DNA of 64,000 bases from the NCBI RefSeq assembly GCF_009498215.1, contig NZ_CP043498.1:1550001-1614000 (forward strand), written 5' to 3'. Origin of the DNA: Rhizobium grahamii (GTDB lineage Bacteria > Pseudomonadota > Alphaproteobacteria > Rhizobiales > Rhizobiaceae). How positions within the stretch are numbered: position 1 is the first letter of the stretch; every line of letters begins with the position of its first letter. Position numbers and translations under genes: made by a program. The notes beneath the pieces are model-generated. The model was not told where the DNA came from, did no database searches, and saw only the letters and a list, made by a program, of their open reading frames with translations. This document shows, in pieces, positions 1 through 64,000 of the stretch.

Positions 1-247
1 TTCGGAAAATAGATGCCGAACGAGCCGTTGCTGATGCACTGGCCGAGCAGCGTCAGCATGATGAGCCCCGGCGTGATGAAGGCGCCGTAGGATACCCCCT
101 CGACCTCCTGGATCCTCGAGCCGACCGCTGCCCCGAAGACGATGAAATAGAGCGATGTCGAAATGACGGGCGAGACGACGCTCTGAAGCAGCGTGCGGCG
201 GGTCCGCGCCATTTCGAAGAAGTAGATGGACTTGATGGCCTCGAAGT

Positions 248-251
<4 letters not shown>
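1..251 (-). CDS. ABC-2 type transporter permease, N-terminal part (cut by window edge)
   Basis: Reading frame open from an ATG at 251-249 to the window edge, so only about the first 83 residues are present. It starts [18 protein letters not shown], with a cytoplasmic N-terminus followed by a hydrophobic segment ([20 protein letters not shown]) and a second one ([14 protein letters not shown]), the pattern of ABC-2 family exporter permeases. Its ATG overlaps the stop codon of the upstream ATPase gene (ATGA), so the two are translationally coupled and form one exporter. Substrate is not evident. Confidence 0.85.
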
Positions 252-1174
<923 letters not shown>

Positions 1175-1342
1175 AGGGCTTTTTTCTAGGTTAGCGCGGA
1201 ATTACTCGCGCTATATAGCCGCCGCGAGCACGTTTGACATCCTGTAACGCGCGAACAGAGTATTCGTATTCACGAAACGCTGAAAGAACGAAAGATTCTA
1301 CTCTTCCTTCGTTCTATGCATTGGGGGTTGGCCGGATCGCGA

Positions 1343-2644
1343 TTAGTCGCAGTAGGCCTTGCCGCTCTGGCGTGCCCGCAGGTCGAAATGGAAATGGTTC
1401 CAGTGCTCCGGGTTGCTGCCCGGGCCGAGAACGGTGTTGAAATATTTGCAGCTGTCGCTGCGAACCGCCTTCAGCAATCGCCCCTCGCGGAAGGAGAAAA
1501 GCCCCTTCTTGCGGACATCGATCTCGTGGCCGCTCTTCAGGACGAACTTGCCGACGTCGATCGCGTTTCCGCGCGCATGTTCGGACATCGGATTGTATTT
1601 CTGGCGGCTGTTGTTCATGCGCCGGCAGCTGTATCCGCCAAGCGGCTGGATCGTCTTGATGCCGGACCAGTAGCGGAAGCGCGCTGACGGTGCGAGCTCG
1701 TTCTTGACCCACTTCGCAAAGGCAAGCGTCACCTGGCAGTTGAGCACGACTGCCGGCTTGACGGCGATATTGCCCGACAGGCCCTGCAGCGAAACCGGGT
1801 ACGGAACCTGGCAGGCCGGTCCCTGGGAGATCGGCGGCTTGTCGGTGAAGACGACGCCCATGCGCTTCAGCTCGCGGCGGCATGCAAGCTCGGAGCTCGG
1901 CATCACGCCGGGATCGACCGGCGCCGGAGTGCTCATCATCGGATTGTTGGGGCGCAGCATCGCCACCTCAGTCTCGTTTTCCTCCGGAACCCTGGCCGGA
2001 GCGACGACTGGTCGTCCGTCACCCCAGGAAGGGGCCGCGCTCATCGCCGCTTCGCTGGCTGGCCGCGGAGCCCGCGTCCGATTTATCTGCGTCGGACTAT
2101 CCGTCCCGATGCCGTCCACGACCGGTTGATCGGATTGACCTTCGGCGATCTGCTGTTCTTCCTCGGCGGCAAGCCCGGTGACTGGTTCAGCGCCGAGTTC
2201 CGCGTCCATGTTGACGCCGCCCGCCGGAACAGCAAGCTGTTGCGTGCCGCCCCACGTCTGCGGCTGTCCTGAGAACTGGCCGGCCATGCCGCGAGCACCG
2301 GCAGAGGCTTCATCGCTGCCAATGCGTGGCAGCGCTTGTGACGCCGGCATCGGCTGCGCCATCCGCGCCGAATGCCCGGTGCCCGCGAGATTGGGCGTAT
2401 TGAGATAATCGACGGATTGCGAGGTATCGCGGACGGGCTGCGTGGAAACGGGATATGCCGGCTGAACGTCAGCGCTCGGCATCTGGACCGGCGCCGCATA
2501 ATGCTTCTGGGGAGCAATGGAACTCACCTTCATGCCGCTGTCGACATCGCCGGGAGGTACGAGCCCGTCCGTGGAACAGGTCGTCAATGCTGTCGAAAGC
2601 AGCACTGGCAGCAAGGAACGCCGCAGATGGGAAACAAACGCCAT
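1343..2644 (-). CDS. Extensin-like C-terminal domain protein, probable lipoprotein
   Basis: 433 residues. The N-terminus has a short basic stretch and hydrophobic segment ending ALTTC, which resembles a lipobox although Thr before the Cys is not the best residue. Residues ~35-250 are Pro/Ala/Gln-rich and probably disordered. The last ~180 residues match the extensin-like C domain (PF06904): SELACRRELKRMGV, CQVPYPVSL, SEHARGNAIDVG, and the closing NPEHWNHFHFDL. The SEHxxGNAID and HxHFD patterns resemble the metal-binding residues of M15/LAS-type peptidoglycan peptidases, so a cell-wall role is a reasonable inference. It stands alone between an ABC locus and a decarboxylase gene. Confidence 0.85.
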   Translation of the reverse strand: MAFVSHLRRSLLPVLLSTALTTCSTDGLVPPGDVDSGMKVSSIAPQKHYAAPVQMPSADVQPAYPVSTQPVRDTSQSVDYLNTPNLAGTGHSARMAQPMPASQALPRIGSDEASAGARGMAGQFSGQPQTWGGTQQLAVPAGGVNMDAELGAEPVTGLAAEEEQQIAEGQSDQPVVDGIGTDSPTQINRTRAPRPASEAAMSAAPSWGDGRPVVAPARVPEENETEVAMLRPNNPMMSTPAPVDPGVMPSSELACRRELKRMGVVFTDKPPISQGPACQVPYPVSLQGLSGNIAVKPAVVLNCQVTLAFAKWVKNELAPSARFRYWSGIKTIQPLGGYSCRRMNNSRQKYNPMSEHARGNAIDVGKFVLKSGHEIDVRKKGLFSFREGRLLKAVRSDSCKYFNTVLGPGSNPEHWNHFHFDLRARQSGKAYCD

Positions 2645-2803
2645 ACTCTCATCGCTTCCGGGTATCGGCAGTGACCAAAAGACTTCACCCGAAATTTAGT
2701 AAAAAACGGTGAACGAAAACTTACCCGCCGGAGCCGATGACATTTCCCCAAGAAGTCGTGGCGTCGAATGCTGGCTCTGCCGATGCTGCAGCGTCGGGCC
2801 CGT

Positions 2804-4207
2804 TCACCCGTGTCGGACCGCACGATAGGCACTGATGATTGCCTCTGCCGCCTTCTCCGCTTCCGACATATCGGTTTGATAATTGCTTACCGACAGCCGC
2901 ATGATCTGTCGTCCGCGCCACGTCGCACCACCTGCGAAGATACGGCCAACCCGCTGCAGCTCGGCGATCGTCTCCGTTGTCAATGCGTCGGCCTGCTCTG
3001 CCGGCAAATCGGTACCGAATCGGACAATGGCCTGATTCAGGACAACGCTGTTGCCGATCGCTATGCCGGGCTCCGAAGCGAGCGCCGTCGCGATCCTCTG
3101 GGCAGCATCGCAGCAGCGATCGACCAAGGCTTCGATACCGGATCGGCCAAGGTGTCGGATCATGGCCCAGGTGGAAAATCCGCGCGCGCGCCGCGAGAGT
3201 TCGGGAACATAGTGCGAGGGATCACGCTCGCCCTCGCGCGCGAACGGAAGATAACTGGCGGCAATCGTCATGGCGCGCCGGTGAGCGAGTTCATTGCGGA
3301 TGATCGCATAGCCACAGTCATAAGGCGTCTGCAGCCACTTGTGGCCGTCGGTCGCCCAGCTGTCCGCAAGCGCCGCACCATCCGTGAGATGGCGGCGGCG
3401 CGCCGACGCCTGCGCCCATAGACCAAACGCACCGTCGACGTGAACCCAGGCTCCCTTGGTCTTCGCCATCGGAATCAGCTGCGCAAAATCATCGCAATGG
3501 CCTGTATTGATCTGCCCTGCCTGAAGAATTGCGATACAGGGCCCCGCCACTCCCGCAATCGCCTCACCGAAGGCATCGGGCTTTATCCGCCCCTGTTCGT
3601 CGGTCGCGATCCTGACAACGCGATCATGACCAAGCCCCAGAAACTGCAGGGCGGAAAAGACCGTCGTATGCGCGTCGTCGCCGATCAGGATGCTGATCGG
3701 CGGTGCCCCGAACAGGCCGAGCGCATCGGCATCCCAACCTGCCTGCATCAGAACCTCGCCCCTGGCGGCCGCCAGACACGTGAAATTCGCAACCGTCGCG
3801 CCGGTGACGAAGCCGACGGAACAGGACAGCGGCAGGCCAAGCAATTCCAGCAGCCAGCGACTGGCGATGGTCTCGACGGCGGCGGCAGCCGGCGTAGCGG
3901 TGTGATTGCCGGTGTTCTGTCCCCAGGCGCTGGTCAAAATGTCGGCGGCCACACCCATCGGATGCGAGCCGCCGATGACCCACCCGAAAAATCGTGGCCC
4001 GGTCATGGCGTGAAGGCCGGGTTCGGCCCGGGTGACGAGGTCATCGAGAACGGTTTCCGCCGGTGTCGCCCCCTCGGGAAGCGTCTCGGAAAAATCGGCG
4101 AGCGCCCCCGCATAATCCGTGCGGGGGCGCTGCGGCCCTTCCGCGACGTGGTCGCGAAAGCGTGCAGCGTGATTGGCGGCCTTCGAAAAAAGTTCCCTGT
4201 TGTCCAC
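2804..4207 (-). CDS. PLP-dependent decarboxylase (group II, aspartate aminotransferase fold)
   Basis: 467 residues from a GTG at 4207, chosen because GGGAGG lies 8 nt upstream; a longer TTG start at 4243 is possible. The family assignment rests on GFVTGATVANFTCLAAAR (cofactor phosphate region), VHVDGAFGLWA (the Asp pairs with the pyridine nitrogen) and WATDGHKWLQ (the Lys forms the Schiff base). This is the glutamate/aromatic-L-amino-acid decarboxylase superfamily, cytosolic, and would release CO2 from an amino acid. Many bacterial members of this branch have no known substrate, and the neighbours give no clue. Confidence 0.88.
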   Translation of the reverse strand: MDNRELFSKAANHAARFRDHVAEGPQRPRTDYAGALADFSETLPEGATPAETVLDDLVTRAEPGLHAMTGPRFFGWVIGGSHPMGVAADILTSAWGQNTGNHTATPAAAAVETIASRWLLELLGLPLSCSVGFVTGATVANFTCLAAARGEVLMQAGWDADALGLFGAPPISILIGDDAHTTVFSALQFLGLGHDRVVRIATDEQGRIKPDAFGEAIAGVAGPCIAILQAGQINTGHCDDFAQLIPMAKTKGAWVHVDGAFGLWAQASARRRHLTDGAALADSWATDGHKWLQTPYDCGYAIIRNELAHRRAMTIAASYLPFAREGERDPSHYVPELSRRARGFSTWAMIRHLGRSGIEALVDRCCDAAQRIATALASEPGIAIGNSVVLNQAIVRFGTDLPAEQADALTTETIAELQRVGRIFAGGATWRGRQIMRLSVSNYQTDMSEAEKAAEAIISAYRAVRHG

Positions 4208-4343
4208 CGCATCTGCCTCCCGGCGGGCAGCGAACCCGCACAATCTGATGTCGGATATCTGGATCAGGAAACGATAGCGGCAACGCCCGGCCTGAGCCAG
4301 ACGCCAAAGGGAGGTACAGTGAAGATAGCAGTATGCCGGCGGC

Positions 4344-4577
4344 TCAGCCGGCGAAGCGTACCGATGTCGGGCGCGACACCTTGATCTCGTGGGTCCGAAC
4401 GCTGTCGCGGCTATAGATCTCGTTCATGATCTTGGCGACTTCGTTGGCGTAGCCTTCCGTCAGGCCGTGCATGATCTGGCCGCCGAATGACGCCGGCTCT
4501 TCAGTCTGATTGTCCCAAACCATCCACATATCCAGCGGATCACAGATGGTATCGTAACGCGGGCTGTAATTACTCAT
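4344..4577 (-). CDS. Small conserved hypothetical protein
   Basis: 77 residues from the ATG at 4577 (MSNYSPRYDTICDPLDMW); the frame stays open upstream to another ATG at 4637 but the shorter start looks more natural. Soluble, acidic middle part, no transmembrane segment and no family I recognise. It is oriented like the decarboxylase gene downstream, separated by ~135 bp. Confidence 0.55.
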   Translation of the reverse strand: MSNYSPRYDTICDPLDMWMVWDNQTEEPASFGGQIMHGLTEGYANEVAKIMNEIYSRDSVRTHEIKVSRPTSVRFAG

Positions 4578-4718
4578 AAACTCGATGCCTTGACTATGCC
4601 CGACACATAGCGCGCGCCTGTTAACGCGAGCTTGCACAGACCCGTCATTTCATAGGGGCGAAATCTTGCATCGTCTACCGGCACCGCGAGAGAGGTGAGC
4701 CACATGCTTAACACTCGC

Positions 4719-4877
4719 TCATCGCGGCGGCACGCTGCCGGTGACAATCCTGTCGGTCTTGGAAAGATCCATCTGCGGCCAATTGGACGCAGTTTCGTTC
4801 GCCGGACGGCTACCGATCGCAAGAATCGTGATCAGGCCGGCCACAATGGCAGAAAGGAGCAAGCCGCTATAGGTCAT
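4719..4877 (-). CDS. Small single-pass membrane protein, hypothetical
   Basis: 52 residues from the ATG at 4877. Residues 4-19 (SGLLLSAIVAGLITILAI) form one hydrophobic helix, followed by a polar tail. The ending DRIVTGSVPPR resembles the tails of short rhizobial membrane proteins that I know only as hypotheticals. Function unknown. Confidence 0.45.
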   Translation of the reverse strand: MTYSGLLLSAIVAGLITILAIGSRPANETASNWPQMDLSKTDRIVTGSVPPR

Positions 4878-5008
4878 GTTCAAACCTCGAAAATGTGGTT
4901 TCCCAGCCACTGCGGCGCAAACTGATACGCGAGCCTAAATGAAAGCCTAAGGAACGTGGTTAACCCACACCAATATCCACATTCGGAACATGAGATTGGT
5001 GGTCACCG

Positions 5009-6670
5009 TCAGTCCTGAGATGCGTTCGCCTCCTCCTTCGCCTCGAAAAAGCGCTTCAGTTCATCGACCTGTCCCGCGGTGATGGCGGGATTGGTCACAG
5101 CAACCCAGGCGTCGATGTAATGCTGAGGCGCGTAGACATGCCCGTAGCCAATAGGCGACGTAGTCGCGATCGCCATGTCGAACAACAATTGCAGCATCGT
5201 CAGCGCGGGAAGCCAAGTGAGGCTCGGCGTCACATCAGGGCCGCGCGGCGCCTTCATCCAGTCCGGCTCCCGGTAAAACGAATGCGCATCGAAGAAGGTA
5301 ACGGGATCACTGGCGTATTGCAGATAGACGATCCGTATCGGCCCCCAGATAGCTCCGGGGATATCGAGAGCATTGTTCTGGTTGGTAAAGCGGATGATCG
5401 AGCCGTCACGGAAGCGTGGCAGCCAGGCAGGCGATTGTGGATCCCGCGCTGCCGTCACAGCGCGCCACGTCGCGCTCTCGAAAGGCGGGCCGCTCCACAG
5501 CGCCCCCTGAAACGGATCGGCGACGATGTCGAAGATATCGGCCGATATCTGCGAGTTGAGCGCGCCGAGGCTGAGGCCATGCAGATAGAGCTTCGGTCGC
5601 TTGTCGCGCGGCAGGCTGGTCCAGTAGCGATAGACCTCGCGAAACAGCGCCCGGGCAGAGTCGGCGCCGTATTCGGGCTCCACCAGCAGTGAAAGCCAGC
5701 TCGTAAGGTACGAGTATTGCAGACCGACGCTGGCGACATCGCCGTGGTGCAGATATTCGAGCGTATCCAGCGCGGCCGGATCGATCCACCCGGTCCCCGT
5801 CGGCGCGATAATCACAAGCAGCGAACGATCAAAGGCCCCCACTCGCTTCATTTCCTCCAGCGCGAGCTTCGCCCGGGCCTCGATCGTGTCGGCATTGTTC
5901 AGGCCGACATAGACCCGCACCGGTTCTTTGGCTGCGGACTTCCAGAAGGCTCCGATATCAGCAGCCGTCGGCCCGGATGCGATGAAGTGCCGCCCCTGGC
6001 GACCAAGTCCGTCCCAGGACACAAGCGAAGCCGCACTGCCGGTGTGCATGACGTCGGCGGGTACCGGAACGTCGTCCTCGACAAGCGCATCGACCTTGCG
6101 GAAAGACGAGTCGGCAAGGTGCAGCGCCCCTCGCAGCAACACGCCCTCAACCACCGACCAGAAGAGAAGAACCGCAAGAAGGCCGCCGACCACATTCGAG
6201 ACGCGACGGGGAACGAAGCGGTTCAGCAGCTTCGAGATCGATGAAACCGTCAACTCAAAGAGCCGCCCCACAAGGATCGCGACGACGAAGACGACAGCCG
6301 CGACAGCTGCCAGCTTTGTCGGTTCGGCGGTATCCAGCGGCGGCATATGCCAGAGCTCGCGGATCGAGTTCTGCCAGGCGGCGGCCCTCCACAGGAAGCC
6401 GACGGACACCAGCAAGCCGCCGGCGAAAACGACGCTTTTCAGCGTCAGCAATCTGGTTCTCGCCGCCGGCAGTTCGAGATATTGCCAGAGCCAGGTCAGC
6501 ACCACTCCGAAGAAATAGCCGACCGCAGCACTGATGCCCGACAGCGCTCCCTGCACGATAAAGGATCGCGGCATCAGGCTTGGTGTCAGCGATGCCGCGA
6601 AGAATGCGAAGCCGGCCGCGATCCCCACGACCGACAGCGAGCCGATGAACCCTCCGAGAAGGCGTTTCAT
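5009..6670 (-). CDS. Membrane-anchored alpha/beta-hydrolase family protein (Abhydrolase_9 type)
   Basis: 553 residues; start at 6670 has AGAGGA upstream. The first ~170 residues hold about four to five hydrophobic helices (starting GGFIGSLSVVGIAAGFAFF), matching the N-terminal membrane domain of the Abhydrolase_9 family. The C-terminal ~370 residues form the hydrolase domain, with a nucleophile elbow GLSLG within KLYLHGLSLGALNSQ and a late His in YAPQHYIDAWV. Substrate is unknown for the family. The next gene upstream (7780-6704) is an Ntn amidohydrolase on the same strand, 33 bp away, so the two may be co-transcribed. Confidence 0.85.
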   Translation of the reverse strand: MKRLLGGFIGSLSVVGIAAGFAFFAASLTPSLMPRSFIVQGALSGISAAVGYFFGVVLTWLWQYLELPAARTRLLTLKSVVFAGGLLVSVGFLWRAAAWQNSIRELWHMPPLDTAEPTKLAAVAAVVFVVAILVGRLFELTVSSISKLLNRFVPRRVSNVVGGLLAVLLFWSVVEGVLLRGALHLADSSFRKVDALVEDDVPVPADVMHTGSAASLVSWDGLGRQGRHFIASGPTAADIGAFWKSAAKEPVRVYVGLNNADTIEARAKLALEEMKRVGAFDRSLLVIIAPTGTGWIDPAALDTLEYLHHGDVASVGLQYSYLTSWLSLLVEPEYGADSARALFREVYRYWTSLPRDKRPKLYLHGLSLGALNSQISADIFDIVADPFQGALWSGPPFESATWRAVTAARDPQSPAWLPRFRDGSIIRFTNQNNALDIPGAIWGPIRIVYLQYASDPVTFFDAHSFYREPDWMKAPRGPDVTPSLTWLPALTMLQLLFDMAIATTSPIGYGHVYAPQHYIDAWVAVTNPAITAGQVDELKRFFEAKEEANASQD

Positions 6671-6703
6671 GGAAGTCCTCTCAGGCTACGTCACTCGATC
6701 TGC

Positions 6704-7780
6704 CTAGTGCAGTCCGAGGAAAATGAACGGCTTCGCTTCCTTGAAATCCTTGGTGGCGTCGCCGGAATAGGTGTGATCCTGGTTTTCGCCGAGGTCGAGA
6801 CGTTTGACCTTGCCTGTCTCCTTGGAGAAATCGATGGTCTTCAGGTCCACCCAGAAGGTGTTCGGCGTCAGCGCCGACTCGAAGAAATAGAGCTTGCGCT
6901 TGTGATCGAAGACCGTGCGCCAGCGCGTGGACGAGATGTTGGGTTCGTCGGGCGTGTTCAATCCAAAGGGAACCGAGGCATTTCTGATGACGCTGAACAC
7001 GCTGGCGAGAGCGCGGTTCGGATCTTCGTCCTTCGGGATCGCGTTGATGTAGAAGGAGGCCCGGGCGAACCGATCGGAAGCCCGGTTCGTGCCGGGAAGC
7101 ATGACGGTGCCGCCGATCTGCTTCCAGTAGGAATTGAGCGCGAGTTGCTGCTCGAAGATCGGCGAGTTCGTCATCACCTGATATTTGCGGTCGTGATGAA
7201 TGACCTGCTTGCCCTTGACGTATTCGACGATGGCACTGTCGCCCGTCGCGTCCGACATCGAGAGATGCAGCGTCGTCAACCGGTTTTCACCCGGAACATT
7301 ATCCGTGACGACAGTGAAAGGCTCCTTTTCAAGCGCCTTGACCGCTTCGTCGACGGTCGCGAAATTGTCGAGAACGTATTGCGCCCAGGCGGCTATCGTC
7401 AGTCCCGGCTTGCTGTCCTTGCCGAACGGCGGGTATTCGGATTCCACCAGCCACAGAAGATTGACATTGAGGCCTGCGTCATTGACCCCGTCAGTGGTCG
7501 AGACGTCATAACCGGTCGCAACCACGCTTCCGTATTTTGCGGTCCACTTGATGGAGTTCGGCCCTGCCTCGCCGCTTCGCTCGATACCGCGCGGCAGGAT
7601 GTAGAGATTGGTCGCGACGTCGTTCTTCCAGTCCATGGACCGCGCCGTGATGATATTGTCGTTGGGCCCGAGATAGACAACGCGGGTGCAGGCTTCGGCC
7701 ACCATCGGCCCGAGCGCCAGCATCGCGCCGAGCGACGCAGAAAGAAGCGACCGTAAAAAGGAATTCCTGACGAACAACAT
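6704..7780 (-). CDS. Linear amide C-N hydrolase (choloylglycine hydrolase / penicillin V acylase family), exported
   Basis: 358 residues from ATG 7780 (TTGGAG 6 nt upstream). A signal peptide (FLRSLLSASLGAMLALGPM, then VAEA) is followed directly by Cys in EACTRVVYLGPNDN. In this Ntn-hydrolase family the mature enzyme begins with that Cys, which acts as nucleophile; Arg and Asp of ITARSMDW are also conserved. It would act in the periplasm on amide bonds such as bile-salt-like conjugates, penicillin V or N-acyl homoserine lactones; which of these cannot be read from sequence. Confidence 0.88.
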   Translation of the reverse strand: MLFVRNSFLRSLLSASLGAMLALGPMVAEACTRVVYLGPNDNIITARSMDWKNDVATNLYILPRGIERSGEAGPNSIKWTAKYGSVVATGYDVSTTDGVNDAGLNVNLLWLVESEYPPFGKDSKPGLTIAAWAQYVLDNFATVDEAVKALEKEPFTVVTDNVPGENRLTTLHLSMSDATGDSAIVEYVKGKQVIHHDRKYQVMTNSPIFEQQLALNSYWKQIGGTVMLPGTNRASDRFARASFYINAIPKDEDPNRALASVFSVIRNASVPFGLNTPDEPNISSTRWRTVFDHKRKLYFFESALTPNTFWVDLKTIDFSKETGKVKRLDLGENQDHTYSGDATKDFKEAKPFIFLGLH

Positions 7781-7809
7781 GAGCAACTCCAATCCGTGTT
7801 GGTTGACTG

Positions 7810-8640
7810 CTAGAAGCGCATCGAAAGCCCGATGACCGGCCCGTGCTGGCTCACGTCCCAGCGGAACTTGTTGGCGCCGGTAAAGTCGTCGTTCTCGTAA
7901 TCCTGATAGAGCAGCCGGTAGCCGGCCCGCAGAATTGTCGGGTGTCCAAACATCATCGTGCGGTAGCCGAGATAGGCCTGCGCGTTGACGCTGACCTTCG
8001 AGCCGACGTCAAAACCGCCGACATCCGCCTCGGCAAACAGGTTCCATCGCTCGGTCAGGTCGGCATTCATGCGCAAGCCGACGAAAGGATCGGTCCAATC
8101 CGCACTCTTCTTGGTTCGCAGGCCGAAAGCCTGCACATCCGCCTTGAGTTCCGTCCAGCGAACACCTGCCGTCGGCTCGATCGACAGCGTGCGCGGCTTT
8201 CCGAACACGGTGTCACCGCCGAGTTGCTGTTCGTACGCCTTGTAAAAGGCGCCGGCCGAAAGGGTTGTGGTCGTTATATCAAGCCCGATTTCATGCGCGA
8301 ACACGTCCTCGCTCTGGCTGGTCTTGACGTATTGCCCATCGAAATAGACGCCCCATTGGCCGTTCGTCAGCTCGATATTGCCCATCGCCACGAGATCGAG
8401 ATGGTCGAATATCTCCGAGAATGGCACGTCGACATCGGTATCGAAACCGGCGAGAGAACCGCTTCCCTTGAGCGACGCGGCCCAGGCATAAGGGCTGACG
8501 ATAACAGCCCACTCCCGTTCCGGCGCCATCCGCTCGGCATCAAAATCAGCCGCGTACGCGCCGAGGGGAGCAAATAGGACGGATAGAAGCATGACCAGAG
8601 GAAAAGCGGAGCGACAGGAGACAAGCATCGAAACCGGCAT
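7810..8640 (-). CDS. Outer-membrane beta-barrel protein, hypothetical
   Basis: 276 residues from ATG 8640, picked because GGAG sits 7 nt upstream; longer in-frame starts exist but would put ~50 odd residues before the signal peptide. Signal peptide with cleavage near LGAYAA. The rest alternates polar and hydrophobic residues with many aromatic strand ends (WAVIVSPYAWAASLKG, WNLFAEADVGGFDVG) and ends in Phe (GLSMRF), as outer-membrane barrels do for BAM recognition. Resembles short rhizobial porin-like proteins of unknown function. Transcribed toward the amidohydrolase gene, 29 bp downstream. Confidence 0.75.
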   Translation of the reverse strand: MPVSMLVSCRSAFPLVMLLSVLFAPLGAYAADFDAERMAPEREWAVIVSPYAWAASLKGSGSLAGFDTDVDVPFSEIFDHLDLVAMGNIELTNGQWGVYFDGQYVKTSQSEDVFAHEIGLDITTTTLSAGAFYKAYEQQLGGDTVFGKPRTLSIEPTAGVRWTELKADVQAFGLRTKKSADWTDPFVGLRMNADLTERWNLFAEADVGGFDVGSKVSVNAQAYLGYRTMMFGHPTILRAGYRLLYQDYENDDFTGANKFRWDVSQHGPVIGLSMRF

Positions 8641-8880
8641 GCACAAACTCCGTTCCATCGTCTGGCCGCAGCTTACTATCGCAAGGCGCAAATTCAAGCG
8701 GGTTGCGCAAAACAAAACAAATGGTTGCACGGGCAACACACGGCTGATCCCAGCCATGTCCTCCACAGCTCCGCGGATCGGATGCGCACACATCCGGCTC
8801 CGCCTCAATTCGATTTGGAATTGCCGGCCAATAAGCTAGGCTCCGGCGGAATCGAGTACGCATCCAGATAGGAGTTCCGC
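8641..8880. promoter_or_regulatory. Divergent intergenic region between outer-membrane gene and yciA-like gene
   Basis: 240 bp without a convincing gene. It must hold the promoters of both divergent genes. On the plus strand AGGAG lies 6 nt before the ATG at 8881. I do not see a clear operator. Confidence 0.3.
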
Positions 8881-9267
8881 ATGACCGACAACGCCAAGCC
8901 GAACGGCGCCCTGACCCTTCGTACGGTCGCGATGCCCGCCGACGCCAATCCGGCGGGCGATATTTTCGGCGGCTGGGTCATGGCACAGATGGACCTTGCC
9001 TCGGGCATCATGGCATCCGAGCGCGCCAAGGGCCGCGTGGTGACCGCTGCCGTCAAGGAAATGGCCTTCGCCCTGCCGGTAAAGATCGGCGACACGCTCT
9101 CTGTCTATACGACGATCGAACGCGTCGGTCGCACCTCGATCACGCTCTCCGTCGAGGCATGGGCAACGCGCGCCCGCTACAACAACATGGAACGGGTGAC
9201 GGCGGCGACCTTCATCATGGTTGCCCTTGACGAACAGGGCCAGCCGACGCCCGTTCCGGCGGAGTGA
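8881..9267 (+). CDS. Acyl-CoA thioesterase, YciA-like hotdog fold
   Basis: 128 residues. Single hotdog domain with the helix motif NPAGDIFGGWVMAQMD (Asp is the catalytic acid in this family), followed by VTAAVKEMAFALPVKIGD and the strand TTIERVGRTSITLSVEAW. Family members hydrolyse acyl-CoA thioesters in the cytosol. Length is normal. Followed after 3 bp by a membrane protein gene, so the two form an operon. Confidence 0.9.
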   Translation: MTDNAKPNGALTLRTVAMPADANPAGDIFGGWVMAQMDLASGIMASERAKGRVVTAAVKEMAFALPVKIGDTLSVYTTIERVGRTSITLSVEAWATRARYNNMERVTAATFIMVALDEQGQPTPVPAE

Positions 9268-9270
9268 CGC

Positions 9271-9858
9271 ATGGAAGCCGTCAGCTCTCCCGAGGTCTTC
9301 CTCCACATCAAGGTCGTGATGGGAATGGTGATCTCGCTGAGCCTCGCACGGCTGCTGACGGGGATCGCCGGCATCATCCAGCACCCGGGAAAGGCCAGAC
9401 CCTATGCCGTCCATCTCGGCTGGGCTGCCTCCATGTTCCTCTTCATCATCCATATCTGGTGGTGGGAGTATCGGCTGCAGGCGGTGCCGGTCCTGCATTT
9501 CGGCATCTACCTTTTCCTCGTCTCCTTCTGCTGCCTGTTCTTCATGCTCTGCGCCCTGCTCTTTCCCGCCTCGCTCGACGAATACGGCGGCTATGAGGAG
9601 TATTTCTATTCACGCCGGCGCTGGTTCTTTGGCACGCTCGCCATCACCTACGCCGTCGACATCATCGACACCGCGATCAAGGGTGCCGATCACATCCAGT
9701 CGATCGGCTGGGAGTACCCGGCGCGCAACATCATTTATGTGATCCTCTGCGTCGTCGCCGCCTGGACCGCCAACCGCCGTTTCCACATGGCCTTCGTCTG
9801 CCTCAATCTGCTCTATCAGATCAGCTTCATCTTCCGCATCTACGACGTCCTCGGATAA
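9271..9858 (+). CDS. Integral membrane protein, six predicted helices, hypothetical
   Basis: 195 residues; GGAG 6 nt before the ATG. Six hydrophobic segments can be picked out: around VVMGMVISLSLARLL, ASMFLFIIHIWWW, YLFLVSFCCLFFML, FFGTLAITYAV, NIIYVILCVVAAW and LNLLYQISFIF. No motif I recognise. Linked to the yciA-like gene by a 3-bp gap, so it is co-transcribed with it. Confidence 0.75.
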   Translation: MEAVSSPEVFLHIKVVMGMVISLSLARLLTGIAGIIQHPGKARPYAVHLGWAASMFLFIIHIWWWEYRLQAVPVLHFGIYLFLVSFCCLFFMLCALLFPASLDEYGGYEEYFYSRRRWFFGTLAITYAVDIIDTAIKGADHIQSIGWEYPARNIIYVILCVVAAWTANRRFHMAFVCLNLLYQISFIFRIYDVLG

Positions 9859-9864
9859 GAATGC

Positions 9865-9925
9865 GCAACTTTTTGGTTGCCATTAAGTCACCGAAGTGAG
9901 ATAAAAAGGCAACCAGGAGGTTGCC
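9865..9925 (+). promoter_or_regulatory. Two inverted repeats of GGTTGCC, candidate ArsR operator
   Basis: GCAAC (9865-9869) and GTTGC (9876-9880) form one dyad. GGCAACC (9908-9914) and GGTTGCC (9919-9925) form a second, perfect 7-bp dyad that encloses the Shine-Dalgarno AGGAGG of the next gene. Both use the same half-site. Because the second gene of the following operon is an ArsR-type repressor, autorepression through these sites is the natural inference. Confidence 0.5.
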
Positions 9926-9928
9926 GAT

Positions 9929-10375
9929 ATGTCTGATCGCATCGAGAAGGTTATAGAACTGAATGCACCTGTCGAACGCGTCTGGAAGGCCATTACCGAT
10001 CATCGCGAATTCGGCGAATGGTTCCGGGTCCAGCTGGACGGTCCCTTCGTGCCGGGTGAGAACTCCACCGGCCACATGACCTATCCGGGCTACGAGCACA
10101 TACAGTGGCAAGCGACCGTCAAGCGCATGGAGGAGCCTGAGCTGTTTTCCTTCACCTGGCATCCCTACGCGATCGACCCCGATGTCGACTATTCCGGCGA
10201 GCCACCGACCCTCGTCGAATTCCGCCTGGAACCGACGCCGTCGGGCTCTCGCCTGACGGTTACCGAGTCCGGCTTCGACAAGGTGCCCCCGCATCGCCGT
10301 GAGGAGGCCTTCCGGATGAACGATGGCGGCTGGGCCGCACAGATGAAAAACGTCAAGGAATACGTCGATCGATAA
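9929..10375 (+). CDS. SRPBCC (START/Bet v1-like) domain protein
   Basis: 148 residues covering one complete SRPBCC domain of the AHSA1-like kind: RIEKVIELNAPVERVWKAIT, then GEWFRVQLDGPF, a central FSFTWHPYAID, and the C-terminal helix GGWAAQMKNVKEYV. These proteins form a hydrophobic cavity and bind small ligands in the cytosol. It overlaps the following ArsR-type gene, an arrangement common for SRPBCC/ArsR pairs. The start is preceded by AGGAGG inside a perfect inverted repeat. Confidence 0.88.
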   Translation: MSDRIEKVIELNAPVERVWKAITDHREFGEWFRVQLDGPFVPGENSTGHMTYPGYEHIQWQATVKRMEEPELFSFTWHPYAIDPDVDYSGEPPTLVEFRLEPTPSGSRLTVTESGFDKVPPHRREEAFRMNDGGWAAQMKNVKEYVDR

Positions 10376-10700
10376 CGTCGAACGTCACCGTGAAAACGCG
10401 GCGATCCTGTTCGCCGCTCTGGGAGACCCGACGCGCCTGTCACTGCTGACGACCCTCAGCGACGGGCGCGAACGCTCGATCGCGGGGCTCTCGGTCGGCA
10501 CCGTCCTGACCCGGCAGGCCGTGACGAAACATCTACATGTGCTGGAACAGGCTGGCCTCGTGCGCTCCAGCAAGGTTGGGCGCGAAAGCCATTACGCCTT
10601 CCAGCCCGACCGGATCGGTGAAATGCGCGCCTATCTCGACAGCGTCTCACGACAATGGGACGACGCGCTCGAGCGCCTGCGCGCCTTCGTGGAACGGTAG
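10368..10700 (+). CDS. ArsR-family transcriptional regulator with no standard start codon (likely ATC start)
   Basis: Frame open from after a TGA at 10344-10346 to TAG at 10698. It encodes a full winged-helix ArsR domain: LFAALGDPTRLSLLTTL, then the recognition helix TRQAVTKHLHVLEQAGLV and the wing VGRESHYAF. There is no ATG, GTG or TTG between the upstream stop and the conserved domain. An ATC at 10368 is preceded by AAGGA at 8 nt and overlaps the stop of the SRPBCC gene (ATCGATAA), so initiation at ATC, translational coupling, or a CTG start further in are the options. Probably represses its own operon through the GGTTGCC dyads upstream. Confidence 0.75.
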   Translation: MDNVERHRENAAILFAALGDPTRLSLLTTLSDGRERSIAGLSVGTVLTRQAVTKHLHVLEQAGLVRSSKVGRESHYAFQPDRIGEMRAYLDSVSRQWDDALERLRAFVER

Positions 10701-10701
10701 A

Positions 10702-11874
10702 TCACGCCCGCAGGAATTGCGATCCCTTGTCGAAGCTCACGCCCGGGAAGATCTTTGCCGTAAGGTCATCGGCGCTGACGTCGAATTGCCGGTTAAGCAT
10801 CGCCGCAGCCAGTTCGCGCACGTCGGCGGTGGGCGCAAGGTCACGCGCATCGAGGAGCTGCGGCTCGGCGAGCCCCGGCCATCGCCCGAGCATACGCCCG
10901 CCATTGATGCCACCGCCGGCCAGAACCGCGCAGCCACCCGTGCCGTGGTCGGTACCGCCCGACCCATTCTCGCGCACGGTGCGCCCGAACTCAGTCATCG
11001 CCAGCACGACCGTCTTTGCCCATATGTCAGGGCCGAGTGTCGCCTTCAGCGTCGTGATCGCCTGAGCCAGATCCTGCACCGGTCGCTTGAACTGACCGAC
11101 CTGCGCGACATGTGTATCCCAGCCCGTGATCGAGAAGCTCGCAATCCTGTAGTCGCCCTTCAGCATCTTGCCGGCGAGGGCCGCGATATCGGCGATCTTC
11201 TCGCCTCTCGGGCCATCGGGCTCGGTCATGACAGAGGCGGCATTGGCGCGCGTCGCTTCTTCCATGGCCTTGGCGAAAGCGGGATCGCCCGCATAGAGCC
11301 GCTTCAGAAACTGCATCTCGTCCTTGGCCGGCCCGAGATCGGAATCGGATGCCCAGACGTCGACATTGCTGGGTCCGGACAGGATGAGCTCGGTCGAGGT
11401 GTTGATGTCGATCGCCTTTCTCGCGTCCGAGCGGGGAATGACCGCCAATGCGCGGTTGAGCCAGCCGGTCTTTTCCTCCTGCACATGCTCCCCACCCGAT
11501 TCCAGCATGTCCTGCCCGTCGAAATGGCTGCGCTGATCGCGGTATGGCGTCGAGACCGCCTGCACGAAAGCAAGCTCCCGGTTCTTCCAAAGCGGCAGCA
11601 GATCGGCCGCAACGGGATGCAGCCCGAAATGCCCGTCGAGATCGAGCAGGCCGGTATCAGGCGTCAGCGCAAGCGTCGGTCGCAGTGCCGAGAAGCCCGC
11701 CTCCCCATACGGCTGCACGAGCGCCAGACCGTCCATCGCGCCACGCAGCACGATCGTCACGAAACGGTTGTCGCCCGGCATGGCGGCGAAAGTAACGGGC
11801 GTGAAGATCGGCGCCGCGGCAAGGCAGCAGGCGGAAGCGAGAAACCCCCGGCGGGAAAGCACGACATTGGTCAT
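10702..11874 (-). CDS. DUF1501 protein, Tat-exported
   Basis: 390 residues from ATG 11874 (AGGAG 7 nt upstream). Twin-arginine signal SRRGFLASACCLAAAP at the N-terminus indicates folded export. The body matches DUF1501: FVTIVLRGAMDGLALVQPYG, TEFGRTVRENGSGGTDHGTG, with a sulfatase/alkaline phosphatase-like fold in this family. Enzymatic role is not established. It is the downstream partner of a DUF1800 gene; these two families occur side by side in many bacteria. Confidence 0.88.
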   Translation of the reverse strand: MTNVVLSRRGFLASACCLAAAPIFTPVTFAAMPGDNRFVTIVLRGAMDGLALVQPYGEAGFSALRPTLALTPDTGLLDLDGHFGLHPVAADLLPLWKNRELAFVQAVSTPYRDQRSHFDGQDMLESGGEHVQEEKTGWLNRALAVIPRSDARKAIDINTSTELILSGPSNVDVWASDSDLGPAKDEMQFLKRLYAGDPAFAKAMEEATRANAASVMTEPDGPRGEKIADIAALAGKMLKGDYRIASFSITGWDTHVAQVGQFKRPVQDLAQAITTLKATLGPDIWAKTVVLAMTEFGRTVRENGSGGTDHGTGGCAVLAGGGINGGRMLGRWPGLAEPQLLDARDLAPTADVRELAAAMLNRQFDVSADDLTAKIFPGVSFDKGSQFLRA

Positions 11875-11922
11875 CAGCTTGCTCCTATCGGCGATTGAAT
11901 TCGGGCGACGCCAGTGCAAGCA

Positions 11923-13368
11923 TCAGGCCGCTGATCTTGTTGGGGCTTGCCCGACGATACGGATCGTGTCGTCCCGGGCGGCATCGGCGAGCGTCGCCTT
12001 CAGGAATTCGCGAGGATCGAGACCCTCTCCGAATTGCGCGGTCGCGCGCCGTGCCCAGCGCAATCGCTCGGCAAGCTGGCTTGCCGTGATCCACGCGCCG
12101 AAGGACTCCTCGAAGCCCGCCGGGCTGGGCGGGAGCCAGATGGGTTGTCCCATGCGCCGCAGCGCGCCCTGCCCCAATGCCCGCGCGGTCTGGGCGGCCT
12201 TGCGGTTCGTGACCGCAGCCTGATCCCCATCAGCCATCATGGCCACATCGCCGTTTGATTTCGCGTTGTCTCCGGGATCACCCTGATTGGCTTCAAGAAA
12301 CCGGCCGACAGTGCCGTCACCGGGACCCGCGTTCAGCGCCCGCAACCCCGCGACCACATAGTCGAAAGGCTGTCGCGCCTTGCTGCCGGGATTGTCCCAG
12401 GCAGCGGGATGCGCCAGCATCGCCGTATAAACGGCTGTCAGATTGCCGTCCGTCTTCTTCCACGCATCGGTCATGACTGTAATCACGCCATCCGGAGGAT
12501 CGTCGGAGATGAAGTGGACGACGAGTTTGCGACAGATGTGCTGCGCCGTCTTCGGGTTCGCTGCAAGATCGTCGAGCAGCGAGAGATAGTCCCGCTCCGT
12601 TCTCTTCGGTCCGCCATAGCTGACGCCGAGAACCTTATGCGGCCCGGGCTCGGAGATACCGGGCCGAAACATCGCGTCCATGTCGCGGCGATCGATCGTC
12701 AACCCCGTCAGGACCATGGCTGCGGCACGAACGTCGGCCTGTGTGTAGCCGCTGCCCGCCCCAAGCGTATGTAGCTCAAGCAGTTCGCGCCCGAGATTTT
12801 CGTTGAGACCTTTCTTTTGCTGCATCCCGCCGCGCGAATCCGGCCCCAGCGATTGCGCCTGGTCGAGATAGATCAGCATCGCCGGATGCTCGGTCGCGCT
12901 GCGCAAGAGGACAGAGAACTGCCCAGAGATATGCGGACGGATCGCTTCCGCCTCATAGGCCGGCACGAGCAGGCGCATGGGCAGGCTCTTGTTGGCGCTG
13001 GTGGAAAAGTGGTTGGTCCAGAAGGTCGCCAGTCGCTCATGGAAGCCGTTCGGTGAGAGAACTGCCTGCAAAAGCCGCGCATTGGCGTCCTGTTGGAACC
13101 TCGCCTGCGCTTGTCGCTGCAGCACCTTGCGGCGCTCTCGACGCTGCTGGTCGTCATCGTCGCTCTGCCTGAGATCGCGAAGCTGCTGCTGAAGATCGGA
13201 GATTGCGGCTCGCCTCTCGTCGAGGCCGCCGACGGGAAAGGCGATAGGCCACTGCGTGGCCGCGCTCAGCTGGGCGAGCAGGGCATCCTGGCTCTGCACC
13301 GGTGCCTCGCCCGGACGCAGACCGTAGCCGAAGCGGATCGCCGCCATGGTTGGAACCGAAAGGCTCAT
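11923..13368 (-). CDS. DUF1800 protein
   Basis: 481 residues; the start at 13368 has AGGTGA upstream. Family features: the N-terminal IRFGYGLRPGE, the central FWTNHFSTSANKS and NENLGRELLELHTLGAGSGYT, and the YVVAGLRALNA segment. No signal peptide is obvious. Followed after 48 bp by the DUF1501 gene, so one operon; the pair is probably an export and maturation unit for a secreted or envelope product, but the function is unknown. Confidence 0.88.
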   Translation of the reverse strand: MSLSVPTMAAIRFGYGLRPGEAPVQSQDALLAQLSAATQWPIAFPVGGLDERRAAISDLQQQLRDLRQSDDDDQQRRERRKVLQRQAQARFQQDANARLLQAVLSPNGFHERLATFWTNHFSTSANKSLPMRLLVPAYEAEAIRPHISGQFSVLLRSATEHPAMLIYLDQAQSLGPDSRGGMQQKKGLNENLGRELLELHTLGAGSGYTQADVRAAAMVLTGLTIDRRDMDAMFRPGISEPGPHKVLGVSYGGPKRTERDYLSLLDDLAANPKTAQHICRKLVVHFISDDPPDGVITVMTDAWKKTDGNLTAVYTAMLAHPAAWDNPGSKARQPFDYVVAGLRALNAGPGDGTVGRFLEANQGDPGDNAKSNGDVAMMADGDQAAVTNRKAAQTARALGQGALRRMGQPIWLPPSPAGFEESFGAWITASQLAERLRWARRATAQFGEGLDPREFLKATLADAARDDTIRIVGQAPTRSAA

Positions 13369-13479
13369 GAGCCGTCACCTCCATATCGCTGGATGGTGAC
13401 AGGCTCTCAACAAATATGTCGGAAATTGCGGCAATTTCCGAACATGGACAATTTGTAATTCTCTGGCGATTCCAGTCCG

Positions 13480-13833
13480 TTAGCCGCGGAAAATGAACGA
13501 TGCGCCGACCGCGATCAAGGCAAAGCCGATCGCATGATTCCACGTCAGGCTCTCGCCCAGCCAGAATACCGAAAAGCCGGAGAAAACGAGAAGCGTGATG
13601 ACTTCCTGCATCGTCTTCAGCTGCGCCGTCGAATAGACGGCCGAACCGATGCGGTTGGCCGGCACCGCGAGGCAATATTCGAAGAAGGCGATTGCCCAGC
13701 TGACGACGATGGCGACGAAAATCGCCGTGCCCTTGTGCTTGAGATGCCCGTACCAGGCAAAGGTCATGAAGATGTTGGACGCAAAGAGCATGACAACCGG
13801 CCAGACGGCGGCTGGGCTGATGGCAAAGGGCAT
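13480..13833 (-). CDS. DMT-family small membrane protein (DUF486)
   Basis: 117 residues with four hydrophobic helices: AVWPVVMLFASNIFMTFAWY, IFVAIVVSWAIAFFEYCL, EVITLLVFSGFSVFWL and AIGFALIAVGASFIF. This matches the DUF486 branch of small drug/metabolite-transporter-like proteins. No transport substrate known. Stands alone, with a divergent MFS gene ~220 bp away. Confidence 0.85.
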   Translation of the reverse strand: MPFAISPAAVWPVVMLFASNIFMTFAWYGHLKHKGTAIFVAIVVSWAIAFFEYCLAVPANRIGSAVYSTAQLKTMQEVITLLVFSGFSVFWLGESLTWNHAIGFALIAVGASFIFRG

Positions 13834-14052
13834 GGGCGATTCCCGACGTTGAAACTGGCGGCAGCATGTATCGCCAAATTATCAGGCTTCAAGTGCCTAT
13901 TCCGCCGCTCTCACACTTATCGAGAGGTGCCGCCCTGACAGCCGATCGGCGGCCGGAACAAATCGCGGACCCCGCCGTTCTGTGCAGCGCCGAGATATTT
14001 GGTGGCCACCGCCAGCCGAGGCTCAAGGAAACGTCAGTCCGCGGGGTCAAGC

Positions 14053-15264
14053 ATGACATGCAATTCTCGAAAGGTGTCCGGCGGATCCCTGGTTGCGCTC
14101 GCCTCGCTCAATTTCTTCCTCGCGGATGCCCGTGATGGCCTTGGTCCGTTTCTCGACGGCTTCCTGGCGACCCACGGCTGGAGCCCCATGAGCCTTGGCA
14201 TCGTCGCAACGCTGGGCGGCCTCCTGGGATTGGTCGCCACCCCGCTCTTCGGCGCGTTGGTTGACGGCTCACCGCACAAGCGGCTGCTCGTTGCGGTGCC
14301 GGTCGTGCTGATCACCGCAGCGGCGCTATGGACGCTGGCAAGCCCCGGCAACGCGGCGGTGTTTGGCGGGCAATCGATGACGGCGATCGTCGGCGCGGTC
14401 ATCGGCCCGGCGCTGATGGGGCTGACACTCGGGCTCGTGGGCGAACAGGCATTTCCCAATCAGGTCTCCCGGAACGAATTCTGGAACCACACCGGCAACG
14501 TGTTTTCGCTTGCATGCATCTACATCGCCACGATTTTCTTCGGCTTGACCGGAGTGATCGCCATGATGATCCTTACAGCCGCGGCGACGCTTTTTGCCGT
14601 AGTGGCAATCGACCCACGGCAGATCGACGACAAGGTCGCGCGCGGACTCAAACCGGATGATGGCGTACCCGGCCCCTCCGGCATAGCAGCAATAACGCGC
14701 TCCCCGGGGCTGATCCTGCTTGCGATGACGCTTCTGATCTTTCATTTCGGCAACGCGCCGATGAGCCGGCTCATAGCACAGAACTTCTCGATCCAGCTCG
14801 GTACACCGTTTCGCACCACGGCGATCGTGACAGGCGTTTCCCAGCTATCGATGATCGGCGTGGCGCTCGCGGCTCCCTTCCTGATCAACAGATGGGGACT
14901 GGCGTCGGCGTTCGTCATCGCCCTGTGCGCCCTGCCGATCCGCGGCGCCATCGCCGGCGCGTTTCCGAGTTTTACATCCATCTACCCGGTTCAGTTTCTG
15001 GATGGCGTTGGCGCCGGCCTCATCGGTATTGCAACACCGATCGCGGCCGAGCGAATCCTCTCCGGAACCGGACGTTTCAATGCCGGTCTGGCCGTGGTGA
15101 TGACCATCCAGGGCATCGGCGCATCGCTCAGCAACGTCGTCGCCGGATGGCTGACGAGCCTCGGAGGTTACGGCCTTGCCTATTGGGTTCACGGAGGGGT
15201 CGCAGTGCTGGCGCTGCTGTTATTCCTCCCCATGCGGCACCTCATCGCCCCGCACAGGACATAG
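14053..15264 (+). CDS. MFS transporter
   Basis: 403 residues from ATG 14053; an upstream in-frame codon at 13999 would add an unlikely polar extension. Twelve hydrophobic segments in two halves, with an MFS loop 2-3 type motif (GALVDGSPHKRLL) and helices such as LGIVATLGGLLGLVATPLFG. Similar rhizobial MFS proteins lie near chromate, aromatic or antibiotic genes, but no neighbour here gives a substrate. Confidence 0.82.
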   Translation: MTCNSRKVSGGSLVALASLNFFLADARDGLGPFLDGFLATHGWSPMSLGIVATLGGLLGLVATPLFGALVDGSPHKRLLVAVPVVLITAAALWTLASPGNAAVFGGQSMTAIVGAVIGPALMGLTLGLVGEQAFPNQVSRNEFWNHTGNVFSLACIYIATIFFGLTGVIAMMILTAAATLFAVVAIDPRQIDDKVARGLKPDDGVPGPSGIAAITRSPGLILLAMTLLIFHFGNAPMSRLIAQNFSIQLGTPFRTTAIVTGVSQLSMIGVALAAPFLINRWGLASAFVIALCALPIRGAIAGAFPSFTSIYPVQFLDGVGAGLIGIATPIAAERILSGTGRFNAGLAVVMTIQGIGASLSNVVAGWLTSLGGYGLAYWVHGGVAVLALLLFLPMRHLIAPHRT

Positions 15265-15319
15265 CCTGCCTACCTCGATGTCGCCGCATGGTGATTTGGT
15301 GGTGCAGCGGCGCCTGATT

Positions 15320-15955
15320 TCAGATCAGGCATTCGAGAATGGCGATCCACGGAATCTCGCGCCCGGAGCTGTTCACCCGGTCGTGCAGATACCCTTGGCT
15401 CGTCAGCTTCAGCCTCTTCTGCCCCACGCTGTCATTGACGTTTCCGCCGACGGTCAGAGCATAGGTCGGCGTCAGCTCCAAAATGATGTCGCCGTGCGAC
15501 GGATAAAAGCTATCCGCCTCATAGATCAGCTCGGCCTTCGCATAGTCGAAACTCTGCGCATATTCTCGGCCACCGACGATCACGTCGCCGGGCTTGGGCT
15601 TGTACGCGCTCGTTTTCCGCGCCGCGTAGCCATAGCCGTTTATCGCCCCGCTCGCTTGCTGCATCGCCTTGTGGACATAGTGGCAATGAGCTTCGGTATA
15701 GAAGAACTTGTTGCCTGCCCCTGAGGTCTTCATGCAGAACGACACAAAGGCCGAAGACCATGCAGGCCTAATGTTGCCGACGACCTTGCGCCCGTCGAGA
15801 TTGTTGTTGCCGACAGCCTTCCAATAGTCCTTCACAAAGAGGTAGTAGTCCTTGGCGTGTTGCGGACGGCCCCAACTCTCCCGTCCCTGTCCATTGTCCC
15901 AGCGGGTGTATTCGCCTTTGCATACGGCGACCAACTGATCAGAAAATCCGGTCAT
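15320..15955 (-). CDS. DUF2272 domain protein
   Basis: 211 residues from ATG 15955 (GGAGG 8 nt upstream). Contains the pattern of DUF2272 / NlpC-P60-like papain-fold proteins: WSSAFVSFCMKTSG (Cys), EAHCHYVHKAM, KPKPGDVIVGGREYA and SFYPSHGDIILEL (His). It may be a cysteine peptidase acting on cell wall, but this is inference. No signal peptide is seen. Convergent with the MFS gene upstream. Confidence 0.75.
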   Translation of the reverse strand: MTGFSDQLVAVCKGEYTRWDNGQGRESWGRPQHAKDYYLFVKDYWKAVGNNNLDGRKVVGNIRPAWSSAFVSFCMKTSGAGNKFFYTEAHCHYVHKAMQQASGAINGYGYAARKTSAYKPKPGDVIVGGREYAQSFDYAKAELIYEADSFYPSHGDIILELTPTYALTVGGNVNDSVGQKRLKLTSQGYLHDRVNSSGREIPWIAILECLI

Positions 15956-16121
15956 CGCTCTTTCCTCCCCGATAACGCTCGGCAAAGGAAATAGAGAGAT
16001 CAATCCATGATTGTCGTCAACAAAATATAACCTTTAATTGAAATAATGAAATCAACAACAATTTAAAGGGGCATTAGCAAGATGGCCGAGTTGCAGAAAA
16101 CATCCGTCAATTATCAAGAAG

Positions 16122-16146
16122 GCGGGCGCGGACACGCCGCGCCCGC
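16122..16146 (-). terminator. GC-rich hairpin after MFS gene
   Basis: GCGGGCGCG (16122-16130) pairs with CGCGCCCGC (16138-16146) around a 7-nt loop, 22 bp after the stop of the minus-strand MFS gene. No T-run follows, so termination would be weak. Confidence 0.45.
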
Positions 16147-16167
16147 TTCGGCGGCTCGTATGGCCGA

Positions 16168-17415
16168 TCATGCACGCAGACCGCGTGGCTCCTCGGCCTC
16201 CTCTGTTCCGAACCGCACATCCTTCTTCTCGTAGCCAAAGCCGGCGAGCAGCGCGACCACGATGGCAACAACGGCCGCGACCATCAGCAGCGCATAGGCA
16301 TAGTCACCATCCCAATGCTCGGCCAGTCCCGCCTGCAACGTCGCATTGCCTGACGCGAGCAGATTGCCGAGCTGGTAGGCAAATCCCGGGAACGTGCCGC
16401 GCACCTCGTCTGGCGACAGCTCGTTGAGATGCACCGGCACGATGCCCCAGGCGCCTTGCACAAAGAACTGCATCAGGAACGCACCGATCGCGAGCAGCAC
16501 CGGCCCCGGCGCATAGACCCAAAGCGGCGCCACCGGCACGGCGATCAGCGATGCGATGACGATTGCCTTCTTGCGCCCGATCCTCTGCGACAGCGCGCCG
16601 AAGAACAAGCCGCCGCAGATCGCCCCGATATTGTAGACGATGGCGATCGCGCCGGTCGTGTAGCTGTCGTAGTTGCGCTGGGTCTCGAGGAATGTCGGAT
16701 AGAGATCCTGCGTGCCGTGGCTGAAGAAGTTGAACGCCGTCATCAGCAGCACGGACCACAGGAACAGCGGAACATTTTCACGCAGCACGGCAAGGAACGG
16801 CCGCCGTCCCTGCTTCTGGCGCTTGATAAACGCCGGGCTCTCCTCGACGTTGCGCCGGATATAGAGCACCAGCAATGCCGGCAGCGCCCCGACGAAGAAC
16901 ATGCCGCGCCAGCCGATGACCGGGAACAGCAGGAAAAAGACGATCGAGGCAATCAGATACCCGGAGGGATAACCGGCCTGCAGGATGCCCGAGACGATGC
17001 CGCGGCTATCTTCGGGCACGGTCTCCATCACAAGCGAAGCACCGACGCCCCACTCGCCGCCCATGGCGATGCCATAGAGCGCCCGGAGCATGATGAACAT
17101 GGTCAGCCCCGTGGAGAAACCGGTCAGAAACTCGAACAGCGAATAGAGCGCCACATTCACCATCAGCGTGATGCGGCGCCCATATTTGTCCGACGCCAGC
17201 CCGAAGAGCAGCGCGCCGAGCGGCCGCATCGCAAGCGTCAGGAAGATCGCGACCGACACAGCCGCGACGTCGGTATGAAATTCATCGGCAATGTGCTTGA
17301 GAACGAAAACCAGAATGAAGAAATCGAAGGCATCGAGCGTCCAGCCGAGATAGCTGGCAATAACGGTGTTGCGCTGCTGCGGGGTGAGCGCGCGCAGGCT
17401 CTGCAATGCGGACAT
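16168..17415 (-). CDS. MFS transporter, metabolite:H+ symporter type
   Basis: 415 residues from ATG 17415; GGAGG lies 6 nt upstream, and the longer frame to 17538 has no good ribosome site. Twelve helices. Motifs: GWTLDAFDFFILVFVLKHIA (D-R/D helix 1 region of sialate/lactate/shikimate-like symporters), LFGLASDKYGRRITLM (loop 2-3), RALYGIAMGGEWGVGASLV (helix 4-5, typical of this branch) and the repeat motif SQRIGRKKAIV. Probably imports an organic acid with protons through the inner membrane. Confidence 0.85.
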   Translation of the reverse strand: MSALQSLRALTPQQRNTVIASYLGWTLDAFDFFILVFVLKHIADEFHTDVAAVSVAIFLTLAMRPLGALLFGLASDKYGRRITLMVNVALYSLFEFLTGFSTGLTMFIMLRALYGIAMGGEWGVGASLVMETVPEDSRGIVSGILQAGYPSGYLIASIVFFLLFPVIGWRGMFFVGALPALLVLYIRRNVEESPAFIKRQKQGRRPFLAVLRENVPLFLWSVLLMTAFNFFSHGTQDLYPTFLETQRNYDSYTTGAIAIVYNIGAICGGLFFGALSQRIGRKKAIVIASLIAVPVAPLWVYAPGPVLLAIGAFLMQFFVQGAWGIVPVHLNELSPDEVRGTFPGFAYQLGNLLASGNATLQAGLAEHWDGDYAYALLMVAAVVAIVVALLAGFGYEKKDVRFGTEEAEEPRGLRA

Positions 17416-17577
17416 CATGGTCCTCCGTCCGAAAGCGGCGGCGAGGCGGGCAATGTCCGGATGCCGTCGAAGAGAGGGATCGCCCGTGGGATGGGCGAGG
17501 TCGAAGCTGTGACAGGCAGCCTCGTTTAACGTCAGCATTACTGCCCTTGTTCCCGCCTGCGACAGTTTGACCGTCGC

Positions 17578-17904
17578 TCAGCGTTCACCGGCAAGCTTTT
17601 CGCGAATGTAATCCGGCCCACCGGTCACGCGCCTGGCAAAAGGTCGGTCGGGATCCACGACACGCCAGAACGGCGCGCTGCCCTCCTGGCTGATATGCAC
17701 CAGATGCCGCCGCACCGTGACGGGACAGCAGGCATCCGCACCGTAGTTCGCCGCGAGCGCCCGCCGGATCTCCGCGAGATCCGAGAACTTTCCCGCTTGC
17801 GCGCCTCGCAACGCATCAATGACCATGCTTTCGCTCGGGATCAGCATGCGCTGCTCCTTTGCCCGGCCCTTCGGCCGCATCTTGATGACGGGAACATCGT
17901 CCAT
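17578..17904 (-). CDS. Conserved hypothetical protein, possible winged-helix DNA-binding domain
   Basis: 108 residues; GAGGAGG upstream of ATG 17904. The second half (ADACCPVTVRRHLVHISQEG ... PFWRVVDPDRP) loosely resembles the DNA-binding half of alkyltransferase-like proteins, including the PFWRVV segment, but no active-site PCHR is present, so a repair function is not supported. Lies 14 bp after a dihydrofolate-reductase-like gene and is probably in the same operon. Confidence 0.6.
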   Translation of the reverse strand: MDDVPVIKMRPKGRAKEQRMLIPSESMVIDALRGAQAGKFSDLAEIRRALAANYGADACCPVTVRRHLVHISQEGSAPFWRVVDPDRPFARRVTGGPDYIREKLAGER

Positions 17905-17918
17905 GGCATCCTCCTCGC

Positions 17919-18578
17919 TCAGGTCAGGTGCCTGCGGCGCTCTACCTCGGCAGCGGTCGGCTGTTCGAATTCGAACGAGCCGGTCACGATATCGCCGTCG
18001 CGAACGTACTTGTTCACCGTGACGCCAGTGCCCGAAGTCCGCGAACTGATGAGCTTCAGCTTGCCCGGAGATACTCCGTCGCCGAACAGCCGCTTGCCCT
18101 TGCCAAGCACGACAGGAAAGAACGAGATAGACAGCTCATCAACCAGATCGTTCCGGAACAGCGTCTGCAGGAAGTCGGTCGATCCCTGCGTCAGCAGATC
18201 AGGTCCATCGCTCGCTTTCAACGTCTTGAGCGCGCCGACAACATCGCTGCCAAGTACCTGGCTGTTCTGCCAGCCCGGCTTGAACTCCGGATTGCGCGTC
18301 GCGACGTATTTGGTGATCGTGTCGAACAGCGGCCCGATCGGATCGTCTGGCGCAACGTAAGGCCAGTGCGCGGCGAAGATGTCGTAGGTCTTGCGGCCGA
18401 GCAGCAGATCGAAGCGATTGGCGAACATCTCGCCGACCGACTCTCCCATCGCCTCGTCGAAATACGGCGCGGCCCAGCCGCCATAGCGGAAGCCGCCAAT
18501 CGGATCCTCATCCGGACCGCCCGGCGCCTGCATGACGCCGTCGAGGCTGACGAACGCACCTGTAATGATCTTCCTCAT
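17919..18578 (-). CDS. Dihydrofolate reductase family protein (RibD C-terminal-like)
   Basis: 219 residues from ATG 18578 (AGGAG upstream). Starts RKIITGAFVSLDGVMQAPGG, the hallmark of the RibD C-terminal/YyaP-like family, with LLLGRKTYDIFAAHWP, an NADPH-binding LLTQGSTDFLQTLF, and DELSISFFPVVLGKGKRLF. Such single-domain proteins are NADPH-dependent reductases of unknown substrate. Lies in a three-gene run with a VOC protein upstream and a hypothetical downstream. Confidence 0.88.
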   Translation of the reverse strand: MRKIITGAFVSLDGVMQAPGGPDEDPIGGFRYGGWAAPYFDEAMGESVGEMFANRFDLLLGRKTYDIFAAHWPYVAPDDPIGPLFDTITKYVATRNPEFKPGWQNSQVLGSDVVGALKTLKASDGPDLLTQGSTDFLQTLFRNDLVDELSISFFPVVLGKGKRLFGDGVSPGKLKLISSRTSGTGVTVNKYVRDGDIVTGSFEFEQPTAAEVERRRHLT

Positions 18579-18624
18579 CCCTGTTCTCCTTCTTGATCCA
18601 TTGGGCAATGCGCCCCGACGTTCG

Positions 18625-19071
18625 TCACTCTGACGGGCTGAGCTCCTGCGCGAGTCCAATGAGAATTCCCTCGGGCCCCCGGATGTAGCAGAGCCGATAC
18701 GCGTCCTTGTACTGGACGACGTCGCCGACGAGACGCGCGCCGCGCGTGCTGAGCCGTTGAAGTGTCTCGTCGAGGTCATCAACGGCGAACATGACGCGGA
18801 GATAGCCGAGGGCGTTGACTTCGGCGTTCCGGTGATCCGCGACGACCTCAGGCCTGAGGAACCGGGAGAGCTCCAGCCGACTATGGCCATCCGGCGTACG
18901 CATCATCGCGATCTCGACGCACTGATCGCCCAGTCCGGTGACGCGCCCGGCCCACTCTCCCTCGATCATCGCCCGCCCCTCGAGCTCGAGGCCGAGTTCT
19001 TGAAAGAAATCGATCGCCGCTCCCAAGTCCTCGACGACGATCCCCACATTGTCCATCCGCTTCAGCGCCAT
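18625..19071 (-). CDS. VOC-family (glyoxalase/bleomycin resistance/dioxygenase fold) protein
   Basis: 148 residues, two beta-alpha-beta-beta-beta modules: MDNVGIVVEDLGAAIDFFQ, then the second module around LGYLRVMFAVDDLDETLQRL and the end CYIRGPEGILIGLAQ. One metal ligand set can be guessed (His/Glu) but the substrate is unknown. First gene of a probable operon with the reductase at 18578-17919. Confidence 0.85.
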   Translation of the reverse strand: MALKRMDNVGIVVEDLGAAIDFFQELGLELEGRAMIEGEWAGRVTGLGDQCVEIAMMRTPDGHSRLELSRFLRPEVVADHRNAEVNALGYLRVMFAVDDLDETLQRLSTRGARLVGDVVQYKDAYRLCYIRGPEGILIGLAQELSPSE

Positions 19072-19245
19072 GCGCTCATCTCCGCCTGGTTTTCAGACCC
19101 CAAGGACGTTCGCCCGCCACCCACACCGACAATTGCATCCGAGAAAATCCGCCGCCACTGTTTGCCAAATCCGAACGATTCTTTTGTTTCCCTTTTGTAC
19201 TCTTTGCCCCTTCACTTTCGCGGTGACTCTCGCCATATTCCGGCC

Positions 19246-22200
19246 ATGGCCAAAACTCCGAAGAAATCTCCCGCCCCTGTTGGCTTCGAGGAAGCCCCGC
19301 AGTCGTCCTTCGAGGGCGCTCCCCTGTCCGGTTCCGTATCCGACTGGGTGAAGCAGCTGGAGGCCGATGCCGAGGCGTCAAGTGTCGAGACGCAGCGCCA
19401 GATCGCCTCGAAGGCCGGCAAGCATCGCAAGAAGGTGGAGATCGCAGCCAAATCGGCCGAAGGCCGCAAGCCCGAAGGGGCGTCCGAGCCGTTGCGAGGC
19501 CCCGCGGAGCGAAGGCGCAAGGCGCCGGCAGCGTGAGCGCTTCAAAAAGTGCGAGAGGCACCTCGATGGGCGGCTCGACCGACCCGAAGACCCGCGCCGC
19601 TGCCGGCCTCAACCCGGTCGCCGGCATGGACACGACGCTGGAGGAAGCCGCCTCGCTGCAGGCCGGCACCGCCGTCACCGCCACCGTCGAGGCCCTGTCG
19701 GCGCTGATCGAGAGCGGCAACCCGCTGCATAAGAACGGCAAGATCTGGACGCCGCACCGCCCCGCCCGGCCCGACAAGTCCGAAGGCGGCATCTCGATCC
19801 GCATGGACTCGGAATACCAGCCCGCCGGCGACCAGCCGACGGCCATCAAGGATCTCGTCGAGGGCCTCGAAAATGGCGACCGCAGCCAGGTTCTGCTCGG
19901 CGTCACCGGCTCCGGCAAGACCTTCACCATGGCCAAGGTGATCGAGGAAACCCAGCGCCCGGCGCTAATCCTGGCGCCGAACAAGACGCTCGCCGCCCAG
20001 CTCTATTCAGAGTTCAAGAACTTCTTCCCCGACAACGCGGTCGAGTACTTCGTCTCCTACTATGACTACTACCAGCCGGAAGCCTACGTCCCGCGCTCCG
20101 ACACCTATATCGAGAAGGAATCCTCGATCAACGAGCAGATCGACCGCATGCGCCACTCGGCGACGCGCTCGCTGCTCGAGCGTGACGACTGCATCATCGT
20201 CGCCTCGGTCTCGTGCATCTACGGTATCGGCTCGGTCGAGACCTATACCGCCATGACCTTCCAGATGAACGTCGGCGACCGCCTCGACCAGCGCCAGCTG
20301 CTCGCCGACCTCATCGCCCAGCAGTACAAGCGCCGCGACATGGATTTCCAGCGCGGCTCCTTTCGCGTCCGCGGCGACACCATCGAAATCTTCCCGGCCC
20401 ACTTGGAAGACGCGGCCTGGCGCATAAGCATGTTCGGCGACGAGATCGACGCCATCACCGAATTCGACCCGCTGACCGGCGCCAAGACCGGCGACCTGAA
20501 ATCGGTCAAGATCTACGCCAACTCGCACTATGTCACCCCGCGCCCGACGCTGAACGCCGCCATCAAGTCGATCAAGGAGGAGCTGAAGGGCCGCCTCGTC
20601 GAACTCGAAAAGGCCGGTCGCCTGCTGGAGGCCCAGCGCCTGGAACAGCGCACCCGCTACGATATCGAAATGCTCGAAGCCACCGGCTCCTGCCAGGGCA
20701 TCGAGAACTATTCGCGCTACTTGACCGGCCGCGACCCCGGCGACCCGCCGCCGACGCTGTTCGAATATGTCCCCGACAACGCCATCGTCTTCATCGACGA
20801 AAGCCATGTCACCATCCCGCAAATCGGCGGCATGTACCGAGGCGACTTTCGAAGAAAAGCGACGCTCGCCGAATACGGCTTCCGCCTGCCGTCGTGCATG
20901 GACAACCGGCCGCTGCGCTTCGAGGAATGGGACGCCATGCGCCCCGACACCATCGCCGTCTCGGCCACCCCGGCGGCTGGGAGATGGAACAGGCAGGCGG
21001 CGTCTTCGCCGAACAGGTGATCCGCCCGACCGGCCTGATCGACCCGCCGGTCGAGGTCCGCTCGGCCCGCAGCCAGGTCGACGACGTGCTCGGCGAAATC
21101 CGCGAGACCGCGGCCAAGGGCTACCGCACCCTCTGCACCGTGCTCACCAAGCGCATGGCCGAGGACCTGACCGAATACCTGCATGAACAGGGCGTCCGCG
21201 TCCGCTACATGCACAGCGACATCGACACGCTCGAGCGCATCGAGATCATCCGCGATCTCCGCCTCGGCGCCTTCGACGTGCTTGTTGGTATCAACCTTTT
21301 GCGCGAAGGCCTCGACATTCCCGAATGCGGCTTCGTCGCCATCCTCGATGCCGACAAGGAAGGCTTCCTGCGCTCCGAGACGTCGCTGATCCAGACGATC
21401 GGCCGCGCCGCGCGTAATGTCGACGGCAAGGTTATCCTCTATGCCGACAAGATCACCGGCTCTATGCAGCGCGCCATGGACGAGACCGCGCGGCGCCGCG
21501 AAAAGCAGGTGGCCTACAATGCCGAACACGGCATCACGCCGGAGAGCGTCAAGGCGAAGATCTCCGACATCCTCGACAGTGTCTACGAACGCGACCACGT
21601 CCGCGCCGACATTTCGGGCGCCTCGGGCAAGGGTTTTGCCGATGGCGGCAACCTCGTCGGCGGCAACCTGCAGACCCATCTCAACGCGCTGGAAAAGCAG
21701 ATGCGCGACGCCGCCGCCGACCTCGACTTCGAAAAGGCCGCCCGCCTGCGCGACGAGATCAAGCGCCTCAAGGCCGCCGAACTCGCCGTCATGGACGACC
21801 CGATGGCGCGCGAGGAAGCACGCTCGCAGGAAGGCAGCGGCAAGAAGAGCGGCAAGCCGGCCGCAGGCGGCAGCTCCCTCTTCGCCAAGCCCGGCCTCGA
21901 CGACATGGGCCCGGGCACCGACACCGAAACCCCGCTCTTCCGCAAGCCCGCGCTCGATGAAATGGGCCGCGACGTCGCAGACCCCTCCGGCAAGAGCCTC
22001 TTCCGCCGCAACAGCCTCGACGAAATGACCGTCGGCCGCACCGAAAAACCGGTCACCGGCCATCTGCCGGACAAGCCCGAGGCCGCCAAGGGCACGAAGC
22101 GCTTCTCACCGCTGCTGGAAGGCCAGCCGGAACGCGACGACGTCAGGCCGCTGGTGCGCGGCAAGACCGGCGTCGGGAGTTATGAGGATCCGGTGGATCA

Positions 22201-22249
22201 GAAACGCAAGGGGCGGACGAAGGGCAAGACGGGGCGGCCGGGGCAGTAA
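19246..22249 (+). pseudogene. uvrB: UvrABC system protein B, reading frame broken by two single-base losses
   Basis: UvrB is the damage-verifying helicase of nucleotide excision repair. The product (about 1000 residues) has the long N-terminal extension typical of Rhizobiaceae (starts [19 protein letters not shown]). Seen: Walker [10 protein letters not shown], the beta-hairpin region [21 protein letters not shown], helicase motif [19 protein letters not shown] motif [20 protein letters not shown]. The frame changes between 19461 and 19536, where both frames are open, and at 20972, where CCGGCGG should read CCGGGCGG to give [10 protein letters not shown]. Both changes equal one missing base. 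Everything else is intact, so sequence error is more likely than a dead gene. A GTG overlapping the first stop (19533) could also let the two halves be translated separately. Confidence 0.92.
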
Positions 22250-22300
22250 CCGCCGCCGACCGGACCGTTTCCCTCTGTCGCGCCACCCACCCACACTCCC

Positions 22301-22427
22301 GTCATCCCGGACTTGATCCGGGATCCAGCCACCGCGCGTCCGCGCGGTGAATGACTCGGCGAACAACAACAATCTCCGCCCGATAGACATCGCGCCGCTG
22401 GATGCCGGATCGAGTCCGGCACGACGG
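22301..22427. repeat. Pair of inverted REP-like palindromes (left of GIY-YIG gene)
   Basis: GTCATCCCGGACTTGATCCG begins the first copy (22301-22328). The second copy (22398-22427) is the same element in inverted orientation with a few changes (CTGGATGCCGGATCGAGTCC onward). Each is itself palindromic. This is the widespread alphaproteobacterial intergenic repeat; two inverted copies ~70 bp apart make a REPIN-like unit. Confidence 0.8.
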
Positions 22428-22472
22428 CCACCATTGATTGCATTTCACCTCGGAAACACGCATCATCCGCGC

Positions 22473-22763
22473 ATGAAGGGCTATGTCTACATCCTGGCTT
22501 CGCAGCGCAACGGCACGCTCTACACCGGCGTGACATCCAACCTGCCGCGCCGCCTCTTCGAGCACCACAATGACCTTACTCCAGGCTTCACCAGCCGCTA
22601 CGGCGTCAAGACGCTCGTTTGGTTCGAGGAATACGATCTCGTCACCGACGCGATCGCCCGGGAAAAAGCCATCAAGAACTGGCCGCGCAAATGGAAACTC
22701 GACCTCATCGAGGCAATGAACCCCGACTGGCAGGACATCGCCCATTTCTTGCACGGCCTCTGA
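22473..22763 (+). CDS. GIY-YIG nuclease superfamily protein
   Basis: 96 residues from ATG 22473; the frame extends upstream only through the repeat. Complete GIY-YIG domain: KGYVYILASQRNGTLYTGVT (YVY and YTG replace GIY and YIG, as in many members), LPRRLFEHHND with the catalytic Arg, KTLVWFEEYD, and REKAIKNWPRKWKLDLIE. This small stand-alone branch has no proven role. It lies exactly between two pairs of REP-like palindromes, so it may be linked to their spread. Confidence 0.88.
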   Translation: MKGYVYILASQRNGTLYTGVTSNLPRRLFEHHNDLTPGFTSRYGVKTLVWFEEYDLVTDAIAREKAIKNWPRKWKLDLIEAMNPDWQDIAHFLHGL

Positions 22764-22807
22764 ACCCGTACTACCCCATCCGCGCAGCATCGGCCGCCAA
22801 CTTGCCC

Positions 22808-22919
22808 GTCACCCCGGACTTGATCCGGGGTCCAGTGCGCTCAAGTCCTTGAGCGAAGGAGACTCTCTCGCGCCGCAGACGCGGCGCTGCTGGATGCCGG
22901 GTCAAGCCCGGCATGACGG
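22808..22919. repeat. Pair of inverted REP-like palindromes (right of GIY-YIG gene)
   Basis: Copies at 22808-22835 (GTCACCCCGGACTTGATCCG start) and 22890-22919 (CTGGATGCCGGGTCAAGCCC start, inverted). Same family and arrangement as the pair at 22301-22427. The sequence between them contains two more small hairpins (GCTCAAG/CTTGAGC and GCGCCGC/GCGGCGC). Confidence 0.8.
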
Positions 22920-22943
22920 AAGGAGAGCTCTTTGGGAATGTCC

Positions 22944-24685
22944 CTAGTTTTGACCCGAAAATATTGTCGATGTGATCGTCTGTGCTGCGGATTTTGCAAC
23001 AGCCAAAATGTCATCGTTACGAAGCGCATCTCTGTCTGTCTTTAAGCCTGCTTTCCCCAGGTCGCCCTCCAATTGGAAAACAAATCTACTGATATCACTT
23101 ACAAGAGCAGCTTCGTCGTCGGCATAATTTAGTATACGGTCCGAGATAATCGAGATATTTTGGTCGTCAACACTTATGTCAGTCGTTAGGTTCGCCCCGC
23201 GCCGAGCAATAAACCACATAATATAAATTCTATATCTCTTCCACTCCGGCGATATGCGCTTCGTTCGGAATAGAAACTCGAGCCGGTAGTAGACGTATGC
23301 TGCGGCATGATACGGCTTGACGTTGTGGTCATCCAGAAATAGCGTTTTATCGAACTCGCGCTTAATTTGACGAAAGTCACGACCTGCTCGATGGGGCATA
23401 CCTAAAAACATCGACACTACAGCTTTAAGTAATGCCACAGCATCAATAATACGAACTCGCTCAGGAACTTCTTCAAAGCGATACTGATTTTCCCTTCGCT
23501 CGAAGTAAAGGTTTCTGGGTTCCGGTTGATTTCTTACATACTCTTCGAAGTCTTTCAAAAACGGCCGCAGCGCCCAAAATTGCTCATCCCGCACAGGATT
23601 TTGCTTATTCGTACCCACGATTATGCTACGGACAAACGACACATCATCCGAAACGACCAATCTAAATGGCACAAAAGAGCCAGAGAGTCTCAACCGCTCG
23701 TTAAATACTACATTCGACGTTTGGCAACCATTAACTACTTGATAATCTTCAATTCTAAAGTTGTCACCAGTCGGCCGCCCCTGTCTCGCGACCACCGTGA
23801 TACCATTATTCCTGTAAACAAAGGCTTCAGACTGAGAAATTAGGGAATCAGCCATCTGGTTGTTGATTTCACTCTCAGGGTCAAAATCCCTGACATTGTC
23901 GAAGAACAGTTTCCGATTGATACGCTGACTTGAATGATGCTCATCGGGATTTATCGTGATAATTCGTAGCAACTCGTCGGTTGAAATATATCCGATGTAA
24001 GCCTCAGACACATTTGAAATAGATGGCAATGTGATACGATTCTTGAACTGGAAACTTGCAGTAGCGGCGTCTGTCGCACGGCGATAATACTGCTGCAGTT
24101 GCGCAGCACCCACAAACTCCACCTCTATCTCCGAAAATAGACTTAGTCCTTCCAATACCCCCTTGTTTTCGCCACGAGGTCACGCGCATGACTGGAGACT
24201 TCTCCCTTACCCGTCACGACGTAATATATTCTCAGCTTCGGATTTGAAGTTAACTTGCTGGCATTCTCAAATATAAAAGAACGTATAGCTTTTGCATCGT
24301 TAAGTTTTTCAGCTTCATATTTCTTATCTGAAATAAAGAAGTCCTCAACGGCATCTAGGAATTTTGAGAGGTTGCCATAGTCAATCCCCTCAGACGTCTT
24401 CGATTGAAAGAAATAGAATTCCGCGTCGTTAATCCGTCTAAGAGAACTCAATTCCTCGACCGAAGTCGCGACTTCTCCTCCAACCGTAATTCCTACGCCA
24501 TCCAGACCAAAATCACTTCCTTCAAGATGGAAGTCATCTGCCGACACCCCCAAGCCATCTCGGCCATTTGCAATACAGAAGATGCTATACTTTTCAAAAT
24601 TCTCTGCTTCGTCGGCACTATCTAGTGAAAAGAAGTTCTCAAATGCTGCCAACTGCGATTTAATTATGGGGTTACGAATCGGCAT
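22944..24685 (-). pseudogene. AIPR-family abortive-infection protein, reading frame broken once
   Basis: Two adjacent frames add up to one ~580-residue AIPR protein (PF10592). The N-terminal part (24685-24143, start MPIRNPIIKSQ with AGGG upstream) carries the nuclease-like region FGLDGVGITV ... FYFFQSKTSEGIDYGNLSKF. The C-terminal part holds the AIPR core, including VVNGCQTSNVVFNERL. The frame breaks at 24158-24162: five C (G on the coding strand) where six would restore LVAKTRGVLEGLSLFSEI. AIPR proteins are associated with phage resistance by abortive infection. The region is clearly more AT-rich than its neighbours, which suggests horizontal acquisition. It could be a degraded defence gene or a sequencing error. 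Confidence 0.85.
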
Positions 24686-24842
24686 ATAAAATCCCTTTAA
24701 CAACAACTGTAGATTTAATTATCCAATAAATTTCTCGATTTCAAGTAGAGACGATTTACGATCGTCGTTTCTCACCTCGAGGCGAGAAGCACGATAGACG
24801 AAACTGAAGCATCTAACTCCACTTCGCGATCTGCAGCAGCGA

Positions 24843-24878
24843 TTTCACACACATATATATTTTCACACACGTATATAT
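24843..24878. repeat. Tandem 18-bp direct repeat, AT/CA-rich
   Basis: TTTCACACACATATATAT (24843-24860) is followed at once by TTTCACACACGTATATAT (24861-24878), 17 of 18 identical, then more alternating TA. It marks the edge between the AT-rich AIPR region and GC-rich chromosome. Confidence 0.7.
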
Positions 24879-24892
24879 AGATATATATACAA

Positions 24893-25382
24893 AGGATTGG
24901 CGGGTGCGCGATCCAACCCATGCCATCATCGCCTCGTCCCGTCACGGATACACCGGAAGGCGTTGCGGCGAGGCGGGACCGGCGCGGGGTGTGAGGGTAG
25001 GACGCAAAACCTCATGCACCGGGTCCGCAGAAAATGGTCTCCCTCCGGGGACGGCGGCCCGCGCGAATGCGGCGTCGAGTTGAGCCCCGGACGTGCCTGT
25101 GTGGCACACATGGCCCCCAGGGGAAGCAAAGCTTCCTCGGGCAAGGCGGCAGAGGGACCGGAGTTGTGGGCATAAACCGCCGAGCGGGGCGCTCGACAGC
25201 GCCATTTTACACGTTTCAGATGAGGCTCTTTCGAGCGCCCCGTCCGAACCCCGCCGCCCGCAAGGGCCGGCAAACCGATTGAAGGATCAAACCACGGGCG
25301 AAACCAGCCGCGTGAAGGCAAAGCCGCGCGCCGCCGGCAGCGCCGCCAGACAGAGACGCCAAGCATCGACGGAGGAGCAGGC
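24893..25382. other. GC-rich stretch without a convincing gene
   Basis: Several frames are open by chance on both strands but none has family resemblance, a good ribosome site and sensible composition together. One frame (25093-25386, plus strand) ends in an ATGA overlap with the next gene and might be a small upstream gene, but I cannot support it. Confidence 0.3.
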
Positions 25383-25817
25383 ATGATCGGATCCGAACTG
25401 AAGGCGCCGAGAGCAGGCATGAGCGACTGGGAACGCCGCATCGACGACTACGGCAGGCTGGCCCTGCGCGTGCGCACCGCCGAGATGCTCGGCCTGCCGG
25501 CAAGGGTCTGCGGCATGCGCAACTGTCGCCGCAAGCGATCCTGCGGGTTCGCGTTCATCGCCACCAGGCTGCCGGTCTGTTCCACGATGCTGACCGAGGA
25601 GCAGCGCAAGGCGCATGACGAGCTCCTCGATTTCGCCGGCCGCGTCTATGAAGCGGCGCACTCCGGCCACTTCGGCAACCTCTATCGCCTGCTTCTGCAG
25701 AACCCGCCGGAATATCACCGCTCGGTGATAGAGATCGTCCGTCATGCCCTGCCACCGCGCCGTCGCCTCGACGCGATCCGCAGGATCGAGGCGCAACGGC
25801 TGGTTGGTACCATCTAG
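25383..25817 (+). CDS. Conserved hypothetical protein
   Basis: 144 residues; AGGAG 5 nt before ATG 25383. Contains ARVCGMRNCRRKRSCGF (three Cys, basic) and a helical second half (RKAHDELLDFAGRVYEAAH, PPRRRLDAIRRIEAQRL). It resembles small proteins found in rhizobial genomes with no known role. The Cys-rich basic part might bind metal or nucleic acid; this is a guess. Confidence 0.6.
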   Translation: MIGSELKAPRAGMSDWERRIDDYGRLALRVRTAEMLGLPARVCGMRNCRRKRSCGFAFIATRLPVCSTMLTEEQRKAHDELLDFAGRVYEAAHSGHFGNLYRLLLQNPPEYHRSVIEIVRHALPPRRRLDAIRRIEAQRLVGTI

Positions 25818-26192
25818 GGACAGGTTTCCGGAAACGGGACAGCAGTCGCTGTGAATGCTAACTATTCGTCAAGTGTCTGAATCTTTGGCGATTCCCGTTT
25901 TGCAGAATCGCGTGCCACAATATTGCCGCTTGCCTTTTGCTTCGAATGCTGTCACCAAATGCGGCTCTCGGGCATTTGCATGCCGGTGACTGGACTGATG
26001 TGGTAAAGCTTTCCGGCAGGAAGGCGGCGTGGGGGACCCCGCGTGACTGAGACGTTCTTTCCCCGTTCGTGAACTACTCGACTGACCCTTCGCGCGCTGA
26101 ATTTCGATGAAGGAGCGCGAAAGTGAAAGCCGTCCGTTTCCTCTCGCGGGGCGCGGATACCAAACAGACTACAGGGAAAAGGACCTATCCCC
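25818..26192 (+). promoter_or_regulatory. Leader/promoter region of cold-shock gene
   Basis: 375 bp without a supported gene. Cold-shock genes commonly have long structured 5' leaders, so part of this is probably untranslated leader; ACAGGGAAAAGGACC provides the ribosome site before ATG 26193. No specific promoter assigned. Confidence 0.35.
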
Positions 26193-26405
26193 ATGGCCAC
26201 CAAAGGCACCGTAAAATTCTTCAACCAGGACAAGGGTTTTGGTTTCATCACGCCAGAAGGCGGCGCGAAGGACGTATTCGTCCACATCTCCGCGCTCCAG
26301 GCTTCCGGCATCCAGTCGCTGCGCGAAGGCCAGCAGGTTACCTTCGACACCGAGCCGGACCGCATGGGCAAGGGCCCGAAGGCCGTCAACATCTCGGCTA
26401 ACTAA
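26193..26405 (+). CDS. Cold-shock protein (CspA family)
   Basis: 70 residues, a single cold-shock domain. RNP1 is KGFGFIT and RNP2 is VFVHIS; the N-terminus [16 protein letters not shown] and the end GPKAVNIS are typical. Binds single-stranded RNA/DNA and acts as an RNA chaperone. Rhizobia carry several paralogues, so I do not assign a numbered gene name. A strong terminator follows. Confidence 0.95.
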
Positions 26406-26432
26406 TTCATTTTCTGCTTCGGCAGGAAAGAG

Positions 26433-26461
26433 AACGGCGCTCCGCAAGGGGCGCCGTTTTT
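26433..26461 (+). terminator. Rho-independent terminator of cold-shock gene
   Basis: AACGGCGCTCC (26433-26443), loop GCAA, GGGGCGCCGTT (26448-26458): an 11-bp stem with one G-T pair, a GNRA tetraloop and a run of T to 26461. Confidence 0.9.
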
Positions 26462-26849
26462 CGTTGGGGGATGGTGGCTGTCCGGGAGAATGACCGGGAA
26501 GCCGCCCTCCCTCGCGAATGCGCCGGCGCCGCTATTGCGCCCGTCGCAGTGAGGGTCGTCCGGTCCCGTTGACGGTTCCCCCAACGCACGACTTGGCCAA
26601 CGTCCCCTCACCCGGAAACGATGCAATAATCGCCTCATGAAGTTGTCCGCCGCGTCAGTGGTCCATCCGCTTTGAAGCAGGACGAAGCGAAGCACACAGG
26701 GAAGGTTTGATCGTTTTCAGGAAAGCGGGGTTTGTTGAAGCGTCAGCAACGGCGCGCCAATCGCAGGCAGGCCCTTCGACCGTGCGCCCGCGGGGAACGC
26801 AGGCAGGGCTTCTCGCCTGTATCCAGCCCGACCCGTCGTGCGGCAGCGC
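26462..26849. other. Intergenic region, nothing recognised
   Basis: 388 bp between the cspA terminator and the dusA stop codon. Short open frames only, with no ribosome sites or family resemblance. Could hold a small RNA, but I see no terminator or promoter pair that supports one. Confidence 0.3.
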
Positions 26850-27896
26850 TTAGGCGCCGACCGCTTCCCGCGCGCCATCAAAATCAACCGCGGCAAAGGC
26901 TGCGGCAATCACCTCGGGGCCGGCTCCCGCCTTGACGGCATCGGTCGACAGGATCTGCCGGTAGCGCCGGGCGCCGGGCAGCCCGGTAAACAGCCCGACC
27001 ATGTGCCGCGCCACCTGCTGCAGCCGTCCGCCATTGGCGACATGATGCTCGGCATAGGCCATCATCCGGTCGCGGATCGCGCCCCAGTCTGCCGCCTCCG
27101 CCGCAGCACCATAGAAGCGATGGTCGACATCGGCGAGAATGGCGGCGTTCTGATAGGCCGCGCGCCCAAGCATGATGCCGTCGACATGCTCGAGATGATG
27201 AGCCGCCTCGTCGAGCGTCTGGATGCCGCCGTTGATGCCGATGAAGACATCCGGCCGGGCCTGCTTCGTGCGGTAGACGATCTCGTAATCGAGCGGCGGG
27301 ATCTCGCGGTTCTCCTTCGGCGACAGGCCCTTCAGCCAGGCCTTGCGCGCATGGATCCAGATCGCGTCGGCGCCGGCATCGAGCACCCGGTCGAGAAGGC
27401 CGGGCAGCGCCACCTCAGGCTCCTGCTCGTCGACGCCGATCCGGCATTTCACCGTGACCGGCACGTCGGCCACCGCCTTCATCGCCGCCACGCAGGCCGC
27501 CACGGTCTCTGGCGTCAGCATCAGGCAGGCGCCGAAGGTACCGGACTGCACCCGGTCGGAGGGACAGCCGACATTGAGGTTGATCTCGTCGTAGCCGTAG
27601 GGCGCTGCAATCCGGACCGCCTCGGCAAGCTTCGCCGGATCCGATCCGCCGAGCTGCAGCGCCACCTTATGCTCCGCCGCATCGAAGGACAGCAACCGCT
27701 CGCGCGGCCCGTGGATGATCGCGTCAGCCACGACCATTTCCGTGTAGAGCAGCGCATTGCGGCTGATCTGCCGGTGGAAATAGCGGCAATGGCGATCGGT
27801 CCAGTCGATCATCGGCGCAACGGCGAAGATCGGAGCCCCAGAAATACGGGCTTTTTCGTAGAATGTCAAGCTGTTAGCCTCACTCTGGCTTGTCAC
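26850..27896 (-). CDS. dusA: tRNA-dihydrouridine synthase A (5' end supplied by integrated element)
   Basis: 348 residues from GTG 27896; a TTG at 27869 with GAGG 8 nt upstream is an equally good start and aligns better with the native N-terminus. FMN enzyme reducing uridines in the tRNA D-loop. Seen: PIFAVAPMIDWTDRHCRYFH, the catalytic Cys in NLNVGCPSDRV (residue 111), and phosphate-binding INGGIQTLDEA. The codons for PIFAVAPMIDW lie in the 35-bp repeat shared with 45249-45283. Sequence 5' of it comes from the element and encodes FYEKARISGA, in place of the native FYAEALTSGQ left at 45.3 kb. The gene therefore stays intact after integration. Confidence 0.95.
   Translation of the reverse strand: MTSQSEANSLTFYEKARISGAPIFAVAPMIDWTDRHCRYFHRQISRNALLYTEMVVADAIIHGPRERLLSFDAAEHKVALQLGGSDPAKLAEAVRIAAPYGYDEINLNVGCPSDRVQSGTFGACLMLTPETVAACVAAMKAVADVPVTVKCRIGVDEQEPEVALPGLLDRVLDAGADAIWIHARKAWLKGLSPKENREIPPLDYEIVYRTKQARPDVFIGINGGIQTLDEAAHHLEHVDGIMLGRAAYQNAAILADVDHRFYGAAAEAADWGAIRDRMMAYAEHHVANGGRLQQVARHMVGLFTGLPGARRYRQILSTDAVKAGAGPEVIAAAFAAVDFDGAREAVGA
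27799..27833. repeat. attL: 35-bp direct repeat inside dusA
   Basis: Identical to 45249-45283 over 35 bp (begins GTCCAGTCGATCATCGG). Outside these limits the two sites differ. It encodes the conserved FMN-site peptide of DusA near its N-terminus, the known target of dusA-specific integrases. Confidence 0.92.
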
Positions 27897-27941
27897 AATT
27901 TGTCAGCCTTTTTCAGCCGGTTGCACCGTTTTTCACTATCG

Positions 27942-27981
27942 GGTACAACATTGTCGTACCAACGGGGAATAATGTTGTACC
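27942..27981 (+). promoter_or_regulatory. Perfect 11-bp inverted repeat abutting the integrase start
   Basis: GGTACAACATT (27942-27952) and AATGTTGTACC (27971-27981), 18-nt spacer holding the ribosome site (CGGGGAA); the ATG follows directly. Either an operator for a repressor or an mRNA hairpin controlling integrase translation. It sits in the short region that also drives dusA on the other strand. Confidence 0.55.
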
Positions 27982-29064
27982 ATGGGCACCATCAGCGCAC
28001 GTAAGCGGCAGGACGGAAGCACCGGATATACCGCCCAAATTCTGAGAAAGAAAGGCGGGAAGATCGTTTGGAGGGAAGCCAAGACCTTCGATAGGGAGCG
28101 CGAGGCTAAAGCGTGGATCCGCTTCCGTGAGGCGGAACTGGATCGCCCCGGCGCCTTAGAGCGGGTCAACGCAAAGACGTTCACGCTAGCCGACGCCATT
28201 GACCGTTACAACAAAGAGAAGAACGAGATCGGCCGCACCAAGGCCCAGGTGCTCGATACCATCAAGAACTTCGCCATAGCCGACATGAATTGCGATCGCA
28301 TAAAGAGCGACGACATAGTGGCATTCGCGCAAGAGCTTCTGGCAGGCGGACGGCAGCCGCAAACCGTGGCAAACTACATCTCTCACCTGGCTGCGATTTT
28401 CCGCATTGCAAGGCCAGCCTGGGGCATGCCGCTAGATCAGTCTGCAATGAAAGACGCTCAAGTCGTGCTGCGTGACCTTGGCACGACAACCCGCTCGACC
28501 AAGCGAGACAGGCGCCCCACCCTAGCCGAACTTGATTTGATCATGAATCACTTCGTTGACCGAAAGACGCGCGTGCCGCAGTCGTCGCCCATGCATAAGA
28601 TCGTGGCCTTCGCCATCTTCTCCACCCGCAGGCAAGAAGAGATCAGCCGCATCACGTGGGCGGATCTCGACATCCCGCACAACCGCGTACTGGTTCGCGA
28701 TATGAAACACCCCGGTCAAAAGAAGGGCAATGACGTCTGGGTTGAGTTGCCGCCCGAAGCCATCCGCATCATTGAGAGCATGCCCAAGAAGAAGGATCGG
28801 ATATTCCCGTACGGCACCGACGCCATCAGCGCCGCGTTTACGCGCGCGTGCCAGTACCTTCACATTGACGACTTGCACTTTCACGACCTTCGGCACGAGG
28901 GCGTGTCGCGTCTTTTCGAAATGGGGCGCACTATTCCCCTCGCCGCAAGCGTTAGCGGTCACCGGTCCTGGAACAGCCTGCAGCGCTATTCGCACCTACG
29001 CGAAACGGGCGACAAATTAGACGGGTGGAAGTGGCTGGACGTGTGCTGTGCTGACACAAAATGA
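27982..29064 (+). CDS. int: Tyrosine-type integrase, dusA-specific
   Basis: 360 residues. N-terminal arm-binding and core-binding regions (to ~170), then the catalytic domain with Arg217 (STRRQEEI), HDLRHEG (His301, Arg304), SGHRS (His327) and the nucleophile Tyr336 in LQRYSHL. It would catalyse integration and, with a directionality factor, excision at the dusA site. Located 149 bp from attL and divergent from dusA, the usual place. An inverted repeat abuts its start codon. Confidence 0.95.
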   Translation: MGTISARKRQDGSTGYTAQILRKKGGKIVWREAKTFDREREAKAWIRFREAELDRPGALERVNAKTFTLADAIDRYNKEKNEIGRTKAQVLDTIKNFAIADMNCDRIKSDDIVAFAQELLAGGRQPQTVANYISHLAAIFRIARPAWGMPLDQSAMKDAQVVLRDLGTTTRSTKRDRRPTLAELDLIMNHFVDRKTRVPQSSPMHKIVAFAIFSTRRQEEISRITWADLDIPHNRVLVRDMKHPGQKKGNDVWVELPPEAIRIIESMPKKKDRIFPYGTDAISAAFTRACQYLHIDDLHFHDLRHEGVSRLFEMGRTIPLAASVSGHRSWNSLQRYSHLRETGDKLDGWKWLDVCCADTK

Positions 29065-29070
29065 CAGGGG

Positions 29071-29100
29071 TTGACAAGAATGTAATTTTGTGCCTATATG
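29071..29100 (+). promoter_or_regulatory. Candidate sigma70-type promoter for the replication module
   Basis: TTGACA (29071-29076), 18-bp spacer, TATATG (29095-29100). Starts 6 bp after the integrase stop and ~65 bp before the AlpA-like gene. Confidence 0.55.
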
Positions 29101-29164
29101 CACATTCGCAAACGCATAGCGAAATCATACATCCATAGTCAATTTGTATAGGGGGCAAAAAACA

Positions 29165-29386
29165 GTGTCAAGCAAAAAATTAAAAACCAATGAGGCGGCG
29201 GCTTTCATCGGGAAATCGGCGAGCTGGCTCAACAAAAGCAGGATGAACGGCAATGGTCCCGTCTATCTTAAAATAGACGGGAGCGTCCGTTACCTCCTCG
29301 CCGACCTTGAAGCATTCCTCGCAGGGAAACGCCGAACAGCGGTCTACGATTTTGCCAATGACAATGACCGTGCGAGGGCCGCATGA
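29165..29386 (+). CDS. AlpA/MerR-like helix-turn-helix protein, probable excisionase or activator
   Basis: 73 residues from GTG 29165 (AGGGGG upstream; a TTG at 29144 is an alternative). The HTH is LKTNEAAAFIGKSASWLNKS followed by the wing GSVRYLLADLEAFLAGK, as in AlpA-type excisionase-family proteins. In phage satellites AlpA homologues commonly activate excision or replication genes. Overlaps the next gene by ATGA, so it heads the replication operon. Confidence 0.8.
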   Translation: MSSKKLKTNEAAAFIGKSASWLNKSRMNGNGPVYLKIDGSVRYLLADLEAFLAGKRRTAVYDFANDNDRARAA

Positions 29387-29574
29387 AGATAAACCTGATC
29401 AGCGAAGACTACCCCGAAGGCCTTATCGTCCACTGGCCGGCCGCGCCTGGCACCGGCGACACCGTTTCATTCCGCTACCCCGGCGGGACAAGCGTGTGGA
29501 AGGTGGAGTCGGTCGAATATGAGGCCAACAGCGAGCACCGGCTAACTGGTGTAACAGTGCACCTACAACAGTAG
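29383..29574 (+). CDS. Small hypothetical protein
   Basis: 63 residues, starting in an ATGA overlap with the AlpA-like gene. Beta-rich composition (GLIVHWPAAPGTGDTVSFRY, TGVTVHLQQ). No recognised family. Co-transcribed with alpA and the helicase gene. Confidence 0.65.
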   Translation: MKINLISEDYPEGLIVHWPAAPGTGDTVSFRYPGGTSVWKVESVEYEANSEHRLTGVTVHLQQ

Positions 29575-29593
29575 GTCGCCACCCGGAGACATC

Positions 29594-29881
29594 ATGCAAA
29601 TCATTGATTTTGAACCCGCTGCCGGGGTTGCTGGCAGCGGCAGTCTACTTGCGCGCTTTTCTGCCCAGGTCACACCTGGCATTCGCCTGTGCAACCTCAA
29701 ACTCGTTCTCACGGAATACGGGGCGCACCGTACCTATTTCCCAAATGTTTCAGGCGGAGGCCGATCTGCCACCGTCTCCGGCTCCGTTGCGAAGGCAATG
29801 ACCACCGCAGCGCTCATTGAACTTGAAAGGCACAAAACCGCCGATGGCACCCATACCGAAAACAGCAACCCCGCAGCCTGA
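29594..29881 (+). CDS. Hypothetical protein of the replication module
   Basis: 95 residues. Contains GSLLARFSAQVTPGIRLCNL and YFPNVSGGGRSATVSGSVAK, a pattern that slightly recalls SpoVG-like or single-strand-binding accessory proteins, but I would not assign it. Its end overlaps the start of the helicase gene by ~38 bp. Confidence 0.6.
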   Translation: MQIIDFEPAAGVAGSGSLLARFSAQVTPGIRLCNLKLVLTEYGAHRTYFPNVSGGGRSATVSGSVAKAMTTAALIELERHKTADGTHTENSNPAA

Positions 29882-31067
29882 TAGTCTTCTTACGGATCTC
29901 GTCGAGCGCTTCGGCGGCGCGGTCGAAGGAACCTATGTGCGTGGCGCCGCGGTTCTCGGACAGTCGTGCTCTATGTATCTGGGCGGGACCGCGAAAGAGA
30001 TTGTCGTCGACGGCACCGACGGCGATTACACCGCGCAGCAGCTCGGGCTTTACGTCAATATGCAGATGGGCAAACCGTTGCCCGCCTATGCCGCTCGCGC
30101 TGCAAAGCCGTCGGCTGCAAAACCACAGGCTGCAAATCAGAATTCACCCCAATCAGCCGCGATCGATGCTGAGACGTTGCTTGGCATGGAGTTCGCACCC
30201 GTCGACTATGTTGTTGAAGGCTACGTTGCGGAAGGCCTGACAATCCTCGCCGGGCGGCCGAAGCTCGGCAAGAGCTGGATGGCACTGGGCTTCTGCATAG
30301 CGGTCGCCACGGGCGGACAGACGCTAGGCGTGGATTGCGAAGAGGGTGACGTTCTCTATCTCGCTCTGGAAGACAACCGGCGCCGCTTGAAGGACCGATT
30401 GAATGTTGTTCTGTCGCCGGCACAGGTTCGGCCGAACATGGCCCGCCTTTCCCTTAAGACGGAGGCGAAGAAGCTAGGAGCTGGCCTTATCGAAGAGATA
30501 GAGGAATGGCGCTCTAAGGCAGCCAATCCCAAGCTCATTGTTATCGACACCCTATCCATGGTCCGCCCTCCAAAGAAGGCAAATCAGGATTCATATGCTG
30601 CCGACTATGACGCGATCTCACCACTGCAGAAATATGCCGGCGAGCACCGGCTGGCCGTCATCGTCGTGCACCACGTCCGCAAGGCCGAGGCCGAAGACCC
30701 GCTAGAAGCCGTCTCAGGCACGAACGGCCTCACCGGCGCGGCAGATACCATCATGGTCCTCAACCGCACGACGGACGGCCCGAAGCTCTATGGGCGCGGG
30801 CGTGACATCGAAGAGATTGAGAAGGCGCTGCGGTTCGACAAGGGCACCTGGGAAGTGCTGGGGAACGCGGAAGACGTGAAGCAGTCAGAGCAGCGCCGCA
30901 AGATCGTCGACGTGCTGACGGATGCCACAAGGGCGCTGACGCCTGATGAGGTGGCGAAGGAAGCCGGTATGAAGGTCACGAACGTCAACTACCTGTTGCG
31001 CGTGCTCGTAAAGGCCGGCGGCGTCGAAAAAGTCGGTTACGGCCAGTACAAGATCCAGGGTCGATAA
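29844..31067 (+). CDS. RepA-like replicative helicase (RecA-fold AAA ATPase)
   Basis: 407 residues from ATG 29844; a TTG at 29817 is possible. RecA-fold core: Walker A GRPKLGKSW, VLYLALEDNRRRLKDRL, Walker B KLIVIDTLSMVRPP, and the sensor VIVVHHVRKAEAEDPLEAVSG, as in RSF1010 RepA-like hexameric helicases of plasmids, phages and islands. A C-terminal winged helix (LTPDEVAKEAGMKVTNVNYL) may bind the origin. The N-terminal ~100 residues are of unknown function. Iteron-like repeats lie just downstream. Confidence 0.85.
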   Translation: MAPIPKTATPQPDSLLTDLVERFGGAVEGTYVRGAAVLGQSCSMYLGGTAKEIVVDGTDGDYTAQQLGLYVNMQMGKPLPAYAARAAKPSAAKPQAANQNSPQSAAIDAETLLGMEFAPVDYVVEGYVAEGLTILAGRPKLGKSWMALGFCIAVATGGQTLGVDCEEGDVLYLALEDNRRRLKDRLNVVLSPAQVRPNMARLSLKTEAKKLGAGLIEEIEEWRSKAANPKLIVIDTLSMVRPPKKANQDSYAADYDAISPLQKYAGEHRLAVIVVHHVRKAEAEDPLEAVSGTNGLTGAADTIMVLNRTTDGPKLYGRGRDIEEIEKALRFDKGTWEVLGNAEDVKQSEQRRKIVDVLTDATRALTPDEVAKEAGMKVTNVNYLLRVLVKAGGVEKVGYGQYKIQGR

Positions 31068-31076
31068 TCTCTATGT

Positions 31077-31135
31077 ACCCCCTAAGAGTCCTACAACTCC
31101 TTAGTCTTAACGGTCTTAAGGCTCTTAGGGGGGGT
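31077..31135 (+). repeat. Iteron-like repeats within a long hairpin, candidate replication origin
   Basis: Three 9-bp units in direct phase: TCTTAACGG (31105), TCTTAAGGC (31114), TCTTAGGGG (31123). They form the right half of a hairpin whose outer arms are CCCCCTAAGAG (31078-31088) and CTCTTAGGGGG (31122-31132), with inner arms CCTTA (31099-31103) and TAAGG (31117-31121). Location is 10 bp after the helicase stop codon. An attenuator or terminator is the alternative. Confidence 0.5.
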
Positions 31136-31180
31136 AACGAAAACGGAATATTTTCATCAACCAGAGGAGACGATAAGGAC

Positions 31181-31375
31181 ATGAATGAAGTGATACCCTT
31201 GCAAACACAATTCACCGCCAACGATCCAGACAGTGGCAAGCCGTTGGTAGTCGTCGGCGTTGATTTCAGCTCGGCGTTTGGCCCCAAGCTTGTCGTGCTC
31301 CGCACCGAAGACGGATACACTTGGCCCGATCTCATCGAGCAGGTAAAGCGGCCAGCCCCCACGAGCCGCGCATGA
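31181..31375 (+). CDS. Small hypothetical protein
   Basis: 64 residues from ATG 31181 (GGAG and AAGGAC upstream). Contains KPLVVVGVDFSSAFGPKLVV; no family recognised. Ends in an ATGA overlap with the next gene. Confidence 0.6.
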   Translation: MNEVIPLQTQFTANDPDSGKPLVVVGVDFSSAFGPKLVVLRTEDGYTWPDLIEQVKRPAPTSRA

Positions 31376-31827
31376 ACGGACAAGCAGCCAAGAACATCCG
31401 GCAGGCATTCCCAGGCCTAGCGTTCGGTTCGCCCGACTATGAGGCCAGCCAGGCAGCGGCACGGTGGGCAACGGAACCTGCTGCCGCTGCCGGCAGCAGG
31501 TTCCTCGCTAGCCTCGGACTTCTCGAAATCGCCCAGCGTTGCCTCGTGGACGGCGAGACGCTCGAAGCGGCTGGCGAGGCTGGACCTTACGGCACGTGCT
31601 CCCAGCAACGCGCATGGGCGGCAGGAAGGCTTGCCGCGGCATGCCATGCGATGGTCTTGGCCGAGGAGCTTGCCGCTGAAAAGAAAGCAGCAAGCGACCG
31701 CATAGCCGAACTCGAGCAGGCGCTCGCTTATGCCCGCGCCGAGACGCGCGCCGCGGCCCGGTTCCATACCATCAATGTGCCGTTCCGCGAGAAGAGGAAG
31801 CGATCAGTCGACTGGGGTGCGGCTTGA
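31372..31827 (+). CDS. Hypothetical protein, helical C-terminus
   Basis: 151 residues, ATGA-coupled to the previous gene. Ala-rich, with a probable coiled coil (AEELAAEKKAASDRIAELEQ) in the C-terminal third and a basic end. No recognised family. It is the last gene of the left (replication) block before the structured non-coding region. Confidence 0.6.
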   Translation: MNGQAAKNIRQAFPGLAFGSPDYEASQAAARWATEPAAAAGSRFLASLGLLEIAQRCLVDGETLEAAGEAGPYGTCSQQRAWAAGRLAAACHAMVLAEELAAEKKAASDRIAELEQALAYARAETRAAARFHTINVPFREKRKRSVDWGAA

Positions 31828-32182
31828 TCACTTGCCGAGGTGGGTAGGAATTTCGCCGACTTCTATACAGTATGATGAGGGCATGTGCCTTTTCGTGCGC
31901 ACTTGCTGCGTACCTATATGAAGGGGAAACGTTCCCAAGTGGAGCATTTCCGCATCCACTGAAATCATTGATCAATTTCGATTGGCGTCAATGCTTTTGG
32001 CCGAAAGGTATACTTTTCGGCATCTGGGAGAGGTATATAGTAGAGGGGTCGGAAATTTCGGCCCCGACAGCGCATGCGCTGATTGCCGCCCCGAGCGGTA
32101 TCAATGAGAGTTTCTTCAGATCAGGCCGCGTTTACCTCAGAGATTTTCACGGTCTGGCCGGGCGCTTCGGTGCCTGGCGAAC
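31828..32182. other. Non-coding stretch upstream of the structured block
   Basis: About 355 bp. One frame (31872-32258, plus) is open but has no ribosome site, odd composition, and runs into the hairpin block, so I do not accept it. Probably contains a promoter for the following RNA or head genes; no exact site assigned. Confidence 0.3.
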
Positions 32183-32461
32183 AATTCTAGTGAGCTGCAG
32201 GCTCTATGCTAGCTACCCCCCCGGCCCAGTGTTCGGGGGTGAGAGAGAACCTCACTAGAATACCTATTCGGTGCTGTCGCACCGATAGCCGCGCGCCGCC
32301 TCCAACGGCGAAAGCTTGCCTCTGGTACGCAGGTAAGCCCCGCGGCGACCCCATTTCCGGAGCGACGGATGTACTCGCACGGAAATACTATCCCGGTCAC
32401 CGCACGGTGATTTGGTTGATCGAGCCGCGCGCTCTCGTCCTCATAGATGAGCGCGCGGCTT
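32183..32461 (+). ncRNA. Candidate structured RNA (or packaging site) with serial hairpins and a three-way junction
   Basis: Perfect or near-perfect pairings in order: ATTCTAGTGAG (32183) with CTCACTAGAAT (32250), enclosing ACCCCC/GGGGGT (32214/32234); CTAT-CGGTGC (32263) with GCACCGATAG (32278), one bulge, loop TGTC; a three-way junction closed by GCCGCG (32287) and CGCGGC (32340), holding CGCCG/CGGCG (32293/32305) and GCTTGCCT/AGGTAAGC (32313/32330, one G-T); ATTTCCG/CGGAAAT (32352/32379); TCACC/GGTGA (32396/32406); and a 12-bp hairpin AGCCGCGCGCTC (32423) with GAGCGCGCGGCT (32449), which may terminate transcription. No frame here looks coding. Strand is inferred from flanking genes. Confidence 0.5.
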
Positions 32462-32507
32462 TCGCTTTGCCCAACGCCGATTTTGGCAATCATAAGAAAG
32501 ATGAAAT

Positions 32508-32936
32508 ATGACACTGCCTGCACACTGGCGGCAGCCGTCGTTTTCCGTCGCCGAGACTGCCGACCTCGTCGGCGTATCAGAGCCGACGCTGAGGACGTGG
32601 CTAACCCGCGCGCCATCTGGCGCTTTTCTCGGCAAAAAGACCGCTAACCGCATCTTCTTCGCCGGTTTTGAAGTCTTTTACTACCTACTCGTCAACCGCC
32701 TCACTGACTACGGAGTCCCAGTCAGGACGGCTATGCACGCCGCTGCCACATGGGCAACCGAACGTCTGCCGCTCGACAATTATGTGATCGTTCGCAACGA
32801 AGGCGAAGTGACCAACTTCGAATTGGTCGACGACCTGCCGCCAACTATTGAGGCGGGTGCAGTTATACCGCTTCGCGGAATGGCCATCACACTGATCGGG
32901 CGTGCCGCTGAGGTTTACGCCAGGGAGGGTAGCTGA
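32508..32936 (+). CDS. Helix-turn-helix (MerR-like) protein at head of the capsid operon
   Basis: 142 residues. N-terminal HTH with wing: SFSVAETADLVGVSEPTLRT, then LGKKTANRIFFAGFEVFYYL, similar to MerR-type phage DNA-binding proteins. The C-terminal half (~70 residues) is unassigned. The stop overlaps the portal ATG by one base. It could be a regulator of the head operon or bind the packaging site; its place just after the structured block would suit either. Confidence 0.65.
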   Translation: MTLPAHWRQPSFSVAETADLVGVSEPTLRTWLTRAPSGAFLGKKTANRIFFAGFEVFYYLLVNRLTDYGVPVRTAMHAAATWATERLPLDNYVIVRNEGEVTNFELVDDLPPTIEAGAVIPLRGMAITLIGRAAEVYAREGS

Positions 32937-34156
32937 TGTGGCCATTCTCGACGAAGGCCGAACCGGCGATTGAAGCGAAAAGCCTTGCGGAACCGGACGA
33001 AACGCTTGAGGCAATCTTTGCCGGCATTGTGCCAGGCAGTGTGTCGGTCTCCACCGCTCAGGCGATGACCGTGCCTGCCGTGCAAGCAGCTATCCGTATT
33101 ATTTCGGAAGCCGCGGCAAGCCTCGACGTCAAGGTCGTCGAGATTGTTGATGGCGTTGCTCAGGACCGGCCGGACCATCAGGCCAACAAGATCCTAAGCG
33201 GCAGCGCGAATGAGTGGACGTCCGGATATGAACTTATCCGCGACTTGGTAGCGGCCGCGTTGGTCCATGACCGCGGCGGGCTGGCCTACGTCACCAAGGT
33301 ACGGGACGAGCCGCGCGAAGCGATTCAGTATCGGCCATCGGTGATCACTGTCGACTATGACAGTGCCACCGGCCAACCCACGTACAAATTGAACAACGTG
33401 GCAACGCCTGCTGATAGCATCATTCATGTGCGCGGACCGTTCAACCGCTCCCCGCTGTCTCTAGCTCGGGAAGCTATTGGTACGGCGAAGTCAATGGAGA
33501 CCTACGCCGGCCAGTTCTTCCAGAACGGTGCGCGACCTGGCGGCATTATCATGGCCAAGAAGTCAGTGGGAGACACCGGCGTCAAGGCAATGCTCAAGGG
33601 CTGGAAGGAAGCGTTCGCTGGCTCGGCCAACGCTGGCAAGACTGCCGTCCTGTGGGATGAGACTGGCTATCAGCAGCTGACCATGAACTCCACGGATGCG
33701 CAGTTCCTTGAGAACCGCAAGTTCCAGATCATCGAGATTGCCCGCGCGTTCCGTGTTCCGCCGGCCATGCTCTTTGACCTAGACCGAGCGACTTGGAGCA
33801 ACGGCGAACAGCAAGGGAAAGAATTCCTTTCATACACGTTGGAGCCGTGGCTCAAAGTGCTCGAGACTGCCTTCGCCCGCGCGCTCTTCACGCCAGAGGA
33901 AAAGGTGAGATACCGGGTTGTGTTCGACCGGGATGACCTGACCCGCGCCGACCTAACCTCACGCGCCGCGGCCATTTCATCGCTGATCACGGCCCGGGTG
34001 CTCAACCCCAATGAGGCCCGCAATTGGCTTGGCATGCCCCCGCGTGACGGTGGCAATGAATATTCGAACCCGGCGATCGATCTCGCGAAGCCAGACACTG
34101 CCGCCAATGACAACACACCACCCCCCAACAAGGAGCCGTCCGTTGCCGTATCTTGA
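32936..34156 (+). CDS. HK97-family phage portal protein
   Basis: 406 residues. Typical features: VPAVQAAIRIISEAAASLDV near the N-terminus, DLVAAALVHDRGGLAYV, SPLSLAREAIGTAKSMETYA, the FFQNGARPGGII segment, RAFRVPPAMLFDLDRATWSN, and the C-terminal DLTSRAAAISSLI. Forms the dodecameric DNA gate at one capsid vertex. First structural gene of the head operon. Confidence 0.95.
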   Translation: MWPFSTKAEPAIEAKSLAEPDETLEAIFAGIVPGSVSVSTAQAMTVPAVQAAIRIISEAAASLDVKVVEIVDGVAQDRPDHQANKILSGSANEWTSGYELIRDLVAAALVHDRGGLAYVTKVRDEPREAIQYRPSVITVDYDSATGQPTYKLNNVATPADSIIHVRGPFNRSPLSLAREAIGTAKSMETYAGQFFQNGARPGGIIMAKKSVGDTGVKAMLKGWKEAFAGSANAGKTAVLWDETGYQQLTMNSTDAQFLENRKFQIIEIARAFRVPPAMLFDLDRATWSNGEQQGKEFLSYTLEPWLKVLETAFARALFTPEEKVRYRVVFDRDDLTRADLTSRAAAISSLITARVLNPNEARNWLGMPPRDGGNEYSNPAIDLAKPDTAANDNTPPPNKEPSVAVS

Positions 34157-34520
34157 CGGAAAGCGAACTGCCATCACTGAGTTTTTCGGTGACCTAGAAT
34201 ACACCTTCGATATCGTCGACGAAGGTTGGAAGATGTTGACCGAGCTTGAGCGCGCAGTTGGCTCGATACTGCCGTTCTTCAATCGGCTTCGCGCCGGCAA
34301 CTTCCTGGTCAACGAACTTAGGGAAGTGATCCGCCTATCACTTATCGGCGGCGGCCAAAGCCCCAGAGATGCGGCCAGGCTGGTTGAGACTTACTTCGAC
34401 ATGAACCCCGTCACGGAATCCCTGCATATCGCCATGGCCGTCAGCGGCGCTGCCCTATTCGGCACCAGCGAGGACGGTAAAGTGCTCACCGGTGAGGAGG
34501 ATGCGAATGTCGGAGAATAA
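34143..34520 (+). CDS. Gene-transfer-agent-type tail assembly chaperone (TAC)
   Basis: 125 residues from TTG 34143, supported by AGGAG at a 7-nt spacing. The sequence EGWKMLTELERAVGSILPFF then LVNELREVIRLSLIGGG resembles the GTA TAC family (Phage_TAC_11). In GTA-like phages this gene lies between the major tail protein and the tape measure; here it lies between portal and protease, with no tail-tube gene nearby. Overlaps the portal end by 14 bp and the protease start by 14 bp. Confidence 0.65.
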   Translation: MPYLDGKRTAITEFFGDLEYTFDIVDEGWKMLTELERAVGSILPFFNRLRAGNFLVNELREVIRLSLIGGGQSPRDAARLVETYFDMNPVTESLHIAMAVSGAALFGTSEDGKVLTGEEDANVGE

Positions 34521-35040
34521 GGGGGATGTCTTCGAAATCGACGTCAAGGCGGTGACCGAGGACGGCACGTTCTCCGGTTACGCCAGCGTCTTCAATGTGA
34601 AGGACAGCGGGCGCGACATTGTCATGCCAGGCGCATTCTCCAACTCGCTCAAATCTGTCCAGGCGTCCAAAGTCAAAATGCTCTGGCAGCATGACCGAAC
34701 CGAACCAATCGGGGTTTGGACCAAGTTCGAGGAAGATGCGCACGGGCTAAAGGCTACCGGCAAGCTGATCCTTGAGACCACGAAAGGGCGAGAAGTTCAC
34801 TCCCTGATGAAGGCGGGTGCGGTTGATGGCCTGTCCATCGGCTACCGCACCGTCCGAGATGAGATGGACCGCGTGAAGTCGGCCCGTCTTCTGCATGAGG
34901 TGGACCTGCGGGAAGTGTCGGTGGTGACATTCCCCATGAACAGCAGCTCGACCATCTCTTCCGTCAAAACCGACGAAAGCGCGCAATCAATCGTCGACAT
35001 CCTCACCACCGCTACTTCCAAGATCAAGGAAACGAAATGA
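34507..35040 (+). CDS. HK97-family prohead protease
   Basis: 177 residues from ATG 34507 (GAGGAGG 6 nt upstream; GTG 34492 and ATG 34501 are in frame). Herpesvirus-type serine protease pattern: GTFSGYASVFNVKDSGRDIV, MPGAFSNSLK, MLWQHDRTEPIG (catalytic His), KAGAVDGLSIGYRT (catalytic Ser in GLSIGY). Cleaves the capsid delta domain during maturation. The stop overlaps the capsid ATG (ATGA). Confidence 0.92.
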   Translation: MSENKGDVFEIDVKAVTEDGTFSGYASVFNVKDSGRDIVMPGAFSNSLKSVQASKVKMLWQHDRTEPIGVWTKFEEDAHGLKATGKLILETTKGREVHSLMKAGAVDGLSIGYRTVRDEMDRVKSARLLHEVDLREVSVVTFPMNSSSTISSVKTDESAQSIVDILTTATSKIKETK

Positions 35041-36170
35041 ACTCTTCAACTGCTATCGCTCTCGCCCTTGAAACCAAGTCGGCCGCGAATGACAATGATC
35101 CCGCAAATGAGGTTAAGACCGCCGTCGAAGCGCTGACCGCTGAGGTGAAGGCCAAGGCCGAGAACGAAAAGAAGCTCGCTGAACGCATCACCGACCTTGA
35201 AACTAAGCTGGCTCGCCCAGAGGTCAAGGCCGGCGACAAGGCTGAACTGACGGACGAACAGAAGGCGTTCGGCGCCTATCTGCGCACTGGCGACAAGGCT
35301 GGCCCGGAAGAACTGAAGACCCTCACGGTTTCCAGCGACCCGCAGGGCGGCTACCTCGCACCGGCCGAAATGTCGACCGAGTTCGTTCGCAACCTGGTGC
35401 AGTACTCGCCGATCCGCGCCGTTGCCAGTGTCCGCTCGACGGGCTCGCCTTCGGTGATTTACCCGGCCCGTACCGGCGTCACCAACGCGAAATGGAAGGG
35501 CGAAACCCAGTCGCAGGAGGCCAGCGAGCCGGCATTCGGCCAGGCTGAAATCCCGGTCAACGAGGTCAACACCTACGTCGACATTTCCAATCAGCTGCTT
35601 GCCGACTCGGCGGGCTCGGCTGAACAGGAAGTGCGCCTGGCGCTTGCTGAGGACTTCGGCCAGAAGGAAGCATCCGCCTTCCTGATCGGTACCGGAGCGA
35701 ATATGCCGAAGGGCCTTTTCGTCGACACCGCTATCGCTTCCTACGCTGCAGCCGCTGCCGCTGCCATCGCGTTCGATGACTTCATCAACGTGTATTACGA
35801 TCTGCCGGCGACGTATCGCGCCAACGGCACGTGGGGGATGAACTCCAAGACGCTTGCCGCCGCTCGGAAGCTCAAGGATGGCCAGGGCAACTACCTGTGG
35901 CAGCCTTCGGTGCAGATCGGCCAGCCGGAAACGATTTTGGGAAGGCCCATCATCGAACTGATCGAGGCTGACGACATCGGCGCGAACAAGAGCCCGGTTA
36001 TCTTCGGTGACTTCACCGGCTACAGGATCGTCGACCGCGTGAGCATGTCCATCCTCGTGAACCCGTACATTCGGGCAACCGACGGCGTGACCCGCTTCCA
36101 TGCGACCCGTCGCGTTGGTGGTGCTGTCCTTCAGGCTGCGAAGTTCCGCAAGCTGAAGAACCCGGCTTAA
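35037..36170 (+). CDS. HK97-family major capsid protein
   Basis: 377 residues. The first ~75 form a charged coiled coil (VKAKAENEKKLAERITDLET) that is the delta scaffold removed by the protease. The HK97 fold follows: SSDPQGGYLAPAEMSTEF, DISNQLLADSA, ASAFLIGTGANMPKGLF, and the closing GDFTGYRIVDRVSMSI and RVGGAVLQAAKFRKLK. Builds the icosahedral shell. Followed by a terminator-like hairpin. Confidence 0.95.
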   Translation: MNSSTAIALALETKSAANDNDPANEVKTAVEALTAEVKAKAENEKKLAERITDLETKLARPEVKAGDKAELTDEQKAFGAYLRTGDKAGPEELKTLTVSSDPQGGYLAPAEMSTEFVRNLVQYSPIRAVASVRSTGSPSVIYPARTGVTNAKWKGETQSQEASEPAFGQAEIPVNEVNTYVDISNQLLADSAGSAEQEVRLALAEDFGQKEASAFLIGTGANMPKGLFVDTAIASYAAAAAAAIAFDDFINVYYDLPATYRANGTWGMNSKTLAAARKLKDGQGNYLWQPSVQIGQPETILGRPIIELIEADDIGANKSPVIFGDFTGYRIVDRVSMSILVNPYIRATDGVTRFHATRRVGGAVLQAAKFRKLKNPA

Positions 36171-36197
36171 TCAACTCCACAACTATCTAGTTGTTCT

Positions 36198-36227
36198 GGG
36201 CGGCCTTCGGGTCGCCCTTTCTCTTTT
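36198..36227 (+). terminator. Hairpin with TTCG loop and T-rich tail after capsid gene
   Basis: GGGCGGCC (36198-36205), TTCG, GGTCGCCC (36210-36217), then TTTCTCTTTT. One G-T pair. It probably lowers read-through from the highly expressed capsid gene into the next genes. Confidence 0.75.
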
Positions 36228-36242
36228 CGGAAGGAATTTCCA

Positions 36243-36623
36243 ATGCGTTCCATCGCAGCAAATATCGGCGCCAAGACTTCAATCGATCCTGCCGTCCAGG
36301 CAGCCAGCGTCAACGGCACCGGCATCGACACCCTTGGCTTTAACAGCCTGGCATTCATCGTCCAGACGGGCGCCATTGTTGGCTCTGGCGCGTTCAGCGT
36401 GTCGCTCGAGGATAGCGATGACAACTCCATTTTTGCGGCCGTGGCTGCTGACCAAGTGAAGTCCAACGCTCCGGCCACGCTCGCGGCGAGCTCCACCTAC
36501 AAGGTTGGATATCACGGCTTCAAACGTTACGTTCGCCCGGTCCTGACCAAGGCAAGCGGCACGTCCATCGCCGCTGGTGTTACCGCGGTGCTTGGCAACG
36601 CTGCTCAGCGGCCTATTGCCTAA
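36243..36623 (+). CDS. Capsid-linked phage protein, possible head decoration protein
   Basis: 126 residues, beta-rich. Segments GIDTLGFNSLAFIVQTGAIV, FSVSLEDSDDNSIFAAV and YHGFKRYVRPVLTKASGTSI recall the family that follows the major capsid gene in many alphaproteobacterial phages. A shell-decorating role is inferred from position. A tail-tube role was considered but length and pattern do not fit well. Confidence 0.6.
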   Translation: MRSIAANIGAKTSIDPAVQAASVNGTGIDTLGFNSLAFIVQTGAIVGSGAFSVSLEDSDDNSIFAAVAADQVKSNAPATLAASSTYKVGYHGFKRYVRPVLTKASGTSIAAGVTAVLGNAAQRPIA

Positions 36624-36624
36624 C

Positions 36625-36966
36625 TTGATATGCCCTTGCGGCTTTTCTGTCCCTAAGGGCACCAAGTGCGACTGCCGTCAAAAGGCGGCGGTTGCACGGC
36701 AGAAGGCCAACGACGGTGCGCGTGGCACGGCTGCTGAGCGTGGGTACGACAAGGATTGGTTTAGGCTACGCCACCACTTCCTCAAGGCGCATCCACTGTG
36801 CTGCGTGTGCGGTGAAAAGGCCACGCACGTCGACCACATCAAATCCATCAGAGAAGCGCCGCAGCTGAGACTAGAGCCGAGCAACCTGCGCAGCATGTGC
36901 GGCCCGTGCCATTCGAGGCGAACGGCACGTGACCAGTCACAGGCATGGGGTAAGAGGATCACCTAG
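36625..36966 (+). CDS. Phage HNH endonuclease
   Basis: 113 residues from TTG 36625 (GTG 36577 is also in frame). Zinc pairs CPCG ... CDC and CCVCGEKATHVDHIKSI ... MCGPCHSRRT carry the HNH motif (His-His in VDHI, Asn in PSNLRSMC). In HK97-like phages and in capsid-forming satellites an HNH nuclease works with the terminase during packaging. Its end overlaps the minus-strand Cas2-like gene by 8 bp. Confidence 0.85.
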   Translation: MICPCGFSVPKGTKCDCRQKAAVARQKANDGARGTAAERGYDKDWFRLRHHFLKAHPLCCVCGEKATHVDHIKSIREAPQLRLEPSNLRSMCGPCHSRRTARDQSQAWGKRIT

Positions 36967-37231
36967 AAGGTGGGTTGTTCTTGATCCAATCGTTAGTGCC
37001 GCCCCTGGCATTCCTGTAGTAGTGGCTGTTGGTCAGCTCTAGGGCCCAAAGCTTGTCATCATCATCGACGAATGATGCCAGATGGTCGACCAGCTCCTTT
37101 GCGGTGTTGTCCACATTAACAAGCCAGAGCGACTCAAGCGTACGGTGGGCACCCAAGCGTTCGAGCTCATCCCATAGCGTCTGATAGTCCTTGCGCTTGA
37201 TAAGATCATACGAAACCAAGAAATCCGTCAT
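36959..37231 (-). CDS. Cas2/SinR-like ferredoxin-fold protein, stand-alone
   Basis: 90 residues from ATG 37231, on the strand opposite to all head genes. The beginning TDFLVSYDLIKRKDYQTLWD, middle AHRTLESLWLVNVDNTAKEL and KLWALELTN follow the beta-alpha-beta pattern of Cas2 and of the 'SinR family' of Cas2-like proteins, with an Asp in the first strand end (SYDL). No CRISPR array or cas1 is present. VapD- and Cas2-like proteins can be RNases, so a toxin, anti-helper or immunity cargo role is possible. It is inserted between HNH and connector genes like a moron. Confidence 0.65.
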   Translation of the reverse strand: MTDFLVSYDLIKRKDYQTLWDELERLGAHRTLESLWLVNVDNTAKELVDHLASFVDDDDKLWALELTNSHYYRNARGGTNDWIKNNPPSR

Positions 37232-37415
37232 GCAATCATCCCGTTTGTTACGCGACCCCGACGTCGCAGTTAACAGGTGGTAAACGCTGCGCGCTGTTGC
37301 AACCCCCACGTTTAAAAAATCACATGAAGGGGGTGGGTAATCAACTTTGGCCCATTCGGCCCTTACCACCCGCGCCCACATCTTCGCAATAAATCCAAAT
37401 TGGAGATTTCATCTC

Positions 37416-37715
37416 ATGGCAGTCGTCACGCTGGACGAAATGAAAGCGCATCTCGGCGTGACCGATGATGCTGACAACACCCTGATTGAGGGCAAAATTG
37501 CCGCCGCTCAAGCATGGATAGAGCAATATCTCGGCTATGAAATCGAAACCGAATTTCCGGATGAAGTGCCGGCGGATCTGGTTGATGCCGTTAAGCAGCA
37601 GGCCGCGCACGCGTTTGAGAACCGCGAGTCAACCGTGGTTGGCGTCACCATCCAGGCTGCGCCGAACGGCGTTGAAGACGTGATCCGCAACCGTCGGAAT
37701 TACTCATGGCAGTGA
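37416..37715 (+). CDS. Head-tail connector protein (gp6-like)
   Basis: 99 residues from ATG 37416 (GGAG upstream). VVTLDEMKAHLGVTDDADNT, then AQAWIEQYLGYEI, match the phage gp6-like connector family (PF05135), which forms a ring under the portal. The 184 bp before it are the divergent promoter region with the Cas2-like gene. Overlaps the next gene by 10 bp. Confidence 0.88.
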   Translation: MAVVTLDEMKAHLGVTDDADNTLIEGKIAAAQAWIEQYLGYEIETEFPDEVPADLVDAVKQQAAHAFENRESTVVGVTIQAAPNGVEDVIRNRRNYSWQ

Positions 37716-38071
37716 CCAAGGACGCGGCGGAAATTGCCCGCCTTTTTCAATCCATTCCGGCCCAGGTTAAGCGCGACATAGAGCCAGCCATCGACCAAGG
37801 CGCCACCGAAATCATGATGCGCGCACGCTACCTAGCGCCATCTGATGACGGGGATCTGCGCGACAGCATCCGCAAAGAAGCCGGCGAGCGAGAGCTCAGC
37901 GTGCGGGTGTTCACGGACAGCGACCACGCTCTGTATCAGGAATATGGAACCGTGAAGATGGCGCGGAACAGCTTCTGGTGGGTGGCCGTCAATACAACGA
38001 AAAAGCGCGTGAAGAGGCGCATAGACAGAGCCATCAGCAAGGCCATTGACAAGGCGTGGGGGAAGAAATGA
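37706..38071 (+). CDS. HK97 gp10-family head-tail joining protein
   Basis: 121 residues. MMRARYLAPSDDGDLRDSIR, then DSDHALYQEYGTVKMARNSF, is the signature of the HK97 gp10-like family (minor tail or stopper position). Ends in an ATGA overlap with the DUF3168 gene. Confidence 0.9.
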   Translation: MAVTKDAAEIARLFQSIPAQVKRDIEPAIDQGATEIMMRARYLAPSDDGDLRDSIRKEAGERELSVRVFTDSDHALYQEYGTVKMARNSFWWVAVNTTKKRVKRRIDRAISKAIDKAWGKK

Positions 38072-38478
38072 CCGAAGTATCTCTAGCCGCTCAGCGTGCC
38101 GCTGTGGTCGCAATGCGTGGCTATCAAGACCTCACCGACATCGTGCCGCCGCTGCACATCTTTGACCGCAATCAAAGGCCGGAAGTCTTCCCCTGCGTCA
38201 TAGTCGGTGACGCCATGGTGGACAGCGATGACATTGACTGCGCCGACACCAGTGAGGTTTCGCTCGATTTCCACGTCTGGGCGGTGGAGGACGGGCTTGT
38301 TTGTTGCAAATCCATTGCCGGCGAAATGCGGCGGGCGTTGCGTCGCCTATCTACCGAGCTAGACGGCTTCAAACTCAACTTCATGTTTGGTGGCGCCCGC
38401 TATCTCCGCGACCCCGGTGGCGAACACAGTCACGGGGTGGTGACATTCATTGTGCGCGCATGGGAGCCAGTCACGTGA
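38068..38478 (+). CDS. DUF3168 protein (tail terminator/completion type)
   Basis: 136 residues from the ATG in an ATGA overlap. AAVVAMRGYQDLTDIVPPLH, then SLDFHVWAVEDGLVCCKSIA and GVVTFIVRAWEPV, fit DUF3168 proteins, which in GTA-like particles close the head-proximal end of the tail. Ends in a GTGA overlap. Confidence 0.85.
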   Translation: MTEVSLAAQRAAVVAMRGYQDLTDIVPPLHIFDRNQRPEVFPCVIVGDAMVDSDDIDCADTSEVSLDFHVWAVEDGLVCCKSIAGEMRRALRRLSTELDGFKLNFMFGGARYLRDPGGEHSHGVVTFIVRAWEPVT

Positions 38479-38792
38479 GATCAGGAAAGCTGGACAACAC
38501 CATAGTCCTGTGGTCGGCGACCTATGTCGACGACGGCTACGGAAACCTAGTGCCGCAGGAGACAGAATTTGCCACCTTGCGTGCGCAGATCATTGAGGAG
38601 AGCACCGACGAATTCATGCGAAACTATGGCGCATCGACCGAGCGCCTGAAGATATTTCGCACCCGCTTCATTGATGGGGTCTATGTCAGCATGACCGTCA
38701 TCCACAACGGCGTTACCTACAATCTGAAGCAGATCAAGGAAATCGGCCGACGCCGTGGACTCGAACTTCGCTGCGTGGCGGTGGGTGCATGA
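38475..38792 (+). CDS. Head-tail adaptor protein
   Basis: 105 residues from GTG 38475 (GGGAG 8 nt upstream, GTGA overlap). RSGKLDNTIVLWSATYVDDG, RAQIIEESTDEFMRNYGAS and the end GVTYNLKQIKEIGRRRGLEL match the SPP1 gp16-like adaptor family (PF05521). It would seal the filled head. Ends in an ATGA overlap with TerS. Confidence 0.88.
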   Translation: MRSGKLDNTIVLWSATYVDDGYGNLVPQETEFATLRAQIIEESTDEFMRNYGASTERLKIFRTRFIDGVYVSMTVIHNGVTYNLKQIKEIGRRRGLELRCVAVGA

Positions 38793-39193
38793 AGGGCCGC
38801 AAGGCTGCCGTCACGGCGCTGGACGGCGCGCTTTCGAAGGCACCTCCTCCGCCGAAGTGGCTTCCAGCTCATGGGAAGGCAGAGTGGCGGCGGGTGGTTC
38901 CTCAATTGGTGAGCAGCCGGAAGATTGCCGAACATGAGCTTGGCACCGTCGAAGCCTACTGCCTTGCCGTAGCGAACATGCGGCAAGCCGAAGCCATCGT
39001 GGCCGACCAAGGGCCTACATATGTGTCACCAACCGGTGAATTGAAACGACACCCCGCCACCATGCTTGTGAAAGAGGCCGTTGAGGCTTCGCGCCGCCTA
39101 GCCGCAGAGCTCGGTTTGACGCCGGCAAGCCGTGGCAAGAATTCAGGAGGCGCCATTGGCAACGACGACGCCGACGGGCTCGGGGATATCTAG
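38789..39193 (+). CDS. Phage terminase small subunit, P27 family
   Basis: 134 residues. PPPPKWLPAHGKAEWRRVVP, then ELGTVEAYCLAVANMRQAEA and KRHPATMLVKEAVEASRRLA, are typical of P27-family TerS, which recognises the packaging site. Unusually it lies downstream of the connector genes rather than at the head of the packaging operon. Overlaps TerL. Confidence 0.92.
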   Translation: MKGRKAAVTALDGALSKAPPPPKWLPAHGKAEWRRVVPQLVSSRKIAEHELGTVEAYCLAVANMRQAEAIVADQGPTYVSPTGELKRHPATMLVKEAVEASRRLAAELGLTPASRGKNSGGAIGNDDADGLGDI

Positions 39194-40787
39194 CTACCCC
39201 GCGTGGGTATTTGACAACTCTCCAATTCCAGATCCTCACGGAAAAGGTCAGAGGGCCGTCGATTTTCTAAGGGCTCTTCGGCATCCCAAGTCGAGTTTGC
39301 CTGGCCGTCAATTTCAATTGGACCGCTGGCAGGACCGGATAATTCGCAAGGTTTACGGCGATACCAAACCAGACGGCACCCGCCGTATCAAGACCGTGTT
39401 TGCGCTCATTCCGCGAGGCAACCGCAAAACCACATTGGGCGCGGCTCTGGCAATGCTTCATCTCGGCCCGGAGCGCATCCCCGGCTCGCAGGTGGTTTCA
39501 GCTGCGGTAGACCGTGACCAGGCTCGCATCGCCCTAGAAGAGATGAAGGGTGTCATTGGCGCGCATCCGCGGCTGGAGGAAGCCTTTCAGGTCCAAGACA
39601 CGAAGAACCGGATCAACCACCGGAAATCCGCTGCCTTCTACCGCGCTATGTCTGCAGACGCCGCTACGGCTCACGGCCGCACACCGGTGTTTGCACTGGT
39701 CGACGAACTGCATGCGTGGAAAAAGCGCGACCTCTGGGATGCGATTAAGACGGGCCTTGTGAAGACGCCGGGCTCTCTTCTGGTCGTCACCACCACAGCC
39801 GGTATCGGTCGGGAGAATGTCGCCTATGATATGTACTCATACGCGCAGAAGGTGGCGACTGGCGTTATTGAAGATGACGCATTCCTGCCCATTCTCTTCG
39901 AAGCCGACAAGGATGAAGATTGGCGTGATGAGGCGGTTTGGCACCGTGTAAACCCTGGGCTTTCTTGCACTCCTCCGTACCCTGATATCGATGGTATGCG
40001 GCAGATGGTGCGCGAGGCGGAGCACCGGCCAGCTGACCGCGAGATGTTTCGCCAGCTTCACCTCAATATCTGGCTGGACGGCGCCGCCAATCCCGAATGG
40101 GATCTCGGTATCTGGGATGAGAACGCCGGCGAGCTGGATCTGTCTTCCTGGGAAGGTAGGCGGGCATGGATTGGCGTTGACCTGTCCAAGCGCATCGACC
40201 TCTCGGCAGTGGCTACGGCAATCGAACTTGATGATGGCCGCCTTGCCTTGCACGTCCAATCGTTCACGCCTGAGGCCCAGCTACGGCGTCGCGCTGATAG
40301 TGATGGCGCTCCGTATCCGTTATGGGCCGAGCAAGGCTGGCTCACAGTCTGTCCCGGCGACATCGTCGACTACAGCTACATTGAATCGCACGTCCGCAAG
40401 ATGGCTGACATGTTCACGGTCGAGGAGGTCAATTTTGACCCCTATATGGCGCGCGACATGGTGGCCTCGCTTGAGGGCTCCGGCATTCCGGTGAACCTCT
40501 TCAGTCAGGGCATCATGAACTTCGCGAAGCCGGTCGTCGACTTCGAGGACATGATGATGACCAGGCGCCTAGTCCATGGGGGCAACCCGCTTCTCCGCTG
40601 GTCCGTTGGAAACACGGTGATGCAGCGCGACGCGAACGAGAACCGCAAACCCAACAAAGACCGCTCATCCGACCGCATTGACCCGACGGTGGCCAGCATC
40701 ATGGCGGTTGCGCGAGCGGTGGCGAATGCCACTGGCCGCTCTTCCTATGATGACGCGCCGGACGATCCAGACCTTTATTCCGTTTAA
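39156..40787 (+). CDS. Phage terminase large subunit
   Basis: 543 residues from TTG 39156 (AGGAGG 5 nt upstream). The ATPase has a Walker-A-like FALIPRGNRKTTLGAALA and Walker B FALVDELHAWKK; the nuclease domain starts WIGVDLSKRIDLSAVA and includes VNFDPYMARDMV. It pumps and cuts DNA at the portal. Terminase_1-type architecture at normal length. It directly precedes the tape-measure gene, where a tail-tube gene would be expected in a phage. Confidence 0.95.
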   Translation: MATTTPTGSGISSYPAWVFDNSPIPDPHGKGQRAVDFLRALRHPKSSLPGRQFQLDRWQDRIIRKVYGDTKPDGTRRIKTVFALIPRGNRKTTLGAALAMLHLGPERIPGSQVVSAAVDRDQARIALEEMKGVIGAHPRLEEAFQVQDTKNRINHRKSAAFYRAMSADAATAHGRTPVFALVDELHAWKKRDLWDAIKTGLVKTPGSLLVVTTTAGIGRENVAYDMYSYAQKVATGVIEDDAFLPILFEADKDEDWRDEAVWHRVNPGLSCTPPYPDIDGMRQMVREAEHRPADREMFRQLHLNIWLDGAANPEWDLGIWDENAGELDLSSWEGRRAWIGVDLSKRIDLSAVATAIELDDGRLALHVQSFTPEAQLRRRADSDGAPYPLWAEQGWLTVCPGDIVDYSYIESHVRKMADMFTVEEVNFDPYMARDMVASLEGSGIPVNLFSQGIMNFAKPVVDFEDMMMTRRLVHGGNPLLRWSVGNTVMQRDANENRKPNKDRSSDRIDPTVASIMAVARAVANATGRSSYDDAPDDPDLYSV

Positions 40788-40796
40788 GGAGCCGCA

Positions 40797-43151
40797 ATGG
40801 CGAATGAAGAAAAAAAGCTTGTCGTCGACGTCATGGCGCGTGTCGACAAGCTCGAAAAGGGAATGGCGCGCGCCGCCGCCAATGTGAACAAACAGAGCGC
40901 CGTGATGGAGGCGCGCACCAAGAAGTTTGCCGTTTCCCTTGAATCCAATATCACGTCGGCAGTCGACAAGGTCAACGGCGCTCTCGGCAAGATTGGCCTA
41001 GGCGGCATTGCGGCCGGTGGCGTCGCCGGCATTGTTGCCGGCCTAGCATCTATTGCCAAGGGCGTTGCTGAAATCGGCGACCAGGCGAAGGTCGCCGGCA
41101 TCAACGTTAAGGCGTTCCAAGAGCTCAAGTACGTTGCTGAGCAGAACCGTATTGGAATCGACTCGCTTACCGACGGCATCAAGGAACTGAACCTTCGCGC
41201 CGACGAATTCATTGTGACCGGCCAGGGCTCGGCTGCGGAGGCTTTTCAGCGTCTTGGATACAATTCCGAGACCCTTGCGAAAAAGCTAAAGGATCCAAGT
41301 GAGCTTTTTGCCGAAATCATCGGCCGGCTAAAGCAGTTCGACAAAGCCGCACAGATCCGTATCGCCGATGAGGTTTTCGGCGGCACCGGTGGCGAGAAGT
41401 TCGTGCAGCTCATCAACCAAGGGGCCGAAGGCATCCGCGCCACCACAAAGGAGGCGAACGCCCTTGGCCTTGTGATGGACGACGCCCTTATTCGGCGCGC
41501 TGAGGAGATCGATCGCCGGTTCAACGCCATCAGCAACACCGTTGGCATGAACTTGAAAAGCGCTATCGTTTCGGCAGCCGACAGCTTGGCTGATTTCATT
41601 GACGGGTTTCGCGACTTCCAGAACCAGCAGACCAAAACGCTGGATAATCGCCAGATCGAACTCGGCCAGCAGCGGCTTGAGCTTGAGAACAAAATCCTCG
41701 AGGCACAAAACAATAGCACGTTGTCGGTTCGGAACCGAACGCGCGCGATTGAGACCTACCAGGCGCAGCTAAGGAAGGTCGCCGAGGAAGAAGCCAAGAT
41801 TGTCGACGTGATCAACGGCCGCGTGAAGGCTGCACAGCGCCCCACCGACCGCACTTGGACACCGCCCGTTGCTCCGCCCGGCGGTTTTGGATCCACGGGT
41901 AGCGGCAAGGCGGACCTTTCGCGGTTTCTCGCGCCCGGCAAGGACGCCAGCTCTATCAGCGGAATGTCTTCGTCATTTGAGAGTAAGCTTGAAAAGCTCT
42001 TCGCGGCGCTGCCCGTCGAGCTAGCCAATCAGATCAAGATCAACTCCGGCTTCCGTTCCAACGAACGCCAGGCCCAGTTGTGGCAACAGGCGTTGGAGAA
42101 ATACGGCTCCGTTTCCGAAGCGCGCAAGTGGGTGGCCCCGCCTGGCAACAGCCAGCACAACAAAGGCAACGCCGCCGACCTTGGATATGGGAGCTCAGCA
42201 GCGAAGGATTGGGTGCATCAGAATGCTAGCCGCTTCGGCCTCTCCTTTCCTTTGTCGAACGAGGATTGGCATATTGAGGATTCCGACGCGCGGTCGAAGG
42301 ACGTGGCCGACAAGACCAAGGATCTGGAAGCCCGCGGGAAAGCCTATGATGACATTATCGCCAAGGCTCAACAGTTCGTCGCTGAGCAGGGATTGGAGGC
42401 CGACGCTCTCGGGATGACCGAACAGGCGGCTGCGAAGCTTCGGTATGAGCAGGAACTGCTAAATGCCGCCAAGGAAGCCGGAATTCAGCTAAACCCCGCA
42501 CAGGTCAACAGCCTCAAGGAACTTGCGGCGAATATGGCCGAAGCCGAGGCCCGGACGCGCCAGCTCGGCAAGAGCCAAGAGGAAGCGGCACAGAAAGCTG
42601 CGGAACTGGCCAACGCCGGCAAGGAAATTGTCGGAGGCTTTGTTTCTGACCTTATCCATGGCGTTTCGGCAGCCGACGCTCTCCGCAACGCCTTGGCTCG
42701 TGTAGCTGACACAATGCTGAGTTCCGCTCTTGATCAGCTCTTCGGTGGTGGCACAGTGAAGGCGGGCGGCGGGCTACTGGGTGGTCTCTTCAGCAGTATC
42801 TTTTCCGGTATCGGCAAGAATGCCAACGGCACCGACAATTGGCGCGGCGGCCTCAGTGTCGTCGGCGAGCGGGGTCCGGAAATTGTGAACCTGCCGCAAG
42901 GCGCGCAGGTAATCCCGAACCACAAACTGATCACTGCCCCAGTGGCGCCGTCGCTTAAAGGGAGTGGCGGAGCATCCACCGTCAATAACGCCAGCACGCT
43001 CAACGTCAACGTCTCCGGCGCCAACGGCGATGACCACGTCCGAATGCTGGTCAAGCAAGGCGTCGGTGAGGCGCTAGCCGAGCAGAATGAAAGAATGCGC
43101 CGCGGCGGGTTCGGCCAGATGCAAGATCAATGGAGTGCCCAGAAGGGATAG
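40797..43151 (+). CDS. Tail tape-measure protein with internal M15 peptidase domain
   Basis: 784 residues. Helical N-terminus (VMARVDKLEKGMARAAANVN), a hydrophobic Gly/Ala stretch (IGLGGIAAGGVAGIVAGLAS), a phage TMP core, and the C-terminal GLSVVGERGPEIVNLPQGAQ typical of lambda-H-like tape measures. Residues ~410-505 are a VanY/M15 D-Ala-D-Ala peptidase-like domain: IKINSGFRSNERQAQLW, NSQHNKGNAADLGYG (SxHxxGxAxD), and EDWHIED (His ligand). Such domains cut cell wall during DNA entry. It is the only long tail gene in the element. Confidence 0.9.
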   Translation: MANEEKKLVVDVMARVDKLEKGMARAAANVNKQSAVMEARTKKFAVSLESNITSAVDKVNGALGKIGLGGIAAGGVAGIVAGLASIAKGVAEIGDQAKVAGINVKAFQELKYVAEQNRIGIDSLTDGIKELNLRADEFIVTGQGSAAEAFQRLGYNSETLAKKLKDPSELFAEIIGRLKQFDKAAQIRIADEVFGGTGGEKFVQLINQGAEGIRATTKEANALGLVMDDALIRRAEEIDRRFNAISNTVGMNLKSAIVSAADSLADFIDGFRDFQNQQTKTLDNRQIELGQQRLELENKILEAQNNSTLSVRNRTRAIETYQAQLRKVAEEEAKIVDVINGRVKAAQRPTDRTWTPPVAPPGGFGSTGSGKADLSRFLAPGKDASSISGMSSSFESKLEKLFAALPVELANQIKINSGFRSNERQAQLWQQALEKYGSVSEARKWVAPPGNSQHNKGNAADLGYGSSAAKDWVHQNASRFGLSFPLSNEDWHIEDSDARSKDVADKTKDLEARGKAYDDIIAKAQQFVAEQGLEADALGMTEQAAAKLRYEQELLNAAKEAGIQLNPAQVNSLKELAANMAEAEARTRQLGKSQEEAAQKAAELANAGKEIVGGFVSDLIHGVSAADALRNALARVADTMLSSALDQLFGGGTVKAGGGLLGGLFSSIFSGIGKNANGTDNWRGGLSVVGERGPEIVNLPQGAQVIPNHKLITAPVAPSLKGSGGASTVNNASTLNVNVSGANGDDHVRMLVKQGVGEALAEQNERMRRGGFGQMQDQWSAQKG

Positions 43152-43154
43152 GGA

Positions 43155-43361
43155 ATGTCACATCATCATCAAATGCGCCTTTGGCAGTACGGGCTAGCGC
43201 AGCCCGGCAGCATGTACTCCCAAGTCAATCAGGATCCCATTTTCAGCCCGCTTTTTACAGCGCTCTTTTCGCCCATTTTCGGCGCTGGAACTGCATTGGG
43301 TATTGCAAAAGTAGTTGGCGCAATCGCCGTATCAGCCATCACGAAAGGAATTCAACTTTGA
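43155..43361 (+). CDS. Small hydrophobic protein, possible tail-hub fragment
   Basis: 68 residues. Polar start SHHHQMRLWQYGLAQPGS, then PLFTALFSPIFGAGTALGIA and AIAVSAITKGI, which looks like the hydrophobic N-terminal stretch of distal tail hub proteins in alphaproteobacterial siphophages. Whether it is a remnant or an independent protein cannot be told. Its stop overlaps the next start. Confidence 0.5.
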   Translation: MSHHHQMRLWQYGLAQPGSMYSQVNQDPIFSPLFTALFSPIFGAGTALGIAKVVGAIAVSAITKGIQL

Positions 43362-43936
43362 CCGCAATTAACATAATCGTCCGCGAGACGGATGTTTCAA
43401 TCATCACCGACAGCAAGGCCGGCATGCCTGCCAACATTGGCCATGACTTCAACGCCGCAAAGGTGATCCCTATCCCTCATATGAGAGTAGCCGTTGCAAC
43501 CCGCGGGAAGCTAAGCGCGCTTGGCAATGTCGCCAGCACAATTGCCACCCACGCATTTGATTACGAGTCGGCGCGTGCATTCATGGCCGCCCACTACAGC
43601 ACGCTCGGCATCGACGACACCGAAGTAGTGGTTGCCGGCTGGAGCGAGGAAGGACCAGCCGCTTTTATCATCTCCAAGGCTAACACCGACGGGAAAATCG
43701 AGGACATCGAGCGCGGTGTACTTGTTACGCCTGTGGTGGAGCATTCCGTGTTCGACGCGTTCGCAGCTGACCCCGTCGGGAAGATGATCGATCTTGTTCG
43801 GCACCAGGCCGAGAACAACAGCGTGGTTGGCGGCTTCACCAACGTCTGCACCATAGGGCCGGACAGCATTCTGACCTACACTGCCGACGTGCTAGACAAT
43901 CTCGGCATGAAGCCGCCGTGTGCGGTTGCTGCCTAG
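43358..43936 (+). CDS. Ntn-hydrolase/proteasome-like fold protein
   Basis: 192 residues from TTG 43358 (AAAGGA 7 nt upstream, TTGA overlap). VRETDVSIITDSKAGMPANI, then KVIPIPHMRVAVATRGKLS, resembles beta-strand layout of phage proteins with an Ntn-hydrolase-like fold. No nucleophile Thr/Ser/Cys can be pinned down. It closes the structural operon. Confidence 0.55.
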   Translation: MTAINIIVRETDVSIITDSKAGMPANIGHDFNAAKVIPIPHMRVAVATRGKLSALGNVASTIATHAFDYESARAFMAAHYSTLGIDDTEVVVAGWSEEGPAAFIISKANTDGKIEDIERGVLVTPVVEHSVFDAFAADPVGKMIDLVRHQAENNSVVGGFTNVCTIGPDSILTYTADVLDNLGMKPPCAVAA

Positions 43937-44223
43937 CTGCCGGCCAGTGCATCCAGCGGCGGGAAGTGCGGGAGCCGCAGGACAACCTGCGCTTCCGCCG
44001 CGAGGCCAGCCAGGGCGCCGGCGCGACAACCCGGCGTCACATCCTTTCCGCAGATCCGGTCAGCACTGACAATCAAGGAATGGCCGTGCAGGTTGCGCAC
44101 CAGGAGCGTGCGGCCTTCTGGAGTGTTGGCCATAGGCGGGATTGTGATGATCCGGATGCCGCCCACAAGGATAACAGCCACGGTGAGGATAATGAGCAAG
44201 CCGACGGGGAGAGCGGTTTTCAT
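43933..44223 (-). CDS. Small membrane-anchored hypothetical protein
   Basis: 96 residues. N-terminal helix ALPVGLLIILTVAVILVGGI, then a soluble part with two Cys (RICGKDVTPGC). Start overlaps the stop of the upstream XRE regulator gene (ATGA), so it is co-expressed with it; such repressor-linked membrane proteins in prophages often act in superinfection exclusion, which is inference only. Confidence 0.55.
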   Translation of the reverse strand: MKTALPVGLLIILTVAVILVGGIRIITIPPMANTPEGRTLLVRNLHGHSLIVSADRICGKDVTPGCRAGALAGLAAEAQVVLRLPHFPPLDALAGS

Positions 44224-44477
44224 TTCTGCTCACTCTCGGCCCGCGCCATTGCGTGCTCGCTCAGTTTGATGACCCCGTCACCGCGGCCATCCTTGATGAA
44301 CAAGACGCCAGCGTTCTCTAGCGCGGCCGCTATCTTGTCGCGCGTCACGGCATTCAAGCCACCGCGCTCATTCTCATAGCGTGTGATGGTGGCAGTGGTG
44401 ACACCAGCCATAGCGGCAAGGTCTCGAACGCCTATCTTGAGCGCCGAACGAGCCATCCGAAGTTGCGCGGGGTTCAT
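44220..44477 (-). CDS. XRE/Cro-CI-type regulator
   Basis: 85 residues. HTH: QLRMARSALKIGVRDLAAM then AGVTTATITRYENERGG, the layout of HTH_3 proteins, and a short tail (ENAGVLFIKDGRGDGV) common in alphaproteobacterial XRE proteins. Divergent from the 44594 gene across a 116-bp region holding a perfect dyad, so it probably represses itself and the rightward gene. It is the only repressor candidate in the element. Confidence 0.85.
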   Translation of the reverse strand: MNPAQLRMARSALKIGVRDLAAMAGVTTATITRYENERGGLNAVTRDKIAAALENAGVLFIKDGRGDGVIKLSEHAMARAESEQK

Positions 44478-44500
44478 TATTGTTACCCTGTAAAAAAAAG

Positions 44501-44542
44501 TTATTACACTGTGTTGACACAGTTATTACGTGGTAGTAAGTT
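44501..44542 (+). promoter_or_regulatory. Operator dyad overlapping a rightward promoter
   Basis: ACTGTGT-TG-ACACAGT (44508-44523) is a perfect 7-bp dyad, flanked on both sides by TTATTAC (44501-44507 and 44524-44530 region). TTGACA (44514-44519) lies in the dyad; 17 bp later TAAGTT is a possible -10. Repressor binding here would block the plus-strand promoter. Confidence 0.6.
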
Positions 44543-44593
44543 CTTTCCACGGTGTAACACATCGGTACAGAAACGCAACGAGGAGTAATTCAG

Positions 44594-44929
44594 ATGTCTG
44601 CAGAAGCGACCCACACAGGAAGAATTCAGCTCCCGCGCAGCTTGCTCGGAAGAAGAAGATCCTTCGAATTTCGCATCGGCCAACAGGTCGATTTCCACGG
44701 CGATCGCGCAGTCATTACTGGCCGCCAGCTGACAGCCATTGGCAAAGAGCTCTACGACATCACAATGTATTGCGCCGATCGACCGCATCGAACCGTTCGG
44801 GGCGAGTACTTGGTAGCGACCGATGAATACCGAGACACGACGCATCTTCACGCTAATTCTGTTTCACCGGCAAGGCGGCATGTGCTGCTACTGCCGTCGC
44901 TTCATGACGATCAGCTACGAGCCGCGTGA
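44594..44929 (+). CDS. Hypothetical protein under the satellite operator
   Basis: 111 residues; AGGAG before ATG 44594. Beta-rich first half (RRSFEFRIGQQVDFHGDRAV). No family recognised. Its last third overlaps the HNH gene in another frame. Position behind the dyad suggests it is a regulated early or immunity gene. Confidence 0.5.
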   Translation: MSAEATHTGRIQLPRSLLGRRRSFEFRIGQQVDFHGDRAVITGRQLTAIGKELYDITMYCADRPHRTVRGEYLVATDEYRDTTHLHANSVSPARRHVLLLPSLHDDQLRAA

Positions 44930-45092
44930 GCGCTCACGTCCCCAAGCCGCAACGCTAGAACATCTTCATCGCAAGGCTGACGGCGGCAGGGACAACAGAG
45001 ACAACTTCGCTGCGGCCTGCAAAGAGTGCAACAACCGCCGCGGCAACCGCGACTGGCTCTATTTTACCAGTTTGAAGCGAAACGAGTTTTAG
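44823..45092 (+). CDS. HNH endonuclease (second copy type)
   Basis: 89 residues. Zinc Cys pair GMCCYCRRF, then the core ATLEHLHRKADGGRDNRDN and ACKECNNRRGN: a complete HNH with both CxxC pairs. Different from the capsid-linked HNH. Overlaps the previous gene by 107 bp in another frame. May be a defence or packaging nuclease; its location at the right end, outside the head operon, fits cargo. Confidence 0.75.
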   Translation: MNTETRRIFTLILFHRQGGMCCYCRRFMTISYEPRERSRPQAATLEHLHRKADGGRDNRDNFAAACKECNNRRGNRDWLYFTSLKRNEF

Positions 45093-45159
45093 GGCGCGAT
45101 CTTGCGCGCCGGTCAGCGAGAAACCCGCTGGCCTCTTTTATACCAAGCCACCACAGAGC

Positions 45160-45188
45160 GCCACCGGTCTCACCAGCCGGTGGCTTTT
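45160..45188 (+). terminator. Terminator at right end of element
   Basis: GCCACCGG (45160-45167), 9-nt loop, CCGGTGGC (45177-45184), TTTT. Ends rightward transcription ~60 bp before attR. Confidence 0.8.
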
Positions 45189-45235
45189 CAGTTGGTACGA
45201 CAGGAAGTACGACACGCCTTCCGAAGGCCTATATC

Positions 45236-45328
45236 TCAGGCCAAGTCCGTCCAGTCGATCATCGGCGCAACGGCGAAGATCGGCTGGCCTGACGTCAGGG
45301 CCTCGGCGTAGAAATTGGATGTGCTCAT
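45236..45328 (-). pseudogene. dusA: Displaced native 5' end of dusA
   Basis: ATG 45328 to TGA 45236 encodes 30 residues: MSTSNFYAEALTSGQ followed by PIFAVAPMIDWTD, the true DusA N-terminus, then reads out into element sequence and stops. The second half is the attR core. It is the left-behind part of the host gene after integration, and would be rejoined on excision. Confidence 0.9.
45249..45283. repeat. attR: 35-bp direct repeat
   Basis: Identical copy of 27799-27833. Defines the right boundary of the element. Confidence 0.92.
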
Positions 45329-45491
45329 GCTGCGCTCATAGCGCAAAGGCGGGCGAAATGCCAGTTTGCCGGGCGCAGGGCAGCAATGCGGCGATGCGCT
45401 GCCAAATCGCCGCGACGATGACGAACCGCGCTTCCCCCCTCGCAGCGTTTGCGTCTAAGATGCCTGACGTCATGAACAGCAAGAGCCTGCA

Positions 45492-46186
45492 ATGTCCCTT
45501 TCCGCGACCGTCATCCCCCTGCCGCAACCCGTCCTTCTTCCCGTCGAAGGCACCGCCGAGGCCTTTCCGGTGCGCCGCGTCTACTGCGTCGGGCGCAACT
45601 ATGCCGACCACGCGATCGAGATGGGCCACGACCCGAGCCGCGAGCCGCCGTTCTTTTTCCAGAAGAACGCCGACAACCTGCTGCCGGCGGGCAAGGATTT
45701 CCCTACCCGCCGCTCTCGAGCGATGTGCATTTCGAGGTCGAATGCGTCCTGGCGCTGAAGGCCGGCGGCCAGAACATTGCCGCCGACAAGGCGCTCGACT
45801 GCATCTACGGCTACGCCGTCGGCATCGACTTCACCCGTCGCGATCTGCAGGCCGAAGCCAAGAAGCTCGGTCGCCCCTGGGAGGTCGCCAAGGCTTTCGA
45901 ATATTCCGCACCCGTTTCGCCGATCGTCCCTGCGGCGAAGCTCGGCCATCCCTCGGTCGGCCGGATCTGGCTGGAGCTGAACGGCAAGCGCGTCCAGGAT
46001 GGCGACCTCAACCAGATGATCTGGAAGGTGCCGGAGATCATCGCCGAACTCTCGAAGCTCTTCATCCTGGCACCCGGCGACGTGATCATGACCGGCACGC
46101 CTGCCGGCGTCGGCGCCGTGACCAAAGGCGACCGCGTCGAGTGCGGCATTGACGGTGTCGCCTCCCTGTCGGTCAAGGTGGCCTGA
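45492..46186 (+). pseudogene. Fumarylacetoacetate hydrolase family protein, reading frame broken once
   Basis: Two frames make one ~231-residue FAH-fold protein. First part: [36 protein letters not shown]. Second part: [15 protein letters not shown] (metal Glu), YGYAVGIDFTRRDLQ (metal Asp), GDVIMTGTPAGVG. The break is at 45701-45703: CCC where CCCC would give [16 protein letters not shown]. Family members hydrolyse C-C bonds of acyl-pyruvates or decarboxylate oxaloacetate using Mg2+. Followed after 12 bp by a carbonic anhydrase gene. The rest is intact, so sequencing error is likely. Confidence 0.9.
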
Positions 46187-46198
46187 GAGGAGACGTCC

Positions 46199-46729
46199 AT
46201 GCCTGTCTACGCCCTCGGGGGACTGACCCCGGATCTGCCGGCACCCGGCACCTACTGGATCGCACCGGGTGCCCATGTCATCGGTCAGGTCTCGCTTGGC
46301 GCCGATGTCGGCGTCTGGTTCGGCGCGGTGCTGCGCGGCGACAACGAGCCGATCACGGTCGGCGCGGCGACGAACATCCAGGAAGGCGCAATGTTGCACA
46401 CCGATCCCGGACATCCGGTCACGATCGGCGAAGGCTGCACCATCGGCCATCACGCCATCGTCCACGGCTGCACGATCGGCGATAATTCGCTTGTTGGCAT
46501 GGGCGCCACGGTCCTGAACGGCGCCAGGATCGGCAACAACTGCCTCGTCGGCGCCAATGCGCTGATCACCGAGGGCAAGGAGTTTCCCGACAATTCCCTG
46601 ATCGTCGGCTCGCCGGCCCGCGCCATCCGCACCCTCGATGCGGATGCAATCAAGGGCCTCAGCCACGCGGCTGAAAAATATGTCGCCAACTGGCAGCGTT
46701 TTGCACGGGATCTAAAGCGGCTGGATTGA
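46199..46729 (+). CDS. Gamma-class carbonic anhydrase family protein
   Basis: 176 residues, left-handed beta-helix hexapeptide repeats (VIGQVSLGADVGVWFGAVL onward). Zinc His pattern: MLHTDPGHPVTIG and IGHHAIVHGCTIG. Soluble, trimeric in the family; includes CaiE/PaaY-like members with weak or no CO2 hydration. Co-transcribed with the FAH gene. Confidence 0.92.
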   Translation: MPVYALGGLTPDLPAPGTYWIAPGAHVIGQVSLGADVGVWFGAVLRGDNEPITVGAATNIQEGAMLHTDPGHPVTIGEGCTIGHHAIVHGCTIGDNSLVGMGATVLNGARIGNNCLVGANALITEGKEFPDNSLIVGSPARAIRTLDADAIKGLSHAAEKYVANWQRFARDLKRLD

Positions 46730-46950
46730 CTGAATAATAGCGCCAAAAGTCCGCATTTAACTCGACGAGTATTCAGATCTGCATATCAGAATCAGTCTGA
46801 ACCTGTTGATTTCCAACACAGCGAGGTATTCCGTCTCATTCCGCACTGAACGATCCCCAAAGTGCTTGACCATGTGTCCGACACCTGTGCTTTGCGTCAA
46901 ATTCGCCACGCGAGCAAAAAGGTGCCCAGCGCTTCAAAAGGGACACCGGA

Positions 46951-47133
46951 ATGACCACACACCTTCTCAACCTCCTAATCGCTCTCTACTCGCTAGATCT
47001 GACGAGAGATGAGATTCTTGGATTGCTGTTTGTCTGGGTCGCCGCCATCCAATACGTCAGTGGCACCAAGAACACCGATCAGACTTCCAACGATAAGGCA
47101 AAGAGCAAGCGTAAACGTGGACGAGAAAAGTAG
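46951..47133 (+). CDS. Small hypothetical protein
   Basis: 60 residues; a weak GGACACC ribosome site. One hydrophobic helix (EILGLLFVWVAAIQYV) and a very basic tail (KAKSKRKRGREK). Possibly real, possibly chance. The ~220 bp upstream hold nothing I recognise. Confidence 0.35.
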   Translation: MTTHLLNLLIALYSLDLTRDEILGLLFVWVAAIQYVSGTKNTDQTSNDKAKSKRKRGREK

Positions 47134-47203
47134 GATGTCGGAAATGCGAGCCTGCACCACAGCTAATCGAGCCAGCCACCTCGCCCTTTGTCGAAGCCAA
47201 CCG

Positions 47204-47602
47204 CTACGCCGCGCAGGCCTCGCACTGCCCGCGGATCTCGATCGTCGTCTTCTCGGCCTTGAACTTCTTGGCCTTCGTCCAGTGCATCAGCCGGTGGTCG
47301 ACCTCATGATCGTGGAACTCCATCACCTGGCCGCAGCTCTCGCAGATCGCAAAGGCGACGATGCCGTGGCTGTGGCAGTTATCGCCGGGGTGGGCGCAGG
47401 CGACGAAGGAATTGATGCTTTCGAGCCGGTGCACGACGCCGTATTCGAGCAGCTTCTCCAGCGCCCGATAGACCTGCAGCGGCGCGCGAAATCCGTGGTC
47501 GCGCAGCTTGTCGAGAATGGTGTAGGCGCTGAGCGGCCCGTCGGCCTTTTCGAGAACATCGAAGACCAGAGCCTGGTTCTTGGTCAGTGCCGGTGCGCTC
47601 AT
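47204..47602 (-). CDS. zur: Zinc uptake regulator, Fur family
   Basis: 132 residues from ATG 47602, overlapping the znuB stop (ATGA). N-terminal winged helix (ALVFDVLEKADGPLSAYTIL, APLQVYRALEKLLEYG), then His/Cys-rich dimer and metal domain: CAHPGDNCHSHGI, CESCGQVMEFHDHEVDH and CEAC (structural zinc). With Zn2+ it represses zinc uptake. Its position at the end of znuCB and boxes at 49.4 and 50.5 kb identify it as Zur rather than Fur or Mur. Confidence 0.93.
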   Translation of the reverse strand: MSAPALTKNQALVFDVLEKADGPLSAYTILDKLRDHGFRAPLQVYRALEKLLEYGVVHRLESINSFVACAHPGDNCHSHGIVAFAICESCGQVMEFHDHEVDHRLMHWTKAKKFKAEKTTIEIRGQCEACAA

Positions 47603-48417
47603 GAGCCTTGTCCTTCCGTGATCGTCTGCCGCCGCCCGAGCTTGGGCAGCAGGCTGAGTATGAAGAGAATGAGAGCTGCGACGACGATCGACGGCCCGGA
47701 GGGCGTGTCGTAGGTCAGGGAGCCAAACAGCCCGCCGACAACCGCGACGGCACCGATCAGAGAGGCAAAGACGGCCATCACCTCCGGCGTAGAAGCGAAG
47801 CGCCGTGCCGCCGCCGCGGGGATGATCAGCAGCGAGGTGATCAGCATGATGCCGACGATCTTCATGGCAATGGCGATGACGACGGCCATCAGCAGCATGA
47901 AGAAGAGCCGCGCCCGCTCCGGCTTCAGCCCTTCGGCCTCTGCGAGCTCGGGATTGACGGTGGAGGCGAGAAGCGGCAGCCAAAGCCAGGCGATCGCAGC
48001 CAGCACGAGAATGCCACCGCCCCAGATCATAACAATATCCGTCTTCGAGACCGCGAGGATGTCGCCGAACAGGAAGGCGATGAGATCGATGCGCACCCAG
48101 CTCATGAACGCGACCATGACAAGCCCGATCGCCAGCGTCGCATGCGAGAGGATGCCGAGCAGCGCATCGGCCGAGAGCGCCTGCCGCTTCTGCAGCACGA
48201 GCAGCAGGATCGAGACGGCGGCCGCGACTATGAAGACCGAGAGCGTCAGGTTGAACTGCATCAGCAGCGACAGCGCGACGCCGAGCAGTGCGGAATGCGA
48301 GATCGTGTCGCCGAAATAAGCCATGCGCCGCCAGATGATGAAGCAGCCGAGCGGGCCGGTTGTCAGCGCAAGGCCAACGCCTGCGAGGATGGCGCGGACG
48401 AAGAAATCGTCAAACAT
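47599..48417 (-). CDS. znuB: Zinc ABC transporter permease
   Basis: 272 residues from ATG 48417. About eight helices (ILAGVGLALTTGPLGCFIIW, LGILSHATLAIGLVMVAF, LLMAVVIAIAMKIVGIMLIT). ABC-3 family: RRMAYFGDTISHSALLGVAL and SLLIIPAAAARR. Passes Zn2+ across the inner membrane. Overlaps znuC by 8 bp and zur by 4 bp. Confidence 0.95.
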   Translation of the reverse strand: MFDDFFVRAILAGVGLALTTGPLGCFIIWRRMAYFGDTISHSALLGVALSLLMQFNLTLSVFIVAAAVSILLLVLQKRQALSADALLGILSHATLAIGLVMVAFMSWVRIDLIAFLFGDILAVSKTDIVMIWGGGILVLAAIAWLWLPLLASTVNPELAEAEGLKPERARLFFMLLMAVVIAIAMKIVGIMLITSLLIIPAAAARRFASTPEVMAVFASLIGAVAVVGGLFGSLTYDTPSGPSIVVAALILFILSLLPKLGRRQTITEGQGS

Positions 48418-49357
48418 GGCGCTCTCCCGCCGGCTGCTTATGCCCGTGCCCGTCATCGGCCGTATGATGGTGGGCATGGTCATGATGCTCGTGACCATGA
48501 TCATGTGCCGTGTGAGTGTGGCCAGCATGGTGATGCCCGGCATGATCGTGGTGATGGCCATCATCAGGGTGGCAATGGTCCGTCACCGAGCCATCTGCAT
48601 GCAACACGCGGCCATCGGGGAGATGCGTATGATCATGGTCATGACTGTAGACGGCCAGCGACTGCGCGGCGCGGCTGCCAAACAGGCGCACATACTCGGC
48701 GCTCTGCGTCACCGCCTGTGGCGTTCCCCGGCAGCACACATGGCCATTGAGGCAGATGACCGTATCGGTCGCCGCCATCACCACATGGAGGTCGTGCGAG
48801 ATGAGGAGGATGCCGCAGCCCGTCGTGTTGCGGATTGTCTTGATCAGGTCGTAGATGGCGATCTCGCCGGAGAAATCGACACCCTGCACCGGCTCGTCGA
48901 GGACAAGCAGATCCGGCTTGCGGGCAATGGCGCGCGCCATCAGCGCCCGCTGGAACTCGCCGCCCGAGAGATGCTGCACCTCAGCGTCCAGCATATGCGA
49001 GAGGCCGACTGCGTCGAGCGCCTCGTTCATGTCACCGGCCGACAGCGGTCCGGTTAGCGTCATCAGCCGGCGCACTGTGAGCGGCAGCGTCCAGTCGATC
49101 GCCAGTTTCTGCGGCACATAGCCGACCTTGAGGCCGCCGGCGCGCTCCACCTTTCCCTCGTCGGGCTTCAAGACGCCGATCGCCGTCTTCACGGTCGTCG
49201 ACTTGCCCGAGCCGTTCGGGCCGATCAGCGTGACAATCTCGCCGCGCGAGACGGAGAAATCCACGCCGCGGACGAGCCAGCGGCCGTTTCTGCGTACGCC
49301 GACGTTGGAAAGCGAGACCAATGGCTTGGCTTCGGAATTTGCGGGAGGGAACATCAT
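48410..49357 (-). CDS. znuC: Zinc ABC transporter ATP-binding protein with His-rich tail
   Basis: 315 residues from ATG 49357 (49354 also possible). Walker A GPNGSGKST, signature HLSGGEFQRALMARA, Walker B LLVLDEPVQGVDF, H-loop LLISHDLHVVM. The last ~60 residues are a His/Asp repeat region (HHHDHAGHHHAGHTHTAHDH), a likely zinc buffer seen in ZnuC of rhizobia. Energises ZnuB. Transcribed away from znuA across a region with two Zur boxes. Confidence 0.95.
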   Translation of the reverse strand: MMFPPANSEAKPLVSLSNVGVRRNGRWLVRGVDFSVSRGEIVTLIGPNGSGKSTTVKTAIGVLKPDEGKVERAGGLKVGYVPQKLAIDWTLPLTVRRLMTLTGPLSAGDMNEALDAVGLSHMLDAEVQHLSGGEFQRALMARAIARKPDLLVLDEPVQGVDFSGEIAIYDLIKTIRNTTGCGILLISHDLHVVMAATDTVICLNGHVCCRGTPQAVTQSAEYVRLFGSRAAQSLAVYSHDHDHTHLPDGRVLHADGSVTDHCHPDDGHHHDHAGHHHAGHTHTAHDHGHEHHDHAHHHTADDGHGHKQPAGERHV

Positions 49358-49394
49358 TTTTCCGAATGTGCTGTTGCGACTTGCTATCGCACAC

Positions 49395-49430
49395 GTTATA
49401 GCATAACGCAATTGATGTAATAACATTACA
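49395..49430. promoter_or_regulatory. Two candidate Zur boxes between znuC and znuA
   Basis: GTTATAGCATAAC (49395-49407) and the perfect palindrome TGTAATAACATTACA (49416-49430), both matching the alphaproteobacterial Zur pattern of GTnATAn3TAnAC type. The 98-bp divergent region would let one repressor control both directions. Confidence 0.75.
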
Positions 49431-49455
49431 ATTGCAATTCAAGCGGAGTACACCG

Positions 49456-50436
49456 ATGAAAATCGCGATGGCCCTTACCCTCGCAGTCCCCGCCATCTTC
49501 TTTGCCGAGGCGGGCAGAACGGCGGATGCGCCTGTCGTGGTCACCTCGATCAAGCCTGTTCATTCGTTGGTATCGGCGATCATGCAGGGGGTCGGCACAC
49601 CCGAACTGATCGTCGATGGCGCTGCCTCGCCGCACACCTACAACATGAAGCCATCGAACGCGCGGGCGCTGCAGAACGCCAAGGTGGTGTTCTGGGTCGG
49701 CCCCGGGCTCGAAGCGTTTCTGGAGAAGCCTCTGGAGGCGATCGGGTCAGACGCCGTCGTCGCCGAGCTCGACAAGGCGCCGGGGCTCACCAAGCTCAAG
49801 TTCCGCGAAGGCGGCGCCTTCGAGCCGCACTATGACGGCGACCACGACGATGCAGATCACCATGACAGCGATGGGCACGATCACGCCGACGCCGATCATG
49901 ACCACGCTCATGGAGCATTCGACACGCATCTCTGGCTCGATCCGCAGAATGCCAAGGCCATGGCTGCCGAGATCACCACCACTCTCGTCGCAGCCGACCC
50001 CGCCAATGCCCTCACCTACCAGGCCAACGCCAAGACGCTGGACGACAAGCTCGACGCACTGGACAAGGAAATCACCGGCATCGTATCACCGGTCAAGGAC
50101 AAGCCGTTCATCGTCTTCCACGACGCCTACCAGTATTTCGAGAACCGCTATCACGTGCGGGTCGCTGGCTCGATCACCGTCAGCCCTGAAACGATCCCCG
50201 GCGCGGAACGCATTGCGGAGATTCACAAGAAGGTCGGTGAACTCGGCGCCACCTGCGTATTCGCCGAACCGCAGTTCCAGCCGCGACTGGTCGATGTCGT
50301 GATCGAGGGAACCAAGGCGAAGGCCGGCGTCCTCGATCCCGAGGCCGCCACGCTCGATGCCGGGCCGGACCTCTATTTCGACCTCATGCACGGTATTGCC
50401 AACAGCATGAAGGACTGCCTCTCGAGAGAAAGCTAA
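49456..50436 (+). CDS. znuA: Zinc ABC transporter periplasmic solute-binding protein
   Basis: 326 residues from ATG 49456. Signal peptide (MALTLAVPAIFFAEA). Cluster A-I features: zinc His in ASPHTYNMKPSNA, a His/Asp-rich flexible loop (DHDDADHHDSDGHDHADADH), DTHLWLDPQNAKAMA, FHDAYQYFENRY and EPQFQPRLV. Captures Zn2+ in the periplasm for ZnuBC. Followed by a good terminator. Confidence 0.95.
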   Translation: MKIAMALTLAVPAIFFAEAGRTADAPVVVTSIKPVHSLVSAIMQGVGTPELIVDGAASPHTYNMKPSNARALQNAKVVFWVGPGLEAFLEKPLEAIGSDAVVAELDKAPGLTKLKFREGGAFEPHYDGDHDDADHHDSDGHDHADADHDHAHGAFDTHLWLDPQNAKAMAAEITTTLVAADPANALTYQANAKTLDDKLDALDKEITGIVSPVKDKPFIVFHDAYQYFENRYHVRVAGSITVSPETIPGAERIAEIHKKVGELGATCVFAEPQFQPRLVDVVIEGTKAKAGVLDPEAATLDAGPDLYFDLMHGIANSMKDCLSRES

Positions 50437-50451
50437 GCCAGACACGGCGAA

Positions 50452-50476
50452 GGCGGACCTCGCAGTCCGCCTTTTT
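50452..50476 (+). terminator. Rho-independent terminator of znuA
   Basis: GGCGGAC (50452-50458), loop CTCGCA, GTCCGCC (50465-50471), TTTTT. Confidence 0.88.
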
Positions 50477-50488
50477 CAGCACAATGAA

Positions 50489-50504
50489 TGTAACTATATA
50501 ACAT
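50489..50504 (+). promoter_or_regulatory. Candidate Zur box before the COG0523 gene
   Basis: TGTAACTATATAACAT, an imperfect palindrome similar to the boxes at 49.4 kb, 14 bp before the ATG of the zinc GTPase gene and after the znuA terminator. Confidence 0.65.
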
Positions 50505-50517
50505 ATCGGATCATTCA

Positions 50518-51723
50518 ATGAATACGAAGCTTCCCGTAACGGTGCTGTCGGGCTTTCTGGGCGCCGGCAAGACCACGCTGCTCAACCATATCCTCGGAAA
50601 CCGTCAGGGCTTGCGCGTCGCCGTGATCGTCAATGACATGAGCGAGGTCAACATCGACGCCGCCCTGGTACGCGATGGTGGCGCCAACCTGTCACGAACA
50701 GACGAAGCCCTGGTGGAGATGACGAACGGCTGCATCTGCTGCACGCTGCGTGACGATCTGCTGAAGGAAGTCCGCCACCTGGCGGAACAGGGGCGCTTCG
50801 ATTACCTCCTGATCGAAGCGACGGGAATTGCCGAACCTCTGCCTGTTGCGACGACCTTCGATTTCCGCGACGAGAACGGCGAAAGCCTCTCCGACACCGC
50901 CAGACTCGATACAATGGTCACGGTGGTCGACGCCGCCAACCTGCTCTCTGACTATTCGTCCGCGGACTTCCTGGCCGATCGCGGCGAAACCGCAGGCGAT
51001 GGTGATGTCAGGACGATCATCGACCTGCTGGTCGAGCAGATAGAGTTCGCCGATGTGATCGTCCTCAACAAGATCGGTACTGCGACGCCGGCTGAACGCC
51101 AGGCAGCCCGCCAGATCATCGTCGGGCTCAATCCCGATGCCAGACTTGTCGAAACTGACTTCAGCCAGGTCGACCTCAGCGATGTATTGGGAACGGGACG
51201 CTTCGACATCGATCGCGCCGAGATGCATCCCCTCTGGTACAAGGAACTGCATGGCTTTTCCGACCATGTACCGGAGACCGAGGAATATGGCATCCGCTCC
51301 TTCGTCTATCGGGAAAAGCGGCCCTTCGAACCGGCCAAACTGCAGCGTTTCTTCGATACCGCCTGGCCTGGCGTCGTCAGGGCGAAAGGTTTCTTCTGGC
51401 TCGCGACGCGCCCGCATCACGTCGGCGAAGTCAGCCAGGCCGGGGCGCTGCTGCGGACGAGCAAGATGGGGCTCTGGTGGTCCTCTGTGCCCCGCGAGCG
51501 ATGGCCGGACGACGAACGCTTCCTGACGGCCATATCGCCCTATCTCGACCCCATCTGGGGCGACCGCCGGCAGGAAATCGTCTTCATAGGCAGTGATCCC
51601 ATGGACGAGGATTGGATACGGCGGCAGCTCGATGCCTGCCTTGTGCCAGAGCAGACCTTCGTACCCGAAAAATGGCGCGGGCTGCCGGATCCCTTCGCGA
51701 GTTGGGAAGAGCGCGTGGCGTGA
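50518..51723 (+). CDS. COG0523 G3E GTPase, zinc metallochaperone (ZigA-like)
   Basis: 401 residues. Walker [17 protein letters not shown], the zinc motif GCICC in [15 protein letters not shown], Walker [18 protein letters not shown] base motif VLNKIG (NKxD variant), and the CobW C-terminal domain ([20 protein letters not shown]). Zur-controlled members deliver zinc to key enzymes during scarcity. A Zur-like box precedes it. Stop overlaps the next small gene (GTGA). Confidence 0.9.
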
Positions 51724-51887
51724 CGACGCAAGTTCCGAAACCCTATCGCTATCACTGCGAGGAATGTGAGCCCCTGCCACCGATTGAGGAATTGGCTGCG
51801 CCACCACGAGCGGAAGCTCCGACAGGAGCCTTGGTTCGGGTGGCCGCCGCGGTGCAACGGTTCCTGCGCAAACAGACACCCGATTGA
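51720..51887 (+). CDS. Small protein coupled to the zinc GTPase gene
   Basis: 55 residues from a GTG overlapping the upstream stop (GTGA). Contains a CxxC pair in [18 protein letters not shown] and a basic amphipathic end ([15 protein letters not shown]). Could bind zinc. Function unknown; its position implies induction under zinc limitation. Confidence 0.55.
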
Positions 51888-51936
51888 ATCAGAAGGGCGG
51901 CATTCAAGCCGCCCCTCCACATATCAAGCATGGCGC

Positions 51937-52245
51937 TTAGCGAATGACGATATTCGCAATCACGCTGCCCGAACCGATGAGCAGGAAGTCTCGATCGACC
52001 TGCACCCAGCGATAGCCGCGTGGCGGAGGCGACAGGCGGTAGCGATGATAATCGCGCACGTCGCGCATGTTGCGGCGTTCGGCAGGCGTCATGCGGTGGC
52101 CACGCGACCACTTGTACTTCTTGACGTGAACATCGCGCTCCACAACAACCGGCCGACGGTGATCCTGGGCGCTCGCTTCGGTCGTCGCCAGCAGCGGAGC
52201 GGCAATCACGGTAGCGGCGAGAAGGAGGGTGGTGAGCTTTTTCAT
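51937..52245 (-). CDS. RcnB-family periplasmic protein
   Basis: 102 residues. Signal peptide (TTLLLAATVIAAPLLATTEA, cleavage near ASA-Q). Mature part: DHRRPVVVERDVHVKKYKWS, then RDYHRYRLSPPPRGYRWVQV and DRDFLLI, the RcnB domain (PF11776). In E. coli RcnB acts in nickel/cobalt homeostasis; rhizobia have many copies of uncertain role. Confidence 0.85.
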   Translation of the reverse strand: MKKLTTLLLAATVIAAPLLATTEASAQDHRRPVVVERDVHVKKYKWSRGHRMTPAERRNMRDVRDYHRYRLSPPPRGYRWVQVDRDFLLIGSGSVIANIVIR

Positions 52246-52371
52246 TGGGAGGTTCCTTTGTGTTGAACACGCCCAGAACCTAGGCCCAAAAAGATGAACC
52301 GAAACTGAAACTTAGATTAAACTTCTGTAATTATAACAAATACTTAAAAGCATATACTAAATTAAAAGATG
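52246..52371. other. AT-rich spacer upstream of rcnB-like gene
   Basis: No gene seen. It should hold the promoter of the rcnB-like gene; AT-rich from 52290 to 52370. It also receives the end of the minus-strand GH43 gene. Confidence 0.3.
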
Positions 52372-52401
52372 CGATATCGCCCGGGTTTCCGGGCGATATC
52401 G
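52372..52401 (-). terminator. Strong hairpin after GH43 gene
   Basis: CGATATCGCCCGG (52372-52384), loop GTTT, CCGGGCGATATCG (52389-52401): 13-bp perfect stem; on the minus strand it is followed by ATCTTTTAATTT. Confidence 0.8.
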
Positions 52402-52411
52402 GGCGTCTCGA

Positions 52412-54025
52412 TCAAAGCTCGTCGTAATTGAACCAGTCGAAATCTGCCGTCTTTGCGCGCCCGGACGTATCGAAGGCGAAGACCCCGGCGAAGGCGCCGG
52501 TAAACGAGCCGTGCTCGCCGCGCCCGCCTTCATCGGAGACGACGCCGGCATCGAGCACCGGACCGATCAGCTGCCACGCCCCCTTGCCTTCCGTCTGCCA
52601 GAAGAACTGCAGGTCGTTGTCCCTGATTTCCATGGAGAGCTGCACGCGTCCCTCCGCCGGTATGGCGATGCCGCTGCCTGCCGGGAAGCTCAGGCGGCTG
52701 TTTGGGTAATCGCCATCGCAGGAAAAGATCGTGACGCAGCGTCCCAGCTTTTCATGCAGGGTCACGCCGATCGCATGGAACTTGTGCCTGTTGTAATAGT
52801 GGGTCAGGCCGGCGACCTGCTGGTAGGTGTCGGGGTCGAACTCGACCACCGTCTCAGCCCGGAAGCTATGATGCTCCTGCCGACGGGCGACCAGAGACTG
52901 TTCGAACCACGAGCCGATGCTTTCGCGCGCGATCAGTCGCAAGTGCCCTGCCCGGTCGGTCAGGTTGAAGATGCGCTCCGGCTTCGGCGTACGCAGCCAC
53001 TGGAAGTCGGCAGGTAGACTGCCGCCGTCGAAACTGTATTCGCTGCGCATGGGCTTCTCGGCGGGCACGGCACCAGCCAGTCCCGGCACGCTGACATCGG
53101 GAACGGTGGTGCCATTTTCGAGATAGAGCCAGCCATCCTCCTTCCAGACGCATTTCTGCAGGCTGGTTTCGCGCCCGAGCGTGCAGCGGCGCTTCGGCGG
53201 CATCGGCCGGCCGCAGAGATGCGTGTGATAGACCTGCCCGTCAGGCGTCTCGACATACTGGCCGTGCCCTGCCCGCTGCAGAACCGCTTCCGGATGATCC
53301 TTCGCGGTGATGAGGTGCTTGTTCGGATGCATCTCATAGGGACCGTCGATGGTGCGCGAACGCGCCATCGTCACCGCATGATCGTAGCCAGTGCCGCCCT
53401 CGGCAGTCGTCAGGTAGTAATAACCGTTGCGCTTGAAGAGATGCGGTCCTTCGACCAGACCAAGCGGGCTGCCGGCGAAGATGTTCTTGATCGGCCCTTT
53501 CAGCGACTTCGTCGTCGCGTCCCATTCCTGCATCAGGATGCCGTCGAACGCAGGCGACTTCGGCGCGCCGCCGAAGCTTTCGGTGCGGTGGTTCCACTGC
53601 ATGTTCAGGAACCACTTGCGGCCGTCATCGTCGTGGAACAGCGACGGGTCAAAACCGGAGGAGTTCACGTAGACCGGTTCGGACCATTCGCCCTCGACCG
53701 TTGGCGAAGTCACGATGTAGTTGTGCGCGTCCTTGAAGTTGCCGTCGAAGCGCTTGACGTCGGTATAAACCAGCCAGAACAGCCCATCGGCGTAGGACAG
53801 ACAGGGAGCCCAGACGCCGCAACTATCAGGATTACCGCGCATGTCGAGCTGCGACTGGCGCTCGAGCGGCCGCCGCACCATCGTCCAGTTCACGAGATCG
53901 CGCGAATGATGGATCTGGACGCCGGGATACCATTCGAATGTCGAGGTGGCGATGTAGTAGTCATCCCCGACACGGCAGATCGATGGGTCAGGGTTAAAGC
54001 CCGGCAGAATAGGGTTGCGGATCAT
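52412..54025 (-). CDS. Glycoside hydrolase family 43 beta-xylosidase / alpha-L-arabinofuranosidase
   Basis: 537 residues from ATG 54025 (GGAGGAG upstream). Catalytic residues of GH43: Asp13 (FNPDPSICRV, base), Asp126 (SGFDPSLFHDDDG, pKa modulator), Glu192 (GLVEGPHLFK, acid). The C-terminal ~200 residues are the beta-sandwich found in subfamily 11-type enzymes. No signal peptide, so it cuts imported xylo-oligosaccharides in the cytosol. It follows a terminator and so has its own transcription start. Confidence 0.92.
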   Translation of the reverse strand: MIRNPILPGFNPDPSICRVGDDYYIATSTFEWYPGVQIHHSRDLVNWTMVRRPLERQSQLDMRGNPDSCGVWAPCLSYADGLFWLVYTDVKRFDGNFKDAHNYIVTSPTVEGEWSEPVYVNSSGFDPSLFHDDDGRKWFLNMQWNHRTESFGGAPKSPAFDGILMQEWDATTKSLKGPIKNIFAGSPLGLVEGPHLFKRNGYYYLTTAEGGTGYDHAVTMARSRTIDGPYEMHPNKHLITAKDHPEAVLQRAGHGQYVETPDGQVYHTHLCGRPMPPKRRCTLGRETSLQKCVWKEDGWLYLENGTTVPDVSVPGLAGAVPAEKPMRSEYSFDGGSLPADFQWLRTPKPERIFNLTDRAGHLRLIARESIGSWFEQSLVARRQEHHSFRAETVVEFDPDTYQQVAGLTHYYNRHKFHAIGVTLHEKLGRCVTIFSCDGDYPNSRLSFPAGSGIAIPAEGRVQLSMEIRDNDLQFFWQTEGKGAWQLIGPVLDAGVVSDEGGRGEHGSFTGAFAGVFAFDTSGRAKTADFDWFNYDEL

Positions 54026-54083
54026 GGTGAAGTCTCCTCCCTGAAATACGCGCGCAGCTTGCGGCACGCACATCAAAACTCAT

Positions 54084-54114
54084 TCAAAAAACGCCCGGAA
54101 GGTCGTTCCGGGCG
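54084..54114 (-). terminator. Rho-independent terminator after aldo-keto reductase gene
   Basis: On the minus strand CGCCCGGAA, loop CGACC, TTCCGGGCG, then TTTTTT. Lies 7 bp after the stop codon at 54121, ending the main operon. Confidence 0.9.
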
Positions 54115-54120
54115 CTCAGG

Positions 54121-55152
<1,032 letters not shown>

Positions 55153-55176
55153 TATATTCATCCCTCGTATAGAAGC

Positions 55177-55199
55177 GGCGCGGGCTCGTCGCCCGCGCC
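55177..55199 (-). terminator. GC-rich intercistronic hairpin
   Basis: GGCGCGGGC (55177-55185) and GCCCGCGCC (55191-55199), 5-nt loop, no T-run. Between the dehydrogenase and reductase genes; more likely stabilises or attenuates mRNA than terminates. Confidence 0.4.
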
Positions 55200-55220
55200 G
55201 GACCATAGACCTTTAGGCAC

Positions 55221-56354
55221 TTACTTCAAGAGCGCCTGCGCCTCTTCGATGCCAAGTGCGGCCGGCTGCGTGCAGGTCGTCGTCAGCTCGATGAAGCGGC
55301 CCTCCTCGCCCGACTTCAGGATCGACGTCATGACGTCGACACCGTGCAGCGTGCGGTCGAGCGAGCAACGCGCATCGCGGCCCTCGATGATCGCCATCGC
55401 CATGTCGGCAAGGCCGGCGGTGCGGTAGTTGGCGCGCGGTCCCTGCGGGCTCTCCTGGTTGTTGATGCCGAAGGGGTGCTCCCAACCGTCGAGCGGCTTG
55501 ATGTCCTTGTCCTTGCCGCTGGCCTCTACGACGCCGCCGAAGAAGTTCGGATCCGGCACATAGATGGAGCCCTCCGTGCCGTAGAGTTCCATGTTGGCGT
55601 GGCGGTGAGACCAGACATCCCAGCTTGCCGTCAGCGTGACGGTCGCACCGCTGACGAATTCCAGGATCGCCTGGATCGTCGTCGGCGTCTTCACCGGGAT
55701 CACCTCGCCGTTGCGTGGCTCGCTGGTGATCGTACGGGTCGGAGAAGCCATGGAGGTCATGGCGCCGACGCGCTTCACCGGACCGATCAGGTTGATCAGG
55801 TTGGCGATGTAGTAAGGACCGAGATCGAGGATCGGGCCGCCGCCGGGCAGGAAGAAGAAGTCCGGGTTCGGATGCCACATCTCCATGCCCGGGCTCATGA
55901 CATAGCACGCACCCGAGGTGACGCGGCCGATGCCGCCGTCGTCGATGAACTTGCGCGCAAGCTGATGCGCACCGCCGAGGAAGGTGTCCGGCGCGCAACC
56001 GACGGAGAGGTTCTTCTCCTTGGCGATGCGACGCAGCTCCTCACCCTGCTCGAGGGTGAGAACCAGCGGCTTTTCCGAATAGACGTGCTTGCCGGCTTCA
56101 AGGATCGACTTCGAAACCGGGAAATGCGCATCCGGGATGGTCAGGTTGACGACGACGTCGACCTCGTCATTGGCGAGAAGCTCGTCGATCGTCTGCGCCT
56201 TGACGCCGTATTCCTCGGCGCGGGCCTCGGCCGCTTGCATATTGAGGTCGGCGCAGGCGACGATCTTGAGGCCCTTGAAGAGCGGGGCCAGCGAGAAGTA
56301 GGTGGTGGAGATGTTGCCGCATCCGATGATGCCGACGCCAAGTTCCTTGGTCAT
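55221..56354 (-). CDS. Gfo/Idh/MocA-family oxidoreductase
   Basis: 377 residues. N-terminal Rossmann: GVGIIGCGNISTTYFSLAP, then VVNLTIPDAHFPVSKSIL and the family motif YSEKPLVL (Lys contacts substrate). The C-terminal domain contains GGGPILDLGPYYIANLINL, with the usual Asp and Tyr. NAD(P)-dependent dehydrogenase of a sugar or derivative. Eight bp downstream of the isomerase gene. Confidence 0.92.
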   Translation of the reverse strand: MTKELGVGIIGCGNISTTYFSLAPLFKGLKIVACADLNMQAAEARAEEYGVKAQTIDELLANDEVDVVVNLTIPDAHFPVSKSILEAGKHVYSEKPLVLTLEQGEELRRIAKEKNLSVGCAPDTFLGGAHQLARKFIDDGGIGRVTSGACYVMSPGMEMWHPNPDFFFLPGGGPILDLGPYYIANLINLIGPVKRVGAMTSMASPTRTITSEPRNGEVIPVKTPTTIQAILEFVSGATVTLTASWDVWSHRHANMELYGTEGSIYVPDPNFFGGVVEASGKDKDIKPLDGWEHPFGINNQESPQGPRANYRTAGLADMAMAIIEGRDARCSLDRTLHGVDVMTSILKSGEEGRFIELTTTCTQPAALGIEEAQALLK

Positions 56355-56362
56355 GATTTGCC

Positions 56363-57124
56363 TCAGTAGGTCTTGAAGGATGCGATCGAGCGGGTGATCA
56401 GGCGATCGACATCGGCCGGATTGTCATGCTCGACGACGTAGTGCTTGGTCTTGGTGCCCTTCAGCGCCGCGACGAGATTTGCCCAATCAAGCGTGCCATG
56501 GCCGACATCCGCCCAGCCGTCTTCGTTCTTGTTCTCGCCAGCCGGTGCAATGTCCTTGACGTGCGCCGAGGTGATGCGCGAGCCGAGCTTTTCGATCCAT
56601 GCAAACGGATCCGCGCCGCCACGAACGACCCAGGCGATGTCCGCTTCCCAGGAAATGTCAGGCGCGCCTTCGAAGATGCGCTCGATCGGCAGCGAACCGT
56701 CGGCGAGCTTCACGAATTCGAAGTCGTGGTTGTGCCAGCCGAACTCGTAACCCGCATCCTTGTAGGGCTTGCTCATTTCCTGCAGGCGCTTGCCGAATGC
56801 CAACCAGCCGGCACCGTCGGTGGGGCGCTGTTCCGCTGCCAGATGCGGCGCATAGATCGAGTCCATACCGAGAAGCTTGGCGATGTTCAGCGACTTCTTG
56901 ACTTCACCGTCGAGGAAATCGGGGCTGAAATGGCCGCTCGCCATGACAAGACCGTTCTTGTCGAGTTCGGCGCGCAGGCTGTTCAGGCCGGCATCGTCGA
57001 GATCGGCATAGATGCCGCCGAAGCCTTCGACTTCCTGATAGCCGGCCTTGCCGAGCTTTTCGAAGATCGCCGAATAGGGCTGGAAGTTGCGGGCGCTATA
57101 AAGCTGGAAACTCAGTTTCGTCAT
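56363..57124 (-). CDS. Sugar phosphate isomerase/epimerase family protein (xylose-isomerase-like TIM barrel)
   Basis: 253 residues from ATG 57124 (AGGAGG 5 nt upstream). AP-endonuclease-2 type barrel: SFQLYSARNFQPYS, the metal region FGWHNHDFEF, ISWEADIAWVVRGGADP (Glu, Asp), SAHVKDIAP and HYVVEHDNP. Likely isomerises or epimerises the sugar released by the glycosidases. Precedes the Gfo/Idh/MocA gene. Confidence 0.9.
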   Translation of the reverse strand: MTKLSFQLYSARNFQPYSAIFEKLGKAGYQEVEGFGGIYADLDDAGLNSLRAELDKNGLVMASGHFSPDFLDGEVKKSLNIAKLLGMDSIYAPHLAAEQRPTDGAGWLAFGKRLQEMSKPYKDAGYEFGWHNHDFEFVKLADGSLPIERIFEGAPDISWEADIAWVVRGGADPFAWIEKLGSRITSAHVKDIAPAGENKNEDGWADVGHGTLDWANLVAALKGTKTKHYVVEHDNPADVDRLITRSIASFKTY

Positions 57125-57166
57125 ACTATCCTCCTCGGGCCTCGTGCCCATTCATTTCAATCAGGA

Positions 57167-59632
57167 TCAATCCACGGACTGACAGGATTGCAGGTCGTAG
57201 AAACGGAAATCCGGTAGTGCGCCGCCCGTAAGCGGCTTTGCCGGGGTGAAGGTGATGCGGCGCGTCTCGCCCGCCGCCAGATCGAAGGCATTGTCGGAAT
57301 ACTTGCCGTCGGTGTCGGTCTCGATCATCACGAAGAGCGCAAGTCCCTTGGCGGTGACGTTGAGGCAGACAGAGCCGTCTTCCTCGGCATATTCGTGCGT
57401 AACCATCAGACCCGCAGGCTCGAGCTCCAGCGCCTTGTAGGTGCCGTGCACGTAGTGCCCCTCGCCGCCCATGCCGTTCGATGCCGTGAAGCGCCAGGCA
57501 AGCAGCGTGCCCGAGGGGATCTCGGACACCTCGATGCTGGCAGCCGTCACCGCAGCGTCGGGCGTGCAGACCGCCTGCACATCCTTGAGGTGCTTGCGCT
57601 CGCCCTTCATGTCGATGATCGAGATCGACAGGTCGACGCTGACATCATCAAGCGTGTCGTTGACCAGCGAAAAGCGGATCTGCTTGCCGTCGTCGGATGG
57701 GATGGCGGCGACCGCGACCGGCTGGAAGAAGCGCTTGACCAGATAGTGCATCGCCTTCCAGCGACCGCCGTAATCAAGGCTCGACCACGACGCCACAGGC
57801 CAGGTGTCGTTGAGCTGCCAGTAGATCGTGCCCATGCAATGCGGCTTCAGCGACCGCCAGTATTCCACCGCCGTCTTGATCGCGAGACCCTGCTGGATCT
57901 GGCTGAGATAGACGAAGTTCGGGAAATCCTTCGGGAAGCGGAAATAGCGGAACATCGTGCCGGCAATGCGCTCGTTGCCACCGGCGTTCTTCTGGTGCAG
58001 CTCCATGACCGGCGACGCGACGTTCATGTCCTTGGCATCGGCATAGGTCTTGATGACGGGCAGCGAGGTGTAGGACTGGAAGCCGAATTCCGAGCAGAAG
58101 CGCGGGCGAACGGAACGGTAATTGTCGAATGACTTGTTCTCGTGCCAGACCGACCAGTAGTGCATGTCGCCGGAGCCGTCGGCATGCCAGGCATCGCCGA
58201 AATCGAGATAGCCCGAGGCAGGGCTCGACGGCCACCAGATCGCATCCGGCACAGCCTTCTTCATCGCCTGCTCGATCACCCGGTTGAGGCGGTCGTAGGA
58301 GACGAGATAGCGGTCACGATCCTTGCGCGATTCCTCGAACCAGGTGAGCGCGCCCACCAGCTCGTTGTCACCGCACCAGAGCGCAATCGACGGATGCGAG
58401 TTCAGGCGGCGAACCTGATAGTCGACCTCGAGCGCGACATTGTCGAGGAAGTCCTCGGTCGAGGGATAGAGATTGCAGGCGAACATGAAGTCCTGCCAGA
58501 CCATGAGGCCCAGGCGGTCGCAGAGATCGTAGAAATGATCATGCTCATAGAACCCGCCGCCCCAGACGCGGATCATGTTCATGTTGGCGGACTTGGCCGA
58601 TTGCAGCAGGTCCTCGGTCTTCTCCGGCGACGACAGCGAAAACAGCGCGTCGGCCGGGATCCAGTTGGCGCCGCGGCAGAAGATCTCGCGGCCGTTGACC
58701 TTCAGCGCGAAACGGGCACCGGCGGCGTCAGGTGTGGTGATGAGCTCGACGGTGCGAAGACCGATCTGCTTGGTGACCGCATCGGAAGGCAGATCGACGG
58801 TCAGCGCATAGAGCGCCTGATCGCCGCTACCCGCCGGCCACCAGAGGCGCGGCTTGTCGATCTCGAACACGTGGTTGACGACGGTCTCGCCGGCGCCAAC
58901 GCCGACATCGAGCCGAACGCGCTCGCCGTCGAGCGAGAAATGTACGGGAACGATGCCGGGGTTCTTAGAGAACAGCGTCGCCGTGACCTTGAGATCGACG
59001 GAGCCGTCGAGATTGTGCACCTGCTGGGTGGTGACGTGCTCGATACGGGCGGTGTCGAGACGGCGCAACGCGATCGTGCCGTAAAGCCCGAGTGGTGCAA
59101 TCGCGATATTCCAGTCCCAACCGAAATGGCACTGCGGCTTGCGCAGCATGTTACCGTTGGGGATCGGCGAGTTGCCGGTCGAATAAGGAATGTAGAACGG
59201 CTGCTTGCCCTGACGGTCCGCACCCGCCGCGATGCTCGAATGCAGCACGATGCGGATGATGTTCTCGCCGGATTTCAGATGGCTGCTGACATCGGGGCGG
59301 TAGCGGCGGAAACTGTTGTCGGCGACGAGCGCCGGCGAGCCGTTGATGAAGACGGCGGCCACTGTGTCGAGATAGTCGATATCGAGGTACCAGTTGCCAT
59401 CGGGCTCCGACACCGTGAAGCTGCGCTCGATCGACCAGTCGCGATGCGCCACCCACTGCACGACCTCTTCGTTGCGGCCGAAATAGGGATCGGGAATGAG
59501 CTTGGCGGCATGCAGCGCCGAATGCACGTCGCCGGGAAGCGTGATCGGCGCGGTGATTTCACCATCCGTGGAGGTGAGCTTCCACGAGCCTGAGAGGTCG
59601 AGGTTGAACCCGTTGGTGGGCAAGGATGTCAT
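57167..59632 (-). CDS. Glycoside hydrolase family 2 beta-mannosidase
   Basis: 821 residues, normal length. N-terminal sugar-binding domain (SGSWKLTSTDGEITAPITLP, GDVHSALHAAKLIPDP), immunoglobulin-like middle, TIM barrel with acid/base Glu424 in ALWCGDNELVGA and nucleophile Glu515 in RFCSEFGFQSY; CHFGWDWNIAIAPLGLYG is typical of beta-mannosidases. No signal peptide; splits manno-oligosaccharides in the cytosol. Lies 42 bp upstream of the isomerase gene, after the transporter. Confidence 0.93.
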   Translation of the reverse strand: MTSLPTNGFNLDLSGSWKLTSTDGEITAPITLPGDVHSALHAAKLIPDPYFGRNEEVVQWVAHRDWSIERSFTVSEPDGNWYLDIDYLDTVAAVFINGSPALVADNSFRRYRPDVSSHLKSGENIIRIVLHSSIAAGADRQGKQPFYIPYSTGNSPIPNGNMLRKPQCHFGWDWNIAIAPLGLYGTIALRRLDTARIEHVTTQQVHNLDGSVDLKVTATLFSKNPGIVPVHFSLDGERVRLDVGVGAGETVVNHVFEIDKPRLWWPAGSGDQALYALTVDLPSDAVTKQIGLRTVELITTPDAAGARFALKVNGREIFCRGANWIPADALFSLSSPEKTEDLLQSAKSANMNMIRVWGGGFYEHDHFYDLCDRLGLMVWQDFMFACNLYPSTEDFLDNVALEVDYQVRRLNSHPSIALWCGDNELVGALTWFEESRKDRDRYLVSYDRLNRVIEQAMKKAVPDAIWWPSSPASGYLDFGDAWHADGSGDMHYWSVWHENKSFDNYRSVRPRFCSEFGFQSYTSLPVIKTYADAKDMNVASPVMELHQKNAGGNERIAGTMFRYFRFPKDFPNFVYLSQIQQGLAIKTAVEYWRSLKPHCMGTIYWQLNDTWPVASWSSLDYGGRWKAMHYLVKRFFQPVAVAAIPSDDGKQIRFSLVNDTLDDVSVDLSISIIDMKGERKHLKDVQAVCTPDAAVTAASIEVSEIPSGTLLAWRFTASNGMGGEGHYVHGTYKALELEPAGLMVTHEYAEEDGSVCLNVTAKGLALFVMIETDTDGKYSDNAFDLAAGETRRITFTPAKPLTGGALPDFRFYDLQSCQSVD

Positions 59633-59757
59633 AGCACTGTCCGATCAGGCCGCTCTTGGGAGAACCCGTCACCGGGCTGCGACCGAATGTGGTTGGCCGA
59701 TAAGGCCGATTGGAAGAACGGGCGGAGCTTTTGCGGCCCCGCCCGCAGCGTAGTCGT

Positions 59758-60843
59758 CTAGAGGCGCAGTTCCGTCTCGGCGTCGAAGATCGACGCCAGC
59801 GACATGTCGAAGCCGAGCTTGACCTGTGAACCCGGGCTGAAGCGGCGGGCACCGTTGATGCGCACCGACATCGTATGGCCGGCATGCTTCAGCCAGAGCA
59901 GGTTGTCGGCGCCCATCGGCTCCTCGATATCGACGGTGGCGTCGTGCACTTCGGCGCCGAGATTCTCGTTGACCTTGATATGCTCCGGCCGCACGCCGAG
60001 CGTCACCTTTCGGCCCGCCTGCAGCGGCCCGCTCGCCTCATAGGCATCGACGTTGAAATCGACGCCGTTGGCGGTGAACACGGTGGCATCGCCCCGCTTG
60101 GCGATCTCGCCGCGCAGGAAGTTCATCGACGGCGAGCCGATGAAGCCGGCGACGAAGAGATTGCGCGGCTTGTTGTAGATCGTCGTCGGATCGGCGAGCT
60201 GCTGGATGATGCCGTTCTTCATGATCGCGATGCGGTCGGCAAGCGTCAGCGCCTCGATCTGGTCGTGGGTGACGTAGATCATCGTGTTCTTCAGCGACTG
60301 GTGCAGCCGCTTGATCTCGACGCGCAGCTCCGAGCGCAGCTTGGCGTCGAGGTTCGACAGCGGCTCGTCGAACAGGAATACGTCGACATCGCGCACCAGC
60401 GCACGGCCGATCGCCACGCGCTGCCGCTGGCCGCCCGAAAGCTCGGCCGGCTTGCGCTTCAGGAGTGGCTGGATCTGCAGGATCTCCGAGGCGCGGGCGA
60501 CGCGCTTGTCGATCTCCTGTTGCGGGATATTGGCGACCTGCAGGCCGAAGGAGAGGTTCTTCTCGACCGTCATCTGCGGGTAGAGCGCGTAGGACTGGAA
60601 CACCATGCCGATGCCGCGGTCCTTGGGCTCTTCCCAGGTGACGTTCTTGCCCTTGATGTGGATCTGACCTTCGCTGATATCGAGCAGGCCGGCGATGCAG
60701 TTGAGCAGGGTCGACTTGCCGCAGCCGGACGAGCCGAGCAGCACCAGGAACTCGCCGTCATTGATCTCGAGATTGAGATCCTTGAGGACGCTGACAGAAC
60801 CGAAGTTCAGCGAAAGGTCTTTGATGGAAACGCTCGAATTCAT
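59758..60843 (-). CDS. Sugar ABC transporter ATP-binding protein (UgpC/MsmX type)
   Basis: 361 residues. Walker A LGSSGCGKSTLLNCI, signature ELSGGQRQRVAIGRAL, Walker B VFLFDEPLSNLDAKL, H-loop YVTHDQIEALTLADRI, and a C-terminal TOBE/OB regulatory domain (GRKVTLGVRPEHIKVN). Energises the CUT1 permeases encoded just upstream, 3 bp away. Confidence 0.95.
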   Translation of the reverse strand: MNSSVSIKDLSLNFGSVSVLKDLNLEINDGEFLVLLGSSGCGKSTLLNCIAGLLDISEGQIHIKGKNVTWEEPKDRGIGMVFQSYALYPQMTVEKNLSFGLQVANIPQQEIDKRVARASEILQIQPLLKRKPAELSGGQRQRVAIGRALVRDVDVFLFDEPLSNLDAKLRSELRVEIKRLHQSLKNTMIYVTHDQIEALTLADRIAIMKNGIIQQLADPTTIYNKPRNLFVAGFIGSPSMNFLRGEIAKRGDATVFTANGVDFNVDAYEASGPLQAGRKVTLGVRPEHIKVNENLGAEVHDATVDIEEPMGADNLLWLKHAGHTMSVRINGARRFSPGSQVKLGFDMSLASIFDAETELRL

Positions 60844-60846
60844 GGA

Positions 60847-61785
60847 TCAGCCTTTCACTGCGCCGGCGGCAATGCCACGGACGAACAGACGTCCCGAGAC
60901 GAAGTAGACAACGAGCGGCACCAGACCCGTGAGGATCGTTGCGGCCATGTTGACGTTGTATTCCTTCACGCCCTGGACGGAATTGACGATGTTGTTGAGC
61001 TGCACGGTCATCGGGTAGTACTCCGGCCTGGTAAAGACGACGCCGAACAGGAAGTCGTTCCAGATGCCGGTGACCTGCAGGATCATGGCGACGACGAAGA
61101 TCGGCAGCGACATCGGCACCATGATCTTCAGGAAGATCTGCCAGAACCCTGCCCCGTCGATACGCGCGGCCTTGAACAACTCCTGCGGCAGCGACGCGAA
61201 GTAGTTGCGGAAGAGCAGCGTCAGGATCGGCATGCCGAAGATCGAGTGCACGATGATCAGCCCGGTCAGCGTCCCGTAGATGCCGAGTTCGCGCAGCACG
61301 ATGACGATCGGATAGATCATCACCTGGTAGGGAATGAACGCCCCTATCACGAGGATCGAGAAGAACAGTTCCGAGCCCTTGAAGCGCCAGTTGGCGAGCG
61401 CATAGCCGTTGACCGAGGCAATGGCGATCGACGCGATGACGGATGGTACGGTGATGCGCACCGAATTCCAGAAACCGCGCGAAAGACCGTCGCAGTTCAA
61501 GCCGGTGCAGGCCGTCGCCCAGGCCTTCACCCACGGCTCGAAGGTGATCTCCATCGGCGGCGAGAAGATGTTGCCCATACGAATCTCGGGCATCCCCTTC
61601 AGCGACGTGACGATCATCACGTAGAGCGGCAGCAGGTAATAGGCGGCAGCAACGAACAGCGTGCCGTAGAGCATGATGTTGCGCGGCGAGAGCACCCGCT
61701 TCGGCTTCTTGCCGTTCGGTCCGTCGAAGGACTTGACCGGTGCCAGTGCGACCTCGGCGGTCTTGAGAGCGATGGTATCAGGCAC
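60847..61785 (-). CDS. Sugar ABC transporter permease (MalG type)
   Basis: 312 residues from GTG 61785, overlapping the preceding permease stop by 8 bp. Six helices; EAA loop ELFKAARIDGAGFWQIFLKI contacts the ATPase. The N-terminal ~35 residues are an Ala/Lys-rich extension. Periplasmic loop between helices 1 and 2 is long, as in CUT1 members. Confidence 0.93.
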   Translation of the reverse strand: MPDTIALKTAEVALAPVKSFDGPNGKKPKRVLSPRNIMLYGTLFVAAAYYLLPLYVMIVTSLKGMPEIRMGNIFSPPMEITFEPWVKAWATACTGLNCDGLSRGFWNSVRITVPSVIASIAIASVNGYALANWRFKGSELFFSILVIGAFIPYQVMIYPIVIVLRELGIYGTLTGLIIVHSIFGMPILTLLFRNYFASLPQELFKAARIDGAGFWQIFLKIMVPMSLPIFVVAMILQVTGIWNDFLFGVVFTRPEYYPMTVQLNNIVNSVQGVKEYNVNMAATILTGLVPLVVYFVSGRLFVRGIAAGAVKG

Positions 61786-62683
61786 GTTTACGCCCTCCCC
61801 CGAATTCCAGATAAGCCCATGGAATGATGATGATCGCGACCGTGATTAGCATCATGGTCGAGGCGGCGAAGCCCTGCCCCAGGTTCTGCGCCTGGAACAT
61901 GTAGTCGTAGACATACTTGGCCGGCACTTCCGACGAGATGCCCGGTCCACCCGACGTCTGCGCCACCACGAGGTCGTAGACCTTGACGATACCGGACGCG
62001 ATGATCACGAGCGTCGTGATGAAGACGGGACGCATCATGGGGATGACAATGAACAGATAGGTCTTCCACATCGGAATGCCGTCGACGCGCGAGGCCTTCC
62101 AGATGTCCTCGTCGATCCCGCGCAGGCCGGCGAGCATCAGGCACATGACAAGGCCCGTTCCCTGCCAGAGAGCCGCGATCAGCACGCCGTAGATGACGAT
62201 GCTTGGCGTATAGAGCGGATCGAAGGTGAAGCTCGTCCAGCCGAGCGAACGCACCACCGACTGCACGCCGAATTCGGGATTGAGTACCCACTGCCAGACA
62301 AGGCCGGTGACGATGAAGGACAGCGCGAAGGGATAAAGGAAGATCGTCCGGAACGCATTCTCGAACCGGATCTTCTGATCCATCAGCGCCGCCAGCGTGA
62401 AGCCGATGACGAGGCTGAAGATGAGGGATAGAACGCCGTAGACGGCAAGATTCTCGATGGAGACGATCCAGCGTGGTGCAGCCCAGAGGCGCTTGTACTG
62501 GTCGAAACCGACGAAGCTCAACCGTGGAAGGAGCTTCGAGTTGGTGAATGAGTAGAACACCGTCCACACCGTGCCGCCGAGAAAGATGACCACGGCGGTC
62601 AGGATCATGGGGATCGACGCAATCTTCGAGTTCAGATTGCGCAGTAACTGGTTTGGCCGGCCTGCTTTCGCTTGACCCGTCAT
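61778..62683 (-). CDS. Sugar ABC transporter permease (MalF type)
   Basis: 301 residues. Six to seven helices beginning IPMILTAVVIFLGGTVWTVF, EAA loop EDIWKASRVDGIPMWKTYLF. Pairs with the MalG-type permease downstream. Start at 62683 follows a 210-bp gap after the solute-binding protein gene. Confidence 0.93.
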   Translation of the reverse strand: MTGQAKAGRPNQLLRNLNSKIASIPMILTAVVIFLGGTVWTVFYSFTNSKLLPRLSFVGFDQYKRLWAAPRWIVSIENLAVYGVLSLIFSLVIGFTLAALMDQKIRFENAFRTIFLYPFALSFIVTGLVWQWVLNPEFGVQSVVRSLGWTSFTFDPLYTPSIVIYGVLIAALWQGTGLVMCLMLAGLRGIDEDIWKASRVDGIPMWKTYLFIVIPMMRPVFITTLVIIASGIVKVYDLVVAQTSGGPGISSEVPAKYVYDYMFQAQNLGQGFAASTMMLITVAIIIIPWAYLEFGGGRKRA

Positions 62684-62843
62684 TGTGACTCCTCCTGAAT
62701 CGCAAGTCCTCTGTGATCCAGAGCGCGGACCGTCTCCGGTCAGCTCCTCTTTTCACTCCCGTCTGGAGACTGAATGCCCTCATCGGTCCATTTCAGTCTC
62801 GATCACTGCCGCAGCCGGGTCACTCAGAGAGTTCCGGGCAAAT

Positions 62844-62867
62844 CCGGCTCCGTCGAAACGGAGCCGG
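62844..62867 (-). terminator. Intercistronic hairpin after solute-binding protein gene
   Basis: CCGGCTCCG (62844-62852), 6-nt loop, CGGAGCCGG (62859-62867). No T-run. Typical of partial attenuation or mRNA protection that keeps the binding protein more abundant than the permeases. Confidence 0.6.
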
Positions 62868-62893
62868 ACCGCAACAGTATCGGAATGCGACGA

Positions 62894-64000
62894 TCAGTCG
62901 GCAGAGCCGATGATTTCAGCGAAGCGCTTCTGGGCAGCTTCAGGCGTCATCGACGGATTGGCGAAGAACTCCGAGAAGAGGTCTTCCTTCTGCTTCTGGC
63001 TGTCGGCCGAAAGCAGCTGGTCGGTGCCTTCGATCACGTTGCCCTTTTTCAGGATCTCGAGACCCTTCTTCATGCAGTCGTTGGCGGCTGCGAGGTCAAC
63101 GTCGCCGCGAACCGGCAGCGAGCCCTTCTTCAGGTTGAAGGCAACCTGGGTCGTGGGGTCGAGCAGCGTCTTGGCGAGTACGTCCTGCGCTTTCGACTTT
63201 GCTTCATCCTTGAGCTTCGGGAAGTAGAAGGCATCACCACCGGTAGAGATGATCTCGTTCACGCCGAGGCCCGGAAGGCAGGTGTAGTCGGTGCCAGCCT
63301 TCTGGCCGGCCAGCGCGAATTCGCCCTGTGCCCAGTCACCCATGATCTGGCCGCCGGCCTTGCCGGTGATGACCAGATTGGTTGCCTGGTTCCAATCCTG
63401 GACATTGCTGCCCTTCGACATCTTGCGGGCGTCGTCTGCAGCCTTGAAGACCTTAGCGATCTCGGGACCAGCAGCTACGTCGGCATCCTTGTCCTTGAAC
63501 ACCTTGTAGAAGGTATCCTTGCCGGCGATTGCGACCAACAGCACGTCGAACGCGCCTGTTGCCTGCCACGGCTGACCACCGACGGCGAGCGGCACGATGC
63601 CGGCCTTTTCGAGTGCCGGTGCGGCAGCGACGAACTCATCCCAGTTCTTCGGCACTTCGACGCCGGCCTTCTTGAAGGCAGCGTTCGAAAGCCACAGCCA
63701 CTGCCAGGAGTGGATATTGACAGGAGCGCAATAGATCTTGCCGTCGATCGTGCAGCTGTCGAGCAGGCTTGCCGGACGAATGATGTCCTTCCAGTGCTCG
63801 GCGGTGGCGACATCGGTCAGGTCGCGCATCAGGCCGGACTGCACCAGTTCCTCGGCCTGACGGCCATGGTTGAACTGGGTAGCGCCCATCGGATCGCCGC
63901 CGGTGATGCGGCTGACCATGATCGGACGCGCGGTGCCGCCGGAACCGGCGATAGCGCCGTCAACCCAGTGGTTGCCGGTCGCGTCGAATGCCTTGGCGAG
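62894..64000 (-). CDS. Sugar ABC transporter solute-binding protein (N-terminus beyond window)
   Basis: 368 residues visible, open to the window edge, so the signal peptide is missing. CUT1-type binding protein: NHWVDGAIAGSGGTARPIM near the visible start, VNIHSWQWLWLSNAAFKKAG, VPKNWDEFVAAAPALEKAGI, GGQIMGDWAQGEFALAG and FYFPKLKDEAKSKAQ. First gene of the sugar locus as seen here. The adjacent beta-mannosidase and GH43 suggest manno- or xylo-oligosaccharides as ligand. Confidence 0.92.
   Translation of the reverse strand, partial: LAKAFDATGNHWVDGAIAGSGGTARPIMVSRITGGDPMGATQFNHGRQAEELVQSGLMRDLTDVATAEHWKDIIRPASLLDSCTIDGKIYCAPVNIHSWQWLWLSNAAFKKAGVEVPKNWDEFVAAAPALEKAGIVPLAVGGQPWQATGAFDVLLVAIAGKDTFYKVFKDKDADVAAGPEIAKVFKAADDARKMSKGSNVQDWNQATNLVITGKAGGQIMGDWAQGEFALAGQKAGTDYTCLPGLGVNEIISTGGDAFYFPKLKDEAKSKAQDVLAKTLLDPTTQVAFNLKKGSLPVRGDVDLAAANDCMKKGLEILKKGNVIEGTDQLLSADSQKQKEDLFSEFFANPSMTPEAAQKRFAEIIGSAD

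Follow-up and report, generated by a model that had tools for sequence, protein, structure and literature searches.

Results

A folded stretch between early genes and head operon

Are the consecutive hairpins at 32183-32461 of the window (the whole 64,000-nucleotide stretch of Rhizobium grahamii DNA analysed here, whose coordinates are used throughout) the imprint of an RNA, a site in the DNA itself, or an accident of GC-rich sequence? They lie between the early genes of an element (an integrase, PF00589, and an AAA_25/DnaB-like protein) and its head operon, which begins with the following genes:

32508-32936, + strand: first head-operon gene, 142 aa, with a weak HTH_23 match below the Pfam cut-off; its start lies 39 nt past the match to covariance model R1 (see below)
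32936-34156, + strand: portal protein (Pfam PF04860, 4.7e-87)

A 35-bp direct repeat at 27799-27833 and 45249-45283 bounds about 17.45 kb, and its two copies are likely the attachment sites of an element of that size; the first copy lies in the 5' part of a dusA-like gene. The label "satellite-like" derives from the size of the element and from the first-pass annotation. A 784-aa open reading frame at 40797-43151 could be its tail tape measure.

On the + strand, the minimum free energy of 32183-32461 is -124.6 kcal/mol; 200 dinucleotide shuffles averaged -101.34 (sd 4.99), and not one of them folded as well (z -4.66). The helices drawn in the first-pass annotation were recovered, namely an 11-bp outer stem, a three-way junction, an internal-loop hairpin, a short hairpin and a final GC-rich hairpin. 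The - strand also folds well (z -4.23, dinucleotide shuffles), so that the energy supports a structure and not a choice of strand. Mechanically called open reading frames overlap the stretch on both strands; the two that were scanned on the + strand (31872-32255 and 32206-32508) had no match in Pfam or PHROGs. Rfam release 15 gave no family at its gathering score anywhere in the window (one match of 9.9 bits nearby is at chance level), and the ar35 model (RF02346) had no match within 31850-32600 at E up to 10.

Relatives in phage-like elements

Relatives were gathered from pattern scans of viral contigs and with R1, a covariance model trained on 10 sequences. Runs of R1 on large genome sets used stricter filters and were confined to the family of the window. 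Among the 148 genomes of the genus, R1 found seven matches above 50 bits in seven genomes; six belong to the training set and the seventh (G377) was new, and the seven include all six genomes (the window's own included) whose portal is at least 54% identical to that of the window. Widening the run to the family (297 genomes) brought in one more, G071, which holds two copies, at 70.2 and 50.6 bits. Matches above 50 bits fall in 14 distinct places (the window, L048, L049, L050, L051, L052, L082, L083, L086, L089, L173, L174, L175 and L223), all of them in phage-like elements, and L049, L173, L174 and L223 were found without being in the training set. Left out were L084, L085 and L091, which duplicate L050, L048 and L175, respectively; L176 (39.9 bits), a host locus without phage-like genes, and L058 (19.1 bits), which lacks the loop described below, were counted neither among the 14 places nor in the G-U count.

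Searches by plain sequence reached less far. By direct DNA comparison, the RNA region has two real relatives among the 148 genomes of the genus, and a DNA search of the 297 genomes of the family returned the window's own copy and seven matches of 31-59 nt (41-43 bits), which were not used. Neither a distant blastn with the RNA region nor tblastn with the first head-operon protein matched any of 50,697 phage records, and this protein had no relative in the viral contigs. The portal had five (L013-L017), of which L017 starts inside the portal and so falls outside the upstream comparison. L013-L016 (portal identity 46-56%, upstream sequence present) have no R1 match, which implies that such head genes can manage without the RNA. 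The more distant portals of L053-L059 (35-40%) come with a single R1 match, that of L058. A pattern scan of 84,980 species, which misses variants and may omit records near the window, returned four stretches, of which only L091, itself a copy of L061, is genuine. The pattern matches L090, L092 and L093 look by eye like coding chance matches, and L087 and L088 were dropped because they look coding.

Covariation and strand

The check for covarying pairs in relatives gave a clear result. In a MAFFT alignment of 10 sequences with 30 core pairs (A1), 90.2% of the cells are paired, compared with 75.9% after shuffling and 34.0-50.0% when the structure is slid along the alignment. Eighteen of the 30 pairs have changed on both sides, and the covariation score of 0.425 (0.181 shuffled) was equalled in none of 500 shuffles. 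From A1, RNAalifold derived 30 pairs, and 18 of these showed compensatory changes. The model-fitted alignment A5 comprises 17 matches, 15 of them distinct, includes the doubtful rows L058 and L176, and leans towards the structure; within it 25 of 30 pairs changed on both sides (score 0.610, compared with 0.191 shuffled and at most 0.118 slid). L223 enters none of the pair counts.

Good folding of both strands is what functionless chance hairpins in GC-rich DNA could offer in their favour. That reading is already refuted by the covariation, and it also faces the conserved position and the finding of L223, a copy outside the R1 model, at the predicted place; it retains practically no probability. 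The remark of the first-pass annotation that so many pairings are hard to explain by chance is upheld by fold energy and covariation.

Variation within the pairs also points to a strand. The 13 satellite rows hold 24 G-U cells and 3 A-C cells, in a count that excludes the near-constant closing G-U pair and was made on an alignment fitted to the + strand model; a hand count on the MAFFT alignment gave 19 and 4. This excess of G-U over A-C argues for an RNA of the + strand rather than a dyad in DNA. The result bears on the proposal that the region is a packaging or recognition site (cos/pac, or a site for TerS), its dyads being read in double-stranded DNA. The region adjoins the head genes, and in many phages cos lies near terS. 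However, compensated pairs pass through G-U states (24 against 3 A-C), the longest invariant stretches are loops, and the same hairpin occurs in host mRNAs and sRNAs (cspA, ar35), where there is nothing to package. A site of this kind is therefore very improbable; the suggestion of a TerS site is disfavoured, and an RNA acting on packaging or on the helper found no support in this analysis. The other half of the earlier proposal, a structured non-coding RNA, is strongly supported by the covariation and by the G-U pairs on the + strand. As judged from these alignments, the region of about 32122-32469 is a real, evolutionarily conserved structured RNA, backed by covariation, without an Rfam 15 family at the cut-off and placed at the early-to-head decision point of satellite-like elements.

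Anatomy of the RNA

The RNA can be divided into the following parts:

32122-32156, + strand: hairpin I, 7 bp, with the invariant loop segment CAGAGATTTTC at 32138-32148 (alignment A3)
32157-32178, + strand: hairpin II, GC-rich; folds in the window, L048, L175 and L086
32182-32262, + strand: lineage-specific insertion with the 11-bp outer stem (printed sequences compared by eye)
32268-32285, + strand: hairpin A, followed by the conserved GATAGCCG (alignment A4, pair counts)
32288-32346, + strand: three-way junction, then GACCCC; closing helix 32288-32293/32341-32346 (fold)
32344-32469, + strand: core unit, the R1 match (119 positions; 90.5 bits, the sequence itself being in the R1 training set)
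32354-32385, + strand: P1 hairpin, lower stem 32354-32359/32380-32385, 3-bp upper stem 32363-32365/32375-32377
32390-32420, + strand: P2 hairpin, ATCC ... GTTGAT with a variable middle
32422-32469, + strand: T2, GC-rich hairpin with a T-rich tail (CTTTCGCTTT); terminator-like, covarying, RNA end

Hairpins I and II are common to relatives, and the conserved RNA therefore starts upstream of 32183. The hairpins reported earlier are real, whereas the start given for them is not the start of the conserved RNA, which occupies about 32122-32469. Likewise, the 11-bp outer stem exists in the window and yet is no part of what is conserved: it belongs to the insertion at 32182-32262, which by eye is missing in L048, L086 and L175. 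The insertion carries terminal inverted repeats (ATTCTAGTGAG/CTCACTAGAAT); a search of the window's genome with 32100-32520, which spans it, found no second place besides the window copy.

In its core, the RNA shows by eye the same order wherever the regions upstream of related portal genes share it: the hairpin that bears the loop CGGATGTAC is followed by ATACCATCC, and after it come another hairpin, GTTGATC, a GC-rich hairpin and a T-rich tail. P1 of the window has an internal loop (GAG/CA) and the nine-nucleotide loop CGGATGTAC at 32366-32374; variants of this loop are GGAUGAAC in L051, GGAUGUAA in L173 and GGAUGGAC in L174. T2 changed on both sides in 12 of 13 pairs (A5). Many copies have a break in the T-rich tail (TTTCGTTTT and similar), and T2 went uncalled in a simple terminator scan.

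Covariation extends to the 5' module, where four sequences for each part give weaker evidence. In hairpin I, 28 of 28 cells are paired and four of seven pairs changed on both sides; paired cells and score exceed those of the shuffles (0/500), while compensated pairs and pair types do not (236 and 438 of 500). Hairpin A and the junction-closing helix together have five of 13 pairs changed on both sides, the closing helix contributing 24 of 24 paired cells and both-side changes in two of its six pairs. The covariation attributed to the junction is that of this helix, since MAFFT misaligned the inner stems (32294-32298/32306-32310 and 32314-32321/32331-32338 in the fold), which stand outside the score; L173 was left out of A4 because of a MAFFT misalignment. 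The long form with the 5' module occurs in the window, L048, L175 and L086, and partially in L089, L173 and L083. In the short form (L049, L050, L051, L052 and L082) a terminator-like hairpin with a T run lies, by eye, directly 5' of P1.

Two further readings of the P1 loop were set aside. A pseudoknot between the GGAUG loop and CAUCC, noticed by eye, is not claimed, since a linker of 2-4 nt across about 10 bp looks too short; its two sides are nearly invariant in the copies and hence can give no covariation signal. The AUG in the loop was rejected as the start of a mini-ORF, because the short peptides of the printed copies are dissimilar by eye. In several elements the apex of T2 shows, by eye, UCCU or CCUCCU opposite the AAGGAG-like ribosome-binding site of the first head gene, and an anti-Shine-Dalgarno contact between the two is possible.

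A fixed place before exchanged neighbours

All 14 R1 matches above 50 bits share a fixed position directly upstream of the head operon. A reading frame, taken as an ATG or GTG behind an RBS-like sequence, begins 22-43 nt after the R1 end in 13 of 13 elements and after 36 nt in L223; for L051 the ATG at +37 was read from the printed sequence, an upstream TTG being set aside. In ten elements (the window, L048-L052, L082, L083, L173 and L223) a short protein comes first and is followed by a portal relative. The short frame of L051, about 80 aa, may be broken, and a portal-like frame follows the RNA in L223. In L086, L089 and L175 the first protein is followed by a terminase-like frame, and a portal-like frame lies far downstream (roles assigned by eye). 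In L174 the first frame has no named role, and head genes are inferred from a protease-like frame 1.4 kb downstream.

Neighbouring proteins were compared across 13 elements (L223 excepted; frames of at least 100 aa, E 1e-8). The portal-type and terminase-type groups detectably share one downstream protein, at 22-31% identity, with the exception of the pair L082-L175, which has two downstream proteins in common (best 64%). Upstream proteins are reshuffled as well: L089 has one at 84% identity with L049, while its downstream proteins are 95% identical to those of L086. The RNA thus keeps its place while both neighbours change. Such reshuffling around the RNA would suit a recombination joint, that is, a sequence kept between early and head modules mainly as homology for module exchange. 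Most copies, however, are too diverged for blastn and have nevertheless kept their pairing, the opposite of what homologous exchange needs, and we consider this account highly unlikely.

A full phage carrying the RNA is not claimed: L083 lies at the end of a predicted provirus of 56.8 kb, which may be two elements.

A hairpin shared with host RNAs

P1 has counterparts in the bacterial genomes. Of the R1 loci in the host score range (17-40 bits), 52 were retrieved (L121-L172). One of them, L144, proved to be a satellite copy, and four (L141, L162, L165 and L172) lack the loop. A CspA motif lies within about 500 nt upstream at 26 of the 52, and where the frame is resolved the loop is mostly 24-29 nt, at most about 96 nt, past the cspA stop codon. 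Several of these host loci are matched by the Rfam families ar35 and cspA thermoregulator. Their usual layout, by eye, is the hairpin followed by a terminator-like hairpin. For Agrobacterium, PMC3738593 reports a transcribed cspA 3' UTR of 66 nt.

All 148 genomes of the genus contain the 18-mer GACCRCGGATGWACYGGC, and there the reversed control scored 0 in every row; a sample of 198 genomes from the order has the 18-mer in 37. Its R and Y positions are complementary (A with T, G with C) in all copies among the matches listed. The window's genome has six copies, three of them closely after cspA. ar35 scores above the cut-off in 147 of these 148 genomes and in none of 14 control genomes. In G374, G346, G310, G369, G338 and G334 an ar35 copy and a cspA-linked hairpin share a strand and are some 1.3-1.4 kb apart, like a duplicated pair. 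At L187 and L188, a GACCGCGGATGAACCGGC hairpin lies by eye between apparent pstS and pstC.

By its sequence and build, P1 is of the same type as the host ar35/cspA hairpin. The ar35-type core hairpin with the loop CGGAUGUAC is present at 32363-32377 of the window, and P1 in satellite copies such as L050 has the same build: G, a bulged A, three covarying pairs, the nine-nucleotide loop and C. With ar35 (RF02346) the RNA shares the bulged A, the three upper pairs, the loop CGGAUGUAC, a terminator-like hairpin after it and the same hosts; unlike the RNA, printed ar35 copies lack, by eye, ATACCATCC...GTTGATC and the 5' part. The best satellite copy, L023, has a stretch of 20 nt over the core identical to the ar35 consensus, but scores 24.1 bits against a gathering score of 45 and hence falls outside the family. 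The cspA 3' UTR hairpin (GCUG-A-CCA-CGGAUGUAC-UGG-CAGC, by eye located past the cspA stop and followed by a terminator-like hairpin) resembles P1, and differs from the whole RNA in being a simple hairpin plus terminator without P2 GTTGATC and the 5' part; no named family for it was found in the libraries searched. This kinship, which links satellite-like elements to a multi-copy host hairpin present in every tested genome of the genus, is the most interesting part of the analysis.

Candidate partners of the hairpin were also considered. CsrA is an obvious binder of GGA loops, and its SELEX consensus contains GGAUGU. It was rejected, as PF02599 was found in 0 of 21 genomes (control genomes: 3 of 14 positive). 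Antisense pairing of the loop with its own cspA transcript was rejected as well: at none of the 26 cspA loci do the 485 nt that precede the hairpin contain a 7-nt complement of the loop.

A putative leader of the head operon

We think it somewhat probable that the RNA is the cis-acting 5' leader of the head (portal/capsid) operon in a group of integrated satellite-like elements of Rhizobium-type bacteria, with T2 as an attenuator gate. The model takes up the conserved structure, its strand, its fixed position and the kinship of its hairpin with host RNAs, and from there we infer transcription, termination at T2, regulated read-through and a factor that controls it. The leader would be transcribed rightwards from a start upstream of 32122. 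T2 ends 22-43 nt before the first head gene, a space that must also hold the ribosome-binding site, so that the head genes are unlikely to have a promoter of their own downstream of the RNA; their transcripts probably traverse the RNA and T2 and would have to read through the attenuator. The upstream hairpins, above all the P1 loop CGGAUGUAC, would serve as the cis receiver, where a factor acting in trans would set read-through: P1 and the 5' module would take the signal, T2 would gate it, and the head genes would be the output. Termination would be the default, with antitermination or stabilisation upon induction of the element. Since the hairpin also precedes terminator-like hairpins in cspA 3' UTRs and in ar35, the host probably supplies this factor, either as an RNA-binding protein or as an RNA.

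Where such a transcript might begin is suggested by one further feature:

31961-32057, + strand: promoter-like block, ending in TATATAGTAGAGGGG (three-way alignment with L051 and L083)

The putative transcript start would lie near 32050. A consensus sigma-70 scan of the + strand did not call the block, which is found in three of the 13 elements examined (L223 being outside the count) and was not seen in the ten others. A promoter inside the RNA-coding DNA is accordingly conceivable, and this is where the chief rival of the leader model sets in. It holds that the RNA is a stand-alone sRNA that acts in trans like ar35, or else forms the 3' trailer of the early operon; either would end at T2, and the head promoter would lie inside the RNA-coding DNA. 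As an sRNA, it would act through its CGGAUGUAC loop on target RNAs or a protein, as in ar35, and its position would be inherited. The curated alphaproteobacterial sRNA family ar35 has the same hairpin, host loci usually consist, by eye, of the hairpin and a terminator-like hairpin, and ten of 12 printed elements have, by eye, a terminator-like hairpin with a T run upstream of the RNA. The host hairpin sits at RNA 3' ends, which would suit the sRNA and the trailer alike. Against an independent sRNA, the copies stay directly before the head operon despite the exchange of head and upstream genes, 22-43 nt leave little space for another promoter, and 7-nt complements of the loop, absent upstream of the hairpin at the cspA loci, are scattered inside the elements. 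We regard this rival as unlikely, if the most serious of the alternatives.

The leader model has parallels in known phages. The put RNA of HK022 is a cis-acting antitermination leader before terminators and a phage operon, and it and similar leaders would resemble the proposed one in their mode of working, a structured leader before terminators and a phage operon. In the late leader of lambda (pR'-6S-tR', controlled by Q), a terminator stands between the late promoter and the late genes, as T2 would before the head genes here; unlike in the present case, where the RNA itself is conserved, control in lambda reads a DNA site and the Q protein. A narrow literature search of open-licence PMC papers found no late- or head-operon leader RNA in rhizobial satellites, and a search of such papers for sequence strings found no description of the hairpin and two unrelated papers with a chance 9-mer. 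The string r35 was not found in PMC7143759.

Beyond the first-pass annotation, the present comparison adds the fixed position, probably as a head-operon leader, in many elements and the hairpin common to host RNAs. It suggests that the elements borrow a bacterial RNA signal to time the building of their shell. In a broader and tentative form, which we judge doubtful as a whole, the CGGAUGUAC hairpin might be the hallmark of an undescribed RNA regulon that spans the order, in rhizobia and their relatives. A host factor would read it in ar35, behind cspA and at further gene boundaries, and would there set either read-through or the survival of the RNA at the neighbouring terminator; satellites would have built it into the leader of their head operon, gating capsid production. 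Should the leader model be true, a single hairpin mutation would probe the satellite head-gene switch and the purpose of the cspA hairpin together.

L083 carries the promoter-like block at 266-360 and 382-476, one of the two being a second, more diverged upstream copy. Upstream of the RNA in L048 and L050 lie repeated CACGCGCATTCAAGTCACC...GGGTTGAG dyads, which by eye look operator-like.
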